Positions 1 through 38,964 of a stretch of DNA of 38,964 nt are shown here, piece by piece. Positions within the stretch are counted from its first letter, which is position 1. Each line of letters opens with the position of its first letter. Source of the DNA: an uncultured Erysipelotrichaceae bacterium (GTDB lineage: Bacteria; Bacillota_I; Bacilli_A; Erysipelotrichales; Erysipelotrichaceae); the NCBI GenBank assembly GCA_945875435.1, contig CAMCKH010000010.1:1-38964 (forward strand). Reading direction: 5' to 3'. The notes beneath the pieces are model-generated. The model worked only from the letters and a program-made list of their open reading frames with translations. It did not search any database and was not told the origin of the DNA. Both the position numbers and the translations under genes were made by a program.

Positions 1-154
1 GTGAGTGTCAAGGACATCACCACCAATGCGAATGTAATCACCATCACGAAGAATGCGAGTGTCAACACGAAGAATGTGATTGCGATAGCCACCATGAATG
101 TGAGTGTCAAGGACATCACCACCAATGCGAATGTAATCACCATCACGAAGAATG
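1..154 (+). repeat. Two direct 55-bp repeats (period 99 bp) encoding His/Cys-rich metal-binding units
   Basis: Bases 1-55 and 100-154 are identical. The period of 99 bp equals 33 codons, so the repeat preserves the reading frame of the COG0523 protein. Similarity continues beyond base 55 with scattered mismatches. The first copy starts exactly at the window edge, so more copies may lie upstream. Identity at the DNA level, not only in protein, indicates a recent duplication or ongoing repeat-length change. Confidence 0.9.
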
Positions 155-458
155 TGAATGCAAAAACCATACTCATCACAAACATAACGCCCACCACACT
201 TTCAATTCTTATAGCTTCCATACCAGTAAAAAATACAGTAAAGAAAAACTTTATGAAATACTTGAAAAATTACCTAATGAGATTGTTAGAGCTAAGGGAA
301 TTGTGGAAAGCGATGATGATAAATGGTTGCATTTTGAATATACTTTAAATGAAATAAATATCGAAGAATATGAAGCCTACTACACAGGAATTTTAACTAT
401 AATAACCACAAACACTCCTAAAGAAATTATTGAAAGGTTATTTGAATTAAATGATTAA
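3..458 (+). CDS. COG0523 (CobW/YciC-type) metallochaperone GTPase, C-terminal part only (5' truncated)
   Basis: The reading frame enters from the left edge with its first full codon at base 3, and reads about 150 residues to a TAA at 456-458. The first ~65 residues are extremely rich in His, Cys and Glu (runs such as HHHQCECNHHHEECEC), the metal-binding insertion typical of COG0523 GTPases of the YciC/ZNG1 type. The remainder (LPNEIVRAKGIV ... KWLHFEYT ... YYTGILTIITTNTPKEIIERLFEL) matches the CobW C-terminal domain. The family uses GTP hydrolysis to hand Zn or another metal to client proteins; that role is inferred here because the GTPase domain lies outside the window. The His/Cys stretch contains two nearly identical 33-residue units. 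The stop overlaps the start of the next gene by 8 bp, so the two are probably translationally coupled. The other frames over this stretch are spurious. Confidence 0.85.
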   Translation, partial: ECQGHHHQCECNHHHEECECQHEECDCDSHHECECQGHHHQCECNHHHEECECKNHTHHKHNAHHTFNSYSFHTSKKYSKEKLYEILEKLPNEIVRAKGIVESDDDKWLHFEYTLNEINIEEYEAYYTGILTIITTNTPKEIIERLFELND

Positions 459-1371
459 ACCAATATATATATTTTCAGGTTTTTTAGAATCAGGAAAGAC
501 AAGTGCTATAATCACAACACTTTCAGATACTAATTTTAATATTGATACTAAAAATTTAATTATTGCTTTAGAAGATGGAATTGTGAGTTATAGTGAAAAA
601 TTCCAAGAAGAAAATAACGCTACAGTAATATATCTAAATGAAAAATTAACTGCTAAATATCTTCAAGAAGTCTCAAAGGAATATGATCGAATTATCATAG
701 AGGCTAATGGTAGTTATAAATTAGAAGAATTATTAATTGATATTGATAGCCCTGATTTTCAAGTGGTTGAAATATTAGCTTTTTTTAATACTGAAACCTT
801 TAAATTACACCTTAACAATTTAAAACCCTTCATCTATGATGTAGTTAAATATTCTGATGTAGTAGTGTTTAATCGCTATAATAAACAAGATAAAAAATAT
901 CTTAGAAACAATATTAAAGCTATAAACCCTAATATCACAATAATTTATGAAAATCAAAACAAAGAAGTTGAAAAAGATACTCCAGAAGATATTTTTAATT
1001 TAGAAGATGATAATTTAACTATCAATGATACCGATTTTGGTTTATGGTATATGGATAGTTTAGATAATCCTTATAAATATGAAAATAAAAAAATAAATAT
1101 CAATGTAAAACTGTTAGAAAAAATACCTAATTATGAAAATGTCGGATTATTCGGCAGAGAAGCTATGGTATGTTGTGCAGATGATATTTCAAAAATAGGA
1201 ATTATCTGTCTTGGAATTAATTTAGAAAATATTAAACCAAATACTTATTATAATATAAGTGGTACTATCCATTTATTACAAGATTCAAATCAAAAAGACA
1301 GAGCTGTATTATACGTTGATGAAATAAAAGATGGAATTTTACCAGAAAGCGAGTTAGTTAATTTTATATGA
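451..1371 (+). CDS. Second COG0523-family GTPase with YcgQ/DUF1980-like C-terminal domain
   Basis: A 306-residue protein. The P-loop is GFLESGKTS at residues 10-18, the variant found in a COG0523 subgroup of Clostridia and Bacilli. A second conserved block is IIIEANGSYKLEELL (81-95), and FNRYNKQD (140-147) occupies the guanine-specificity position. The C-terminal part carries GREAMVCCADD, with adjacent Cys241 and Cys242, resembling the conserved region of YcgQ/TIGR03943 (DUF1980) proteins that work with YcgR permeases in zinc-regulated loci. It therefore looks like a metallochaperone GTPase joined to a YcgQ-type domain; the metal is unknown. It starts inside the stop of the upstream COG0523 gene (ATGATTAA) and ends in TGA, overlapping uppP by 4 bp, so it sits in one operon. 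A permease partner, if present, would be upstream of the window. Confidence 0.8.
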   Translation: MIKPIYIFSGFLESGKTSAIITTLSDTNFNIDTKNLIIALEDGIVSYSEKFQEENNATVIYLNEKLTAKYLQEVSKEYDRIIIEANGSYKLEELLIDIDSPDFQVVEILAFFNTETFKLHLNNLKPFIYDVVKYSDVVVFNRYNKQDKKYLRNNIKAINPNITIIYENQNKEVEKDTPEDIFNLEDDNLTINDTDFGLWYMDSLDNPYKYENKKININVKLLEKIPNYENVGLFGREAMVCCADDISKIGIICLGINLENIKPNTYYNISGTIHLLQDSNQKDRAVLYVDEIKDGILPESELVNFI

Positions 1372-2195
1372 TTGAAATAATTAAAGCGATAATTTATGGA
1401 ATAATTCAAGGAATTAGCGAGTTTTTACCAATAAGCAGTACTGCTCATTTGATTTTACTAAATCATTTTTTACCACTAAATATCTATAAAAATCCAATTG
1501 AAAATAACGAATTTATAAACGCATTTATTGTTATTATTCAATTAGGATCTATTTTGTCGGTTATATGTCTATATTTTAAAGATTTATTTCCTTTCAAAAA
1601 CACCAAACAAGAAACCTTGCAAAGTTTCAAGTTGTGGTTTTTAATTTTTATAGCATCAATTCCTGTAGGTATTATTGGAATTTTATTTGATGATTATATA
1701 GATTCAAAATTATATAATCTACCTACCATAATCACAACTCTAATAGTATATGGATTAATTTTCATCTTTATTGAAAAAAATCAAAAAAAACCTACTAAAA
1801 TAAGTGAAAAAGATATAAAAATAATAGATTCTTTTAAAATAGGTTTGTTTCAAATGTTGGCACTAATACCTGGAACTAGTCGTTCAGGGGCTACTATTAT
1901 CGGTGCTAAGACAATAGGTTTAAGTAAAGAAATGGCTGCGAAATTCAGTTTCTTTCTAGCTATCCCTGCAATGTTTGTAGCTACGCTATTAAAAATAATC
2001 AAAATAAAAGTTGCTTTTAACTTATTTTCAATCTCAATTTTACTAATTGCTACGATAACTTCATTTATAATTTCTTTAATTGTAATCAAAACATTAATGG
2101 ACTATCTTAAAAAGAAATCTTTTAGTTTATTTGGTTATTATCGTATTGCACTAGGAATTATTCTTATTATTTATTATTTTGGAGCTTTAAAATGA
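1368..2195 (+). CDS. uppP: Undecaprenyl-diphosphatase UppP/BacA
   Basis: A 275-residue polytopic membrane protein that dephosphorylates undecaprenyl diphosphate outside the membrane, recycling the lipid carrier for peptidoglycan and other glycopolymers. Both family signatures are visible: EFLPISSTAH at residues 18-27 (Glu18, Ser23, Ser24 and His27 are the conserved catalytic-region residues) and PGTSRSGATI at 168-177 with the essential Arg172. The length matches the family (about 270). It overlaps its neighbours by 4 bp on each side (ATGA junctions), so it is co-expressed with a metallochaperone pair and a thiol-transfer membrane protein. That context is unusual for uppP, which is often a lone gene. 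Confidence 0.95.
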   Translation: MIEIIKAIIYGIIQGISEFLPISSTAHLILLNHFLPLNIYKNPIENNEFINAFIVIIQLGSILSVICLYFKDLFPFKNTKQETLQSFKLWFLIFIASIPVGIIGILFDDYIDSKLYNLPTIITTLIVYGLIFIFIEKNQKKPTKISEKDIKIIDSFKIGLFQMLALIPGTSRSGATIIGAKTIGLSKEMAAKFSFFLAIPAMFVATLLKIIKIKVAFNLFSISILLIATITSFIISLIVIKTLMDYLKKKSFSLFGYYRIALGIILIIYYFGALK

Positions 2196-3313
2196 ATGAC
2201 TTAAATATTATTGTGGTATTTGTAGCGGGTATAACTTCCTTCTTCGCTCCTTGTAACCTACCACTTATCCCCCTTTATCTTGCATATATAAACAAAGAAA
2301 AAAATAAAATTAAAATTATCTTAAACAGTATAGCTTTTATTATTGGAATTTTATCGGTATTCTTTATTCTTTCGATGGGAATTGGAATATTTTCAAATAT
2401 TTTTAATCAATACCATAACCTAATTAAATTAATAGGTGGTGTTGTTTTAATCTTAATGGCTTTAAATCAAATGGAAGTTATTAAAATTAATTTCTTAAAT
2501 CAAAATAAAAAAGTTGAAATAGATACTTCAAATATAAATATTTTAAAAGCTTTTTTACTTGGATTTTTCTTTAGTTTTTCTTATTCTGCTTGTATTGCTC
2601 CAATAATATCAAGTATTGTGGCTTTATCTATAACTTCTAATAGTCCGATTTATATTTTATATATTGTAATTTACGGCATAGGTTTTACTATACCTTTCGT
2701 TTTAGTTATTTTATTCAGTAAAACTTTACTAGATTATTTCAAAACTAAAAAAGATTTATTTAAAATTATTTATAAAATAGTGCCATTGATTATTTTAACA
2801 TTTGGTGTTTATATGGTTTTAAGTTCCTTACCTAAAACAGAAGCTCCTGTTATAAACCAAAACCAAAACACTACAGAAAGTCAAAATACTCAAAAAACTA
2901 TCTATTTTACTGATTTTACTTTAAAAGATGAAAACAACAATACAGTAACCTTAGAAGATTTTAAAGATAAATATGTGATGGTTAGTTTTACTACCAGTTG
3001 GTGTACCTATTGTCAAATACACACAAACACTCTCAAAGATTATCATAATGATGAATTAAAAGTAGTATTTGTGATGTCGGAACTTTTCAACAAGGATGGA
3101 ACTGATCTTTCTTTATATGCTAAAGAAAGAAATATCAATGTTTTAAATGATGAAGATGGGCAGTTATTCAAAAAATACGCAATATATTCTTATCCTCAAA
3201 CCATATTTATTGCTCCAGATACTTCTATTATCGGAAAACTTCCTGGTGCTTTTAACAGCAAAGAAGATGTAGATAAGGTATTTGAACATATAAAGAAAAT
3301 GTACAATCAATAA
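2192..3313 (+). CDS. CcdA-like thiol-electron transporter fused to an extracytoplasmic TlpA/thioredoxin domain
   Basis: A 373-residue protein. Residues 1-210 form a CcdA/DsbD-gamma-type membrane domain with about six hydrophobic segments. The two expected redox cysteines are present: Cys21 in FFAPCNLPLIP and Cys134 in SYSACIAPI. After an Asn/Gln/Thr-rich linker (215-236) comes a TlpA/ResA-like thioredoxin domain with motif SWCTYCQ (Cys271, Cys274) and a cis-Pro region near YSYPQTIFI. CcdA-type proteins pass electrons from cytoplasmic thioredoxin across the membrane, here presumably straight to the attached thioredoxin domain, keeping exported cysteines reduced. The gene is last in the metal/UppP operon and overlaps uppP by 4 bp. 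No clear terminator follows it. The specific substrates are not known. Confidence 0.88.
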   Translation: MNDLNIIVVFVAGITSFFAPCNLPLIPLYLAYINKEKNKIKIILNSIAFIIGILSVFFILSMGIGIFSNIFNQYHNLIKLIGGVVLILMALNQMEVIKINFLNQNKKVEIDTSNINILKAFLLGFFFSFSYSACIAPIISSIVALSITSNSPIYILYIVIYGIGFTIPFVLVILFSKTLLDYFKTKKDLFKIIYKIVPLIILTFGVYMVLSSLPKTEAPVINQNQNTTESQNTQKTIYFTDFTLKDENNNTVTLEDFKDKYVMVSFTTSWCTYCQIHTNTLKDYHNDELKVVFVMSELFNKDGTDLSLYAKERNINVLNDEDGQLFKKYAIYSYPQTIFIAPDTSIIGKLPGAFNSKEDVDKVFEHIKKMYNQ

Positions 3314-3351
3314 CAAACTGTTTATTTTAAATAAAAATATTAATTCAAAGC

Positions 3352-3357
3352 TATAAT
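3352..3357 (+). promoter_or_regulatory. -10 box six bases before the start codon at 3364
   Basis: A perfect TATAAT lies at 3352-3357, only 6 nt before the ATG at 3364. Initiation at the usual 6-8 nt downstream would place the first transcribed base at or next to the start codon, giving a leaderless mRNA. There is no Shine-Dalgarno sequence and the -35 region is weak (AT-only sequence around 3327-3334). Confidence 0.55.
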
Positions 3358-3363
3358 TGTATT

Positions 3364-3786
3364 ATGAAAAGAATTACAGATATGGAAAGAAGGGAACTTA
3401 TAGATAGTCCATATGTTATTAAAACAACTTCAAATAAAGTAGAATTTTCTAGTAAATTTAGAAAAGAATATCTAAACCTTATAAATTGTCGTGGTTATGA
3501 TAAAAAAGCTGCTTTTAGACAACTTGGTATTAGACCTGAAATTTTAGGAGATGAAAGAATAAATCAACTAACTAATACTTTTAAATTAATTGAGGTTGAC
3601 ATTGAAAAAGATAAATATAAAAATACTATCTTTAAAAACTCTCAAGAAGAATTAGAATACTATAAAAGATATTCATTTCGTCTAGAACATGCTTTAATTC
3701 TTTTGACAAGAATTGATCAAAACAATAAAAATTATCGCCCTATTCTCGATTATATTGAGAATAACAGCATGGTTAAACAAAATTAA
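3364..3786 (+). CDS. Hypothetical protein, possible helix-turn-helix DNA-binding protein
   Basis: A 140-residue basic protein that I cannot place in a named family. Residues 27-60 (FSSKFRKEYLNLINCRGYDKKAAFRQLGI) resemble the N-terminal HTH of transposase OrfA-like proteins and of small Bacilli HTH proteins: a basic helix, then KKAAFRQLG and a following RPEILGDERI helix. The C-terminal half is charged and predicted helical. There is no signal peptide. It is expressed alone from a promoter with no visible leader, 50 bp after the CcdA-Trx gene, and converges on khpB with a shared terminator. No transposase partner or inverted repeats surround it, so an IS remnant is not supported. A small regulator is the most economical guess. 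Confidence 0.6.
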   Translation: MKRITDMERRELIDSPYVIKTTSNKVEFSSKFRKEYLNLINCRGYDKKAAFRQLGIRPEILGDERINQLTNTFKLIEVDIEKDKYKNTIFKNSQEELEYYKRYSFRLEHALILLTRIDQNNKNYRPILDYIENNSMVKQN

Positions 3787-3820
3787 AAGTAATAACTTAA
3801 AAATAATATTAAATTAAAAA

Positions 3821-3849
3821 GCGACTAAATTTATTATTAATTTAGTCGC
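3821..3849. terminator. Bidirectional intrinsic terminator between convergent genes
   Basis: An 11-bp perfect stem, GCGACTAAATT (3821-3831) with AATTTAGTCGC (3839-3849), and a 7-nt loop. An A-run precedes it and a T-rich run follows it, so it can terminate the + gene ending at 3786 and the - strand khpB operon ending at 3867. Confidence 0.85.
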
Positions 3850-3866
3850 AATTTTATTTTACTGTT

Positions 3867-4475
3867 TTAATTTTCAATATATTTAATAACTAGATGTCTT
3901 TTGTTTCCTTCACCTGTTGATTCTGTTTTGATGTTTTTAAAATCGCTAAGGAATTTATGAATTTCTTTGCGTTCATCCGCAGGCATTGGATCAAGAGAAA
4001 CATCTATTTTAGTTTTTCTAACTTCTAAAGCAATTCTTTTAGCCATAGATTTTACTCTACGATATTTATCTTCTTTATATTTGTTTATATCTACATAAAC
4101 ATTAACTCTTTTTTCAAAAGTTGCATTACAAGCGTGTTTCAATAGTAAATTTAATGATTGTAGGGTAACACCATTTTTACCAATAATTAAAGCATTGTTT
4201 TCAGCATCTAAAATAACTTTAAAAGCATCTTTTTCTTGAATTATTTCAACCTTAACACCATGATTAATACCAGTGAAAAAAGTTCCTAAATATTCAAAGA
4301 TAAAATCCTTAATATCTGCGTTATTATAGGCTTCTATCGCAACAAAGCTACCTATTCCTAAAATACCCTTACGTTCTTCTATCACTTTATAAGTGATATC
4401 TTCCACATTACATTTTTTTTCTAATGCGATTTGTTTTAATAAATCATTAAGATTTTTACCTTGGTATTTTTTCAT
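3867..4475 (-). CDS. khpB: RNA-binding protein KhpB (Jag/EloR)
   Basis: A 202-residue protein with the three Jag domains in order: an N-terminal Jag_N domain (residues 1-52), a KH domain with the loop IIGKNGVTLQSL (97-108), and an R3H domain with Arg169 and His173 in ERKEIHKFL. In other Firmicutes KhpB pairs with KhpA, binds many RNAs and controls cell elongation and division. I place the start at 4475, where the ATG overlaps the yidC stop as TAATG. Longer forms up to 4556 would add 27 residues that merely read the end of yidC out of frame. It is the last gene of the rpmH-rnpA-yidC-khpB operon, a conserved order in low-GC Gram-positives. Confidence 0.93.
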   Translation of the reverse strand: MKKYQGKNLNDLLKQIALEKKCNVEDITYKVIEERKGILGIGSFVAIEAYNNADIKDFIFEYLGTFFTGINHGVKVEIIQEKDAFKVILDAENNALIIGKNGVTLQSLNLLLKHACNATFEKRVNVYVDINKYKEDKYRRVKSMAKRIALEVRKTKIDVSLDPMPADERKEIHKFLSDFKNIKTESTGEGNKRHLVIKYIEN

Positions 4476-5347
4476 TATGCTTTCTCTCTCTTTCTTCCGA
4501 TAAAGTAGTGAATAATTAAAGTTTTCATAATTTGCATTACAGAGCTTATTGCCCAATATACCGCCATAGCAGAAGGGAAAGTTAATGCCATAAATGAAAA
4601 CATTGCACTCATTATGTAAATTGTACTATTCGCAGGGTTTTCTTCTTTGCGATATTTACGATGTTGTTTTTCGGCTTCTTTTTTAGCTTTTAGTTCTGCT
4701 AAAAAACTAGGTAATTTAATTGAAGCAAACTGAATAATAACCATCCCTACAAATAAAATCGCATATCCATAATTTCCTTCATTAAATCCTTTTAAAGGAG
4801 TTTTATCTAAATTCAATCCCGCAAATACACCCTTAGCTACATATTCACTTCTAATTACCGCATTATACATCGCAATCATTATTGGTAATTGAGTAAAGAG
4901 TCCTGCAAAACTTCCTAAAGGATTGACACCATTTTGTTGATAAATAGCCATCATTTCTTGTTGCATACGCATACGGCTAGTTTCATCATTTTTACCTTCA
5001 TATTTCTTTTGAAGTTTAGTTATTTCAGGTTGAATTTCTTGCATCTTTTGTTGAGAAACATTTTGTTTCCAAGTAAGAACTAAAACCAATAAATTAACTA
5101 TTAATGTTACAAAAACTACACCAAAAAATACAGAATTAGTACTTGAGATAAAATAATTAATGGCTTTTGCGAGAGGCAAGATGAAAAGTGCCTCAAAAAA
5201 TCCTTCATTATTAAACATATAATTAAAAGTTGTTTCATCGGTTATTAAAATCACATTCCCAGCTTCATCTTTTGGAGCATTTACACAACCTGTAAGCACT
5301 AATAACAATACAATTAATACTAAAATAATCAATTTCTTTTTATTCAT
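4475..5347 (-). CDS. yidC: Membrane protein insertase YidC (SpoIIIJ/OxaA1 type)
   Basis: A 290-residue lipoprotein-type YidC. The N-terminus has a hydrophobic signal and lipobox ending LVLTGC (Cys21). The core membrane domain carries MQEIQPEITKLQKKYEGKND in the first cytoplasmic loop and further membrane segments such as AGLFTQLPIMIAMYNAV and the terminal PSAMAVYWAISSVMQI. It inserts small membrane proteins alone or with SecYEG. The length fits the Gram-positive form without a large periplasmic domain. A Shine-Dalgarno AAAGGA precedes the ATG, and the start lies inside the end of rnpA (8-bp overlap). The stop overlaps the khpB start by one base (TAATG). Confidence 0.96.
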   Translation of the reverse strand: MNKKKLIILVLIVLLLVLTGCVNAPKDEAGNVILITDETTFNYMFNNEGFFEALFILPLAKAINYFISSTNSVFFGVVFVTLIVNLLVLVLTWKQNVSQQKMQEIQPEITKLQKKYEGKNDETSRMRMQQEMMAIYQQNGVNPLGSFAGLFTQLPIMIAMYNAVIRSEYVAKGVFAGLNLDKTPLKGFNEGNYGYAILFVGMVIIQFASIKLPSFLAELKAKKEAEKQHRKYRKEENPANSTIYIMSAMFSFMALTFPSAMAVYWAISSVMQIMKTLIIHYFIGRKREKA

Positions 5348-5702
5348 AATTTTTCCTTTCTAAAGGCTTCCTATTTATTTTAACCTTTTTTAACAATCTT
5401 TCCAAGATTTTTTTATTGTTTTCATAAGAATTGTCAAAATAAGAATTTCTAGCAATAATAATTAAATCATAATCATATTCATTAAAATTTAAAATTTGAC
5501 CAAGCATCATTCTGATTTGTCTTTTAATTTTATTTCTAATAATCGCATTTCCAATTTTCTTTGAAACACTTATACCTACTCTAGCTTCTAGGTTTTCTTT
5601 ATTTTTAAAATATAAATAAAAACCATCTTTACTAAGTCTATTTCTTTTACTGATAATTTCTTGAAATTCTAAATTTTTTAAAACTCTATTCTTCTTTTTC
5701 AT
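5340..5702 (-). CDS. rnpA: Ribonuclease P protein component
   Basis: A 120-residue basic protein, the protein subunit that aids the RNase P ribozyme in maturing tRNA 5' ends. Diagnostic are ARVGISVSKKIGNAIIRNK followed by KRQIRMML, the RNR-type motif that contacts the RNA. It lies in its normal place between rpmH and yidC. The start codon sits directly after the U-tract of a terminator-like hairpin and has no Shine-Dalgarno sequence. Expression must therefore come from read-through of the rpmH transcript, from processing, or from an unusual initiation mode. This would keep RnpA far below the level of L34. Confidence 0.95.
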   Translation of the reverse strand: MKKKNRVLKNLEFQEIISKRNRLSKDGFYLYFKNKENLEARVGISVSKKIGNAIIRNKIKRQIRMMLGQILNFNEYDYDLIIIARNSYFDNSYENNKKILERLLKKVKINRKPLERKNYE

Positions 5703-5727
5703 AAAATAAAAGCCACATTAGTGGCTT
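5703..5727 (-). terminator. Hairpin with U-tract abutting the rnpA start codon (attenuator)
   Basis: On the - strand, AAGCCAC (5727-5721) pairs with GTGGCTT (5716-5710) across a 4-nt loop, followed by TTATTTT that runs directly into the rnpA ATG (5702). It has the form of a weak intrinsic terminator lying between rpmH and rnpA. Confidence 0.75.
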
Positions 5728-5734
5728 ATTTAAC

Positions 5735-5869
5735 CTATGCCGACAATATCTTTCTGCCCTTAGCACGTCTTCTTGAAAGTACTTTACGACCTCCAACTGT
5801 ACTCATGCGGGCTCTGAAACCGTGGACTTTTTGGTGCTTTCTTTTGCTCGGTTGATATGTTCTTTTCAT
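5735..5869 (-). CDS. rpmH: 50S ribosomal protein L34
   Basis: A 44-residue, very basic protein reading [20 protein letters not shown] at the start and ending [13 protein letters not shown], a clear L34. It has a stop TAG at 5735-5737. A Shine-Dalgarno GAGGTGG lies about 5 nt before the ATG. It heads the rpmH-rnpA-yidC-khpB operon behind a strong promoter. In most Bacteria dnaA lies divergently just upstream, but here the upstream neighbour is the 3' end of the LCP gene. Confidence 0.97.
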
Positions 5870-5917
5870 TAAAGCCACCTCATTTCCTTATATATAAATT
5901 TGAGCATTTGCTTTTTA

Positions 5918-5946
5918 ATGATACTTTAATTTATTAACTTTGTCAA
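5918..5946 (-). promoter_or_regulatory. Strong sigma-A type promoter of rpmH operon
   Basis: On the - strand, the consensus -35 TTGACA (5946-5941), a 17-bp spacer and the -10 TATCAT (5923-5918). Predicted initiation is near 5911, giving a leader of about 42 nt that contains the GAGGTGG ribosome-binding site. It is one of the two consensus -35 boxes noted here, fitting a ribosomal protein gene. Confidence 0.85.
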
Positions 5947-5974
5947 TAAAAACTATTTCATTATAACAAGGATG

Positions 5975-6004
5975 AAAAATGAGAATATTTTTAATATTCT
6001 CATT
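5975..6004 (-). terminator. Intrinsic terminator after the LCP gene
   Basis: A 12-bp perfect stem, AATGAGAATATT (5978-5989) with AATATTCTCATT (5993-6004), and a 3-nt loop, just downstream of the stop at 6011 on the - strand. The U-tract is short (TTT then C), so termination may be incomplete. Confidence 0.75.
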
Positions 6005-6010
6005 TAACTA

Positions 6011-8422
6011 TTATGGATTACTTGGAGCCCCGGTGTTTTCTGATTGTGTGTTAGTAGTAGTTTCTGTATTTTCTGCTTCAGAATTACCATTTGTTTCAGT
6101 ATTTTCTTGATTTGTTTCTCCAGAATTTCCTTCACTATTTTGATTATTATTATTACCATTTGTGGTTGGAGCAGTATATTTATAAATAGTAACGGTTAAA
6201 GTTGTATTTTCAGTTACAGGATCAGCATTAAATCCATAAACTATTTTATTGTTTTCACTTTCGTTTTGTGTAGTTACTTCATTTTTCACAAGATTAGTTC
6301 TTAAATTACGACTAACCCAACTTTCAAATTCAGCCACACTGCTATAACTTGTGAGTTCACTTAATGCAGCAGCAGATACTTTTTTAACCGCAACTTTATA
6401 ATAAGTTATAGTTATACTATTTTGTTTTGTTTTAAGAGTTTTTGGTGCCACACTTTGAGCTTTAACCTTGCCAGCCATATTTGAATCGCTTGGTTCTTCT
6501 TCAATATAAGTGATACTATAGCCATTCGCATTAACCCAATTATTAACCACACTAATATCACCATTCACAAAGTTAGGAACATAATTTTCAGGATTATCTT
6601 GCCCAATCGCAGTTATTCTAATGCTGCCAACACTACTTAAAAGCATTCCGGGTCTAGTATTTTCATCTTGAGAAACAATAGTTCCATCTCCATTTTCAAA
6701 CCAACCAGGATCTCCTTGACTTAAATAGGTTATCACTAGACTAACTCCCTTAGAACTTGCCCAAGCTTGTGCTTCAGATAAGGTCATATCAGTAAGAACT
6801 GGAATTACATCCGGCATTTCTTCATGAACTATTGATTCATTAAATATTTCAGTGGGAACTTTTTTAAATTCAAATGTATACTCATAAGAGAATTTAAAAC
6901 GAGGATTTTGTTTAATTTCACTGTATTGATCTAAAGTTTCTTTGATTACTCCAATATTTTCTTTAATAGAACCTTCATACAAAGGATAAACCCATAAAGC
7001 CATTTGAGCACCATAATTATAAGACCAAGAAGAATAACCCATAACTCTCATATTATTAAATGTTATTGAATCAAATGGATTAGCTCCGGTATAGACCTTG
7101 ATAGATGTTAGATAATTAAACATTGATACAATTTGTTCAATACTTAAATTGGTTTTAAAATTTTCTCCTGCAATGTCAATAACATTTAAAATAGTGTTCA
7201 CATCTTTAACACTCATTAATTTTCTAACAATCTCTTTAATAACTTGTTGTTGATGGTTTTGGCGATCAAAATCTCCATTAGGCATTTGTTTTCTTTCTCT
7301 TGCAAAAGCTAGAGCTTGTTCACCATTAGCTAATTGATGACCCTTACCTATCCAAACAGTCATATTTCCTCTTTCAAGACTTGAGTTTTGACCTACAAAC
7401 TCAATCGGTGAATCAATGGTAATACCTCCTAATGCATCAACCACATCTACAACACCCTTAAAATTAATTTCTGCATAAAAATCAATATCAACATCCAATA
7501 AATCAGAAACACTATCAATCAAACAGCCACGACTAATAGCTCTTGAATGTGTAATCTTATCTTTAGCCTTCCCGCTGTAACAACTTATAGGAACATAGCT
7601 ATCTCTCGCAACGCTTGTGAAAGTTACTGTTAAATTGGTAGGGTTAACTGAAGCTAAAATAATACTGTCAGCTAAACCTCCTCCGCCTTCTTCTTGAGCA
7701 TATCCTATTAATAAAACTGTAAAAGGTTTAGAAACAATATCCTTATCATTTCCACCACTTTCAGTAGCAACACTCTCATCAAAAGAATGAATTAGAGTTA
7801 ATTTTGAAATTGTACCTTCAAAACCTTCATTATTTTTTAATTGAGAATTATAAGTATTATCTGTGATAACTGCATCTATTTCTTTATTAATCAGTCCCAG
7901 CATCATATCCATAAAGGTATTATATTCTTTATAAGTAACATTTACTTTTTCAAGCTCTAACTTACGCTTACCAATAGATACCACACTCGTATCATCATTG
8001 GTGTGTAAAACTCCTATTTTTTTATTATTTAATGCTGAAAGTGTAGTTAAATTAGGATTATCATAAGCTACAAAATTAACTATCATTTTTTCTGTTTGAC
8101 TTCCAGAGCTATTTACTGATTTTTTAATTGATGAATTTATTCTACCTACCGCATATATTGAAAAGCTAGAAAAAACCACAAATAAAATACTTAAAGATAA
8201 TGCGATATGTTTTAAAAGATTATCTTTAAAATTTAGTCCAAGAAAGAAAATAATATCTATAATCAAAATTAAAATAATTAATATTCCAAATCCTGAATAA
8301 AAAATACTAGGGTTTAAATTAATATATTTGTAAGAAACAAAAAACAATAAAGCTATCAAAATATGTATTATAAACACAAGAGAAAATAAAGCATAATTTA
8401 TAATTTTACTAATTTTAAACAT
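6011..8422 (-). CDS. LytR-CpsA-Psr (LCP) family protein with CpsA-like accessory domain and C-terminal PASTA domains
   Basis: About 803 residues. The N-terminus has three membrane helices (about 8-30, 43-62, 74-92), as in Streptococcus CpsA. Next is an extracellular accessory domain resembling a substrate-binding fold (about 115-220), then the LCP catalytic domain (about 232-405). Hallmarks of that domain are FTVLLIGYAQEE, SVARDSYVPI, ITHSRAISRG, DALGGITID, ALAFARERK and DRQNHQQQVI. LCP enzymes transfer undecaprenyl-linked glycopolymers to peptidoglycan. Two PASTA-like modules follow (about 540-607 and 613-678), a less clear third (about 685-765), and a Thr/Asn/Glu/Ser-rich tail. PASTA domains normally occur in PBPs and Ser/Thr kinases and bind muropeptides. 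I use the ATG at 8422, which overlaps the upstream stop as TAATG and has GGTGGG before it; a GTG at 8431 would add three residues. Confidence 0.88.
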   Translation of the reverse strand: MFKISKIINYALFSLVFIIHILIALLFFVSYKYINLNPSIFYSGFGILIILILIIDIIFFLGLNFKDNLLKHIALSLSILFVVFSSFSIYAVGRINSSIKKSVNSSGSQTEKMIVNFVAYDNPNLTTLSALNNKKIGVLHTNDDTSVVSIGKRKLELEKVNVTYKEYNTFMDMMLGLINKEIDAVITDNTYNSQLKNNEGFEGTISKLTLIHSFDESVATESGGNDKDIVSKPFTVLLIGYAQEEGGGGLADSIILASVNPTNLTVTFTSVARDSYVPISCYSGKAKDKITHSRAISRGCLIDSVSDLLDVDIDFYAEINFKGVVDVVDALGGITIDSPIEFVGQNSSLERGNMTVWIGKGHQLANGEQALAFARERKQMPNGDFDRQNHQQQVIKEIVRKLMSVKDVNTILNVIDIAGENFKTNLSIEQIVSMFNYLTSIKVYTGANPFDSITFNNMRVMGYSSWSYNYGAQMALWVYPLYEGSIKENIGVIKETLDQYSEIKQNPRFKFSYEYTFEFKKVPTEIFNESIVHEEMPDVIPVLTDMTLSEAQAWASSKGVSLVITYLSQGDPGWFENGDGTIVSQDENTRPGMLLSSVGSIRITAIGQDNPENYVPNFVNGDISVVNNWVNANGYSITYIEEEPSDSNMAGKVKAQSVAPKTLKTKQNSITITYYKVAVKKVSAAALSELTSYSSVAEFESWVSRNLRTNLVKNEVTTQNESENNKIVYGFNADPVTENTTLTVTIYKYTAPTTNGNNNNQNSEGNSGETNQENTETNGNSEAENTETTTNTQSENTGAPSNP

Positions 8423-9093
8423 TATTCCCACCCCACTATAATTTCAAATCTTCCATCTTTGTTTTTGATAACATAAAACTCGCCTCTGTTAGTAAAGATA
8501 TTTTCATCAAATTTTGCTTTATCCTTATAAACCCAAGTCGCAACAACTCTATAAATCATTTCAGCATCTTGTACTTTAAAAAGATTTTTGTCTTGTGCTA
8601 AAACATTAGCTTCAACACTTTCAACTTCAATTAAGTTATTGACACCATATTCATTCTTATAAATCGCAAAATATTTATAAAAATGATTTTGAGCTTGTAG
8701 ATAAAGATTGATTCTAGTAGGACTATAAAGATAATAAACTCCACCAACATCATAAGATCCTGCCTTATTACTCCAAGTATACATATCGGCTACATAATTT
8801 TTTACTATAAGTTCCGCAATCAAAGAATCTTCTTTTTCATTTTTATTTAATTCTTTTTCTAATTGTTTAAAATATTCTTTTTGAATACTAGTAGCATTAT
8901 GTCTTAAATGGTAATCATACCCTTCAATGTTGTCTAGTGAGTTTTTATTTGAAGTAACACTAGAATTTTTAATGTTTTTTACGGTTGAAATTATATTAAA
9001 TCCCAATAATAAAATCACAAAAAATAAAGGTATACAAATAATTATTGTCAATAATCTTCTAGTCTTTCTTTTTTTAAATATACTTTTTTTCAT
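8422..9093 (-). CDS. Membrane-anchored protein of unknown function, upstream partner of the LCP gene
   Basis: About 223 residues. A positively charged start (MKKSIFKKRKTRR) is followed by one membrane helix (about 15-38). A soluble extracytoplasmic domain of about 180 residues begins with a Ser/Asn linker and helical, Lys/Glu-rich sequence, and ends in a beta-rich part (YRVVATWVYKDK ... GEFYVIKNKDGRFEIIVGW). The layout resembles small NTF2-like or peripilin-type exported domains, but I cannot name a family. Start: an upstream ATG at 9129 would overlap dusB, and the promoter places initiation at 9093-9094, so I choose 9093. It is coupled to the LCP gene by a TAATG overlap, suggesting a shared envelope role. 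Confidence 0.7.
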   Translation of the reverse strand: MKKSIFKKRKTRRLLTIIICIPLFFVILLLGFNIISTVKNIKNSSVTSNKNSLDNIEGYDYHLRHNATSIQKEYFKQLEKELNKNEKEDSLIAELIVKNYVADMYTWSNKAGSYDVGGVYYLYSPTRINLYLQAQNHFYKYFAIYKNEYGVNNLIEVESVEANVLAQDKNLFKVQDAEMIYRVVATWVYKDKAKFDENIFTNRGEFYVIKNKDGRFEIIVGWE

Positions 9094-9100
9094 ACTTATT

Positions 9101-9129
9101 ATTTTATCACTTAACACTTTCAACTTCAA
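9101..9129 (-). promoter_or_regulatory. Promoter giving a leaderless mRNA for the 9093 gene
   Basis: On the - strand, -35 TTGAAG (9129-9124), a 17-bp spacer and -10 TAAAAT (9106-9101), with a TGn extension (TGATAAAAT). Only 7 nt separate the -10 from the ATG at 9093, so the transcript should begin at the start codon. The -35 lies in the last codons of dusB, whose TGA stop is at 9107-9109. Confidence 0.7.
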
Positions 9130-10093
9130 TTTTAACTTTTAAATAGTCGTTTATTATCTCTTTTAAATCGTTTAAAGTATCAATTTTAATAACTCTGCTT
9201 CTAAACTTAGCACAATTCGGCAATCCACTAAAATAATGTGCACCAATAGCTCTAAATTCTTTCATAGCCACTGCTTCGCCTTTAAGTTCAATTAATTTTT
9301 CAGCGTGGTTTAAACAGATGCTCATTATTTCATCAATATTAACTGTGTCTATTGGTAAGTTATTATTGTAATTGATGATTTGTCTAATAAGATAAGGATT
9401 TCCTACCACTCCTCTCGCAATCATCACTCCATCTACTTTACTGTAATTTTTCTTTTCAATATAATCGTTTAAAGTTTTCACATCACCATTGCCAATTACC
9501 GGTATTTTTAACTTTTCTTTCATTTCTTTAATGTAAGACCAATCACTTTCACCATTATACATTTGTGATCTAGTTCTTGCGTGAAGCGAAATTGCAGCTA
9601 CCCCTACAGCTTCTAATTTTTGAGCTAATCTTACGCAATTAATATCTTCCTTAGTATAACCTAATCTCATCTTCACAGTTACTGGTTTACTTACATTTTT
9701 TATTATCTCTTCAACTATCTCAACAGCCTTATCTTCATCAAGCATCAAAGCACTTCCGGCACCTTGTTTAACTATTTTATTTACCGGACAACCCATATTG
9801 ATATCTATTAAATCATAATTGGTTTTATCAATAATTTTTGCAGCTTCTACCATACTTTCTTTTTCACTACCAAAAATTTGAATCCCAGTAGGACCTAATT
9901 TAATCGGTGATTCCATAAGCATTTTTAAAGTTTTTTCGTTTTCATAAATAAGTGCTTTATCAGAAACCATCTCTTTTATAACTAGTCCTGCTCCTAAATT
10001 AAAACAAAGATCCATAAAAGCATTATTAGTAATGCCTGCCATCGGTGCTATCACAATATCATTTTTAATTTCCAAATCTTTGATTTTCAACAT
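9107..10093 (-). CDS. dusB: tRNA-dihydrouridine synthase (DusB family)
   Basis: A 328-residue FMN-dependent enzyme that reduces specific uridines in the tRNA D-loop. The TIM-barrel signatures are in order: VIAPMAGITN near the start, DINMGCPVNK with catalytic Cys102, VKMRLGY, the RTRSQMYNG substrate loop, and PVIGNGDV with VMIARG phosphate-binding turns. The length is normal. The start at 10093 gives the standard N-terminus (MLKIKDLEIKNDIVIAPMAG) and implies a 29-bp overlap with the end of hslO. AAGGA lies about 10 nt before it. It ends in TGA. The hslO-dusB order is common in Firmicutes. Confidence 0.94.
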   Translation of the reverse strand: MLKIKDLEIKNDIVIAPMAGITNNAFMDLCFNLGAGLVIKEMVSDKALIYENEKTLKMLMESPIKLGPTGIQIFGSEKESMVEAAKIIDKTNYDLIDINMGCPVNKIVKQGAGSALMLDEDKAVEIVEEIIKNVSKPVTVKMRLGYTKEDINCVRLAQKLEAVGVAAISLHARTRSQMYNGESDWSYIKEMKEKLKIPVIGNGDVKTLNDYIEKKNYSKVDGVMIARGVVGNPYLIRQIINYNNNLPIDTVNIDEIMSICLNHAEKLIELKGEAVAMKEFRAIGAHYFSGLPNCAKFRSRVIKIDTLNDLKEIINDYLKVKIEVESVK

Positions 10094-10946
10094 AACTAAT
10101 AATTCCTTCTAAATCATTTTTATTTATTTCATATAATTTATTGCAGTATTCACATTTAACTTCTATTTTATTTTCTTTTTTAAGTTCTAAAATGTCGGTT
10201 AAAGGTAGTGTAGAAATTCCTGCCATAAATCGTTCTTTATTGCAATCACAATAATATTTTAAACTTCTATACTCTTGTTTTTCATAATCTTTAAACATAG
10301 TTAAAACTATTTTTTCAAGATCTTCATTTTCGCTTAAAAGCTGCGTTATAGGTTTCATTTCTTTTAATAAGTTTTCTAAGTAGACAATATCACTTTCTAA
10401 ATGCCCAGGTAATAATTGAATGATTAAAGCTCCACTTTTTTTAATGCTGTAATCTTCATTAACTAAAACCCCTAAAGATACAATTGTGGGAGTTTGTTCA
10501 GACTGCATAAAATAATACGCAAAATCTTCTCCAAGTTCACCACTAACCAATTTAACACTTCCAGTAAAATTATTTTTAATCCCTGTTTTTGTAACTTTTA
10601 AATAACCATCGGTCCCAACCGCTTCTTTCACAGCTAATTTACCATCACTGTTTCTTTTTAAATAAATGGTATTATCTGATACAAAACCTTTAACTTCACC
10701 CTTATTGTTGCTGCTAACCATAATTGTTCCAATACTTCCTGAACCATTAATTGTAATATGCAGTTTACCTTCATCCTTAAGCATTAAACCCATCAAACCA
10801 CCTGCACCAATAACCCTGCCTAATGCTGCTGCACTTGTAGGATATAAGTCGTGAGCCTTTCTAGCATCTTCCACAACCTCTGTAGTATCAGCTATATAAA
10901 TTCTGACATTTTTATTTAATGCCAGACCAATTAAAACATTTTCCAT
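10065..10946 (-). CDS. hslO: Redox-regulated chaperone Hsp33
   Basis: A 293-residue holdase chaperone activated by oxidation or heat. The zinc-binding redox switch is intact: Cys233 and Cys235 (YYCDCNKERF) with Cys265 and Cys268 (VKCEYCNKLY), the C-X-C/C-X2-C arrangement. N-terminal conserved blocks include TSAAALGRVIGAGGLMGLMLK and the GELGEDFAYYFMQSEQ region. A canonical Shine-Dalgarno AGGAGG lies 5 nt before the ATG. It is third in the cls-small ORF-hslO-dusB operon and overlaps dusB by 29 bp. Confidence 0.96.
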   Translation of the reverse strand: MENVLIGLALNKNVRIYIADTTEVVEDARKAHDLYPTSAAALGRVIGAGGLMGLMLKDEGKLHITINGSGSIGTIMVSSNNKGEVKGFVSDNTIYLKRNSDGKLAVKEAVGTDGYLKVTKTGIKNNFTGSVKLVSGELGEDFAYYFMQSEQTPTIVSLGVLVNEDYSIKKSGALIIQLLPGHLESDIVYLENLLKEMKPITQLLSENEDLEKIVLTMFKDYEKQEYRSLKYYCDCNKERFMAGISTLPLTDILELKKENKIEVKCEYCNKLYEINKNDLEGIISYVENQRFGN

Positions 10947-10954
10947 AATACCTC

Positions 10955-11203
10955 CTAAAGTTTATAACGTGAATAATATTCTAAATCTTTTAAATCATCA
11001 ATATAATCGTTACTATCTTTGATTAGATAATAGTTATTATTGCTGTTAATCTTAAAATATTCATCCAAGTTAATTTGATAGTGATAATTAAAACCGTAAA
11101 CACTTAAAGTATTTTTGTTTAATTTTAAAATTTCATTACTATCACTTTTAATTACATAACCATCTTTAAGTAATTTAATCACTTCATTTTTTTCAATTTT
11201 CAT
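10955..11203 (-). CDS. Small hypothetical protein between cls and hslO
   Basis: An 82-residue acidic protein with no membrane segment, Cys or recognisable motif. It begins with Lys/Glu-rich helix (MKIEKNEVIKLLKDGYVI) followed by Asn/Tyr-rich, probably beta-strand sequence, ending in a short helix. I do not recognise it. It is likely real because its ATG overlaps the cls stop as ATGA and it ends 8 bp before hslO with that gene's ribosome-binding site in the gap. Codon use resembles the neighbours. Confidence 0.6.
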   Translation of the reverse strand: MKIEKNEVIKLLKDGYVIKSDSNEILKLNKNTLSVYGFNYHYQINLDEYFKINSNNNYYLIKDSNDYIDDLKDLEYYSRYKL

Positions 11204-12729
11204 AACAAAGAAGAAAAAATATTCACAATAACCATCATAATTTTTACAATTATATTTCTTTTTGAAATTTCTTGAATTGTAATTAATTTTGATTTATTAA
11301 CTGTTTCTTTAAAATCATTTTTCATTTTATAAATAATGTTTTTATCATTATATAGACAACCACATTCATAATTCAAATAATATGAACGATAATCCATATT
11401 AATGGTTCCAATAAGTGCAAGCTCATCATCCATAATAATTTCCTTGCTATGTATAAATCCATCAAGATACTCATAAACTTTAACACCTTTTTGAACCAAT
11501 TGTTTATAATTGCTTTGGCTAGCTAATTTAGTAGCTTTCTTATCGAATTTATGTGGTAAAATCACACAAACATCAACTCCTTTTTCGCTAGCCTTAATTA
11601 AAGAATTTATAAGTTCATAATCTAAAACTAAATATGGAGTTTTAATATATAAATTGCTGCGAGCTTTATTAATTAAATCTAAATGAATACTTCTGCCGAT
11701 ATAACTATCATCTTTAGGACTATCGCTAAATGGCAATAATAAACTATTATTTTCAAATTTACGATAATTTAATTTGTATTGTTGGTAATCTAAATTTTCA
11801 TTATTTGTAGCGTTATAAAATTGAATAAACATAATAGTTAAATTATAAACAGCACTTCCTTCAATTCTAATTCCAGAATCTTTCCAATGACCGTATTTTT
11901 GATAAATATTCACATATTCATCAGCCATATTAACACCGCCCATATAACCAATATTGTTGTCGATAACTGTAATTTTGCGATGATTACGATTATTTAAACG
12001 GTTTAAAGTTTTAAAATTAAAAGGATTAAATATCGCAATTTTAATACCTAAATCTTTCATTTTTTCTTTAAAATTAGTTTCCAAAGTATTTAAACAGCCT
12101 AAATCATCATACATGAAATAAACTTCTACACCTTCTTTAACCTTTATTTTTAAAATTTCAATAATTTCTGATAATAATTTTCCTTTTGAAACAATATAGT
12201 ATTCTAAAAAAATAAAATGTTTTGCCTCTTTTAAATCTTGCTTCATCGCTTCAAAATAGGCTTCGCCACTACCAAAATAATCAATATTATTATTTTCATA
12301 ATAATTATATGAAGATATTTTCTTTAAATATTCAAATTGCACTATATCTTCATAACTATATTTTGTTTTATCAATACTTTCATTATCTCGATAACAATGT
12401 TTTAACTTTTCTTCTTCCTTAATTATCACGTTTTTAAAAGCTCTAGGAATTGTGCTTAAACCGTAAAAAAGATAAAAAAATGCACCTATTAAAGGGAAAA
12501 TAAATACTACCAAACACCAGGCAATCTTATAAGAAGGGTTTTGGTGTCTAGCTAAGATATAGGCTACCAAAAATAAATTCAAAACTGAAAAAATACTAAT
12601 TAATGTGTAATTAAGACTAATTAGCGAAACAATTACTTTAAAAAATAACCACTGCAAGACAAACGCAAATATAATCAAGGTTATTTTATTACTGATTAAA
12701 CGATAAATTCTACTAATAATTTTTTCCAT
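11200..12729 (-). CDS. cls: Cardiolipin synthase (PLD superfamily)
   Basis: About 509 residues. Two N-terminal membrane helices are followed by two phospholipase-D modules, each with an HKD motif: HRKITVID (about residue 252) followed by GYMGGVN, and HSKEIIMD (about 428) followed by ALIGTINMD. The enzyme condenses two phosphatidylglycerols into cardiolipin at the membrane. I start at the ATG at 12729; a TTG at 12741 would add only four residues. No Shine-Dalgarno sequence is evident before 12729. It ends in TGA overlapping the next small gene. It is the first gene of the cls-hslO-dusB operon. Confidence 0.92.
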   Translation of the reverse strand: MEKIISRIYRLISNKITLIIFAFVLQWLFFKVIVSLISLNYTLISIFSVLNLFLVAYILARHQNPSYKIAWCLVVFIFPLIGAFFYLFYGLSTIPRAFKNVIIKEEEKLKHCYRDNESIDKTKYSYEDIVQFEYLKKISSYNYYENNNIDYFGSGEAYFEAMKQDLKEAKHFIFLEYYIVSKGKLLSEIIEILKIKVKEGVEVYFMYDDLGCLNTLETNFKEKMKDLGIKIAIFNPFNFKTLNRLNNRNHRKITVIDNNIGYMGGVNMADEYVNIYQKYGHWKDSGIRIEGSAVYNLTIMFIQFYNATNNENLDYQQYKLNYRKFENNSLLLPFSDSPKDDSYIGRSIHLDLINKARSNLYIKTPYLVLDYELINSLIKASEKGVDVCVILPHKFDKKATKLASQSNYKQLVQKGVKVYEYLDGFIHSKEIIMDDELALIGTINMDYRSYYLNYECGCLYNDKNIIYKMKNDFKETVNKSKLITIQEISKRNIIVKIMMVIVNIFSSLL

Positions 12730-12762
12730 AAAAGCACACAAGTAGCATTTGTATGTATTTAT

Positions 12763-12791
12763 ATTATATCAAAAAAAGAAATTTGCACCAA
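12763..12791 (-). promoter_or_regulatory. Promoter of cls, with its -35 inside the preceding terminator
   Basis: On the - strand, -35 TTGGTG (12791-12786), a 17-bp spacer and -10 TATAAT (12768-12763). The -35 hexamer forms part of the 3' arm of the terminator at 12782-12833. Initiation near 12756 leaves a leader of about 26 nt without a Shine-Dalgarno sequence. Confidence 0.65.
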
Positions 12792-12833
12792 TTAATCTCT
12801 TGAACCGCAAATCAAAAGAATAATTGATGCAAA
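12782..12833 (-). terminator. Long intrinsic terminator of the pheST operon
   Basis: 22-nt arms (12833-12812 and 12803-12782 read on the - strand) pair at 21 positions including two G-U pairs, with an 8-nt loop (12811-12804). The - strand continues with TTTCTTTTTTTG. This is the longest stem seen in the window and ends the T-box/pheST operon after the CPHC protein. Confidence 0.9.
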
Positions 12834-12845
12834 TACATGTAGTTT

Positions 12846-13094
12846 TTATTTGTTGATTTCTGCAATAACTTTTTGAACAGAATCGTCTAACACTTTTCCT
12901 TCGTGTAGTTTTTTATCATTTAAGAAAAGTGTTGGTACAAAAAAGTAATTATATTTTTCAGCAATTTCAGGTTTTTCACTTTCATCAATTATTTCAATTG
13001 AAACATCGCTTCCAAATGTATATTGATTAAATTCATTTAGAAATTTTTGGCAATGTGGACATCCTGGCAACATAAAAATTTTAACTTCTTTCAT
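12846..13094 (-). CDS. Small cytoplasmic thioredoxin/glutaredoxin-fold protein (CPHC)
   Basis: An 82-residue mini-thioredoxin. The redox motif is GCPHCQKF (Cys12, Cys15) after strand VKIFMLP, and a cis-Pro site follows in YFFVPTLFLND. It has the size and pattern of glutaredoxin-like thioredoxins that reduce disulfides or act with a thiol-transfer partner. There is no export signal. AGGAG lies about 6 nt before the ATG, and the gene begins 1 nt after the lipoprotein thioredoxin gene, so the two are probably functionally linked. It is the last gene of the operon. Confidence 0.82.
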   Translation of the reverse strand: MKEVKIFMLPGCPHCQKFLNEFNQYTFGSDVSIEIIDESEKPEIAEKYNYFFVPTLFLNDKKLHEGKVLDDSVQKVIAEINK

Positions 13095-13095
13095 T

Positions 13096-13650
13096 TTAAT
13101 CTCCTAATTTATTAATTAATGATTGGTAATTATTTTTAAGTGATTTGATTGAACTCTCCTTTGGTGAGTTAAAATCCCAACCATCAACCAAACCCAATTG
13201 ATGATCTACAACCTTACCATCTTTTATTACAAAAACTTCAGGGGTTTGTAAAGCATAGTTTCCGTTTCCGTCTTTATTTAAAATATTACTTAACTTTTCA
13301 GTAACTTCGCTATATTTATCAATTAAAGGATATTTTTCGCTATAAGCATCAACGTAATAAACCACGATGTTATTTTCTTTCGCAACTTCATTTAAGTATT
13401 GGTTTGATTCTTGGCAAACATGGCATCCTTTAAAACCTATCGCAACCAAAGCATCAGTTTCACCATCTCCAATTACTTTAATTAAAGTATCAGGGCTAAT
13501 TCCAAGCATTTGATGATCAAAAGCACTCATATTTTTATAACCGCTCATATCAATAGTGAAACTTTCAAGTTTAGAAACAGTAATATCTTTTTTATTGGTA
13601 CAACCAAATAAAATAATTAAAATCAAAATTAAACTTATTAATTTTTTCAT
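13096..13650 (-). CDS. Lipoprotein with thioredoxin fold (CHVC)
   Basis: A 184-residue exported lipoprotein. The signal peptide ends in lipobox LFGC (Cys17). The mature part has a thioredoxin-like fold with KGCHVCQESNQYL (Cys76, Cys79), strand NNIVVYYVDAYSE and a cis-Pro segment in LQTPEVFVIKDGKVV. It is probably an extracytoplasmic thiol oxidoreductase of the kind that CcdA- or DsbD-like proteins keep reduced; a CcdA-Trx fusion is encoded at 2192-3313. The start has GAGGT upstream and overlaps the kinase gene by 4 bp. Its substrate is unknown. Confidence 0.8.
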   Translation of the reverse strand: MKKLISLILILIILFGCTNKKDITVSKLESFTIDMSGYKNMSAFDHQMLGISPDTLIKVIGDGETDALVAIGFKGCHVCQESNQYLNEVAKENNIVVYYVDAYSEKYPLIDKYSEVTEKLSNILNKDGNGNYALQTPEVFVIKDGKVVDHQLGLVDGWDFNSPKESSIKSLKNNYQSLINKLGD

Positions 13651-14561
13651 ATATTTTTTACCTCTATTAATTCATAATATTTCTCAACCTCTTCTCGAGT
13701 CGCAAGAGAAATATTATTTATTGTAGCATAACTTGCAGCTACAGAATAGCGATATGCTTGTAGGTTATTGCCACCTCTAAGTAAAGATAAGACAAAACCC
13801 GCAACCATAGAATCTCCAGCTCCAGTAGTATTAATTACTTTAACACCATCTAATTTCGCATAATAACTTTCACCTTCACTAAGGAAAATAGAACCATTTT
13901 CTGCTAAAGAAACAATAATATTTTTAGCTCCTAATTGATGTAATAATCTAGCTTTTTCAATAAAGCCATCTATTCCTTCTTCCATATCTTCAAACATTTC
14001 TTTTAATTCTTGGTGGTTAGGTTTAATTAAAAATGGTTTATATTTTAAAAGTTTTAAAAGTAATTTGGGATTCACATCTAAGAAAATTGGAATATTTCTC
14101 TCGCTAAGTTCTTTAATCATCTCTTCTGCTTTATCGTGTAAATCATCTTGAATATTACCACTCAGCACAAACAAATCACTGCTATCAATCTTTTTTAAAC
14201 GATTTTTAAACCTTAACCATTCTTCATCCGAAATAGAAGGCCCTTTCGCATTAAAATGAATATTGTTTTTTCCTATAAATTTTACATTAATACGAGTAGT
14301 TTCACTAATTCCTACAAAAAGTGGTTGAATATAAGAATACTTACTTAGAATATCAAGATATTTTTCTTTTACAAAACCGCCTAAAAAACCTAATGCAATT
14401 GAAGGAACTTTAAAGTTATTCAGTAAAATAGAAACATTTACTCCCTTACCACCTGCTTCATAAAATTCAATATTAGATCTATTCACAACATCTTTTTCAA
14501 TATCTTTTTCAATATTCAAATAATAATCTAAACTAGGATTTAAAGTACAAGTATATATCAT
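13647..14561 (-). CDS. 1-phosphofructokinase/tagatose-6-phosphate kinase family (PfkB) sugar kinase
   Basis: A 304-residue PfkB-fold kinase of the FruK/LacC type. The N-terminus MIYTCTLNPSLDYYL and EAGGKGVNVSILL (35-47) are typical of hexose-phosphate kinases, and NTTGAGDSMVAGF carries the catalytic base Asp250 in the anion hole. It phosphorylates a sugar phosphate, most often fructose 1-phosphate to the 1,6-bisphosphate. No fructose PTS permease or regulator is adjacent to decide between FruK and LacC. GAGGT lies before the ATG. It is translationally coupled to the lipoprotein gene downstream and follows the HerA-like ATPase by 7 bp. Confidence 0.85.
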   Translation of the reverse strand: MIYTCTLNPSLDYYLNIEKDIEKDVVNRSNIEFYEAGGKGVNVSILLNNFKVPSIALGFLGGFVKEKYLDILSKYSYIQPLFVGISETTRINVKFIGKNNIHFNAKGPSISDEEWLRFKNRLKKIDSSDLFVLSGNIQDDLHDKAEEMIKELSERNIPIFLDVNPKLLLKLLKYKPFLIKPNHQELKEMFEDMEEGIDGFIEKARLLHQLGAKNIIVSLAENGSIFLSEGESYYAKLDGVKVINTTGAGDSMVAGFVLSLLRGGNNLQAYRYSVAASYATINNISLATREEVEKYYELIEVKNI

Positions 14562-14568
14562 CTTAACC

Positions 14569-16086
14569 TCACTTAAACATATTTTTAATTAACTTAAATA
14601 AACCTTTACCAACTTCACGAGTAACACTTCTTTGAACTTGAGAAATACCTCGTTCAAGATAACGTTCATTTCTTCTAATACGACGCTCTCTAGCACGTTC
14701 CCTTTCCCTTTCAGCTTTAAGCATTTCTCTTTCTTTAAGTTTTTCTCTTTCTTTTTCTAATTTTTCTTTTTCTTTTTCTAGTTTAATTCTTTCTGCTTCA
14801 AGTTCTCTGTTTCTAGCTTCGTTAGCTCTAATTTTTTCAAGCTCTTCATAAGCTGATTGAGTTTCTATTCTATCTTTATACTTATAATAAAAATTAGAAT
14901 TATAAATTATTCGGTTTCTATCTTCATCTTTTAAAGCATTAAAGCTAGAAGAAGGAGGACAAATATTTGTGTATTCAACAATAGTAGGTGAACTATCTTC
15001 TCCCAAAGTAGAAACTAAGGCTTGTCCTATTTTTAAAGTTTTTAATGCTTCTAAAGTATCAAAATTAGGATTTTTTCTAAAACTGCTGGCAGCATATTTT
15101 AAAGCCTTGATTTCATTTTCGCTATAAGCTCTTAAAGCGTGTTGGATTCTAGTAGAAAGTTGAGCCAACACCTCTTCATCAATATCTTTTGGATTTTGGG
15201 TACAGAAAAATATTCCAACTCCTTTAGATCTTATAAGTTTAATGGCTTGTTGGAGCTTATCCAATAAAGATTTAGGGCTATTTTCAAAAATTAAATGTGC
15301 TTCATCAAAAAACAAAACTAATTTAGGTTTACTTAAATCACCACATTCAGGTAAATAATTATAAATATTAGTTAAAAGCCAAATTAAAAACATCGAATAT
15401 AATTTTGGTTTTTGAAATAATTTTTGACAATCTAAAATATTAATAACTCCTGGTTTTAATAAGTCATCTATTTCAATCTTAGGAATGCCGATGAATTTAT
15501 CACCTTCTTCTTCTTCAAAAATTAAAATATTTCTTAAAATTGCACCAATAGAATTTGTAGTTATATTTCCATATTCCAAAGTATATTTTTTCGCATTTTC
15601 TTCAATGTATTTTAAACACGCTTTTAAATCTTTTAAATCATCAAGTTTCATATTCAAATCTTTTGCGATTCTAAATACAATGTTTAAAACACCTTCTTGA
15701 GCTTGTGATAAATTCAAAACATTACTAATAATGCTAGATCCAAGATCAACGATACTGGTTCTAAAAGGAAGTCCTTTTTCTTCAAAAATATCAAAAAATT
15801 CTACTGGATATGATCTTAAATTAAAACCATCAAGATTCATTTTACTTGCTCTATCTAAAGATTTTTCATCACCTTTTAAAGCAAGTGAACTTAAATCCCC
15901 TTTAATATCAATTAGAAAAGTTGAAACCCCAAGTTCACTAAGTCCTTCCGCAATAACCTTTAAACTCACGGTCTTTCCAGTACCAGTAGCTCCCGCAATT
16001 AAACCGTGTCTGTTAAGCATTGCTGGATTTAAGTAAACTTCTTTATCATTAGACTTTCCAATTAAGATTTTATTATTTTTAATCAT
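14569..16086 (-). CDS. HerA/DUF853-type hexameric ATPase
   Basis: A 505-residue FtsK/HerA-superfamily ATPase. Walker A is GATGTGKTV (32-40) in HGLIAGATGTGKTVSLKVIAEGL, Walker B is LVLFFDEAHLIFE (DEAH at 261-264), and sensor-type segments follow (GIFFCTQNPKDI; ARIQHALRAY-like RIQHALRAY). This matches the 'helicase HerA-like' DUF853/COG0433 proteins, which are widespread and of uncertain function. The C-terminus (about 395-475) is a strongly charged Glu/Lys/Arg coiled coil ending in a basic region. The ATG overlaps the pheT stop (TAATG). No nuclease partner such as NurA or SIR2 is adjacent, so a HerA-based defence system is not supported. Confidence 0.85.
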   Translation of the reverse strand: MIKNNKILIGKSNDKEVYLNPAMLNRHGLIAGATGTGKTVSLKVIAEGLSELGVSTFLIDIKGDLSSLALKGDEKSLDRASKMNLDGFNLRSYPVEFFDIFEEKGLPFRTSIVDLGSSIISNVLNLSQAQEGVLNIVFRIAKDLNMKLDDLKDLKACLKYIEENAKKYTLEYGNITTNSIGAILRNILIFEEEEGDKFIGIPKIEIDDLLKPGVINILDCQKLFQKPKLYSMFLIWLLTNIYNYLPECGDLSKPKLVLFFDEAHLIFENSPKSLLDKLQQAIKLIRSKGVGIFFCTQNPKDIDEEVLAQLSTRIQHALRAYSENEIKALKYAASSFRKNPNFDTLEALKTLKIGQALVSTLGEDSSPTIVEYTNICPPSSSFNALKDEDRNRIIYNSNFYYKYKDRIETQSAYEELEKIRANEARNRELEAERIKLEKEKEKLEKEREKLKEREMLKAERERERARERRIRRNERYLERGISQVQRSVTREVGKGLFKLIKNMFK

Positions 16087-18473
16087 TAACCCCTAACCTC
16101 CGCTTCTAATTTATTTATTAAATTAAATTCAATTTTTTGATAAGCATTATTTAATTCTTCTTCACTTAAAGTATTATCTTTTGAATTAAATACGATACTT
16201 AATGCTACCGATTTATAACCTTCTTTAATTCCAATTCCATTATAAATATCAAATATTTCTACGCTTTGAACTAATTTATCACTCTTTTCAACAGTTTCAA
16301 TTATGCTTGAAGCATTAATATCGGCTTTAACCAAAATCGCAATATCTCTTTTTGAACTAGGGAATCTATCAAGGGGTTTGAAAACAACTTTTTCTTTCTT
16401 GCATTCAAAGATTAAATCTAAATTAATTTCTAAATAAACACTTTCTTCAATATCATATTTTTCGCAAATAGTTGGATGAATACTTCCTAAAATTCCAATT
16501 TCCTTCTTATCTAAATAAATAATTCCACTCTTATAAGGATAAAAATGAGCAGTATCTTTATTATTTTGTTTAAATTCTAAACGATTAGAATTAATACCAA
16601 GTTCTTTAAGATAACTTAATAATATTGATTTTAAAGTATAAAAATCGTGTTTAATATTTACTTTATTAATCTTAGATGCTAAATAATTATCACTTAGATA
16701 TATCGCAAGTCTGGTATATTTTTCTGATTTATTACTAAAACTACTGATTTCAAAAATATTAATATTTTTAACTTTTCTAGCTTGATTATAAGAAACACAT
16801 TCTAAAACAGAACCCATAAGACCCTGTCTTACATATCTTCTTTTTTCACTTAAAGGACTGATAATCTCATACGATAATGAAGGATCTATTAATAAATCTT
16901 CTTCTTTTAACTTTTTATCAATTAAAGTATAGGTTATTACCTCATCTAAACCATATCCATTTAATATTTCTCTGGTTTTTCTAATAATTTTTTGACTATT
17001 ATTTAAGCCACCCACAGTAACCATACTTAAAGTATTATTGGTTTTTAATTTAGAAAATCCTTTAATTCTGATAATTTCTTCGCAAATATCTTGTTTAATT
17101 TTAATATCAAGACGATAGCTTGGAATTTTAAGTTTAAATATTTCACCATTTAAAACTGGATTAAAATTTAAAGAATTTAATACTTCTAAAATTTCAGTTT
17201 GATTAAATTCTGTTCCTAACAAATCATTGATATAATTTAAACTAATTTCTATCTCAGTTTCTTTGAATGGTTTTTTCACAATGGTTTTAACGCCCACAAC
17301 CTCTTTCGCACAACCATATTCTTTCATTAAAAACGCAAGTCTTGAGATAGCTTCACTATAAACATTAGGATCAATTCCTTTAATAAATCTTAAAGATGAT
17401 TCGCTATTAAGGTTTAATCTTTTACTAGTTAAACGAACGCTATAATTATCAAATACTGCTGCCTCAACTAAAACATCACTGCTTTCCTCATCAACCTTAC
17501 TATCGTTTGAACCCATTACACCCGCAAGTGCTACTATTTTTTGGTTATTTTTAATTACAATGTCATTTTCTAAAATTGCATAAGTGTTTTCATCTAACGC
17601 TTCAAATTCACAGTTACATCCTGTTTCAACGCTTAAAACATTATTATTCAACTTTTTATAATCAAAAATATGGAAGGGTTGTCCTAGCTCAAGCATTACA
17701 TAGTTTCCAATATCCACAAGGTTATTGATAGTAGAAATTCCTGCACTTAACAATCTATCTTTAATAAACTTAGGACTTTCCTTAACTTTTAATCCCTTAA
17801 TCATTAAAGCACTATATGAAGCTACCTTATCGCTATTTAATTGAACTATAAAATCCAAATCATTTTTTACAGGTAAAAATTCTAATTTATCAAGGAAGGT
17901 TTTACGGTTAAAAATAGCACCAACTTCCAAAGCAATACCTTTCATATTAAATAAATCAGCTCTATTAGGAGTAGGTTTAGCCTCTAACACAACATCATCT
18001 AAACCTAAAATTTCTAATACATCTTCTCTACCAATTTCTATTTCATCATCTATAATTTTAATTCCGTTAAGTTCAGCTTCACTTTGTTTTTTAATATCAA
18101 CCCCAAGTTCACTTAAACTGCAAAGCATACCGTTTGAAACAACACCCCTAATCTTTGATTGTTTAATTTCAAAACCTGGTAACTTAGCACCAACTTTTGC
18201 TACAACTACCTTAATTCCTTCTCTGCAATTTTTGGCACCACACACAATATCTAAAATTTCATTTTTAATATCAACTTTAGTAACTTGAAGATGATCGCTA
18301 TCAGGATGCTTAATGGCACTAATAACTTTACCAATCACAAGATTAGTTCCTTGTGCTTGATATTTAATATCTTCTATTTCTAAACCTGATTTTGTGAGTC
18401 TATCAGCTAATAATTCAGGGCTAATATCACTTAAATCTACTAATTCTTTTAACCATTTATAACTAATCTTCAT
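16086..18473 (-). CDS. pheT: Phenylalanine--tRNA ligase beta subunit
   Basis: A 795-residue subunit of the alpha2-beta2 enzyme. In order: N-terminal B1 region, an OB-fold tRNA-binding domain (about 40-150, with LQVTKVDI and DIVCGAKN), the B3/B4 editing domain (about 200-370), B5 (about 405-475), the inactive class II core, and a C-terminal anticodon-binding FDX-ACB domain (about 705-795, with DRFPSSKRDIAILV). AGGAG lies before the ATG, 8 bp after pheS. It is controlled by the upstream Phe T-box. Confidence 0.97.
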   Translation of the reverse strand: MKISYKWLKELVDLSDISPELLADRLTKSGLEIEDIKYQAQGTNLVIGKVISAIKHPDSDHLQVTKVDIKNEILDIVCGAKNCREGIKVVVAKVGAKLPGFEIKQSKIRGVVSNGMLCSLSELGVDIKKQSEAELNGIKIIDDEIEIGREDVLEILGLDDVVLEAKPTPNRADLFNMKGIALEVGAIFNRKTFLDKLEFLPVKNDLDFIVQLNSDKVASYSALMIKGLKVKESPKFIKDRLLSAGISTINNLVDIGNYVMLELGQPFHIFDYKKLNNNVLSVETGCNCEFEALDENTYAILENDIVIKNNQKIVALAGVMGSNDSKVDEESSDVLVEAAVFDNYSVRLTSKRLNLNSESSLRFIKGIDPNVYSEAISRLAFLMKEYGCAKEVVGVKTIVKKPFKETEIEISLNYINDLLGTEFNQTEILEVLNSLNFNPVLNGEIFKLKIPSYRLDIKIKQDICEEIIRIKGFSKLKTNNTLSMVTVGGLNNSQKIIRKTREILNGYGLDEVITYTLIDKKLKEEDLLIDPSLSYEIISPLSEKRRYVRQGLMGSVLECVSYNQARKVKNINIFEISSFSNKSEKYTRLAIYLSDNYLASKINKVNIKHDFYTLKSILLSYLKELGINSNRLEFKQNNKDTAHFYPYKSGIIYLDKKEIGILGSIHPTICEKYDIEESVYLEINLDLIFECKKEKVVFKPLDRFPSSKRDIAILVKADINASSIIETVEKSDKLVQSVEIFDIYNGIGIKEGYKSVALSIVFNSKDNTLSEEELNNAYQKIEFNLINKLEAEVRG

Positions 18474-18481
18474 TTTAACTC

Positions 18482-19510
18482 CTATTCAAAACGCTTGAAA
18501 TTTCTATTAAATCTTAAATCATTCACATAAAAATTTCTAATATCATCAATTCCATATTTAAGCATCGCGATTCTTTCAACACCTAAACCAAACGCAAAGC
18601 CACTATATCTTGTCGCATCAAAACCTGCATCTTCAAGCACTTTAGGATGGACCATCCCACTACCTAAAACTTCAATAAATCCACTGTTTTTACAAGTATT
18701 ACATCCTTTACCATTACAGATATGACAGCTCACATCAACTTCAAATGAAGGTTCAGTAAAAGGAAAGTAAGAAGGTCTAAATCTAATTTCACGTCCGTTC
18801 TTAAACATTTTATCCGCAAGTTTTTGAAGCGTAGCTTTTAAATCTGAAACTGATAAATTTTCACCCACAACTAAACCTTCAATCTGCATAAATTGGTGAG
18901 AGTGTGTCGCATCATCATCATCTTTACGATAAACTTTACCAGGACAAATAACCTTAATAGGTAAAGTTTCTCTTTCATCTAACACTCTTGTTTGAATCGC
19001 AGTAGTATGAGTTCTAAGCAAGAGTTCTTTATTGATATAAAAAGTGTCTTGCATATCTCTTGCGGGATGATTTAAAGGGGTGTTTGCGCGTTCAAAATTA
19101 TAAAAATCACTTTCAACCTCACTACCTTCTACTACCTCAAATCCCATAGAAATAAATAAATCTTCTATTTCTTTAACCACTAAATTTAAAGGGTGAATAT
19201 TACCACGATTAAAATTATAACTATCTAAAGTGATATCAATTTTATCGTTATTTATTCTATGATTTAATTCTGCTTGTTTTAATAATTTTTCTTTTAATTC
19301 AATTTGTTTTAAAACTTCTTCTTTAAATTCATTTACTTTTTGACCAAAACTACGCTTTTCTTCGTTGCTTAAATTTTTCATTTCTTGCATTAAACCTTGA
19401 ATTAAACCCTTTTTAGAAGTATATTCAATTTTTAATTCATTTAATTTTTCTATATTTTGAATTGCTTGGATTTTTTGATCAAATACTATTTTCAAATTCT
19501 GTATATCCAT
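18482..19510 (-). CDS. pheS: Phenylalanine--tRNA ligase alpha subunit
   Basis: A 342-residue catalytic subunit. An N-terminal coiled coil (1-85) is followed by the class II core: motif 1 region MGFEVVEGSEVESDFYNF, motif 2 KVYRKDDDDATHSHQFMQIEG, FPFTEPSFEVDVSC, and motif 3 GLGVERIAMLKYGI. The Cys cluster CHICNGKGCNTC resembles the one in other Firmicute PheS proteins. AAGGAG lies before the ATG. It is preceded by a T-box leader with a UUC specifier, which confirms the assignment. Confidence 0.98.
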   Translation of the reverse strand: MDIQNLKIVFDQKIQAIQNIEKLNELKIEYTSKKGLIQGLMQEMKNLSNEEKRSFGQKVNEFKEEVLKQIELKEKLLKQAELNHRINNDKIDITLDSYNFNRGNIHPLNLVVKEIEDLFISMGFEVVEGSEVESDFYNFERANTPLNHPARDMQDTFYINKELLLRTHTTAIQTRVLDERETLPIKVICPGKVYRKDDDDATHSHQFMQIEGLVVGENLSVSDLKATLQKLADKMFKNGREIRFRPSYFPFTEPSFEVDVSCHICNGKGCNTCKNSGFIEVLGSGMVHPKVLEDAGFDATRYSGFAFGLGVERIAMLKYGIDDIRNFYVNDLRFNRNFKRFE

Positions 19511-19517
19511 ATTTACT

Positions 19518-19711
19518 CCTTAAAATAAAAAGATGATACAAAGGGCGAATAATCGCGGTACCACCTTACTTTATTACTTTAAAACTTTAACGCAGTCATA
19601 CGAGCTTATGCTGACAAGTTGATTGAATTCATTAAGTGATTTTCAAGAACTTCCACCAACTTCTTGTCGCTATTAAAATTTAACTTAATTACTATTTCAA
19701 CTTATTGTCCT
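19518..19711 (-). promoter_or_regulatory. T-box riboswitch, tRNA-Phe specific (UUC specifier)
   Basis: The antiterminator T-box TAAGGTGGTACCGCG lies at 19568-19554 on the - strand. Stem I can be drawn: AAGTTG (19703-19698) pairs with CAACTT (19621-19616), and ATTAAGT pairs with ACTTAAT (19637-19631). The enclosed 3' internal loop GAATTCAAT (19630-19622) holds the specifier TTC (19627-19625), and the 5' side carries the usual AGTA. The distal arm CAAGAA ... TTCTTG encloses GGTGG. The competing terminator uses GCGA-TTAT-TCGC with AAGG/CCTT flanks and a U-rich run near 19530-19520. Uncharged tRNA-Phe would favour read-through into pheST. Confidence 0.93.
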
Positions 19712-19717
19712 ATAGAA

Positions 19718-19746
19718 ATTATAATAAATTTTCTAATTTTATTCAA
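19718..19746 (-). promoter_or_regulatory. Promoter of the T-box/pheST operon
   Basis: On the - strand, -35 TTGAAT (19746-19741), a 17-bp spacer and -10 TATAAT (19723-19718); predicted start near 19711. The -35 lies within the last codons of yebC (stop at 19739). Confidence 0.8.
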
Positions 19747-20458
19747 TAACATTATGGAATATCTCGTTCACATCATCCACATCTTCAAGCATAGTAAGAA
19801 GTCTATTCCAAAGTTCTAAATCTTCACTATTTTCTATTTTAGTATATTCTTGTGGAAGCATTTTAATCGCAAGAACTTTAAAATCAACGCTACCAATAGT
19901 CTTTTCAATAGCTTCCTGTGCTTTATGTAAATCACTAGGTTCTACATAAACTGTGATAAAAGAATCTTCATTTTCAATTTCTACTAAATTTATTTCGTTT
20001 TCAATCAATGACTCTAAAATAACTTCTTCATTATCATGTTGAAAACTTAATATACCAAGATTATCATAATTAAAAGAAACTGAACCCTTAACACCTAATT
20101 TACACTTTGATTTATTGAAACAAGCATTAATAGAGGCGATAGTTCTATTTGGATTATCTGTCAAACAATCAATAATGATGGTGCTGTTTCCAGGTCCAAA
20201 TCCTTCATACCTTAATGAATCGTAATTTTCAGTTGATCCGCCTTTAGCTTTCTCAATCGCTCTTTTAATAACATCAGCTGGAACTTGATTAGCTTTAGCT
20301 TCTGCGATTTTTCTTTTTAAGGTTAAATTCATATCAGGATCAGGAACGCCTGATTTTGCAGCTATATACAATTCTTTACCATATCTGCTGTATAATTTTG
20401 TTTTAGCTGCTGCAGTTTTTGCCATTGAGGCTGCTCTAACTTCGTGTGCTCTTCCCAT
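19739..20458 (-). CDS. yebC: YebC/PmpR (TACO1) family protein
   Basis: A 239-residue protein beginning MGRAHEVRAASMAKTAAAK, with the family blocks KAGVPDPDMNLTLKRKI-like (here KSGVPDPDMNLTLKRKI), NVPADVIKRAIEKA-like (here QVPADVIKRAIEKAKG) and YEGFGPGNSTIIIDCLTDNPNRT. Long annotated as transcription regulators, members are now linked to translation, helping ribosomes at proline stretches; which applies here is not shown. GGAGA lies before the ATG. It follows the glycosyltransferase pair by about 10 bp and may share their transcript. Confidence 0.94.
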   Translation of the reverse strand: MGRAHEVRAASMAKTAAAKTKLYSRYGKELYIAAKSGVPDPDMNLTLKRKIAEAKANQVPADVIKRAIEKAKGGSTENYDSLRYEGFGPGNSTIIIDCLTDNPNRTIASINACFNKSKCKLGVKGSVSFNYDNLGILSFQHDNEEVILESLIENEINLVEIENEDSFITVYVEPSDLHKAQEAIEKTIGSVDFKVLAIKMLPQEYTKIENSEDLELWNRLLTMLEDVDDVNEIFHNVIE

Positions 20459-20468
20459 ATATTCTCCT

Positions 20469-20933
20469 TTATAAACCTAAATAATTGTTTAATTTTGAAA
20501 CAAAATGATCATTATTAGAATTAAAATTCTCAAACTGATGTGTTTTAATTTTAGTTATCAATAATTTTAAATCATCTTCTTCATTACACTTAAAAATATA
20601 ATTTCTTAAATAAAAATTGTCAACTATATCTAGTTGGTGATCGTTTTGATGTTCTTGGTATTTTTTAAGTCTTGGTACCGCAATAACCTTTTTGCGATAA
20701 CTTAAAGCACTCATAATACTTCCAACTCCACCATGAGTAATAATTAGATCTGCTTTTTTAATATAATCATCAAAACTATCTTTATCTAAGTATTTAAAAT
20801 ATTTAACTTTATCACTAAAAACATCGCTACAACCACTTTGAATCACAATTTCTTCATCAATATCTAATTTTAAAATCATTTGGATTAAACGATTAAATTT
20901 TTTGTCTTGAGTTCCTAATATCACAAAAATCAT
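20469..20933 (-). CDS. Alg13/PssE-like glycosyltransferase subunit (UDP-sugar binding)
   Basis: About 154 residues, starting MIFVILGTQDKKFNRLIQM, the form of the GT28 C-terminal half. It ends its core with DLIITHGGVGSIMSALSYRKKVIAVPR, the nucleotide-sugar binding segment of Alg13/MurG-like enzymes. In bacteria such proteins (PssE, CpsF/CpsG-type) pair with an Alg14-like membrane subunit to add a sugar to a lipid-linked intermediate. I start at 20933, where the ATG overlaps the partner's stop as TAATG; a start at 20951 would add six residues. The product polymer is unknown. Confidence 0.85.
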   Translation of the reverse strand: MIFVILGTQDKKFNRLIQMILKLDIDEEIVIQSGCSDVFSDKVKYFKYLDKDSFDDYIKKADLIITHGGVGSIMSALSYRKKVIAVPRLKKYQEHQNDHQLDIVDNFYLRNYIFKCNEEDDLKLLITKIKTHQFENFNSNNDHFVSKLNNYLGL

Positions 20934-21400
20934 TAATAAATCCACCCCCAATACTCTGCATCAGGATAGTATTTTAAAAGCTCTTCCCATTGTACTATAA
21001 ATAAATCAACTTTTTTATATAAAATCTGTCCGGTTTTTGTGGGTAGTGTTCGATTCGCAAAGGTTTCAATATAAATAGTTTTCTTTTTAAATAATTTCGC
21101 AATTAGAAGCATAGGAACTGCAGTATGGGTTCCGGTGCTAATTACATAGTCTGGATTATAAATCAAGAAATAAAATAAAGAAATTATGATATTTATTGGG
21201 AAAATAAATATATATTTTAAAAATTGATCTCTAGTAGCATAAAATAAATACTTAGTATTTGAATATTTATTTTTTAAAAAAATAGTGCTTGGATTATATT
21301 CACTAACTAATAAGAAATCACATTTTTTAAATAATTTCTCTAATTTTAATAACTCTTCTAAATGACCTCCGCCACTTGAAATAAAAATAATTTTTTTCAT
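20933..21400 (-). CDS. Alg14/PssD-like glycosyltransferase membrane subunit
   Basis: A 155-residue protein with the Alg14 N-terminal motif MKKIIFISSGGGHLEELLKL (GGGH glycine loop), then PSTIFLKNK, a hydrophobic segment (about 45-62) and the DYVISTGTHTAVPMLLIAKL block, ending with TFANRTLPTKTGQILYKKVDLFIVQWEELLKYYPDA. It recruits the Alg13-like catalytic partner to the membrane. Encoding both subunits as separate overlapping genes is the classical PssD-PssE arrangement for exopolysaccharide or cell-wall glycopolymer synthesis. The ATG lies directly after a terminator hairpin and lacks a Shine-Dalgarno sequence. Confidence 0.87.
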   Translation of the reverse strand: MKKIIFISSGGGHLEELLKLEKLFKKCDFLLVSEYNPSTIFLKNKYSNTKYLFYATRDQFLKYIFIFPINIIISLFYFLIYNPDYVISTGTHTAVPMLLIAKLFKKKTIYIETFANRTLPTKTGQILYKKVDLFIVQWEELLKYYPDAEYWGWIY

Positions 21401-21430
21401 AAAAAATAGATGTCTTTCAACATCTATTTT
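21401..21430 (-). terminator. Terminator of ptsI directly abutting the Alg14-like start codon
   Basis: An 11-bp stem, 21430-21420 with 21413-21403 (AAAATAGATGT / ACATCTATTTT), and a 6-nt loop. Read on the - strand, the stem ends in ATTTT followed by TT and then the ATG at 21400. Only two bases separate the stem from the next gene's start codon. Confidence 0.85.
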
Positions 21431-21437
21431 AACATCT

Positions 21438-23135
21438 TTAGTCTTTTTTGACTAGTTTTAAAACCTCTTCAGCACTTGACATATTTAAGGCTTGTTCTGC
21501 AAGAACTTCCATATCTTTTTTAGATAAACTTCTAATTAATTTTCTAGTTGCTAGAATACTAGAAGCACTCATTGAGAATTCATCCAAACCCATACCTAAA
21601 AGTAATGGGCAAGCTAAAATATCTCCAGCCATTTCACCACACATTCCTACCCATTTTCCGTGTTTATGAGCTCCATCTATTGTAAGTTTAATAAGTCTTA
21701 AAATAGAAGGGTTAAGTGGTTGGTAAAGATAAGCTACTTTTTCACTCATTCTATCGGCAGCCATTGAATATTGAATTAAATCATTAGTTCCAATAGAGAA
21801 GAAATCCGCATGTTTTGCGAATTGATCCGCAAGAATCGCAGCTGCAGGTATTTCAACCATCATTCCAAGCTCAATATGATCACTTACAGCTACATTTTGA
21901 GCTACTAATTTTTCCTTTTCCTCATTAAATATTTTTTTAGCACTTAAAAATTCTTCAACTGTCGCAATCATTGGGAACATTATGCATAATTTTCCATAAG
22001 TACTTGCACGAAGAAGTGCTCTTAATTGAGTTCTAAAGATATCAGTTCTATCTAAGCATAAACGAATAGCACGATATCCTAGGAATGGATTCATTTCTTC
22101 AGGGAATTTAAAATATTCTAAAGTTTTATCTCCACCTATATCTAAAGTTCTAACCACAACTTTTTTATTTGGCATTTTTTCTAAAACTGCTTTATATGCT
22201 TCAAATTGGGTATCTTCATCTGGGAAATCTGTAGTGCTATCCATATATAAAAATTCAGTACGATATAAACCTATACCTTCTGCACCATTATTAATAGCTC
22301 CTTCAACATCTTTAACGGTTCCAATGTTGCATGCAAGTTCAACTTCGTGTCCATCTAAAGTTTCACTCTTAGCATTAATTAAAACTTTAAGTAATTCTTT
22401 TTCTTCATTATATTTTAATTGTTTAGCTTTTTTAGCAGCAATTTCTGCTTCACTTGGGTTTATTAAAAGTTCACCACTTAAAGCATCTAAAACCACATAA
22501 TCATTATGATTAACTGTTTTTAATAAATCAGTAACACCCACAACTGCTGGAATTTCTAATGATCTAGCCATAATAGCTGAATGACTAGTTCTTCCACCAA
22601 TTTCTGTTACAAATCCTAAAGTATATTTTTTATTTAATTGTGCTGTGTCGCTTGGTGTTAAATCATAAGCAGCTACGATAACTTCCTCTTCAATGCTTGA
22701 TAAATCAGGAATTTCAACCCCAATTAAATTACAAATTAAACGATAAGAAACATCTTTAATATCAGCTGCTCTTTCTTTAAAGTAATCATTATCCATAGCT
22801 AAAAACATAGCTATCATTTGTTCAGAAACAGTTTTTGTTGCGTTTTCAGCATTATTTCCAGCCTTGATCAATTCAACTATTTGACCTTTAAACTCTGGAT
22901 CTTGAACCATCATCAAATGAGCATCAAAGATCGCAAGTTCTTCTTCACTTAAATTAGCACTGGCTTTAACCTTTACTTTCTCAATATCCGCAACAGTTTT
23001 TTCAAAACCTTTTTCAATTATTTCAAGCTCTTGTTCAACACCTAAGCTGGTATCTCTAAATTTTATTTCAGGTTCAATTAATTTATAAATCTTACCCATT
23101 ACTATGCCAGAGCTTGCGGCAATTCCTTTTAACAT
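21438..23135 (-). CDS. ptsI: Phosphotransferase system Enzyme I
   Basis: A 565-residue cytoplasmic enzyme that takes phosphate from phosphoenolpyruvate and passes it to HPr. The phospho-His domain has GFVTEIGGRTSHSAIMAR with active His185. The PEP-binding barrel has EGIGLYRTEFLYM, VVRTLDIGGDK, NPFLGYRAIRL, MVEIPAAAILADQFAKHADF, FSIGTNDLIQYSMAADR and the catalytic-Cys region GKWVGMCGEMAGD. AAGGAGA lies before the ATG. It is the last gene of the rny-to-ptsI region. No ptsH or EII gene is in the window. Confidence 0.97.
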   Translation of the reverse strand: MLKGIAASSGIVMGKIYKLIEPEIKFRDTSLGVEQELEIIEKGFEKTVADIEKVKVKASANLSEEELAIFDAHLMMVQDPEFKGQIVELIKAGNNAENATKTVSEQMIAMFLAMDNDYFKERAADIKDVSYRLICNLIGVEIPDLSSIEEEVIVAAYDLTPSDTAQLNKKYTLGFVTEIGGRTSHSAIMARSLEIPAVVGVTDLLKTVNHNDYVVLDALSGELLINPSEAEIAAKKAKQLKYNEEKELLKVLINAKSETLDGHEVELACNIGTVKDVEGAINNGAEGIGLYRTEFLYMDSTTDFPDEDTQFEAYKAVLEKMPNKKVVVRTLDIGGDKTLEYFKFPEEMNPFLGYRAIRLCLDRTDIFRTQLRALLRASTYGKLCIMFPMIATVEEFLSAKKIFNEEKEKLVAQNVAVSDHIELGMMVEIPAAAILADQFAKHADFFSIGTNDLIQYSMAADRMSEKVAYLYQPLNPSILRLIKLTIDGAHKHGKWVGMCGEMAGDILACPLLLGMGLDEFSMSASSILATRKLIRSLSKKDMEVLAEQALNMSSAEEVLKLVKKD

Positions 23136-23197
23136 AATAGTTCTCCTTATATAATATAAGTAAATTTTAACACTTTTATAATTTTTTTTAAATAAAA

Positions 23198-23722
23198 TTA
23201 TTCGCTTACTTCAATCAATCCGTAACCGCCATCATTTCTCTTATAACAAACCGCAATTTTATCACTATCAATATCACGATAAATGAAGAATGAATGGTTA
23301 AGCATTTCCATTTTAATAATAGCTTGTTCTAAATCCATTTCATCCGCATATAAAACCTTAGTTCTAACCGCAACTTCTTTTTCTTTACTTTCTGCTTCAA
23401 TTAAGAAGTTTTTTGCGAGCGATTCTTTATGTCTTCTTGATAATCTTGTTTTTTGTTTACGAATTTGGTCTTCTAATTTATCAATCGCAATATCAACGGC
23501 ATTATAAAAGTCTTCATTAATAACTTCTGCTCTTAATAAACCAACTTTAGTAGGAATAGTGGTTTCAACTTTTAAAGTATTTGGAAATATCTTAACAACT
23601 ACTCTTGCGATAGTATTTGTATCAATTAGAATATATTTGTTTAAAATTGAAAGTTTATCCTCAATTCTAACTCTCATAGCTTCAGTAATATTTATATTGT
23701 CACCATATATTTCAAATTTCAT
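23198..23722 (-). CDS. hpf: Ribosome hibernation promoting factor, long form
   Basis: A 174-residue protein. Residues 1-100 are the YfiA/HPF domain (MKFEIYGDNINITEAMRVRIEDKL at the start; DLYNAVDIAID-like DFYNAVDIAIDKLEDQIRKQK). After a basic linker, the C-terminal dimerisation domain contains YADEMDLEQAIIKMEMLNHSFFIYRD and YGLIEV. Long-form HPF dimers join two 70S ribosomes into inactive 100S particles in stationary phase. A strong Shine-Dalgarno, GGAGGT, follows immediately after the stop of the DUF2779 gene. Confidence 0.95.
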   Translation of the reverse strand: MKFEIYGDNINITEAMRVRIEDKLSILNKYILIDTNTIARVVVKIFPNTLKVETTIPTKVGLLRAEVINEDFYNAVDIAIDKLEDQIRKQKTRLSRRHKESLAKNFLIEAESKEKEVAVRTKVLYADEMDLEQAIIKMEMLNHSFFIYRDIDSDKIAVCYKRNDGGYGLIEVSE

Positions 23723-23731
23723 AGTTACCTC

Positions 23732-25102
23732 CTATATACTTCTGACAAAGTCCAACATTGAAAGATAAAATATATACATTGAATAACTATCATAGCTACA
23801 ATATTTGACAATTTCAGCTTTGATAAGTTCATTTTCTTCAAAATTATCAGCTAATTGTCTATGTTTATAAACTGCTTCCATACCATCTTTAATTACAATA
23901 TCTTGATAGCTAATTTTATTAAATGTTTCAACTAAAGTTTTTAAATCATAATTACCATTCATTTTATAATCATAAATTAAACCTTCACTTAAAACATCAC
24001 TAATATCAACCATTCTATCTAAAATACTATAAATTTTTTGACTGTATTTTGGAAAGAGTAAAGCTAACTCTTTAAGTCTTAGAGCCTCTGCTCCATTCAA
24101 GTTGTAACAAAATATAGTCCCCTTGTTTGAAATATCATTTAATAATTTCTCAATAAATTCTTTCCTACAATCTCCTTTATCTATGAAATAACTAAATTTC
24201 AAATTACCAAACTCATCAAGTTCATACATCGTGAAGCAAAAACATAAGACATCGAGTGGTTTCATTTTGTAGAAAGGGGGTAATAAATATCTATCCCATT
24301 CAAAATCAATAAAAGTAATTGGAAAACTAGTATTGTTTTTTAACCAATATTTAAGACCCAGTTTATCAATGAATATTTTCTTATCCTTCTCTGATTTTAT
24401 TCTAGCATAATTTTTAGCTGATAAATTATTAAAATCAATATTTTTTTTGTAAGCATCTTTCATAATTGAAATCGCTTTAATTTCATAAGTATTTTCATTA
24501 TTTTTTTTAATTTCATAAAGATGATTTTTATTAATACTACAATATCTTAAATGGTTATTTTTAATACTATCGATAATATTATTTCTTTCGTTTTTAAGAT
24601 AAGATTTCTTTTCAAGTAAATAATCCTTTATTTTAATTAAAGGTTTATTTTTCTTATTATAAAAAAATCTTGTTTCTTTCAAAACCTTTCCTGCTTCTAA
24701 TTTTTCTTGTCTGATATACTTTATATCTAAATTTATAAAAATAATATCATTTACTGGTACATTTAGATTTTTAAGAACTTCTAAAACATCCACATAATAA
24801 TAAACATCATCAAATTTAGGATAAGCTGTAGGATTTAAAAAATAAATATTGTAAGTTAAGTCTTTATTCTTTCTAATTAAAGGTATTTCTACTATAAAAT
24901 TACCATCATCTAATTTTACTTTAAAAAACCATTTATGTTTATTTGCACAATCAAAAAAATTACCCTCATCACAGTAAGAAGTTAATTTATATTTACTTAA
25001 AATAAGATTTTTAAAATCATAATCACATCTTAAAAAATGATTGTGGTCATTTTTATCAATATTAAGATAATCATATTTTGGTTTTCTAATAATTTTAATC
25101 AT
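23732..25102 (-). CDS. DUF2779 (UU173-type) putative nuclease
   Basis: A 456-residue protein whose second half (about 255-450) matches DUF2779. It shows ITFIDFEWD with Asp266/Glu268, CYNLNGAEALRLKELALLFP, DRMVDISD with Asp366, GNYDLKTLVETF, and KYCSYDSYSMYIFY with Asp438. The spacing of acidic residues (D-x-E ... D ... YCxxD) is that of a DEDD/RNase H-fold exonuclease. DUF2779 proteins are often attached to Cas4/RecB-like nuclease domains; the N-terminal half here is Lys/Asn/Tyr-rich with few conserved residues. The family is characteristic of Mollicutes and relatives. It lies between ymdB and hpf in an RNA-metabolism cluster. The start, 1 nt after the ymdB stop, lacks a good Shine-Dalgarno. 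Function is unknown; a DNA- or RNA-trimming role is inferred. Confidence 0.8.
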   Translation of the reverse strand: MIKIIRKPKYDYLNIDKNDHNHFLRCDYDFKNLILSKYKLTSYCDEGNFFDCANKHKWFFKVKLDDGNFIVEIPLIRKNKDLTYNIYFLNPTAYPKFDDVYYYVDVLEVLKNLNVPVNDIIFINLDIKYIRQEKLEAGKVLKETRFFYNKKNKPLIKIKDYLLEKKSYLKNERNNIIDSIKNNHLRYCSINKNHLYEIKKNNENTYEIKAISIMKDAYKKNIDFNNLSAKNYARIKSEKDKKIFIDKLGLKYWLKNNTSFPITFIDFEWDRYLLPPFYKMKPLDVLCFCFTMYELDEFGNLKFSYFIDKGDCRKEFIEKLLNDISNKGTIFCYNLNGAEALRLKELALLFPKYSQKIYSILDRMVDISDVLSEGLIYDYKMNGNYDLKTLVETFNKISYQDIVIKDGMEAVYKHRQLADNFEENELIKAEIVKYCSYDSYSMYIFYLSMLDFVRSI

Positions 25103-25103
25103 A

Positions 25104-25895
25104 CTAAGGTCTTATTTGGATTCTTTTGATATTCTTAGTTTTTTTAGTAAGATCATCAATTTCAATAACTACCGCTGAAAAAATCGCATCTCCTTCAGCT
25201 ACAGTATAATGAGTTTTGTTTTTATACACAAACGCTTCAATGCTTTCGTCAATATCTCTTCCGATAATAGAATTATAAGCTCCACACATACCTACATCGC
25301 TAATATAAGCGGTATTTTCTATCATTCTTTCATCTGCGGTTTGAATGTGAGTGTGAGTACCTACAACTACATTTATTTGATTTTTAAAATAATTCGCAAA
25401 TATTATTTTTTCTGAAGTTGCTTCAGCATGAATATCTACAAATATAATATCTAATTTATCTCTTTGTTTAATTTTATCTTCGTAAAGTAATTTTCTAATT
25501 GCTTCAAAAGGAGAAACACTTACTCCATACATAAAAACATTACCCATTACATTAATAACGCCAATTCTTAAACCATTCACATCAAAATAACGATATCCTT
25601 TACCACGATCTTTTTCTCTGTCTAAGTTAATAGGTCTTACTAAACAGTCAAGGTTATCAATGTTATTTAAAATTTCTAATTTACTAAAAGCATGATTTCC
25701 AAGAGTAATACAGTTAACTCCACAAGCTAATAATTGATTGTATATTTTAGTGGTGATCCCTTTTCCGTGCGCACTATTTTCACCATTCGCAATCACAAAA
25801 TCAATATTATATTCTTTTTTAATTCTATCTAATAAATTAAAGACGATACTGCGACCACTTTGACCAACAATATCGCCTATAAACAAAATATTCAC
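25104..25895 (-). CDS. ymdB: YmdB-family metallophosphoesterase (2',3'-cAMP phosphodiesterase)
   Basis: A 263-residue dinuclear-metal phosphoesterase. Metal ligands are visible in NILFIGDIVGQSGR, VIANGENSAHGKGIT, CITLGNHAF, FVDIHAEATSEK and VVGTHTHIQTAD, matching the B. subtilis YmdB order. YmdB influences biofilm and motility decisions, and in several species ymdB follows rny. The start is GTG at 25895, 1 nt after the rny stop, which gives the family N-terminus; there is no clear Shine-Dalgarno, so translation is probably coupled to rny. Confidence 0.95.
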   Translation of the reverse strand: MNILFIGDIVGQSGRSIVFNLLDRIKKEYNIDFVIANGENSAHGKGITTKIYNQLLACGVNCITLGNHAFSKLEILNNIDNLDCLVRPINLDREKDRGKGYRYFDVNGLRIGVINVMGNVFMYGVSVSPFEAIRKLLYEDKIKQRDKLDIIFVDIHAEATSEKIIFANYFKNQINVVVGTHTHIQTADERMIENTAYISDVGMCGAYNSIIGRDIDESIEAFVYKNKTHYTVAEGDAIFSAVVIEIDDLTKKTKNIKRIQIRP

Positions 25896-25896
25896 T

Positions 25897-27450
25897 CTAT
25901 TTTGCGATTTCTTGTGCGCGAACTTCTCTAATAATAGTAACTTTGATTTGACCAGGGTAAGTTAAATCACTTTCAATCTTTTCTTTAATTTCTCTGGCAA
26001 TTATATGCATACGCTCGTCGTTAACAATTTCTGGAACAACCATAACTCTAACTTCTCTACCAGCTTGAATCGCATAAGATTTATCGACACCTTCAAAACT
26101 ACTCGCAAGATTTTCTAATTGCTCTAATCTTTGAATGTAATTTTCAAGACCTTCATGACGTGCACCAGGTCTTCCGGCACTTAAAGCATCAGCTGCCGCA
26201 ACAATTACTGAAATTAAATGATTTGCGGGAACATCGCCATGATGTGAAGCAATCGCATTCACAACAATATCATTTTCTCCATACTTTTTAGCCAACTTAA
26301 CTCCAAGATCAACATGTGTTCCATCAACTTCAAAATCAATAGCTTTACCAATGTCATGAAGTAAACCAGCTCTTTTCGCAATTTGTTGATTAAGTCCAAG
26401 CTCTGCTGCCATCATACCAGCTAAACTCGCAACTTCCATTGAATGAGATAAGCCATTTTGCCCATAAGAATAACGATATTTCATTCTTCCAAGCAACTTG
26501 ATAAGTTCTTTATCCATCTTACCAATTTTAAGTTTAAAACAAGCCTCTTCACCTGCTTTAAACATTATTTGTTCAATCTCTAATCTAGTTTTTTCAACCA
26601 CATCTTCAATTCTTCCTGGTTGAATTCTACCATCTCTAATCAATGTTTCTAAAGAAACCCTAGCAATTTCTCTTCTAATAGGGTTAAAACAAGAAATAGA
26701 AATAACTTCTGGTGTATCATCAATAATTAAATCAACACCTGTAGCTTGTTCGATAGCTCTGATATTTCTACCTTCTCTACCGATAATTCTACCTTTCATT
26801 TCTTCGTTTGGTAAAGTTACTGTTGAAACAGTTCTTTCAGCAACCTCTTCTTGAGCATATCTTTGAATTGCACTCGCAATTATTTCTCTGCTCCTACTTT
26901 CCGCAACTAATTGTGCTTCTTCTTCTTTTTCTTTGATGAAATTGATAATTTGTCCTTCAATTTTACGCTCAACAATTTTCATCAATTCGATTTTTGCATC
27001 TTCAGCACTTAAATTAGCTACCTTTTCTAATAATACTGTTTGTCCATCAATCAATGCTTGAAGTTCTTCTTCCATTTTGCATAGTTGAATGTTTTTATCT
27101 TCCACTTTTTTTAGTTTTTGTTCAAGGTTTTTTTCTTTATTTAATAAATTATCATCACGATTATTTAAAGAATTTTCACGTCTTAAAAGTTTATTTTCAA
27201 AATCATTTAATTCACTTTTTAATTCTTTAATTTCTTTTTCTGCTTGTAATTTTAAATCGTAAACCTGTGTTTTTCCATCTAAAACAGCTTGTTTTAGAGT
27301 GTTTTTAGCTTTAATTTCAGCTTCTTCTAATACTAATTTAGCTTTTTGTCTATTTTGACTTAAACCAGAAATATTAATCAGATGCATAAATATTATTCCT
27401 GATATTAAACCTACAACTATCGCAATAATGTAAGGAATTAAATTTCGCAT
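25897..27450 (-). CDS. rny: Ribonuclease Y
   Basis: A 517-residue membrane-anchored endoribonuclease that starts mRNA decay. An N-terminal membrane helix (about 4-24) is followed by a long coiled coil (30-175), a KH domain with MKGRIIGREGRNIRAIEQ, and an HD domain with YSYGQNGLSHSMEVASLAG and the His-Asp pair in LLHDIGKAIDFE. The length equals the family norm. GGAGG lies 5 nt before the ATG. It heads the rny-ymdB-DUF2779-hpf group from its own promoter at 27480-27508. Confidence 0.97.
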   Translation of the reverse strand: MRNLIPYIIAIVVGLISGIIFMHLINISGLSQNRQKAKLVLEEAEIKAKNTLKQAVLDGKTQVYDLKLQAEKEIKELKSELNDFENKLLRRENSLNNRDDNLLNKEKNLEQKLKKVEDKNIQLCKMEEELQALIDGQTVLLEKVANLSAEDAKIELMKIVERKIEGQIINFIKEKEEEAQLVAESRSREIIASAIQRYAQEEVAERTVSTVTLPNEEMKGRIIGREGRNIRAIEQATGVDLIIDDTPEVISISCFNPIRREIARVSLETLIRDGRIQPGRIEDVVEKTRLEIEQIMFKAGEEACFKLKIGKMDKELIKLLGRMKYRYSYGQNGLSHSMEVASLAGMMAAELGLNQQIAKRAGLLHDIGKAIDFEVDGTHVDLGVKLAKKYGENDIVVNAIASHHGDVPANHLISVIVAAADALSAGRPGARHEGLENYIQRLEQLENLASSFEGVDKSYAIQAGREVRVMVVPEIVNDERMHIIAREIKEKIESDLTYPGQIKVTIIREVRAQEIAK

Positions 27451-27479
27451 ATTTTCCTCCTTAAAATAATTACAATAAA

Positions 27480-27508
27480 ATTATATATAAAAAAACAATT
27501 CTAAACAA
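27480..27508 (-). promoter_or_regulatory. Promoter of rny
   Basis: On the - strand, -35 TTGTTT (27508-27503), a 17-bp spacer and -10 TATAAT (27485-27480). The start near 27473 gives a leader of about 23 nt containing the GGAGG site. Confidence 0.75.
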
Positions 27509-27530
27509 TGTAATTATAATAATTTTTCAA

Positions 27531-27556
27531 AATAAAAGATGATTATACATCATCTT
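27531..27556 (-). terminator. Terminator of prfB, overlapping its stop codon
   Basis: An 8-bp stem, AAGATGAT (27536-27543) with ATCATCTT (27549-27556), and a 5-nt loop. On the - strand it is followed by TTATTTT. The 5' arm begins within the prfB TAA (27557-27555). Confidence 0.8.
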
Positions 27557-28652
27557 ATAGTTGATTTTTTAAATAAGAGAAAATAAATCCTTCAATTTCT
27601 CCATCCATAACCTTTTCAACATTAACTTCTTCATAGTTGCTGCGATGGTCTTTCGCAAGGGTATAAGGGCAAAAAACATAAGATCTGATTTGTGATCCCC
27701 ATTCTATAAGTTTTTGTTCGCCCTTTAAAGCATTTAATTCTTCTTTTTGTTTAGTTATTTCTATTTGATAAAGTTTTGATTTTAAAATATTTAAACAGTT
27801 TTCTTTATTTATCAACTGACTTCTTTCGCTTTGACTAGTTACCACAATTCCACTAGGAATGTGTTTCATTCTAACCGCACTATCAACTTTATTAACGTTT
27901 TGTCCACCAGCTCCAGAACTTCTCATTGTGCTGATTTCTAAATCTTTTTCATCAATTTTAATATCAATTTCATTATTAAATTCAGGGGTTACTTCAACAC
28001 TCGCAAAAGATGTGTGTCTTCTGTTGGAAGAATCAAAAGGAGAAATTCTAACTAAACGATGAACTCCGCTCTCCGCCTTTAAATAACCATAAGCCATTTC
28101 ACCCTTAATAAGTATTGAACAAGATTTAATACCTGCTTCTAATCCTTCTTCATAATCTAAAATTTCAAAGCTATAACCATTTTTAGCAGCATATCTTTGA
28201 TACATTCTAAGCAGCATATTAGCCCAATCTTGACTTTCAGTTCCACCAGCACCGGGATGAATACTTAAAATCGCATTAGATCTATCATAGTCTTCTTTTA
28301 ATAAAACTAAAATTTCATAATCTTCAAATCTTTTATTAGTTACTAAAAACTCTTCTAAAATTAATTCATACATTTCTTTGTCATAATTTTTATGAAGATC
28401 TTCAACACTACTTTTTAAATCATTTAACTGCTTAAATAATTCTTCATACTCACCAACTAATTTTTTGTAAGCATTGTTTTCTTTAATTATTCTAGTAGCT
28501 ACCTTGTTGTCAGACCAAAAGTTTGTATCATTTTGTTTATTTTCAAGAATATTAATTTTGTTTTTTAAAAGTTCAATATCTAAACTAGTGCCAAGTTCTA
28601 ATAATTTCTTTAAATTATTATTAATAGTTGTTTTGACTTCAAATATTTCCAT
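27555..28652 (-). CDS. prfB: Peptide chain release factor 2
   Basis: A 365-residue class I release factor for UAA and UGA. The anticodon-like SPF tripeptide is present in RLVRISPFDSSNRRHTSF, and the GGQ catalytic loop in MRSSGAGGQNVNKVDSAVR. The N-terminal sequence continues without a break through GTSLDIELLKNK, so the usual programmed +1 frameshift (CUUUGA) is absent and no autoregulation by UGA is expected. Its presence and the TGA stops nearby show that UGA is a stop codon here. It starts 1 nt after the secA stop, as in many Firmicutes. Confidence 0.96.
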   Translation of the reverse strand: MEIFEVKTTINNNLKKLLELGTSLDIELLKNKINILENKQNDTNFWSDNKVATRIIKENNAYKKLVGEYEELFKQLNDLKSSVEDLHKNYDKEMYELILEEFLVTNKRFEDYEILVLLKEDYDRSNAILSIHPGAGGTESQDWANMLLRMYQRYAAKNGYSFEILDYEEGLEAGIKSCSILIKGEMAYGYLKAESGVHRLVRISPFDSSNRRHTSFASVEVTPEFNNEIDIKIDEKDLEISTMRSSGAGGQNVNKVDSAVRMKHIPSGIVVTSQSERSQLINKENCLNILKSKLYQIEITKQKEELNALKGEQKLIEWGSQIRSYVFCPYTLAKDHRSNYEEVNVEKVMDGEIEGFIFSYLKNQL

Positions 28653-28653
28653 A

Positions 28654-30987
28654 TTAATTTTCTATATTAATCTTTAAATTAATGCAAGTTAAAACAACTT
28701 CATAAGCAATAGTTTCCAGCATTTCATTAAACATATCATATCCTTCTGAAATATATGCTCTTAAAGGATTATCTTGTGCATAAGATCTTAAATGAATACC
28801 ACTTCTAAGTTTATCCATTATATCAATATGATTTACCCAAGCTCTATCAATAGTTTTTAAAACTATCGTTTTTTCAATTTCAAAAATTTCATTTTCAATA
28901 ATCTTAGTTTTATCTACGTATTCGTTATATATTTTATCAATTAAAATATTTTTAACTGTACTTACGTCTTTATCCAAAATCTCATTTTTAATTGTTTCAT
29001 TTAAATTAAATTTTTTAATTAAACTATCACAACCTTCAGATTTTACAATTAAATTCTTATTGCTTTGTTCCGCCACAGTATCAACAACTGCTGAAATAGC
29101 ACGCACAAACATATTATTGATAATATCTTTAATATTTTCATTTTCTAAAATCGCATTTCTTTGTTCATAAATTGTTTCTCTTTGTTGTCTCAAAACATCA
29201 TCATAATCCAATAAAGTTTTACGAACATCAAAATTAGTACCCTCAACTCTTTTTTGAGCACCAGAGATAGCTTTTGTAATAACTGAATTTTCAATAGCCT
29301 CATCATCCATTAAACTAAACATCGCCTGCATACGCTCACTACCAAAACGAACCATAAGTTCATCTTCCAACGAAACATAAAATCTACTATAACCAGGATC
29401 TCCTTGTCTACCACTTCTACCTCTAAGCTGATTGTCTATTCTTCGTGATTCATGTCTTTCGCTACCAATAACCGCAAGTCCACCAAGAGCTTTAACTTCA
29501 TCATTAATTTTAATATCAGTACCACGTCCTGCCATATTTGTAGCGATAGTAACTGAACCTTTTATTCCAGCCCTAGATACAATTTCCGCTTCTCTAGCAT
29601 GGTTTTTAGCATTCAATACTTCATGTTTTATCTTTCTGCTTGTAAGATATTTTGATAAAAGTTCCGATGTTTCAACACTAATAGTACCTAAAAGTACTGG
29701 TTGACCAGTTTGGTGAAGTCTAATAACTTCATTAATAATTGCGTTATATTTTGCTTTTTGAGTTCCATAAACTAAATCAGGATAATCTATTCTAGCTATC
29801 GGTTTGTTTGTAGGAACTGGTAAAACTCGCATATTATAAATACTTAAAAACTCTTCTTCTTCAGTTTTTGCAGTACCTGTCATACCAGCTAATTTATCAT
29901 AAAGTCTAAAGAAATTTTGATAAGTAATAGTTGCGAGAGTTACTGTTTCTTGTGCCACCTTTAAACCTTCTTTAGCTTGAATAGCTTGGTGCAAACCATC
30001 GCTATACTCTCTTCCTGGCATTTTACGACCAGTGTTTTGATCAACGATTATAACTTCATTTTCTTCAACTACATATTCAACATCATTTCTCATAATATAG
30101 TTAGCTTTTAATGCTTGATTAATATGATGAACTAAATTGGTATGTTCTATTGAATAAATGTTGTTTAAACCGAAGGCTTTTTCAGCTTTCAAAACGCCTT
30201 CTTCCGTTAAACTAACACCTCTACCCTTAACATCAATTTCATAGTCTATATCATTTTTTAATTTCTTAACAAATTTATCACTATCTATATAAAGATTTGC
30301 GGTTTGTTTAGCACCACCAGAAATGATGAGTGGTGTTCTTGATTCATCAATCAAAATACTGTCAACTTCATCAACTAAGGCGAAATTTAATTTTCTTAAA
30401 ACTCTATCCTCAACCCTAGTAACCATATTATCTCTAAGATAATCAAAACCAAGTTCAGAGTTAGTGGTATAAGTGATATCACATTCATAAGCAGCTCTTT
30501 TTTGAGCAGGTGAAAGTTGTCTTAAATTAAGACCAACAGTTAATCCTAAAAATTTATGAATGCTTCCCATCCAAGCAGAATCTCTTTCAGCTAGATATTC
30601 ATTAACAGTAACAATATGAACACCTTTACCACTTAACGCATTAAGATATACTGGTAAAACAGAAGTTAAGGTTTTACCTTCACCAGTTCTCATTTCGGCA
30701 ATATCACCACGATGTAAAATAACACCACCCATAAGTTGCACAAAATAAGGATATTCATTAATAACTCTTTTTGCGGCTTCTCTAACAGTTGCGAATGCTT
30801 CAACTAAAATATCATCAAGAGTTTCGCCATTTTGTATTCTTTTCTTAAATTCAACAGTTTTTTGTTTCAAATCATCATCGCTTAAATTTGAATATTCATC
30901 TTTTAAATCATCAATTTTTTTACAAGTTTTTTCTATTTCACTTAATATTCTTTTATCTTGATTAAATAGTTTTAATAAAAAATTCAT
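28654..30987 (-). CDS. secA: Preprotein translocase ATPase SecA
   Basis: A 777-residue motor of the Sec pathway. Walker A is MRTGEGKTL (99-107), with DEVDSILIDESRTPL as the DEAD-type motif, TNSELGFDYLRDN, MTGTAKTEEEEF, TNMAGRGTDIKI and RRIDNQLRGRSGRQGDPG. It ends at the helical scaffold/wing region without the usual C-terminal zinc-binding tail that contacts SecB and lipids, a form seen in Mollicutes and some Gram-positives. GGAGGT lies before the ATG. It is transcribed together with prfB. Confidence 0.97.
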   Translation of the reverse strand: MNFLLKLFNQDKRILSEIEKTCKKIDDLKDEYSNLSDDDLKQKTVEFKKRIQNGETLDDILVEAFATVREAAKRVINEYPYFVQLMGGVILHRGDIAEMRTGEGKTLTSVLPVYLNALSGKGVHIVTVNEYLAERDSAWMGSIHKFLGLTVGLNLRQLSPAQKRAAYECDITYTTNSELGFDYLRDNMVTRVEDRVLRKLNFALVDEVDSILIDESRTPLIISGGAKQTANLYIDSDKFVKKLKNDIDYEIDVKGRGVSLTEEGVLKAEKAFGLNNIYSIEHTNLVHHINQALKANYIMRNDVEYVVEENEVIIVDQNTGRKMPGREYSDGLHQAIQAKEGLKVAQETVTLATITYQNFFRLYDKLAGMTGTAKTEEEEFLSIYNMRVLPVPTNKPIARIDYPDLVYGTQKAKYNAIINEVIRLHQTGQPVLLGTISVETSELLSKYLTSRKIKHEVLNAKNHAREAEIVSRAGIKGSVTIATNMAGRGTDIKINDEVKALGGLAVIGSERHESRRIDNQLRGRSGRQGDPGYSRFYVSLEDELMVRFGSERMQAMFSLMDDEAIENSVITKAISGAQKRVEGTNFDVRKTLLDYDDVLRQQRETIYEQRNAILENENIKDIINNMFVRAISAVVDTVAEQSNKNLIVKSEGCDSLIKKFNLNETIKNEILDKDVSTVKNILIDKIYNEYVDKTKIIENEIFEIEKTIVLKTIDRAWVNHIDIMDKLRSGIHLRSYAQDNPLRAYISEGYDMFNEMLETIAYEVVLTCINLKINIEN

Positions 30988-31031
30988 AAAACCTCCATAA
31001 CAATATAATTATTTTAACACATTTTATTAAC

Positions 31032-31053
31032 TAAAAAACAGGTTTCCCTGTTT
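31032..31053 (-). terminator. Terminator of the csp gene
   Basis: A 7-bp stem, AAACAGG (31036-31042) with CCTGTTT (31047-31053), and a 4-nt loop; on the - strand it is followed by TTTT. A 13-bp palindrome around the csp stop (31061-31073) lies just before it. Confidence 0.85.
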
Positions 31054-31070
31054 GTTTTATTAGTGATTCA

Positions 31071-31271
31071 CTAAATTTTTTTAACTTTGTATGCTTTTAG
31101 GCCTTTTTCTTCTTCTTTAAGTTCAAATTCAACATCTGCACCTTCATCGATAATTTTAAAGCCTTCCATCAAAATATCAGAAAAATGGAAGAAAATATCT
31201 TTTTTATTTCCTTCAACTTCGATAAAACCAAAGCCTTTTTCTTTATGGAATTTTTTTACTTTTCCTGTCAT
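31071..31271 (-). CDS. Cold shock domain protein
   Basis: A 66-residue single-stranded nucleic-acid binding protein with RNP1 KGFGFIEV and RNP2 DIFFHFS, the standard CspA OB-fold motifs. It opens [15 protein letters not shown]. Such proteins act as RNA chaperones and antiterminators. GGAGAG lies before the ATG. It has its own extended -10 promoter at the end of comFC and its own terminator, so it is a single-gene unit. Confidence 0.95.
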
Positions 31272-31291
31272 TGCTCTCTCCTATCATTACT

Positions 31292-31300
31292 ATTATATCA
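31292..31300 (-). promoter_or_regulatory. Extended -10 promoter of csp, built on the comFC stop codon
   Basis: On the - strand, TGATATAAT (31300-31292) is an extended -10 element (TGnTATAAT). Its TGA is exactly the stop codon of comFC (31300-31298). No good -35 sits 17 bp upstream, as is usual for extended -10 promoters. The leader is about 14 nt and carries GGAGAG. Confidence 0.7.
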
Positions 31301-31912
31301 CACTTTTTGCCAAAAGCTATTATATGAAATAATTAGTGCTTTTGTTTTAATGTTTTTTAACTTTAAAATCTTGTAACAAGCCATAATTGTAGCAGAACTA
31401 GTAACAACATCATCAACTAATAATACTTTTTTGGGTATTTTAATATTTTCTTTTAAAAATATGTGGTTTTTAATTTTAGCTCTATCTTTAAAATTCAAAT
31501 TATTTTGATTATAATTCCCATCTTTATAAAATAAATCTATTTTTTCTAATTTTAATTCTTTAAAAATCATTTCTAAATGATTAAAACCTCTTCTTTTAAA
31601 ATTGTCAAAAGAACTTGGAACGTAACTGATAGTGTAATTAAAATATTTTAATTTTAAATACAATAATTTATCTCTAATAAAAACAGGGTATAGTGCTTCA
31701 TCATAAAGTTCTTTATAACTTAAAAGCAATAATTTAAAATTTTCTTCATATAGATAAAAACTTTCAACCTTTAAATCTTCAATTAAAAAATTTTGTGGTT
31801 TAAAAACTAAACTACTCCGACATTTTTTACAAAGACAATCATCATATACTAAATATTCAAATAAATTTAGATTGTGATATAAAAAATCATCACATTTTAA
31901 ACATCTTTTCAT
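31298..31912 (-). CDS. comFC: ComF family protein (phosphoribosyltransferase fold)
   Basis: A 204-residue protein. An N-terminal zinc-ribbon-like Cys set (CLKCDDF ... DDCLCKKC) is followed by a phosphoribosyltransferase domain with the PRPP motif VLLVDDVVTSSATIMAC and the upstream YVPSSFDNFKRRGFNHLEMI region. ComFC is needed for natural transformation in several Firmicutes, although the family is also kept in non-competent species. No comFA or hpf partner is adjacent; in B. subtilis comFC is near yvyD. The start has no Shine-Dalgarno sequence and lies about 50 bp after the ATPase terminator. It ends in TGA. Confidence 0.88.
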   Translation of the reverse strand: MKRCLKCDDFLYHNLNLFEYLVYDDCLCKKCRSSLVFKPQNFLIEDLKVESFYLYEENFKLLLLSYKELYDEALYPVFIRDKLLYLKLKYFNYTISYVPSSFDNFKRRGFNHLEMIFKELKLEKIDLFYKDGNYNQNNLNFKDRAKIKNHIFLKENIKIPKKVLLVDDVVTSSATIMACYKILKLKNIKTKALIISYNSFWQKV

Positions 31913-31945
31913 ATTTAATTATTGATTTTAAAACTAAAAAATCCT

Positions 31946-31976
31946 AAAAAAAGATGAATTAATTTTAATTCATCTT
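31946..31976 (-). terminator. Terminator of the P-type ATPase, overlapping its last codons
   Basis: A 12-bp perfect stem, AAGATGAATTAA (31951-31962) with TTAATTCATCTT (31965-31976), and a 2-nt centre; the - strand continues TTTTTTT. The 5' arm in the RNA includes the last sense codons (Met-Asn) and the TAA stop of the ATPase. Confidence 0.88.
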
Positions 31977-34580
31977 AGTATTTAATTTATTTTTATAATA
32001 TTTTGCGATTTCTACAATCACTAACGGAATTAAAGATAAACCGAAACATATAGCTAATCTATCAAGAGAAAGCGGAACTAAACTGAAAATATCTGCTAAG
32101 AATTTAACTTCTGAAATTATAAGCAATGTAATTAATCCAAAAGCCGCAGCCATCAATAAATACTTGTTGTTAAAGGCTCTCTTATTTAAGATTGATTTTT
32201 CACTCTTGATATTGAAACTATGTACTAGTTGTGAAGTGCTTAAAGTGATAAACGCCATTGTAACACCTGTTTCTTGATTTAAGTTACTTCCAATAATGAA
32301 GGCGATTAAAGTAAGCATTCCAATCATAATTCCTTGCCAGATAACAGTAATTCCTAAACCGTTAGCGAAGAATGACTCATTTTTAGCACGAGGCGAATCT
32401 TCCATAATATCATCGCTAGCCTCTTCCATTCCTATCGCAAAGGCAGGGAAAGCATCGGTAATTAAATTCACAAATAATAAGTGGATTGGATATAAAGGAA
32501 CTCCTAAACTAAAACCAAATAAACCTAATAAACTTGCAGCAAAAATAGTAAATACCTCACCGATATTACAAGAAAGCAAGAAAGCAACATCTCGTCTAAT
32601 ATTAGCGTAAATTCCTCTACCTTCTTTAATTGCAGAAATAATTGTAGCAAAGTTATCATCAGTTAAAATCATATCAGAAGCACTTTTAGCAACATCAGTA
32701 CCTGTAATACCCATAGCACAACCAATATCTGCAGCTTTTAAAGCAGGAGAATCATTAACACCATCCCCAGTCATCGCAACAACCATATCTAATTTCTTAA
32801 AGGCATTCACAATTCTAACCTTGTGTTCTGGAGCAACTCTAGCATACACTGAAATATGTTTAATTTTTTCAAGTAATTCATCATCACTCATATTGCTTAA
32901 CTCTTTTCCAGTAATCGCAAGATCATTTTCTTTATAAATATTTAATTCTTTTGCGATAGCTTTAGCTGTTGAAAGATGATCACCAGTAATCATTACAACC
33001 CTAACACCACCCAAATTAGCCTGTCTAATAGCTTCTTTAACTTCAGCTCTAGGTGGATCAATTATTCCTACTAGCCCAACAAATGTTAAGTCATTTTCTA
33101 AATTATCGCTACTAATATCAGTAGGTAAGGTTTGGTGATATTTAATTGCTACAGCTAAAACTCTAAGTGCGTTGTTAGCCATTTCCTCATTAACCTTAAC
33201 AGCTTTTTCACTTCCTTCAAAACTAATTGATCTATCTAAAATAACATCAAAAGCACCTTTAGTGATTTGTAAAAATTTACCATCAACTTCAAAAATAACA
33301 CTCATCATTTTGCGATCGCTATCAAAAGCAAGTTCCGCAACTCTTTTGTAACTTTTCTCAAGTTCTTCTTTTTTATCTCCTAAAAGATATGAAGCAGATA
33401 CTAATGAAGTTTCAGTAGGATCACCTATTAGTTTAATTACACCATCTTCTTCTTTAACACTTCCATCACTACATAAAGTAAAATATGAAAGCATTTTTCT
33501 AATATCTGAATTTACATTTTTATCAAAATCAACTAAACCACTCTCAACATCATAAGCCTTAACAACTGTCATTTTGTTTTGAGTAAGTGTACCAGTTTTA
33601 TCGCTACAAATAACACTACAAGAACCTAAAGTTTCAACAGCAGGTAGTTTTCTTACAATCGCATTTTGTTTAACCATTTTATTAACACCTATTGCTAGAA
33701 CAATGGTAACCACCGTAGCAAGAGCTTCTGGTACTGCCGCAACCGCAAGTGCTACTGCAGTTTTAAAAGATTCTAAAATATTTCCATTATTGAAATATTC
33801 CATTACAAACACCACAAAACAAATCGCAAAAGCCATATAGCTTATGATATTAGATACCTGTGATAATTTTATTTGAAGAGGGGTTATTTCTTTTTCGCTA
33901 TTAACGATATAACCAGCAATTTTACCAACTTCATTATTCATACCAACACTAGTAACAATAGCTTTAGCTCTTCCGTAAGTACAAATAGTTGAAGCGTATA
34001 TCATATTTTTACGATCGCCAATTCCAACATCTTCTCCATTAATTGAGTCACTTGTTTTCAATACAGGTAAAGATTCTCCGGTAAGAGAGCTTTCATCAAC
34101 TTGGAAATTAAAAGCCTCAATAATTCTAGCATCTGAAGGAATATAATCTCCAGCTTCAATAACGATAATATCGCCCACTGTAACTTCTCTACTTGGGATT
34201 ATTAATTTTTCACCATCTCTAATAACTTTTGAATTAGGAGAACTTAATTTCTTTAATGCTTCTAATGATTTTTCTGCATTATTTTCTTGATAAGTTCCTA
34301 AAATCGCATTAAAAAGAACCACTATAAAAATAATTAAAGATTCTAACCACTCATGCGGATCTATTAATACTGAAATAATAGATGCGAGCATTAAAACTAT
34401 AATTAAAGGATCAGTGAATTGCATTAAAAATTTCTTAAAAATGCTTTCTTTCTTTTCTTCGCTAATTTCATTGTAGCCATAGATTTTTAAATTATCTACT
34501 GCTTGAATTTTAGTTAAACCATTAAATTCATTTGAATTTAATTCTAATACTACTTCTTCCTTAGTTTTGTTATAAAACAT
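31965..34580 (-). CDS. P-type cation ATPase (Ca/Mn type), probable manganese exporter
   Basis: An 871-residue P2-type ATPase. In order: actuator TGES (167-170), M4 PEALATVV (from 284), phosphorylated Asp327 in CSDKTGTLTQNKM, nucleotide-domain KGAFD, hinge TGDGVNDSPALKAADIG, M5 SCNIGEVFTIF and M6 VNLITDAFPAFAIGME. These are SERCA/PMR1-like, the class moving Ca or Mn. The upstream yybP-ykoY riboswitch senses Mn, and a comparable pairing is known for Lactococcus YoaB, so Mn efflux is the best inference; Ca transport cannot be excluded. I start at 34580, where AAGGAGGT precedes the ATG; an ATG at 34595 lies upstream of that site and would put the site inside the gene. Confidence 0.9.
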   Translation of the reverse strand: MFYNKTKEEVVLELNSNEFNGLTKIQAVDNLKIYGYNEISEEKKESIFKKFLMQFTDPLIIVLMLASIISVLIDPHEWLESLIIFIVVLFNAILGTYQENNAEKSLEALKKLSSPNSKVIRDGEKLIIPSREVTVGDIIVIEAGDYIPSDARIIEAFNFQVDESSLTGESLPVLKTSDSINGEDVGIGDRKNMIYASTICTYGRAKAIVTSVGMNNEVGKIAGYIVNSEKEITPLQIKLSQVSNIISYMAFAICFVVFVMEYFNNGNILESFKTAVALAVAAVPEALATVVTIVLAIGVNKMVKQNAIVRKLPAVETLGSCSVICSDKTGTLTQNKMTVVKAYDVESGLVDFDKNVNSDIRKMLSYFTLCSDGSVKEEDGVIKLIGDPTETSLVSASYLLGDKKEELEKSYKRVAELAFDSDRKMMSVIFEVDGKFLQITKGAFDVILDRSISFEGSEKAVKVNEEMANNALRVLAVAIKYHQTLPTDISSDNLENDLTFVGLVGIIDPPRAEVKEAIRQANLGGVRVVMITGDHLSTAKAIAKELNIYKENDLAITGKELSNMSDDELLEKIKHISVYARVAPEHKVRIVNAFKKLDMVVAMTGDGVNDSPALKAADIGCAMGITGTDVAKSASDMILTDDNFATIISAIKEGRGIYANIRRDVAFLLSCNIGEVFTIFAASLLGLFGFSLGVPLYPIHLLFVNLITDAFPAFAIGMEEASDDIMEDSPRAKNESFFANGLGITVIWQGIMIGMLTLIAFIIGSNLNQETGVTMAFITLSTSQLVHSFNIKSEKSILNKRAFNNKYLLMAAAFGLITLLIISEVKFLADIFSLVPLSLDRLAICFGLSLIPLVIVEIAKYYKNKLNTKMN

Positions 34581-34594
34581 AATACCTCCTTGCA

Positions 34595-34709
34595 TAATAA
34601 AAACCTATATTAATATAGGTCTCATCATTTAATATTAAATCAGGTTAAAACCGTATTGTTGACTTAATAACCATTAAGGTTGATTACTCCCCTACGACTA
34701 ATCATAGTA
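34595..34709 (-). promoter_or_regulatory. yybP-ykoY family manganese riboswitch with expression-platform terminator
   Basis: Read on the - strand, the leader has the conserved elements TAGGGGAGTA (34694-34685), AGTCAACAATACGG (about 34664-34651), ACCTG (about 34645-34641) and GAGACC (34623-34618). TAGG near the 5' end can pair with CCTA at the 3' end to form P1. The 18-bp palindrome ACCTATATTAATATAGGT (34620-34603), followed by TTTTATT, is an intrinsic terminator. Its 5' arm shares ACCTA with the aptamer's closing strand, so the two structures exclude each other. Mn binding should stabilise the aptamer and allow transcription of the ATPase. Confidence 0.9.
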
Positions 34710-34715
34710 ACAATA

Positions 34716-34744
34716 ATTGTATCAAATTTTTTTATTTTATACAA
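34716..34744 (-). promoter_or_regulatory. Promoter of the Mn riboswitch/ATPase unit
   Basis: On the - strand, -35 TTGTAT (34744-34739), a 17-bp spacer and -10 TACAAT (34721-34716). Predicted start near 34709, directly before the aptamer. Confidence 0.75.
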
Positions 34745-34747
34745 TTT

Positions 34748-34768
34748 AAAAACACCGCAAAGGTGTTT
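34748..34768 (-). terminator. Terminator of rpmF
   Basis: A 7-bp stem, AAACACC (34750-34756) with GGTGTTT (34762-34768), and loop GCAAA. On the - strand a TTTTTAAA tail follows. The stem overlaps the rpmF stop (34767-34769). Confidence 0.82.
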
Positions 34769-34910
34769 ATTTTACATCAGCATAACAAGAACGGTGTGAT
34801 AATTTATAACGACCATCTGGTAATTTAACCATAGTAGGTGCAGTTAATTTATAATGTGTTCTTCTTTTTGCTTTACGTGTTTTAGAATTGCGTCTTTGTT
34901 GAACTGCCAT
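34767..34910 (-). CDS. rpmF: 50S ribosomal protein L32, cysteine-poor (zinc-independent) form
   Basis: A 47-residue basic protein starting [20 protein letters not shown] and ending [10 protein letters not shown], an L32. Zinc-binding L32 proteins carry four Cys in two CxxC pairs. Here the corresponding stretch is [14 protein letters not shown] with a single Cys, so no zinc ribbon can form. GGAGGT lies before the ATG, within the last codons of yceD. It is the second gene of the yceD-rpmF pair that is conserved across Bacteria. Confidence 0.96.
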
Positions 34911-34912
34911 CT

Positions 34913-35404
34913 TTATACCTCCTCATCACTTAAAAAGTTTTTTAATTTTTCCCATTGCGAATCAATTTTGGTTTTTTTACTTTCCCTCAACTGTTCTTCA
35001 GTCATAACTTTCCAGCCATCTCCTATAGGATACTCTATTTTGCCTTTTTTTACAACTTTTATTGGTATTTCTTTTGAAATCAAATAATAAAACAAATCTT
35101 TAATATTCAATTCATTTTTAAATTGATATGAATCTTGTTCTTTATCATCTATACAAAATTCTTCAATTAAATCAATCGGTACCTCAACATCTTCTAAGCT
35201 GATAGCACAAGGGCAGACTAAAGTAGCTTTCAATTTTACTTTGAGAATCGTGTTTAAGTTAAGATCATCATAAAATTTTATCTTAGCCAAAACATCTTTA
35301 ATATCTCTTAGATAAATATCCTTGATATCTTCTTTATCAAACGATACTTTGATATCTAATTCCTTTTCTTTTAATTGATTTATTTCATTTCTTGTAATAA
35401 TCAT
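34913..35404 (-). CDS. yceD: YceD/DUF177 family protein
   Basis: A 163-residue acidic protein. The family hallmark [21 protein letters not shown] (Cys pair after LKATL) is near the middle, and the Asp/Glu-rich C-terminus is typical. DUF177 proteins are encoded next to rpmF across Bacteria and in plants are linked to 23S rRNA accumulation; here the pairing is kept. The promoter is consensus, but the roughly 20-nt leader has no Shine-Dalgarno sequence in the usual position. Confidence 0.9.
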
Positions 35405-35425
35405 AACAAATTCAATCGCCCTATA

Positions 35426-35454
35426 ATTTTATGGTAAAACTTCATTTTTGTCAA
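35426..35454 (-). promoter_or_regulatory. Promoter of yceD-rpmF, embedded in the end of the S66 peptidase gene
   Basis: On the - strand, consensus -35 TTGACA (35454-35449), a 17-bp spacer and -10 TAAAAT (35431-35426). The hexamers fall within the last codons and stop (35429-35431) of the upstream gene, and no terminator separates the two. Confidence 0.78.
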
Positions 35455-36199
35455 TGAAATTACCAATTAAAACAGCTTTTGAATCATTTATGTGTCCTAC
35501 ATAATTGTAAGATTCTATTTCTAAATCTTTAAAATAATTTTTAAAAACCTGAATAATAGCTGCTCTATCTTTAATTTTATAAAAATTTCCTACGATAATT
35601 TTATTTGAAAAACTAATATTAGTATTATTTTTTAAATATTCTAAATACAAGTTTAAATCTACTAGCGATGCTTTGTAGGATTCTAATATAATTTTTTTAT
35701 TTTTAAAATCATAGTTATACTTCTTTAAAAATTTAATCAGACATCTAATATTACCACCTACTATATTAAATTTATCAGGATAAAATAACTTTTCAAAATC
35801 ATTAAAAAATGTGTTACAAATATCTTTGTTTTTTAAAATATTGTTTATATTAAATAATATTGATTTTTTATTTGAAAATTTACTCAAAGCACTAATAATG
35901 ACGGTGTTATCACTATAACCCATATATATACTTTTGCTTTTAGCAATCAACTCAAAATCAAGATAAGCCACAACTTTTTCAGCACTATCCCCACCACTCA
36001 CATCTATTATTAAATCTAAATCTAGATTAAAATAATTATTTAAAATGCTGGCTTTTGCTTCATAACTGTTTGTTTCTTCAAAATCTAAAACCTCTATTCC
36101 ATATTCTTTAAAAATATTTTTTAAAATTAAAATATTATTTTCATTATAATTATCAGAACAAGCACAAAAAGCTATTTTCTTAATTTTATTTATTTGCAT
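35429..36199 (-). CDS. S66-family peptidase (LD-carboxypeptidase/MccF-like)
   Basis: A 256-residue serine peptidase of family S66. Family blocks are DVSGGDSAEKVVAYLDFELI, the nucleophile elbow YMGYSDNT (Ser96), FNIVGGNIRCL (144-154), and the expected Glu (Glu173 in KIILESYK) and His (His236 in YVGHINDSKAVLIG), giving a complete Ser-Glu-His triad. LD-carboxypeptidases trim tetrapeptide stems of recycled peptidoglycan; MccF homologues cleave microcin C-type nucleotides. The protein is shorter than usual (about 300), with a compact C-terminal domain. The -10 TATAAT at 36211-36206 leaves only 6 nt before the ATG, so the mRNA is probably leaderless. It is divergent from tmcAL. Confidence 0.82.
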   Translation of the reverse strand: MQINKIKKIAFCACSDNYNENNILILKNIFKEYGIEVLDFEETNSYEAKASILNNYFNLDLDLIIDVSGGDSAEKVVAYLDFELIAKSKSIYMGYSDNTVIISALSKFSNKKSILFNINNILKNKDICNTFFNDFEKLFYPDKFNIVGGNIRCLIKFLKKYNYDFKNKKIILESYKASLVDLNLYLEYLKNNTNISFSNKIIVGNFYKIKDRAAIIQVFKNYFKDLEIESYNYVGHINDSKAVLIGNFIDKNEVLP

Positions 36200-36222
36200 A
36201 TAAAAATTATAACATTTATGAT
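36194..36222 (+). promoter_or_regulatory. Promoter of tmcAL, leaderless configuration
   Basis: -35 TTGCAT (36194-36199), a 17-bp spacer and -10 TATGAT (36217-36222). Six bases separate the -10 from the ATG at 36229. The -35 overlaps the divergent gene's start codon. Confidence 0.72.
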
Positions 36223-36234
36223 ATAGGTATGAAA
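36206..36234 (-). promoter_or_regulatory. Divergent promoter of the S66 peptidase gene, leaderless configuration
   Basis: On the - strand, -10 TATAAT at 36211-36206, 17 bp from a partial -35 TTTCAT (36234-36229) that overlaps the tmcAL start codon. Six bases separate the -10 from the ATG at 36199. The two divergent promoters interlock within 29 bp of intergenic DNA, so polymerases would compete. Confidence 0.65.
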
Positions 36235-37299
36235 ATCGCAGGTATTATTGTTGAATATAACCCTTTCCATTACGGTCATCTTCACCATATCAACGAAACT
36301 AAAAGACTCACAAAGTGTGATATTTTAATTGCGGTAATGTCTGGTGATTTTAACCAACGAGGTTGTATTAGTATTATTGACAAAAAAACTAAAGTAGAAA
36401 CTGCTTTAAATAACGGTATTGATTTAGTAATTGAACTTCCTGTGCAATTTGTTTTAAGTAATGCTGAAATTTTTGCTTTAAAAGCTGTTGAAATTTTAAA
36501 TTATTTTAATGTTTCTGAAATTGTTTTTGGATCAGAAAGTAATGATTTAAAACTATTAGAAACTTTATCTAATACTACAATTGATTATAGTGTTGTAAAA
36601 GAAAAGATGAAAACAGGTATTTCTTATGCTAGTAGTGTTGGTGAAATGTTAGGAGATTTAAAAGCTAATGATATTTTAGGATTAAATTATTTAAAAGCTA
36701 TCAAAAAAATAAACCCTAATATTAAAGCTACTACTATTAAAAGAAACAACAACTATCATAGCTTAGAAATTCAAGATATATCTAGTGCCTCTGCGATTAG
36801 AAATGCGATTAAAAATAATATTCCTTACGAAAAAACAACTCCTATCAGAATTTCTAAACCTCAATTCAATAATAAATATTTTGACTTATTAACTTATAAA
36901 TTAAATTTTGAAACTGAAAAATTATCAAGATTTTATTTAGTTGATGAAGGGATTGAAAATCATTTAAAAAAAATAATCAACATTTCCACTGATTATGATG
37001 ATTTTATAGATAAAGCGATAAACAAAAGATACAGTAGATCTAGAATTGAAAGAATACTTATTTCTATTTTATTAGAAATTGAAAAAAATATTGATTTTAA
37101 TTCTTATAAAATTAGAATTTTAGGTTTTAAAAATAAAGCATCTTTTCTTATTTCAAAACAAACAAAAATAGCTTATAAATTCAAAGATTTGAAAGATGAA
37201 CTTTACTTAAAAAGCACTAAACTTTATAGTTATAATTTACCTTTAAAAGATAAACAGGAACTATTAAAAAATGAACTTATTTTTCCTATTATTAAATAA
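36229..37299 (+). CDS. tmcAL: tRNA(Met) cytidine acetate ligase TmcAL (YlbM family)
   Basis: A 356-residue nucleotidyltransferase-fold protein. The ATP-binding motif is NPFHYGHLHHI (His14, His17), followed by AVMSGDFNQRGCISIIDKKTK and a later ISSASAIRNAI block, as in YlbM. The enzyme uses ATP and acetate to make N4-acetylcytidine at the elongator tRNA-Met wobble base. It is somewhat shorter than the B. subtilis protein (about 415). The elongator tRNA-Met gene is about 1.3 kb downstream at 38619. No Shine-Dalgarno sequence precedes the ATG. Confidence 0.92.
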   Translation: MKIAGIIVEYNPFHYGHLHHINETKRLTKCDILIAVMSGDFNQRGCISIIDKKTKVETALNNGIDLVIELPVQFVLSNAEIFALKAVEILNYFNVSEIVFGSESNDLKLLETLSNTTIDYSVVKEKMKTGISYASSVGEMLGDLKANDILGLNYLKAIKKINPNIKATTIKRNNNYHSLEIQDISSASAIRNAIKNNIPYEKTTPIRISKPQFNNKYFDLLTYKLNFETEKLSRFYLVDEGIENHLKKIINISTDYDDFIDKAINKRYSRSRIERILISILLEIEKNIDFNSYKIRILGFKNKASFLISKQTKIAYKFKDLKDELYLKSTKLYSYNLPLKDKQELLKNELIFPIIK

Positions 37300-37305
37300 A
37301 TGTAA

Positions 37306-37311
37306 TATAAT
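37306..37311 (+). promoter_or_regulatory. -10 element of dps
   Basis: TATAAT at 37306-37311, 18 nt before the ATG at 37330. The short leader carries a GGAGGT site. The -35 region is poor (around 37283-37288), suggesting activator dependence or read-through from tmcAL. Confidence 0.5.
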
Positions 37312-37329
37312 ATTAATGGAGGTGTTAAA

Positions 37330-37755
37330 ATGATTAAAAAATTAAACAATTATCTTGCAGATTTAGTGGTATTTTATCACAAACTACAAAATTTCCATTG
37401 GTATGTTAAGGGAAGTAGTTTCTTTACCGTTCACGCAAAATTAGAAGAACTTTATGATGAAATAAGTGAAAATATTGATGAAGTTGGTGAAAAAATATTA
37501 ATGCTTAATGCAAAACCTGATGGAAATTTAAAAACTTTCCTTCAAAACAGCAACATTCAAGAAGCTGCTAATGAATTTTTAAGCAGTGATGAAATTATCA
37601 AACAATTACTAAAAGATTACGAATATTTATTAAATTCAACTAAAGCTATTAAAGAAAGTGCAGATGAAGAAAATAACTATTTAATTTCTGCCTTTATCGA
37701 TACTCAAATTGAAAAATTCTCAAAAACTATTTGGATGTTGAAACAAAGTTTATAA
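37330..37755 (+). CDS. dps: Dps family ferritin-like DNA-protection protein
   Basis: A 141-residue four-helix protein. The ferroxidase signature is in place: FYHKLQNFHWYVKGSSFFTVHAKLEELYDEISENIDEVGEKI, with the inter-subunit His and the downstream Asp/Glu ligands typical of Dps/MrgA. It oxidises and stores iron with peroxide, protecting DNA. The size is normal for Gram-positive Dps. GGAGGT lies 7 nt before the ATG. It shares a bidirectional terminator with the convergent flavodoxin gene. Confidence 0.92.
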   Translation: MIKKLNNYLADLVVFYHKLQNFHWYVKGSSFFTVHAKLEELYDEISENIDEVGEKILMLNAKPDGNLKTFLQNSNIQEAANEFLSSDEIIKQLLKDYEYLLNSTKAIKESADEENNYLISAFIDTQIEKFSKTIWMLKQSL

Positions 37756-37757
37756 AA

Positions 37758-37790
37758 AAATAAGCTGAAATGATATATTTCAGCTTATTT
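37758..37790. terminator. Bidirectional terminator between dps and flavodoxin
   Basis: A 14-bp perfect stem, AAATAAGCTGAAAT (37758-37771) with ATTTCAGCTTATTT (37777-37790), and a 5-nt loop, with an A-run before and T-run after it. Confidence 0.9.
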
Positions 37791-37793
37791 TAA

Positions 37794-38216
37794 TTAAAAT
37801 GATACAAATTCTTTTCCTAATTCAACACAAGAATTTAAAACATCATCGTCCGGAGCTTCATTACAGATTAAACCATCACCATAAATTATAGCTCCTGCAT
37901 CTTTACATCTGTCGGTCCAAAGGTACATCCATTCGCCCCCACCCCAACCATAAGATCCAAATAAGGCAATTTTTTTATCTGTTAATTTTGATTCACATTC
38001 TGCAAAATAAGGTTCAAACTCTCCATCTTCCAAGTTTTCACAACCCATCGCAGGACAACCAAAAATAACTTTATCATAATCTTCAATGTTAGGATTTTCT
38101 GATACATGAGCTAAATGAACATCACCATTAACACTCTCAATACCTTCAACAATCGCATTAGCCATTGCTTCAGTATTCCCCGAACCAGACCAATAAACTA
38201 CTAAAATTTTACTCAT
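37794..38216 (-). CDS. Flavodoxin
   Basis: A 140-residue FMN electron carrier. The phosphate-binding loop is YWSGSGNTEAMA (8-19). The isoalloxazine loops are FGCPAMGCENLED (about 52-64) and FGSYGWGGGEWMYLW (about 86-100) with the stacking aromatic residues. The short-chain length is normal. AAGGAG lies before the ATG. It probably donates electrons in place of ferredoxin; its partner reductase is not in the window. Confidence 0.95.
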   Translation of the reverse strand: MSKILVVYWSGSGNTEAMANAIVEGIESVNGDVHLAHVSENPNIEDYDKVIFGCPAMGCENLEDGEFEPYFAECESKLTDKKIALFGSYGWGGGEWMYLWTDRCKDAGAIIYGDGLICNEAPDDDVLNSCVELGKEFVSF

Positions 38217-38237
38217 ATTACTCCTTTAAACATAATT

Positions 38238-38266
38238 ATTTTATCACATTTAAAAAAATAATTAAA
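38238..38266 (-). promoter_or_regulatory. Promoter of the flavodoxin gene
   Basis: On the - strand, -35 TTTAAT (38266-38261), a 17-bp spacer and extended -10 TGATAAAAT (38246-38238). The leader is about 15 nt and contains AAGGAG. Confidence 0.65.
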
Positions 38267-38272
38267 AATATA

Positions 38273-38301
38273 TTGCAAATACATATTTTTTTTGTTAAGA
38301 T
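38273..38301 (+). promoter_or_regulatory. Promoter of the tRNA array
   Basis: -35 TTGCAA (38273-38278), a 17-bp spacer and -10 TAAGAT (38296-38301). The start near 38308 precedes the first tRNA by about 15 nt. No other promoter was seen within the array. Confidence 0.7.
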
Positions 38302-38323
38302 AATAAAGCAATGTTGAGAAGTT

Positions 38324-38397
38324 GGTTCCTTAGCCAAGTGGTAAGGCAATAGACTGCAACTCTGTGATCATCAGTTCAAATCTGATAGGAACCTCCA
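38324..38397 (+). tRNA. tRNA-Cys (GCA)
   Basis: A complete cloverleaf with acceptor GGTTCCT/AGGAACC, discriminator T and encoded CCA. The anticodon loop CTGCAAC gives GCA. It is the first gene of the array. Confidence 0.95.
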
Positions 38398-38404
38398 ATT
38401 AGTT

Positions 38405-38490
38405 GGGGATGTGGCGGAATGGTAGACGCGTCGGACTTAAAATCCGGCGATAGTAATATCGTAAGGGTTCAAGTCCCTTCATCCCCACCA
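38405..38490 (+). tRNA. tRNA-Leu (TAA)
   Basis: Acceptor GGGGATG/CATCCCC, discriminator A and encoded CCA. It has a long class II variable arm. The loop CTTAAAA gives anticodon TAA. Confidence 0.95.
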
Positions 38491-38530
38491 TCTGATTTAG
38501 TAGCTTGGTTAAAACTATACTCAATATTGT

Positions 38531-38607
38531 CGGGATGTAGCACAGCTTGGTAGTGCACTTGATTTGGGATCAAGGGGTCGCAGGTTCAAATCCTGTCATC
38601 CCGACCA
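38531..38607 (+). tRNA. tRNA-Pro (TGG)
   Basis: Acceptor CGGGATG/CATCCCG, discriminator A and encoded CCA. The loop TTTGGGA gives anticodon TGG. The 40-nt spacer before it (38491-38530) shows no feature. Confidence 0.95.
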
Positions 38608-38618
38608 TTTATTTATAT

Positions 38619-38695
38619 GGCGAGGTAGCTCAGTTGGCTAGAGCACTCGGTTCATACCCGGAAGGTCGTGGGTTCGAGTCCCACCCTCGCTACCA
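38619..38695 (+). tRNA. tRNA-Met (CAT), elongator
   Basis: Acceptor GGCGAGG/CCTCGCT with a G-T first pair, discriminator A and encoded CCA. The loop TTCATAC with CGG/CCG stem pairs resembles the B. subtilis elongator tRNA-Met. It lacks the initiator's GGG/CCC anticodon stem and 1-72 mismatch. The outer pair of the anticodon stem (C-A) is mismatched. Confidence 0.85.
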
Positions 38696-38710
38696 TGAGC
38701 TTGCAAGAAC

Positions 38711-38787
38711 GGACCCTTAGCTCAGTTGGTCAGAGCTACCGGCTCATAACCGGTTGGTCGCAGGTTCGAGTCCTGCAGGGTCCACCA
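38711..38787 (+). tRNA. tRNA-Ile2 (CAT, lysidine-modified), CAT anticodon
   Basis: Acceptor GGACCCT/AGGGTCC, discriminator A and encoded CCA. The loop CTCATAA would be called Met by anticodon alone. C4-G69 and C5-G68 pairs, the perfect ACCGG/CCGGT stem and overall likeness to E. coli ileX indicate the AUA-reading tRNA-Ile2 whose wobble C is converted to lysidine by TilS. Confidence 0.75.
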
Positions 38788-38800
38788 TTTTTTAAATTAA

Positions 38801-38891
38801 GGAGAAATACCCAAGTGGTTGAAGGGGTCGGTCTTGAAAACCGAAAGGTCGTGTGAGCGGCGCGTGGGTTCGAATCCTACTTTCTCCGCCA
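38801..38891 (+). tRNA. tRNA-Ser (TGA)
   Basis: Acceptor GGAGAAA/TTTCTCC, discriminator G and encoded CCA. It has a long class II variable arm. The loop CTTGAAA gives anticodon TGA. The G discriminator is a serine identity element. Confidence 0.95.
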
Positions 38892-38896
38892 TATAT

Positions 38897-38964
<68 letters not shown>

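What the first reader, a model, noticed from the sequence alone, without database searches (positions are those of the whole stretch)
31965..34744. Manganese riboswitch (yybP-ykoY class) assigns a substrate to a Ca-type P-ATPase
The leader at 34595-34709 on the - strand has the conserved GGGGAGTA, GTCAACA, ACCTG and GAGACC elements. A perfect 18-bp terminator palindrome shares ACCTA with the aptamer's closing helix. That geometry is a transcriptional ON switch. Sequence alone would label the ATPase 'calcium-transporting', but the riboswitch points to Mn efflux. Established: yybP-ykoY RNAs sense Mn and can precede P-type ATPases. Inferred: the function of this gene.
Basis: partly seen in the sequence, partly recalled or inferred. 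Interest (0 to 1): 0.6.

Follow-up and report, generated by a model that had tools for sequence, protein, structure and literature searches.

The report
Manganese-sensing RNA switch before metal-pump gene
The stretch of RNA before this bacterial metal-pump gene belongs to a known family of manganese-sensing switches; it probably lets the pump be made only when manganese builds up, so a gene that would be labelled 'calcium pump' is probably a manganese (and perhaps also calcium) exporter, much like a system already proven in pneumococcus.

Summary
The - strand leader at 34615-34695 folds as a yybP-ykoY (Mn2+) aptamer: L1 GGAGUA/GAGA, covarying helices P1.1 and P1.2, an 8-nt L3 loop with the metal-binding adenosine, and a terminator whose 5' arm is the 3' strand of P1.1. 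Rfam's own model (RF00080) does not detect it. A covariance model built only from leaders of orthologous ATPases in other genomes does (55.3 bits, E 7.6e-16), and that model also finds the validated Mn riboswitches of E. coli mntP and alx. The same leader occurs in 86 of 98 related genomes, most often before this ATPase (62 of 143 leaders examined) or the Mn exporter mntP (36); in one genome it heads an mntP-ATPase operon. Nascent-RNA folding supports a transcriptional ON switch. Mn efflux is well supported by association and by the S. pneumoniae mgtA and L. lactis yoaB precedents. 'Mn rather than Ca' goes too far: the pump keeps SERCA-like Ca ligands, its genome has no other Ca exporter among the families searched, and the three-way-junction pneumococcal switch also binds Ca2+. 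This is a new member of a known kind. A side observation, that two L3 loop subtypes sort by regulated gene, may be new.

The parts
34716..34744 (-). tentative promoter TTGTAT-N17-TACAAT (8 of 12 consensus matches), which would put the RNA start near 34709
   Evidence: read from sequence; the consensus scan at 9 of 12 found none, so weak
34691..34695 (-). P1.1 switch helix, 5' strand GUAGG
   Evidence: pairs with 34615-34619; the equivalent helix covaries in relatives: 5 of 5 pairs with two-sided changes
34685..34690 (-). L1 5' side GGAGUA
   Evidence: invariant in all 23 aligned relatives
34681..34684 (-). P1.2 5' strand AUCA
   Evidence: pairs with 34624-34627; equivalent helix covaries, 3 of 3 pairs
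34670..34680 (-). P2 hairpin ACC-UUAAU-GGU
   Evidence: sequence and energy evaluation
34661..34669 (-). P3.1 5' strand UAUUAAGUC
   Evidence: 9 bp with 34633-34641
34653..34660 (-). L3 loop AACAAUAC; C at position 3 and A at position 4 correspond to X. oryzae C47/A48 and L. lactis C40/A41 (metal-binding A at 34657)
   Evidence: residue roles from PMC6754395 and PMC9190785; position mapping is mine
34643..34652 (-). P3.2 hairpin GGU-UUUA-ACC
34633..34641 (-). P3.1 3' strand GAUUUAAUA, preceded by bulged U at 34642
34624..34627 (-). P1.2 3' strand UGAU; UUAAA linker (34628-34632) in place of a P4 helix, hence a three-way junction
34620..34623 (-). L1 3' side GAGA
   Evidence: AGA invariant in 23 relatives
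34615..34619 (-). P1.1 3' strand CCUAU, shared with the terminator 5' arm
34599..34620 (-). intrinsic terminator: palindrome ACCUAUAUUAAUAUAGGU (34603-34620), then U tract
   Evidence: sequence and energies; analogous overlapping hairpins in 92 of 139 leaders by a strict test
34584..34591 (-). ribosome-binding site AAGGAGGU
   Evidence: sequence
31965..34580 (-). P2-type cation ATPase, 871 aa from ATG 34580 (ORF-finder start 34595)
   Evidence: Pfam and NCBIfam; nearest solved relatives Listeria LMCA1 and human SPCA1

Best explanation
The leader is a yybP-ykoY-class Mn2+ riboswitch of the three-way-junction type that controls the ATPase by transcription antitermination. When cytoplasmic Mn2+ rises, Mn2+ in the L1-L3 pocket (using A34657) stabilises helix P1.1 (34691-34695 with 34615-34619). 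This sequesters the 5' arm of the terminator, RNA polymerase reads through, and the P2-type ATPase is made and expels Mn2+, and quite possibly Ca2+ too. At low Mn2+ the terminator wins. Shown here: the aptamer anatomy, its conservation and covariation, the P1.1/terminator overlap, and the association with this ATPase and with mntP. Inferred: Mn2+ binding, antitermination in vivo, and the transported ion.
For: A model from 23 relatives, window excluded, hits 34611-34702 at 55.3 bits, E 7.6e-16; the next window hit is 13.1 bits. It also finds E. coli alx (E 6e-5) and mntP (E 3.6e-4) leaders. P1.1/P1.2 covariation: 8 of 8 pairs with two-sided changes, score 0.703 versus 0.250 in shuffles and 0.239 or less in slid controls. 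RF00080 itself hits the leaders directly upstream of orthologs in G017 and G032. 86 of 98 related genomes carry the leader. Of 143 leaders examined, 62 precede this ATPase family and 36 precede mntP. One relative (G058) has leader-mntP-ATPase. In the ATPase tree the window lies in a supported clade with 18 of 19 leader-bearing members. RNA ending before the terminator 3' arm folds to the aptamer with P1.1; the full RNA folds to the terminator. The own genome lacks MntP, CDF, TerC, Nramp and Na/Ca exchangers and has only two P-type ATPases.
Against: RF00080 misses the window leader altogether. No ligand binding or expression was measured. The terminator is A/U-rich (2 G-C pairs) and P1.1 has only 5 pairs. 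No strong sigma-70 promoter. Transport-site residues do not separate leader-bearing from leaderless pumps and resemble SERCA, so sequence alone does not say Mn. Genome 96% complete; UPF0016 and MneA exporters not searched.
Confidence: 0.82

Rival explanations
1. Same riboswitch class, but here it mainly senses and serves Ca2+: the aptamer responds to Ca2+ (alone or with Mn2+) and the pump is chiefly a Ca2+ exporter.
For: S. pneumoniae mgtA aptamer, also a three-way junction, binds Ca2+ with higher affinity than Mn2+ (PMC9495176 citing Martin 2019). The window pump keeps SERCA-type ligands: N and E in M5, N-x-x-T-D in M6, E in M4, Q in M8. The genome lacks Na/Ca exchangers, so this pump may be its only Ca exit. 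In relatives the same leader precedes Na/Ca exchangers (25 of 143).
Against: The class is established as Mn2+-responsive, activation of mgtA by Mn2+ is stronger than by Ca2+ (same review), and 36 leaders precede mntP. The window L3 loop is of the AACA subtype typical of mntP leaders.
Confidence: 0.13
2. A riboswitch-like leader from a different or degenerate class: an ordinary attenuator with chance motif matches.
For: RF00080 gives no hit to the window.
Against: Independent model E 7.6e-16, covariation, conservation before orthologs across at least two families of the order, reciprocal hits to E. coli mntP and alx, interior fold beats 1970 of 2000 shuffles.
Confidence: 0.03
3. Regulation is translational rather than by termination: the palindrome acts as a spacer or RNA-stability hairpin.
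For: Terminator stem is A/U-rich with 2 G-C pairs; the consensus scan did not score it as a terminator (which demands 3 G-C pairs).
Against: The RBS (34584-34591) is not sequestered by any predicted stem. The hairpin overlaps the P1.1 3' strand and precedes a U tract. Terminator-like hairpins of -6 kcal/mol or lower overlap P1.1 in 88 of 139 leaders versus 11 of 139 with shuffled downstream sequence. The related S. pyogenes leader accumulates as a 113-nt terminated RNA (SSRC10, PMC3675131).
Confidence: 0.08

Closest known systems
yybP-ykoY (Mn2+) riboswitch upstream of S. pneumoniae mgtA (formerly caxP), a Mn2+/Ca2+ PII-type ATPase (Martin et al. 2019, cited in PMC10543277, PMC11434433, PMC9495176; original paper not held)
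   Same: Riboswitch of the same class, three-way junction, in front of a P2-type 'calcium' ATPase; Mn raises expression
   Different: Different lineage; the pneumococcal locus also has the CDF exporter MntE, whereas this genome has no CDF; window L3 is AACA type, the streptococcal SSRC10 consensus is GUCA type; no biochemistry for the window
yybP-ykoY riboswitch upstream of L. lactis yoaB (PMC9190785, PMC11087558, PMC9495176)
   Same: Transcriptional ON switch with P1.1 competing with an overlapping terminator; yoaB product implicated in Mn2+ efflux
   Different: L. lactis RNA has helices P1-P4; window has no P4; L3 subtype differs
E. coli mntP and alx Mn riboswitches
   Same: Same L1 and L3 core; recognised by the model built from this clade
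   Different: In front of other exporter families; different expression platforms
Rfam RF02617 SSRC10 'sRNA' of streptococci (PMC3675131)
   Same: Weak full-length match of the window leader including its terminator (E 0.015); lies before a 'putative calcium transporter' gene
   Different: Catalogued as a trans-acting sRNA candidate
Listeria LMCA1 (lmo0841) P2-type Ca2+-ATPase
   Same: Best solved-structure match to the window ATPase
   Different: Lies in a different subclade; lacks the M5 Glu and M6 Thr, and has Arg in M8 where the window has Gln

Membership tests
yybP-ykoY (Mn2+) riboswitch | Rfam RF00080 covariance model at gathering score | tested here: not met
   No hit in window even at E 10. 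The model also scores E. coli mntP below its cut-off and does not list alx, so a miss is weak evidence against
yybP-ykoY (Mn2+) riboswitch | Homology to experimentally validated members | tested here: met
   Model R1 from clade leaders hits window (E 7.6e-16) and E. coli mntP and alx leaders; RF00080 hits orthologous leaders in relatives
yybP-ykoY (Mn2+) riboswitch | L1 loop GGAGUA opposite GAGA, between P1.1 and P1.2 | tested here: met
   34685-34690 and 34620-34623; flanking helices covary
yybP-ykoY (Mn2+) riboswitch | L3 loop with invariant metal-binding adenosine between P3.1 and P3.2 | tested here: met
   AACAAUAC, CA at positions 3-4, 9-bp P3.1; roles of the adenosine from PMC6754395
yybP-ykoY (Mn2+) riboswitch | Four-way junction with P4 | tested here: not met
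   UUAAA linker instead of P4. Three-way-junction members are accepted (S. pneumoniae mgtA, PMC9495176), so not disqualifying
yybP-ykoY (Mn2+) riboswitch | Mn2+ binding and Mn2+-dependent switching | not testable with these tools
   needs in-line probing and transcription assays
Transcriptional ON expression platform | Terminator 5' arm overlaps the P1.1 3' strand; aptamer favoured until the terminator is transcribed | tested here: met
   fold of 34700-34611 versus 34700-34596
P2-type (PII) cation ATPase | Cation_ATPase N, E1-E2, HAD and C domains; DKTGT; PE(A/G)L in M4; N-x-x-x-D in M6 | tested here: met
PMR1-type or SERCA-type Ca ATPase (NCBIfam equivalogs) | score above curated cut-off | tested here: not met
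   652 of 798 and 643 of 703 bits: no established substrate subfamily applies
Mn2+ exporter | Mn2+ transport | not testable with these tools
   only association evidence

The most novel reading that the evidence does not exclude
The yybP-ykoY class contains two L3 subtypes that sort by regulated gene and may be tuned to different metals or concentrations. AACA-type loops precede mntP (33 of 36 here, also E. coli mntP). GNCA-type loops precede Na/Ca exchangers, CNNM/CorC, phosphate and citrate transporters (38 of 44 non-ATPase, non-mntP leaders; E. coli alx is also GNCA). In genomes with both, the contrast holds in 13 of 14 pairs where the mntP leader is AACA. The window's ATPase carries the mntP-like AACA loop, so loop subtype might predict whether a given 'calcium' ATPase is Mn-tuned or Ca-tuned.
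Probability: 0.2. Interest if true: 0.65.

Novelty: new member of a known kind. Interest (0 to 1): 0.38.

Why it matters
It gives a testable substrate for a pump that automated annotation would call calcium-transporting, in a reduced genome with no other recognised Mn or Ca exporter among the families searched. It also shows that Rfam's current Mn riboswitch model overlooks almost a whole order: 86 of 98 genomes carry the element, while RF00080 rings in 8 and in none above its cut-off. Mn-regulated genes in these bacteria are therefore largely unannotated. The L3 subtype pattern gives a concrete way to ask whether these switches distinguish Mn2+ from Ca2+.

Tried and rejected
RF00080 on the window at gathering and at E 10: no hit; rejected as a refutation because RF00080 also underscores E. 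coli mntP. Other Rfam hits in the leader (STnc370, snoR01, cow-rumen-4 and others) rejected as chance; RF02617 SSRC10 kept as informative. Genome-contig scan with the ATPase returned one 42% identical archaeal-MAG gene and no close relatives. Transport-site residues (M4, M5, M6, M8) compared between leader-bearing and leaderless pumps: no residue separates them, so substrate cannot be read from them. A regex leader detector mislabelled loci and a first structure parser missed the window because of a wrong anchor; both were replaced. The second own-genome R1 hit (13.6 bits, E 0.9) was rejected as chance. Martin et al. 2019 was not held, so its content is taken from reviews.

Full report
WHAT IS THERE. 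On the - strand, between rpmF (L32, 34770-34910) with its own terminator (34750-34768) and a P2-type ATPase gene, lies a leader of about 110 nt. The ORF finder starts the ATPase at 34595, but AAGGAGGT at 34591-34584 and ATG at 34580 make the latter the likely start (871 aa, inference).

ANATOMY. The RNA folds as P1.1 GUAGG/CCUAU, L1 GGAGUA/GAGA, P1.2 AUCA/UGAU, P2 ACC-UUAAU-GGU, P3.1 UAUUAAGUC/GAUUUAAUA, L3 AACAAUAC, P3.2 GGU-UUUA-ACC, with a UUAAA linker where P4 would be, so a three-way junction. With the L1 anchors fixed, the interior parse beats 1970 of 2000 shuffles. In the L. lactis and X. oryzae crystal structures Mn2+ is held by five phosphates and N7 of an invariable adenosine in L3 (A41 and A48; PMC6754395, PMC9190785). 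Aligning loops by position puts that adenosine at position 4 of the 8-nt loop, A34657 here; this mapping is mine.

IS IT A MEMBER? I tested the point independently. Orthologs of the ATPase were found in relatives and 23 of their upstream leaders aligned without the window. RNAalifold found only P1.1 and P1.2, 8 pairs, all with compensatory changes. The controlled count gives 94.6% paired cells, covariation 0.703 against 0.250 (shuffles) and 0.239 or less (slid). A covariance model from these 23 (R1) hits the window at 55.3 bits, E 7.6e-16, with the next window hit at 13.1 bits. R1 also hits the leaders of E. coli alx (21.9 bits) and mntP (19.6 bits), annotated Mn(2+) exporters with Mn-sensing riboswitches reported upstream (PMC9603457), and ATPase leaders of Lactococcus piscium, Enterococcus raffinosus, Lactobacillus intestinalis and Lentilactobacillus buchneri. 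RF00080 itself weakly hits the leaders directly upstream of the orthologs in G017 and G032. On E. coli mntP it scores 41.6, below its own cut-off of 45, and does not list alx. Membership is therefore well supported and the RF00080 miss is a weakness of that model.

DISTRIBUTION. R1 matches 86 of 98 related genomes (RF00080: 8, none above cut-off). I fetched and read downstream of 143 leaders including the window: 62 P2-type ATPase, 36 MntP, 25 Na/Ca exchanger, 10 CNNM/CorC, 3 Na/Pi cotransporter, 3 CitMHS/ArsB-like, 2 flotillin, 1 PHO4 phosphate transporter, 1 unassigned (classes by BLAST to Pfam-identified representatives). In G058 one leader precedes mntP followed by the ATPase. In a tree of 80 P2 ATPases the window sits in a supported clade of 19 with 18 leader-bearing; one separate clade is leaderless (quick search, midpoint root for drawing).

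MECHANISM. The terminator 5' arm (34620-34614) contains the P1.1 3' strand. RNA ending at 34611 has the full aptamer with P1.1 as its minimum-energy fold (-14.7 kcal/mol); the full RNA prefers the terminator (-20.5). Evaluated singly: aptamer with P1.1 -12.3, core plus terminator -12.9 to -15.9, before any metal or tertiary stabilisation. This matches L. lactis, where P1.1 is the switch helix and its 3' segment partitions to the terminator without ligand (PMC11087558). Terminator-like hairpins overlapping P1.1 (-6 kcal/mol or lower) occur in 88 of 139 leaders against 11 of 139 shuffled. The S. pyogenes SSRC10 'sRNA', 113 nt, ending in a Rho-independent terminator and lying before a 'putative calcium transporter' (PMC3675131), looks like the terminated product of the same class.

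SUBSTRATE. No NCBIfam equivalog cut-off is met (PMR1-type 652 of 798, SERCA-type 643 of 703). Nearest solved relatives are Listeria LMCA1 and human SPCA1. The window pump keeps the M4 Glu, M5 Asn and Glu, M6 Asn/Thr/Asp and a Gln where SERCA has site-I Glu908 (SERCA roles from general knowledge). LMCA1 lacks the M5 Glu and M6 Thr and has Arg in M8. No residue separates leader-bearing from leaderless pumps. The 96%-complete genome shows no MntP, CDF, TerC, Nramp or Na/Ca exchanger, and just one other P-type ATPase, a heavy-metal-like SPC type. S. pneumoniae mgtA is the precedent: a Mn-induced PII ATPase with a yybP-ykoY leader (PMC10543277), described as Mn2+/Ca2+, with a three-way-junction aptamer that binds Ca2+ more tightly but is activated more by Mn2+ (PMC9495176 citing Martin 2019; original not held). 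C. difficile and L. lactis have the same arrangement (PMC11477304). I conclude Mn2+ efflux, probably with Ca2+.

SIDE OBSERVATION. L3 loops fall into AACA and GNCA types. mntP leaders are AACA in 33 of 36, other non-ATPase targets GNCA in 38 of 44, ATPases mixed (19 AACA, 34 GNCA, 5 other). Fisher p is 7e-16, but leaders travel with their genes, so this is not independent evidence of function. E. coli mntP is AACA and alx is GNCA, and alx too is reported Mn-responsive (PMC9603457), so GNCA does not simply mean 'calcium'. The window is AACA. No paper on a calcium riboswitch was found.

VERDICT. A genuine, previously unflagged member of a known riboswitch-pump pairing. Riboswitch class near certain, ON mechanism likely, Mn efflux likely, Ca not excluded.

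Noticed in passing
98 related genomes, e.g. L100, L070, L054, L117, L163: The Mn-riboswitch-like leader precedes, besides ATPases and mntP, Na/Ca exchangers, CNNM/CorC, Na/Pi and PHO4 phosphate transporters, CitMHS/ArsB-like permeases and flotillins. CNNM, phosphate, citrate and flotillin targets are ones I do not recall being described for this class.
   Followed up: partly
143 leaders; E. coli mntP L243:462-558, alx L244:2370-2503: Two L3 loop subtypes (AACA and GNCA) sort with gene class, mntP being AACA in 33 of 36.
   Followed up: partly
Rfam RF02617; L126, L212, L214, L240:833-954: The 'SSRC10 sRNA' family of streptococci appears to be the terminated form of this riboswitch; its hits coincide with leaders before mntP and ATPases.
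   Followed up: partly
Rfam RF00080 (release 15): The current Mn riboswitch model is 177 positions, lacks P1, scores E. coli mntP below its gathering cut-off and misses alx.
   Followed up: partly
L081 and L085 (G010:C44:32330-33630): Two leaders about 1.2 kb apart, each followed by its own Na/Ca-exchanger gene: a tandem duplication of switch plus transporter.
   Followed up: no
L153 (G044:C2:451650-454764): A leader-bearing ATPase on a very long branch grouping with human SPCA1, with NIIMDGPPA in M6 like the Ca/Mn pump SPCA1; possible second, SPCA-like Mn pump.
   Followed up: no
window whole genome (G000, 1.17 Mb): No CDF, Nramp, MntP, TerC or Na/Ca exchanger found: an unusually sparse set of divalent-metal transporters.
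   Followed up: partly
window 31298-31912 (-): ORF beginning MKRCLKCDDFLYHN... with CxxC pairs, possibly ComFC-like, no Pfam match.
   Followed up: no
window 37330-37755 (+): Ferritin-like protein gene about 2.7 kb from the ATPase leader.
   Followed up: no
L237:569-638 (Enterococcus faecalis plasmid): An ATPase copy without this riboswitch has a near-cut-off match to the Ref64 sRNA family (RF02847) upstream instead.
   Followed up: no

What the first reader, a model, noticed from the sequence alone, without database searches (positions are those of the whole stretch)
36194..36234. Interlocking divergent promoters that both look leaderless
In 29 bp between the S66 peptidase and tmcAL, the + promoter is TTGCAT-17-TATGAT and the - promoter has TATAAT. 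Each -10 lies 6 nt from its own ATG, and each -35 overlaps the opposite start codon. Neither gene has a Shine-Dalgarno sequence. Both transcripts should therefore begin at or next to AUG, and the promoters cannot be used at the same time.
Basis: partly seen in the sequence, partly recalled or inferred. Interest (0 to 1): 0.55.

Follow-up and report, generated by a model that had tools for sequence, protein, structure and literature searches.

The report
Back-to-back promoters for leaderless genes
Two neighbouring genes that point away from each other are separated by only 29 letters of DNA, which appear to hold two overlapping promoters whose messages begin right at the start codon; the layout looks real and recurs in related bacteria.

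Summary
The geometry is real: 29 bp between the S66 and tmcAL start codons, a -10 box exactly 6 nt from each ATG, and no Shine-Dalgarno (SD). The claimed -35 boxes are not supported. The leaderless reading is strongly supported by comparison, but there are no RNA data. In 418 kb of this genome, SD-less first genes carry a -10 at 6-9 nt in 29 of 49 cases, SD-led ones in 3 of 73. Of 90 tmcAL starts read in the family (33 genera), 54 have the -10 at 5-8 nt, 30 have an SD, none both. The layout is not unique: in seven leaderless-rich genomes 20 of 38 divergent pairs 12-70 bp apart look doubly leaderless. In one related genus it is a fixed 22-bp symmetric element, CAY-N6-ATTATATAAT-N6-RTG, in 30 of 36 genomes; all 21 sites inspected (of 54) open genes both ways, in eight gene pairs. 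Leaderless genes and overlapping divergent promoters are each known; eight paper searches showed no description of the start-codon-to-start-codon combination. Mutual exclusion fits the geometry but is untested.

The parts
36200..36228 (.). 29-bp gap between the two start codons, holding both promoter cores
   Evidence: sequence
36217..36222 (+). -10 box TATGAT of tmcAL, 6 nt from its ATG, no TG extension
   Evidence: gap-6 position conserved in relatives
36206..36211 (-). -10 box TATAAT of the S66 gene, 6 nt from its ATG, preceded by an extended TG (36214-36213)
36229..36231 (+). tmcAL start codon and predicted transcription start (36229)
   Evidence: start supported by Pfam profile; transcription start inferred
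36197..36199 (-). S66 start codon and predicted transcription start (36199)
   Evidence: start supported by Pfam profile; transcription start inferred
36194..36199 (+).
36229..36234 (-). TTTCAT, position of a -35 for the S66 gene at spacer 17; 2 of 6 to consensus, function not supported
36229..37299 (+). tmcAL (HIGH_NTase1 family, PF05636)
35429..36199 (-). S66 peptidase (LD-carboxypeptidase family) gene
34913..35404 (-). yceD, orthologue of the gene that is the direct divergent partner of tmcAL in many relatives

Best explanation
The 29-bp gap holds two separate sigma-A type promoters placed back to back. Each consists mainly of a -10 box (extended with TG on the minus side) set exactly 6 nt before its own ATG, so RNA polymerase starts each message on the A of the AUG and both mRNAs are leaderless (inferred). 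Ribosomes then have to start on the 5'-terminal AUG without an SD (inferred). A polymerase bound for one direction covers the other start, so the two cannot be occupied at the same instant (inferred); whether this couples expression is unknown. This is one instance of a common layout in this bacterial family, where leaderless genes are a large class in part of the genera and closely spaced divergent genes are often both leaderless (shown by sequence statistics). The tmcAL side is shared by many relatives; the S66 side belongs to this lineage, since S66 stands between tmcAL and its frequent partner yceD.
For: Geometry. Leaderless -10 position in SD-less against SD-led first genes: 29/49 vs 3/73 in G000, 33/53 vs 0/43 in G002, 39/68 vs 1/72 in G091, 16/34 vs 0/39 in G179, with a sharp onset at gap 6. 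tmcAL orthologues: 54 of 90 with the -10 at gap 5-8 (44 at 6), 30 with SD, none with both. Close divergent pairs: 20 of 38 doubly leaderless at 12-70 bp, 4 of 37 at 71-150, 2 of 28 beyond. Another 29-bp pair with both gaps 6 in G002. Extended -10 without -35 and a 6-7 nt distance to the start are what 5'-RACE found in Mesoplasma florum (PMC7745072, passages). Among 86 divergent partners only the window's is S66; 37 are yceD by phmmer.
Against: No 5'-end data for this organism. The leaderless class is not universal in the family: 0 of 8 SD-less first genes in G051 and in G081, 1 of 4 in G037, 2 of 6 in G031. 30 of 90 tmcAL starts are SD-led and 6 fit neither class. The gene caller is a simple script. 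For S66 there is no close orthologue to check (24 of 195 genomes, 28-39% identity to the relatives), so its side rests on geometry and genome statistics alone.
Confidence: 0.85

Rival explanations
1. Leadered transcripts start further upstream inside the neighbouring gene, and the -10 matches near the ATGs are chance in 27% GC DNA.
For: Promoter-like matches are everywhere in this DNA (52 found, 49.7 expected), for example TTAAAA-18-TATAAT at 36121-36150 upstream of tmcAL. There are no RNA data.
Against: Gap 6 is enriched 15- to 62-fold over other ATGs and confined to SD-less genes; tmcAL keeps the -10 at gap 5-8 in 54 of 90 orthologues; both boxes at gap 6 arise in 0.13% of shuffles. A leader without SD would be needed on both sides.
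Confidence: 0.08
2. Only the tmcAL side is a leaderless promoter that matters; the S66 box is a weak or by-product divergent start, and S66 is made mainly from another promoter.
For: The tmcAL side is conserved, the S66 neighbour is not. Divergent starts can arise from promoter symmetry (PMC10268837, passages).
Against: The S66 box is the better one by consensus (TATAAT with extended TG) and stands exactly at gap 6 of a credible start; no other promoter fits in the gap.
Confidence: 0.12
3. A single shared, symmetric -10 (bidirectional promoter in the sense of Warman and colleagues) drives both genes.
For: In genus g3 the tmcAL/yceD element is of that form: overlapping -10s in ATTATATAAT, predicted start sites 23 bp apart, one of the common distances in PMC12825309 (passage).
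Against: In the window the two -10s do not overlap (5 bp apart) and the predicted start sites are 30 bp apart, outside the 7-25 bp definition (PMC10268837, passage).
Confidence: 0.05

Closest known systems
Leaderless (TA-led) genes of bacteria, Zheng et al. 2011 (PMC3160421, passages seen)
   Same: TATAAT-like box about 12 bp before the start codon, no SD, TG peak in low-GC genomes
   Different: The passage names Lactobacillales and Mycoplasma as the Firmicutes clades; here it is a family inferred to be Erysipelotrichaceae. Paired, back-to-back leaderless starts are not in the passages seen.
Back-to-back overlapping promoters and leaderless mRNAs of Mesoplasma florum (PMC7745072, passages seen)
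   Same: Extended -10 without -35, starts 6-7 nt from the -10, some starts on the start codon, divergent genes with overlapping promoters, all mapped by 5'-RACE
   Different: The passages treat leaderless starts and overlapping promoters apart; the combination on both sides of one gap is not described there
Bidirectional promoters (PMC12825309: abstract, outline, passages and Discussion seen; PMC10268837: passages)
   Same: Two divergent starts that exclude each other on the DNA; the genus g3 element fits the 23-bp class and the 17-bp pair of G000 the 18-bp class
   Different: The window pair has separate -10s and predicted starts 30 bp apart; the word 'leaderless' does not occur in the main text of either paper

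Membership tests
leaderless (TA-led) gene | TATAAT-like box about 12 bp (first T) before the start codon | tested here: met
   first T of each box 12 bp before its ATG; genome-wide class
leaderless (TA-led) gene | no Shine-Dalgarno before the start | tested here: met
   SD score 0 for both genes
leaderless (TA-led) gene | transcript starts at or next to the AUG | not testable with these tools
   no RNA data
bidirectional promoter (Warman/Grainger definition) | divergent start sites 7-25 bp apart | tested here: not met
   predicted 30 bp apart in the window; 23 bp in the g3 element
bidirectional promoter (Warman/Grainger definition) | -10 elements shared or overlapping on opposite strands | tested here: not met
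   5 bp between the two -10s in the window; overlapping by 2 bp in the g3 element
back-to-back overlapping divergent promoters | two separate promoters whose polymerase footprints overlap, facing away | tested here: met
   geometry of the 29-bp gap
back-to-back overlapping divergent promoters | both directions shown to be transcribed | not testable with these tools
   no RNA data

The most novel reading that the evidence does not exclude
Start-codon-to-start-codon, doubly leaderless divergent promoters are a selected layout in this family: the whole space between two genes is reduced to promoter cores (17, 22, 29, 35 bp and more) and the start codons serve as transcription start sites. In one genus it has become a fixed 22-bp symmetric element reused by at least eight different gene pairs, in which the orientation taken by each polymerase alone decides which of two leaderless mRNAs is made.
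Probability: 0.5. Interest if true: 0.62.

Novelty: new variant of a known kind. Interest (0 to 1): 0.5.

Why it matters
It extends predicted leaderless initiation to a family where the survey passage read here did not name it, and shows how close two divergent genes can lie: the lower bound is then set by promoter geometry and not by leaders. The 22-bp element is a minimal natural test of whether orientation choice by RNA polymerase couples two genes. It also gives a simple rule for finding true start codons in these genomes. tmcAL, which is leaderless in some genera and SD-led in others, with both kinds inside two genera, offers a natural series for asking how the initiation mode changes in evolution.

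Tried and rejected
A coding-score start chooser misplaced the tmcAL start (36337 instead of 36229) and was dropped for the most upstream ATG that does not overlap the neighbour, then a revised caller; the two differ slightly in counts (42 of 121 SD-less first genes, 49 of 122) and agree in result. -35 elements were looked for in leaderless sets of four genomes and are not clearly above shuffles (z about 0.5 to 1.7). Symmetric 18-bp class: pattern CAYN5TATWATAN5RTG in 17 genomes gave 13 sites and 3 sites for the reversed control; only 2 of the 13 open long genes on both sides (L266, L267), and one more lies inside the 22-bp site of G185, so that pattern is not specific. The 22-bp pattern with one mismatch gave further sites in the 17 genomes and one control site, in G194; the one such site inspected (L256) is one-sided, and the two in G000 each lose a start codon. 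In the class, 5 sites lie outside the order and only 1 of them (L304) opens long ORFs both ways. S66 orthologues were too sparse and distant to test the S66 side. The first partner scan missed ORFs open at the start of the stretch and was repeated. One note gives 35 genomes for genus g3; recounted from the list it is 36.

Full report
WHAT WAS CHECKED. The window is contig 10 of a 1.17-Mb, 20-contig assembly (G000); GC of the window is 28%. The S66 and tmcAL start codons face away from each other across 29 bp. The plus -10 TATGAT (36217-36222) and the minus -10 TATAAT (36211-36206, with TG one base before it) each stand 6 nt from their ATG. Pfam supports both gene names and both starts. My scan finds no SD on either side.

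CHANCE. Promoter matches in the last 9 kb of the window equal the shuffled expectation (52 vs 49.7), so the test must use position. Genes were called by a simple script on 418 kb of the genome; the promoter motif was not used in choosing starts. 'First' genes are ATG genes that are divergent or more than 40 bp from the gene before. With the final caller, 21 of 122 first genes have a -10 (at least 5 of 6, with A2 and T6) at gap 6, against 1.1% of 13,192 other ATGs (15-fold); the ratio is 28-fold in G002, 62-fold in G091 and 36-fold in G179. The signal is confined to genes without an SD: -10 at gap 6-9 in 29 of 49 against 3 of 73 in G000 (Fisher p=7e-12), 33/53 vs 0/43, 39/68 vs 1/72 and 16/34 vs 0/39 in the three relatives. 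The peak begins abruptly at gap 6, as expected if the AUG must be transcribed whole. Mononucleotide shuffles of the 29 bp give both -10s at gap 6 in 0.13% of cases. The class is not universal in the family: 0 of 8 SD-less first genes in G051 and in G081, 1 of 4 in G037, 2 of 6 in G031, 2 of 4 in G088, 3 of 4 in G055, 6 of 10 in G045 and 7 of 17 in G098.

PROMOTER TYPE. Aligned on the -10, 26 leaderless-type genes of G000 show T at -3 (69%) and G at -2 (54%), both together in 9, and no -35 (TTG at spacer 16-18 in 2 of 26). In four genomes the best -35 match is not clearly above shuffles. This agrees with the extended -10 promoter of Mesoplasma florum, where starts lie 6-7 nt after the -10 (PMC7745072, passages).

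ORTHOLOGUES OF tmcAL. 177 of 195 family genomes have a tmcAL match, G000 included. I read 90 start regions: the 30 loci returned and the next 60 of its list, that is the 90 best-scoring of 177, not a random draw. 54 have a -10 at gap 5-8 (44 at 6, 9 at 7, 1 at 8), 30 have an SD of at least 4 nt, none has both, 6 have neither by these rules. By genus: 14 leaderless-type without SD-led, 17 SD-led without leaderless-type, 2 mixed (g18, g57), of 33. The SD-led ones often have very short predicted leaders: the nearest -10 is at gap 15 or 16 in 14 of 30. Of 49 named loci (L031-L079), 48 could be read; 43 have an SD and only L031 has a -10 at gap 5-8. L031 is titled Erysipelotrichaceae bacterium RGIG591 and its TmcAL is 61% identical to genus g3. 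From this I infer that the family is Erysipelotrichaceae or close to it; no tool named G000.

THE DIVERGENT PARTNER. 86 of the 90 loci have a divergent ORF. The window's own yceD, which lies just beyond S66, finds 37 of these 86 partners by phmmer, including all 12 in genus g3 that sit at 22 bp; S66 finds only its own. Pfam, run on five of these partners, supports YceD above its cut-off for two, just or well below it for two, and not at all for L203. Another 41 partners are similar to two hydrolase-like partner proteins by blastp; that label is mine, from motifs, and was not checked in Pfam. So tmcAL/yceD is a frequent pair, and in G000 the S66 gene stands between the two. Doubly leaderless-type tmcAL pairs with -10s at gap 6 on both sides occur in three genera: g1 (this window, 29 bp), g3 (22 bp, 12 of 14 loci) and g9 (35 bp, the one genome read).

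A RECURRENT LAYOUT. In seven genomes rich in leaderless-type genes (G000, G045, G098, G179, chosen, and G002, G091, G147 of genus g3, fetched later), 20 of 38 divergent pairs 12-70 bp apart have a leaderless-type -10 on both sides, against 4 of 37 at 71-150 bp and 2 of 28 beyond. These counts include the window pair and three orthologous tmcAL/yceD pairs. In six other genomes (G088, G055, G037, G031, G051, G081) it is 1 of 5 at 12-70 bp. G002 has another pair with the window's geometry (29 bp, both gaps 6). G000 has a 17-bp pair on contig 2 (a Ham1-family gene and a phosphotransferase-family gene) with overlapping -10s.

THE FIXED 22-BP ELEMENT. The pattern CAY-N6-ATTATATAAT-N6-RTG occurs in 14 of 195 family genomes, all in genus g3 (14 of the 15 drawn); the reversed control pattern finds none. 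In the order it occurs in 31 of 315 genomes: 30 of 36 in g3, one in g32 (G284), none in the 43 of the other family; the control finds none. These are 54 sites. I inspected the 21 for which loci were returned, and all 21 open ORFs of at least 91 aa from both start codons. Many are the same gene pair in related species, so they are not 21 independent cases; they fall into eight gene pairs: yceD/tmcAL (9 loci), uracil-DNA glycosylase/Mur-ligase type (3), HD/TraB (2), PfkB/Mur ligase (3), TruB/PP-loop (1), acylphosphatase/unnamed (1), GNAT/GH25 (1), GH25/SNase (1). Pfam was run on one locus per pair and the rest were assigned by eye from N-termini. Among the 12 g3 tmcAL loci that contain the palindrome (2 of 14 do not), the 12 bases around it are only 38% identical on average; the palindrome is invariant there by selection of those rows. 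In the class the pattern occurs in 6 of 395 genomes, G002 being the only g3 one; of the other five sites one is two-sided. Predicted start sites are 23 bp apart, one of the common distances of bidirectional promoters (PMC12825309, passage). The exact 22-bp element is not in G000.

HOW IT MOST LIKELY WORKS. Shown by sequence: geometry, absence of SD, positional enrichment, recurrence. Inferred: start sites at the A of each AUG, leaderless translation, exclusive occupancy. Exclusion need not matter at low activity: the abstract of PMC12825309 reports that basal activity of five E. coli promoters is too low for competition and that activation of one direction can repress the other.

COMPARISON AND NOVELTY. 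Leaderless mRNAs and back-to-back overlapping promoters are both reported in M. florum (PMC7745072, passages); M. gallisepticum has nine transcripts that appear leaderless (PMC4245973, passages). Zheng et al. [quoted passage not shown] Eight searches, read as listings with titles and beginnings of abstracts, showed no paper on doubly leaderless start-to-start promoters or on leaderless genes in Erysipelotrichaceae; several lists were cut to 20 papers, and the library lacks most subscription journals. PMC10783764 (passages) lists Erysipelotrichia only in a table of anti-SD types. The 2021 paper that defined bidirectional promoters was not seen; I know of it from recall and from the later papers cited here.

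VERDICT. A well-predicted pair of leaderless, overlapping promoters, and one member of a recurrent layout; the -35 part of the claim falls away. The more surprising result lies in the relatives: the fixed 22-bp element.

Noticed in passing
window 35426-35454, minus strand: Near-consensus promoter TTGACA-17-TAAAAT (11 of 12) at the very end of the S66 gene, 21 nt before the yceD ATG, so yceD probably has its own promoter.
   Followed up: no
window 3364 (+), 31912 (-), 9093 (-): Other starts in the window flagged as leaderless type by the script; the one at 9093 lies inside a gene cluster and its start is uncertain.
   Followed up: no
L158, L192, L143, L025, L141, L017, L011, L019: tmcAL start: SD-led tmcAL genes with the -10 at gap 15-16, predicting leaders of only about 9-10 nt that begin with the SD itself; possible intermediates between leaderless and leadered.
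   Followed up: partly
L148 (G055), upstream of tmcAL: tmcAL -10 at gap 6 interlocks with a full-consensus TTGACA-17-TATAAT facing the yceD side, so another form of interlocking divergent promoters.
   Followed up: partly
L266 (G000 contig 2, 26969-26991): 17-bp divergent pair with overlapping -10s, both 6 nt from the start codon, Ham1-family and phosphotransferase-family genes.
   Followed up: partly
window 38324-38964: Run of seven tRNA genes at the contig end, the last one cut off.
   Followed up: no
G000 whole assembly: No 16S rRNA match in the assembly, so the anti-SD sequence could not be read; SD use is inferred from enrichment only.
   Followed up: no
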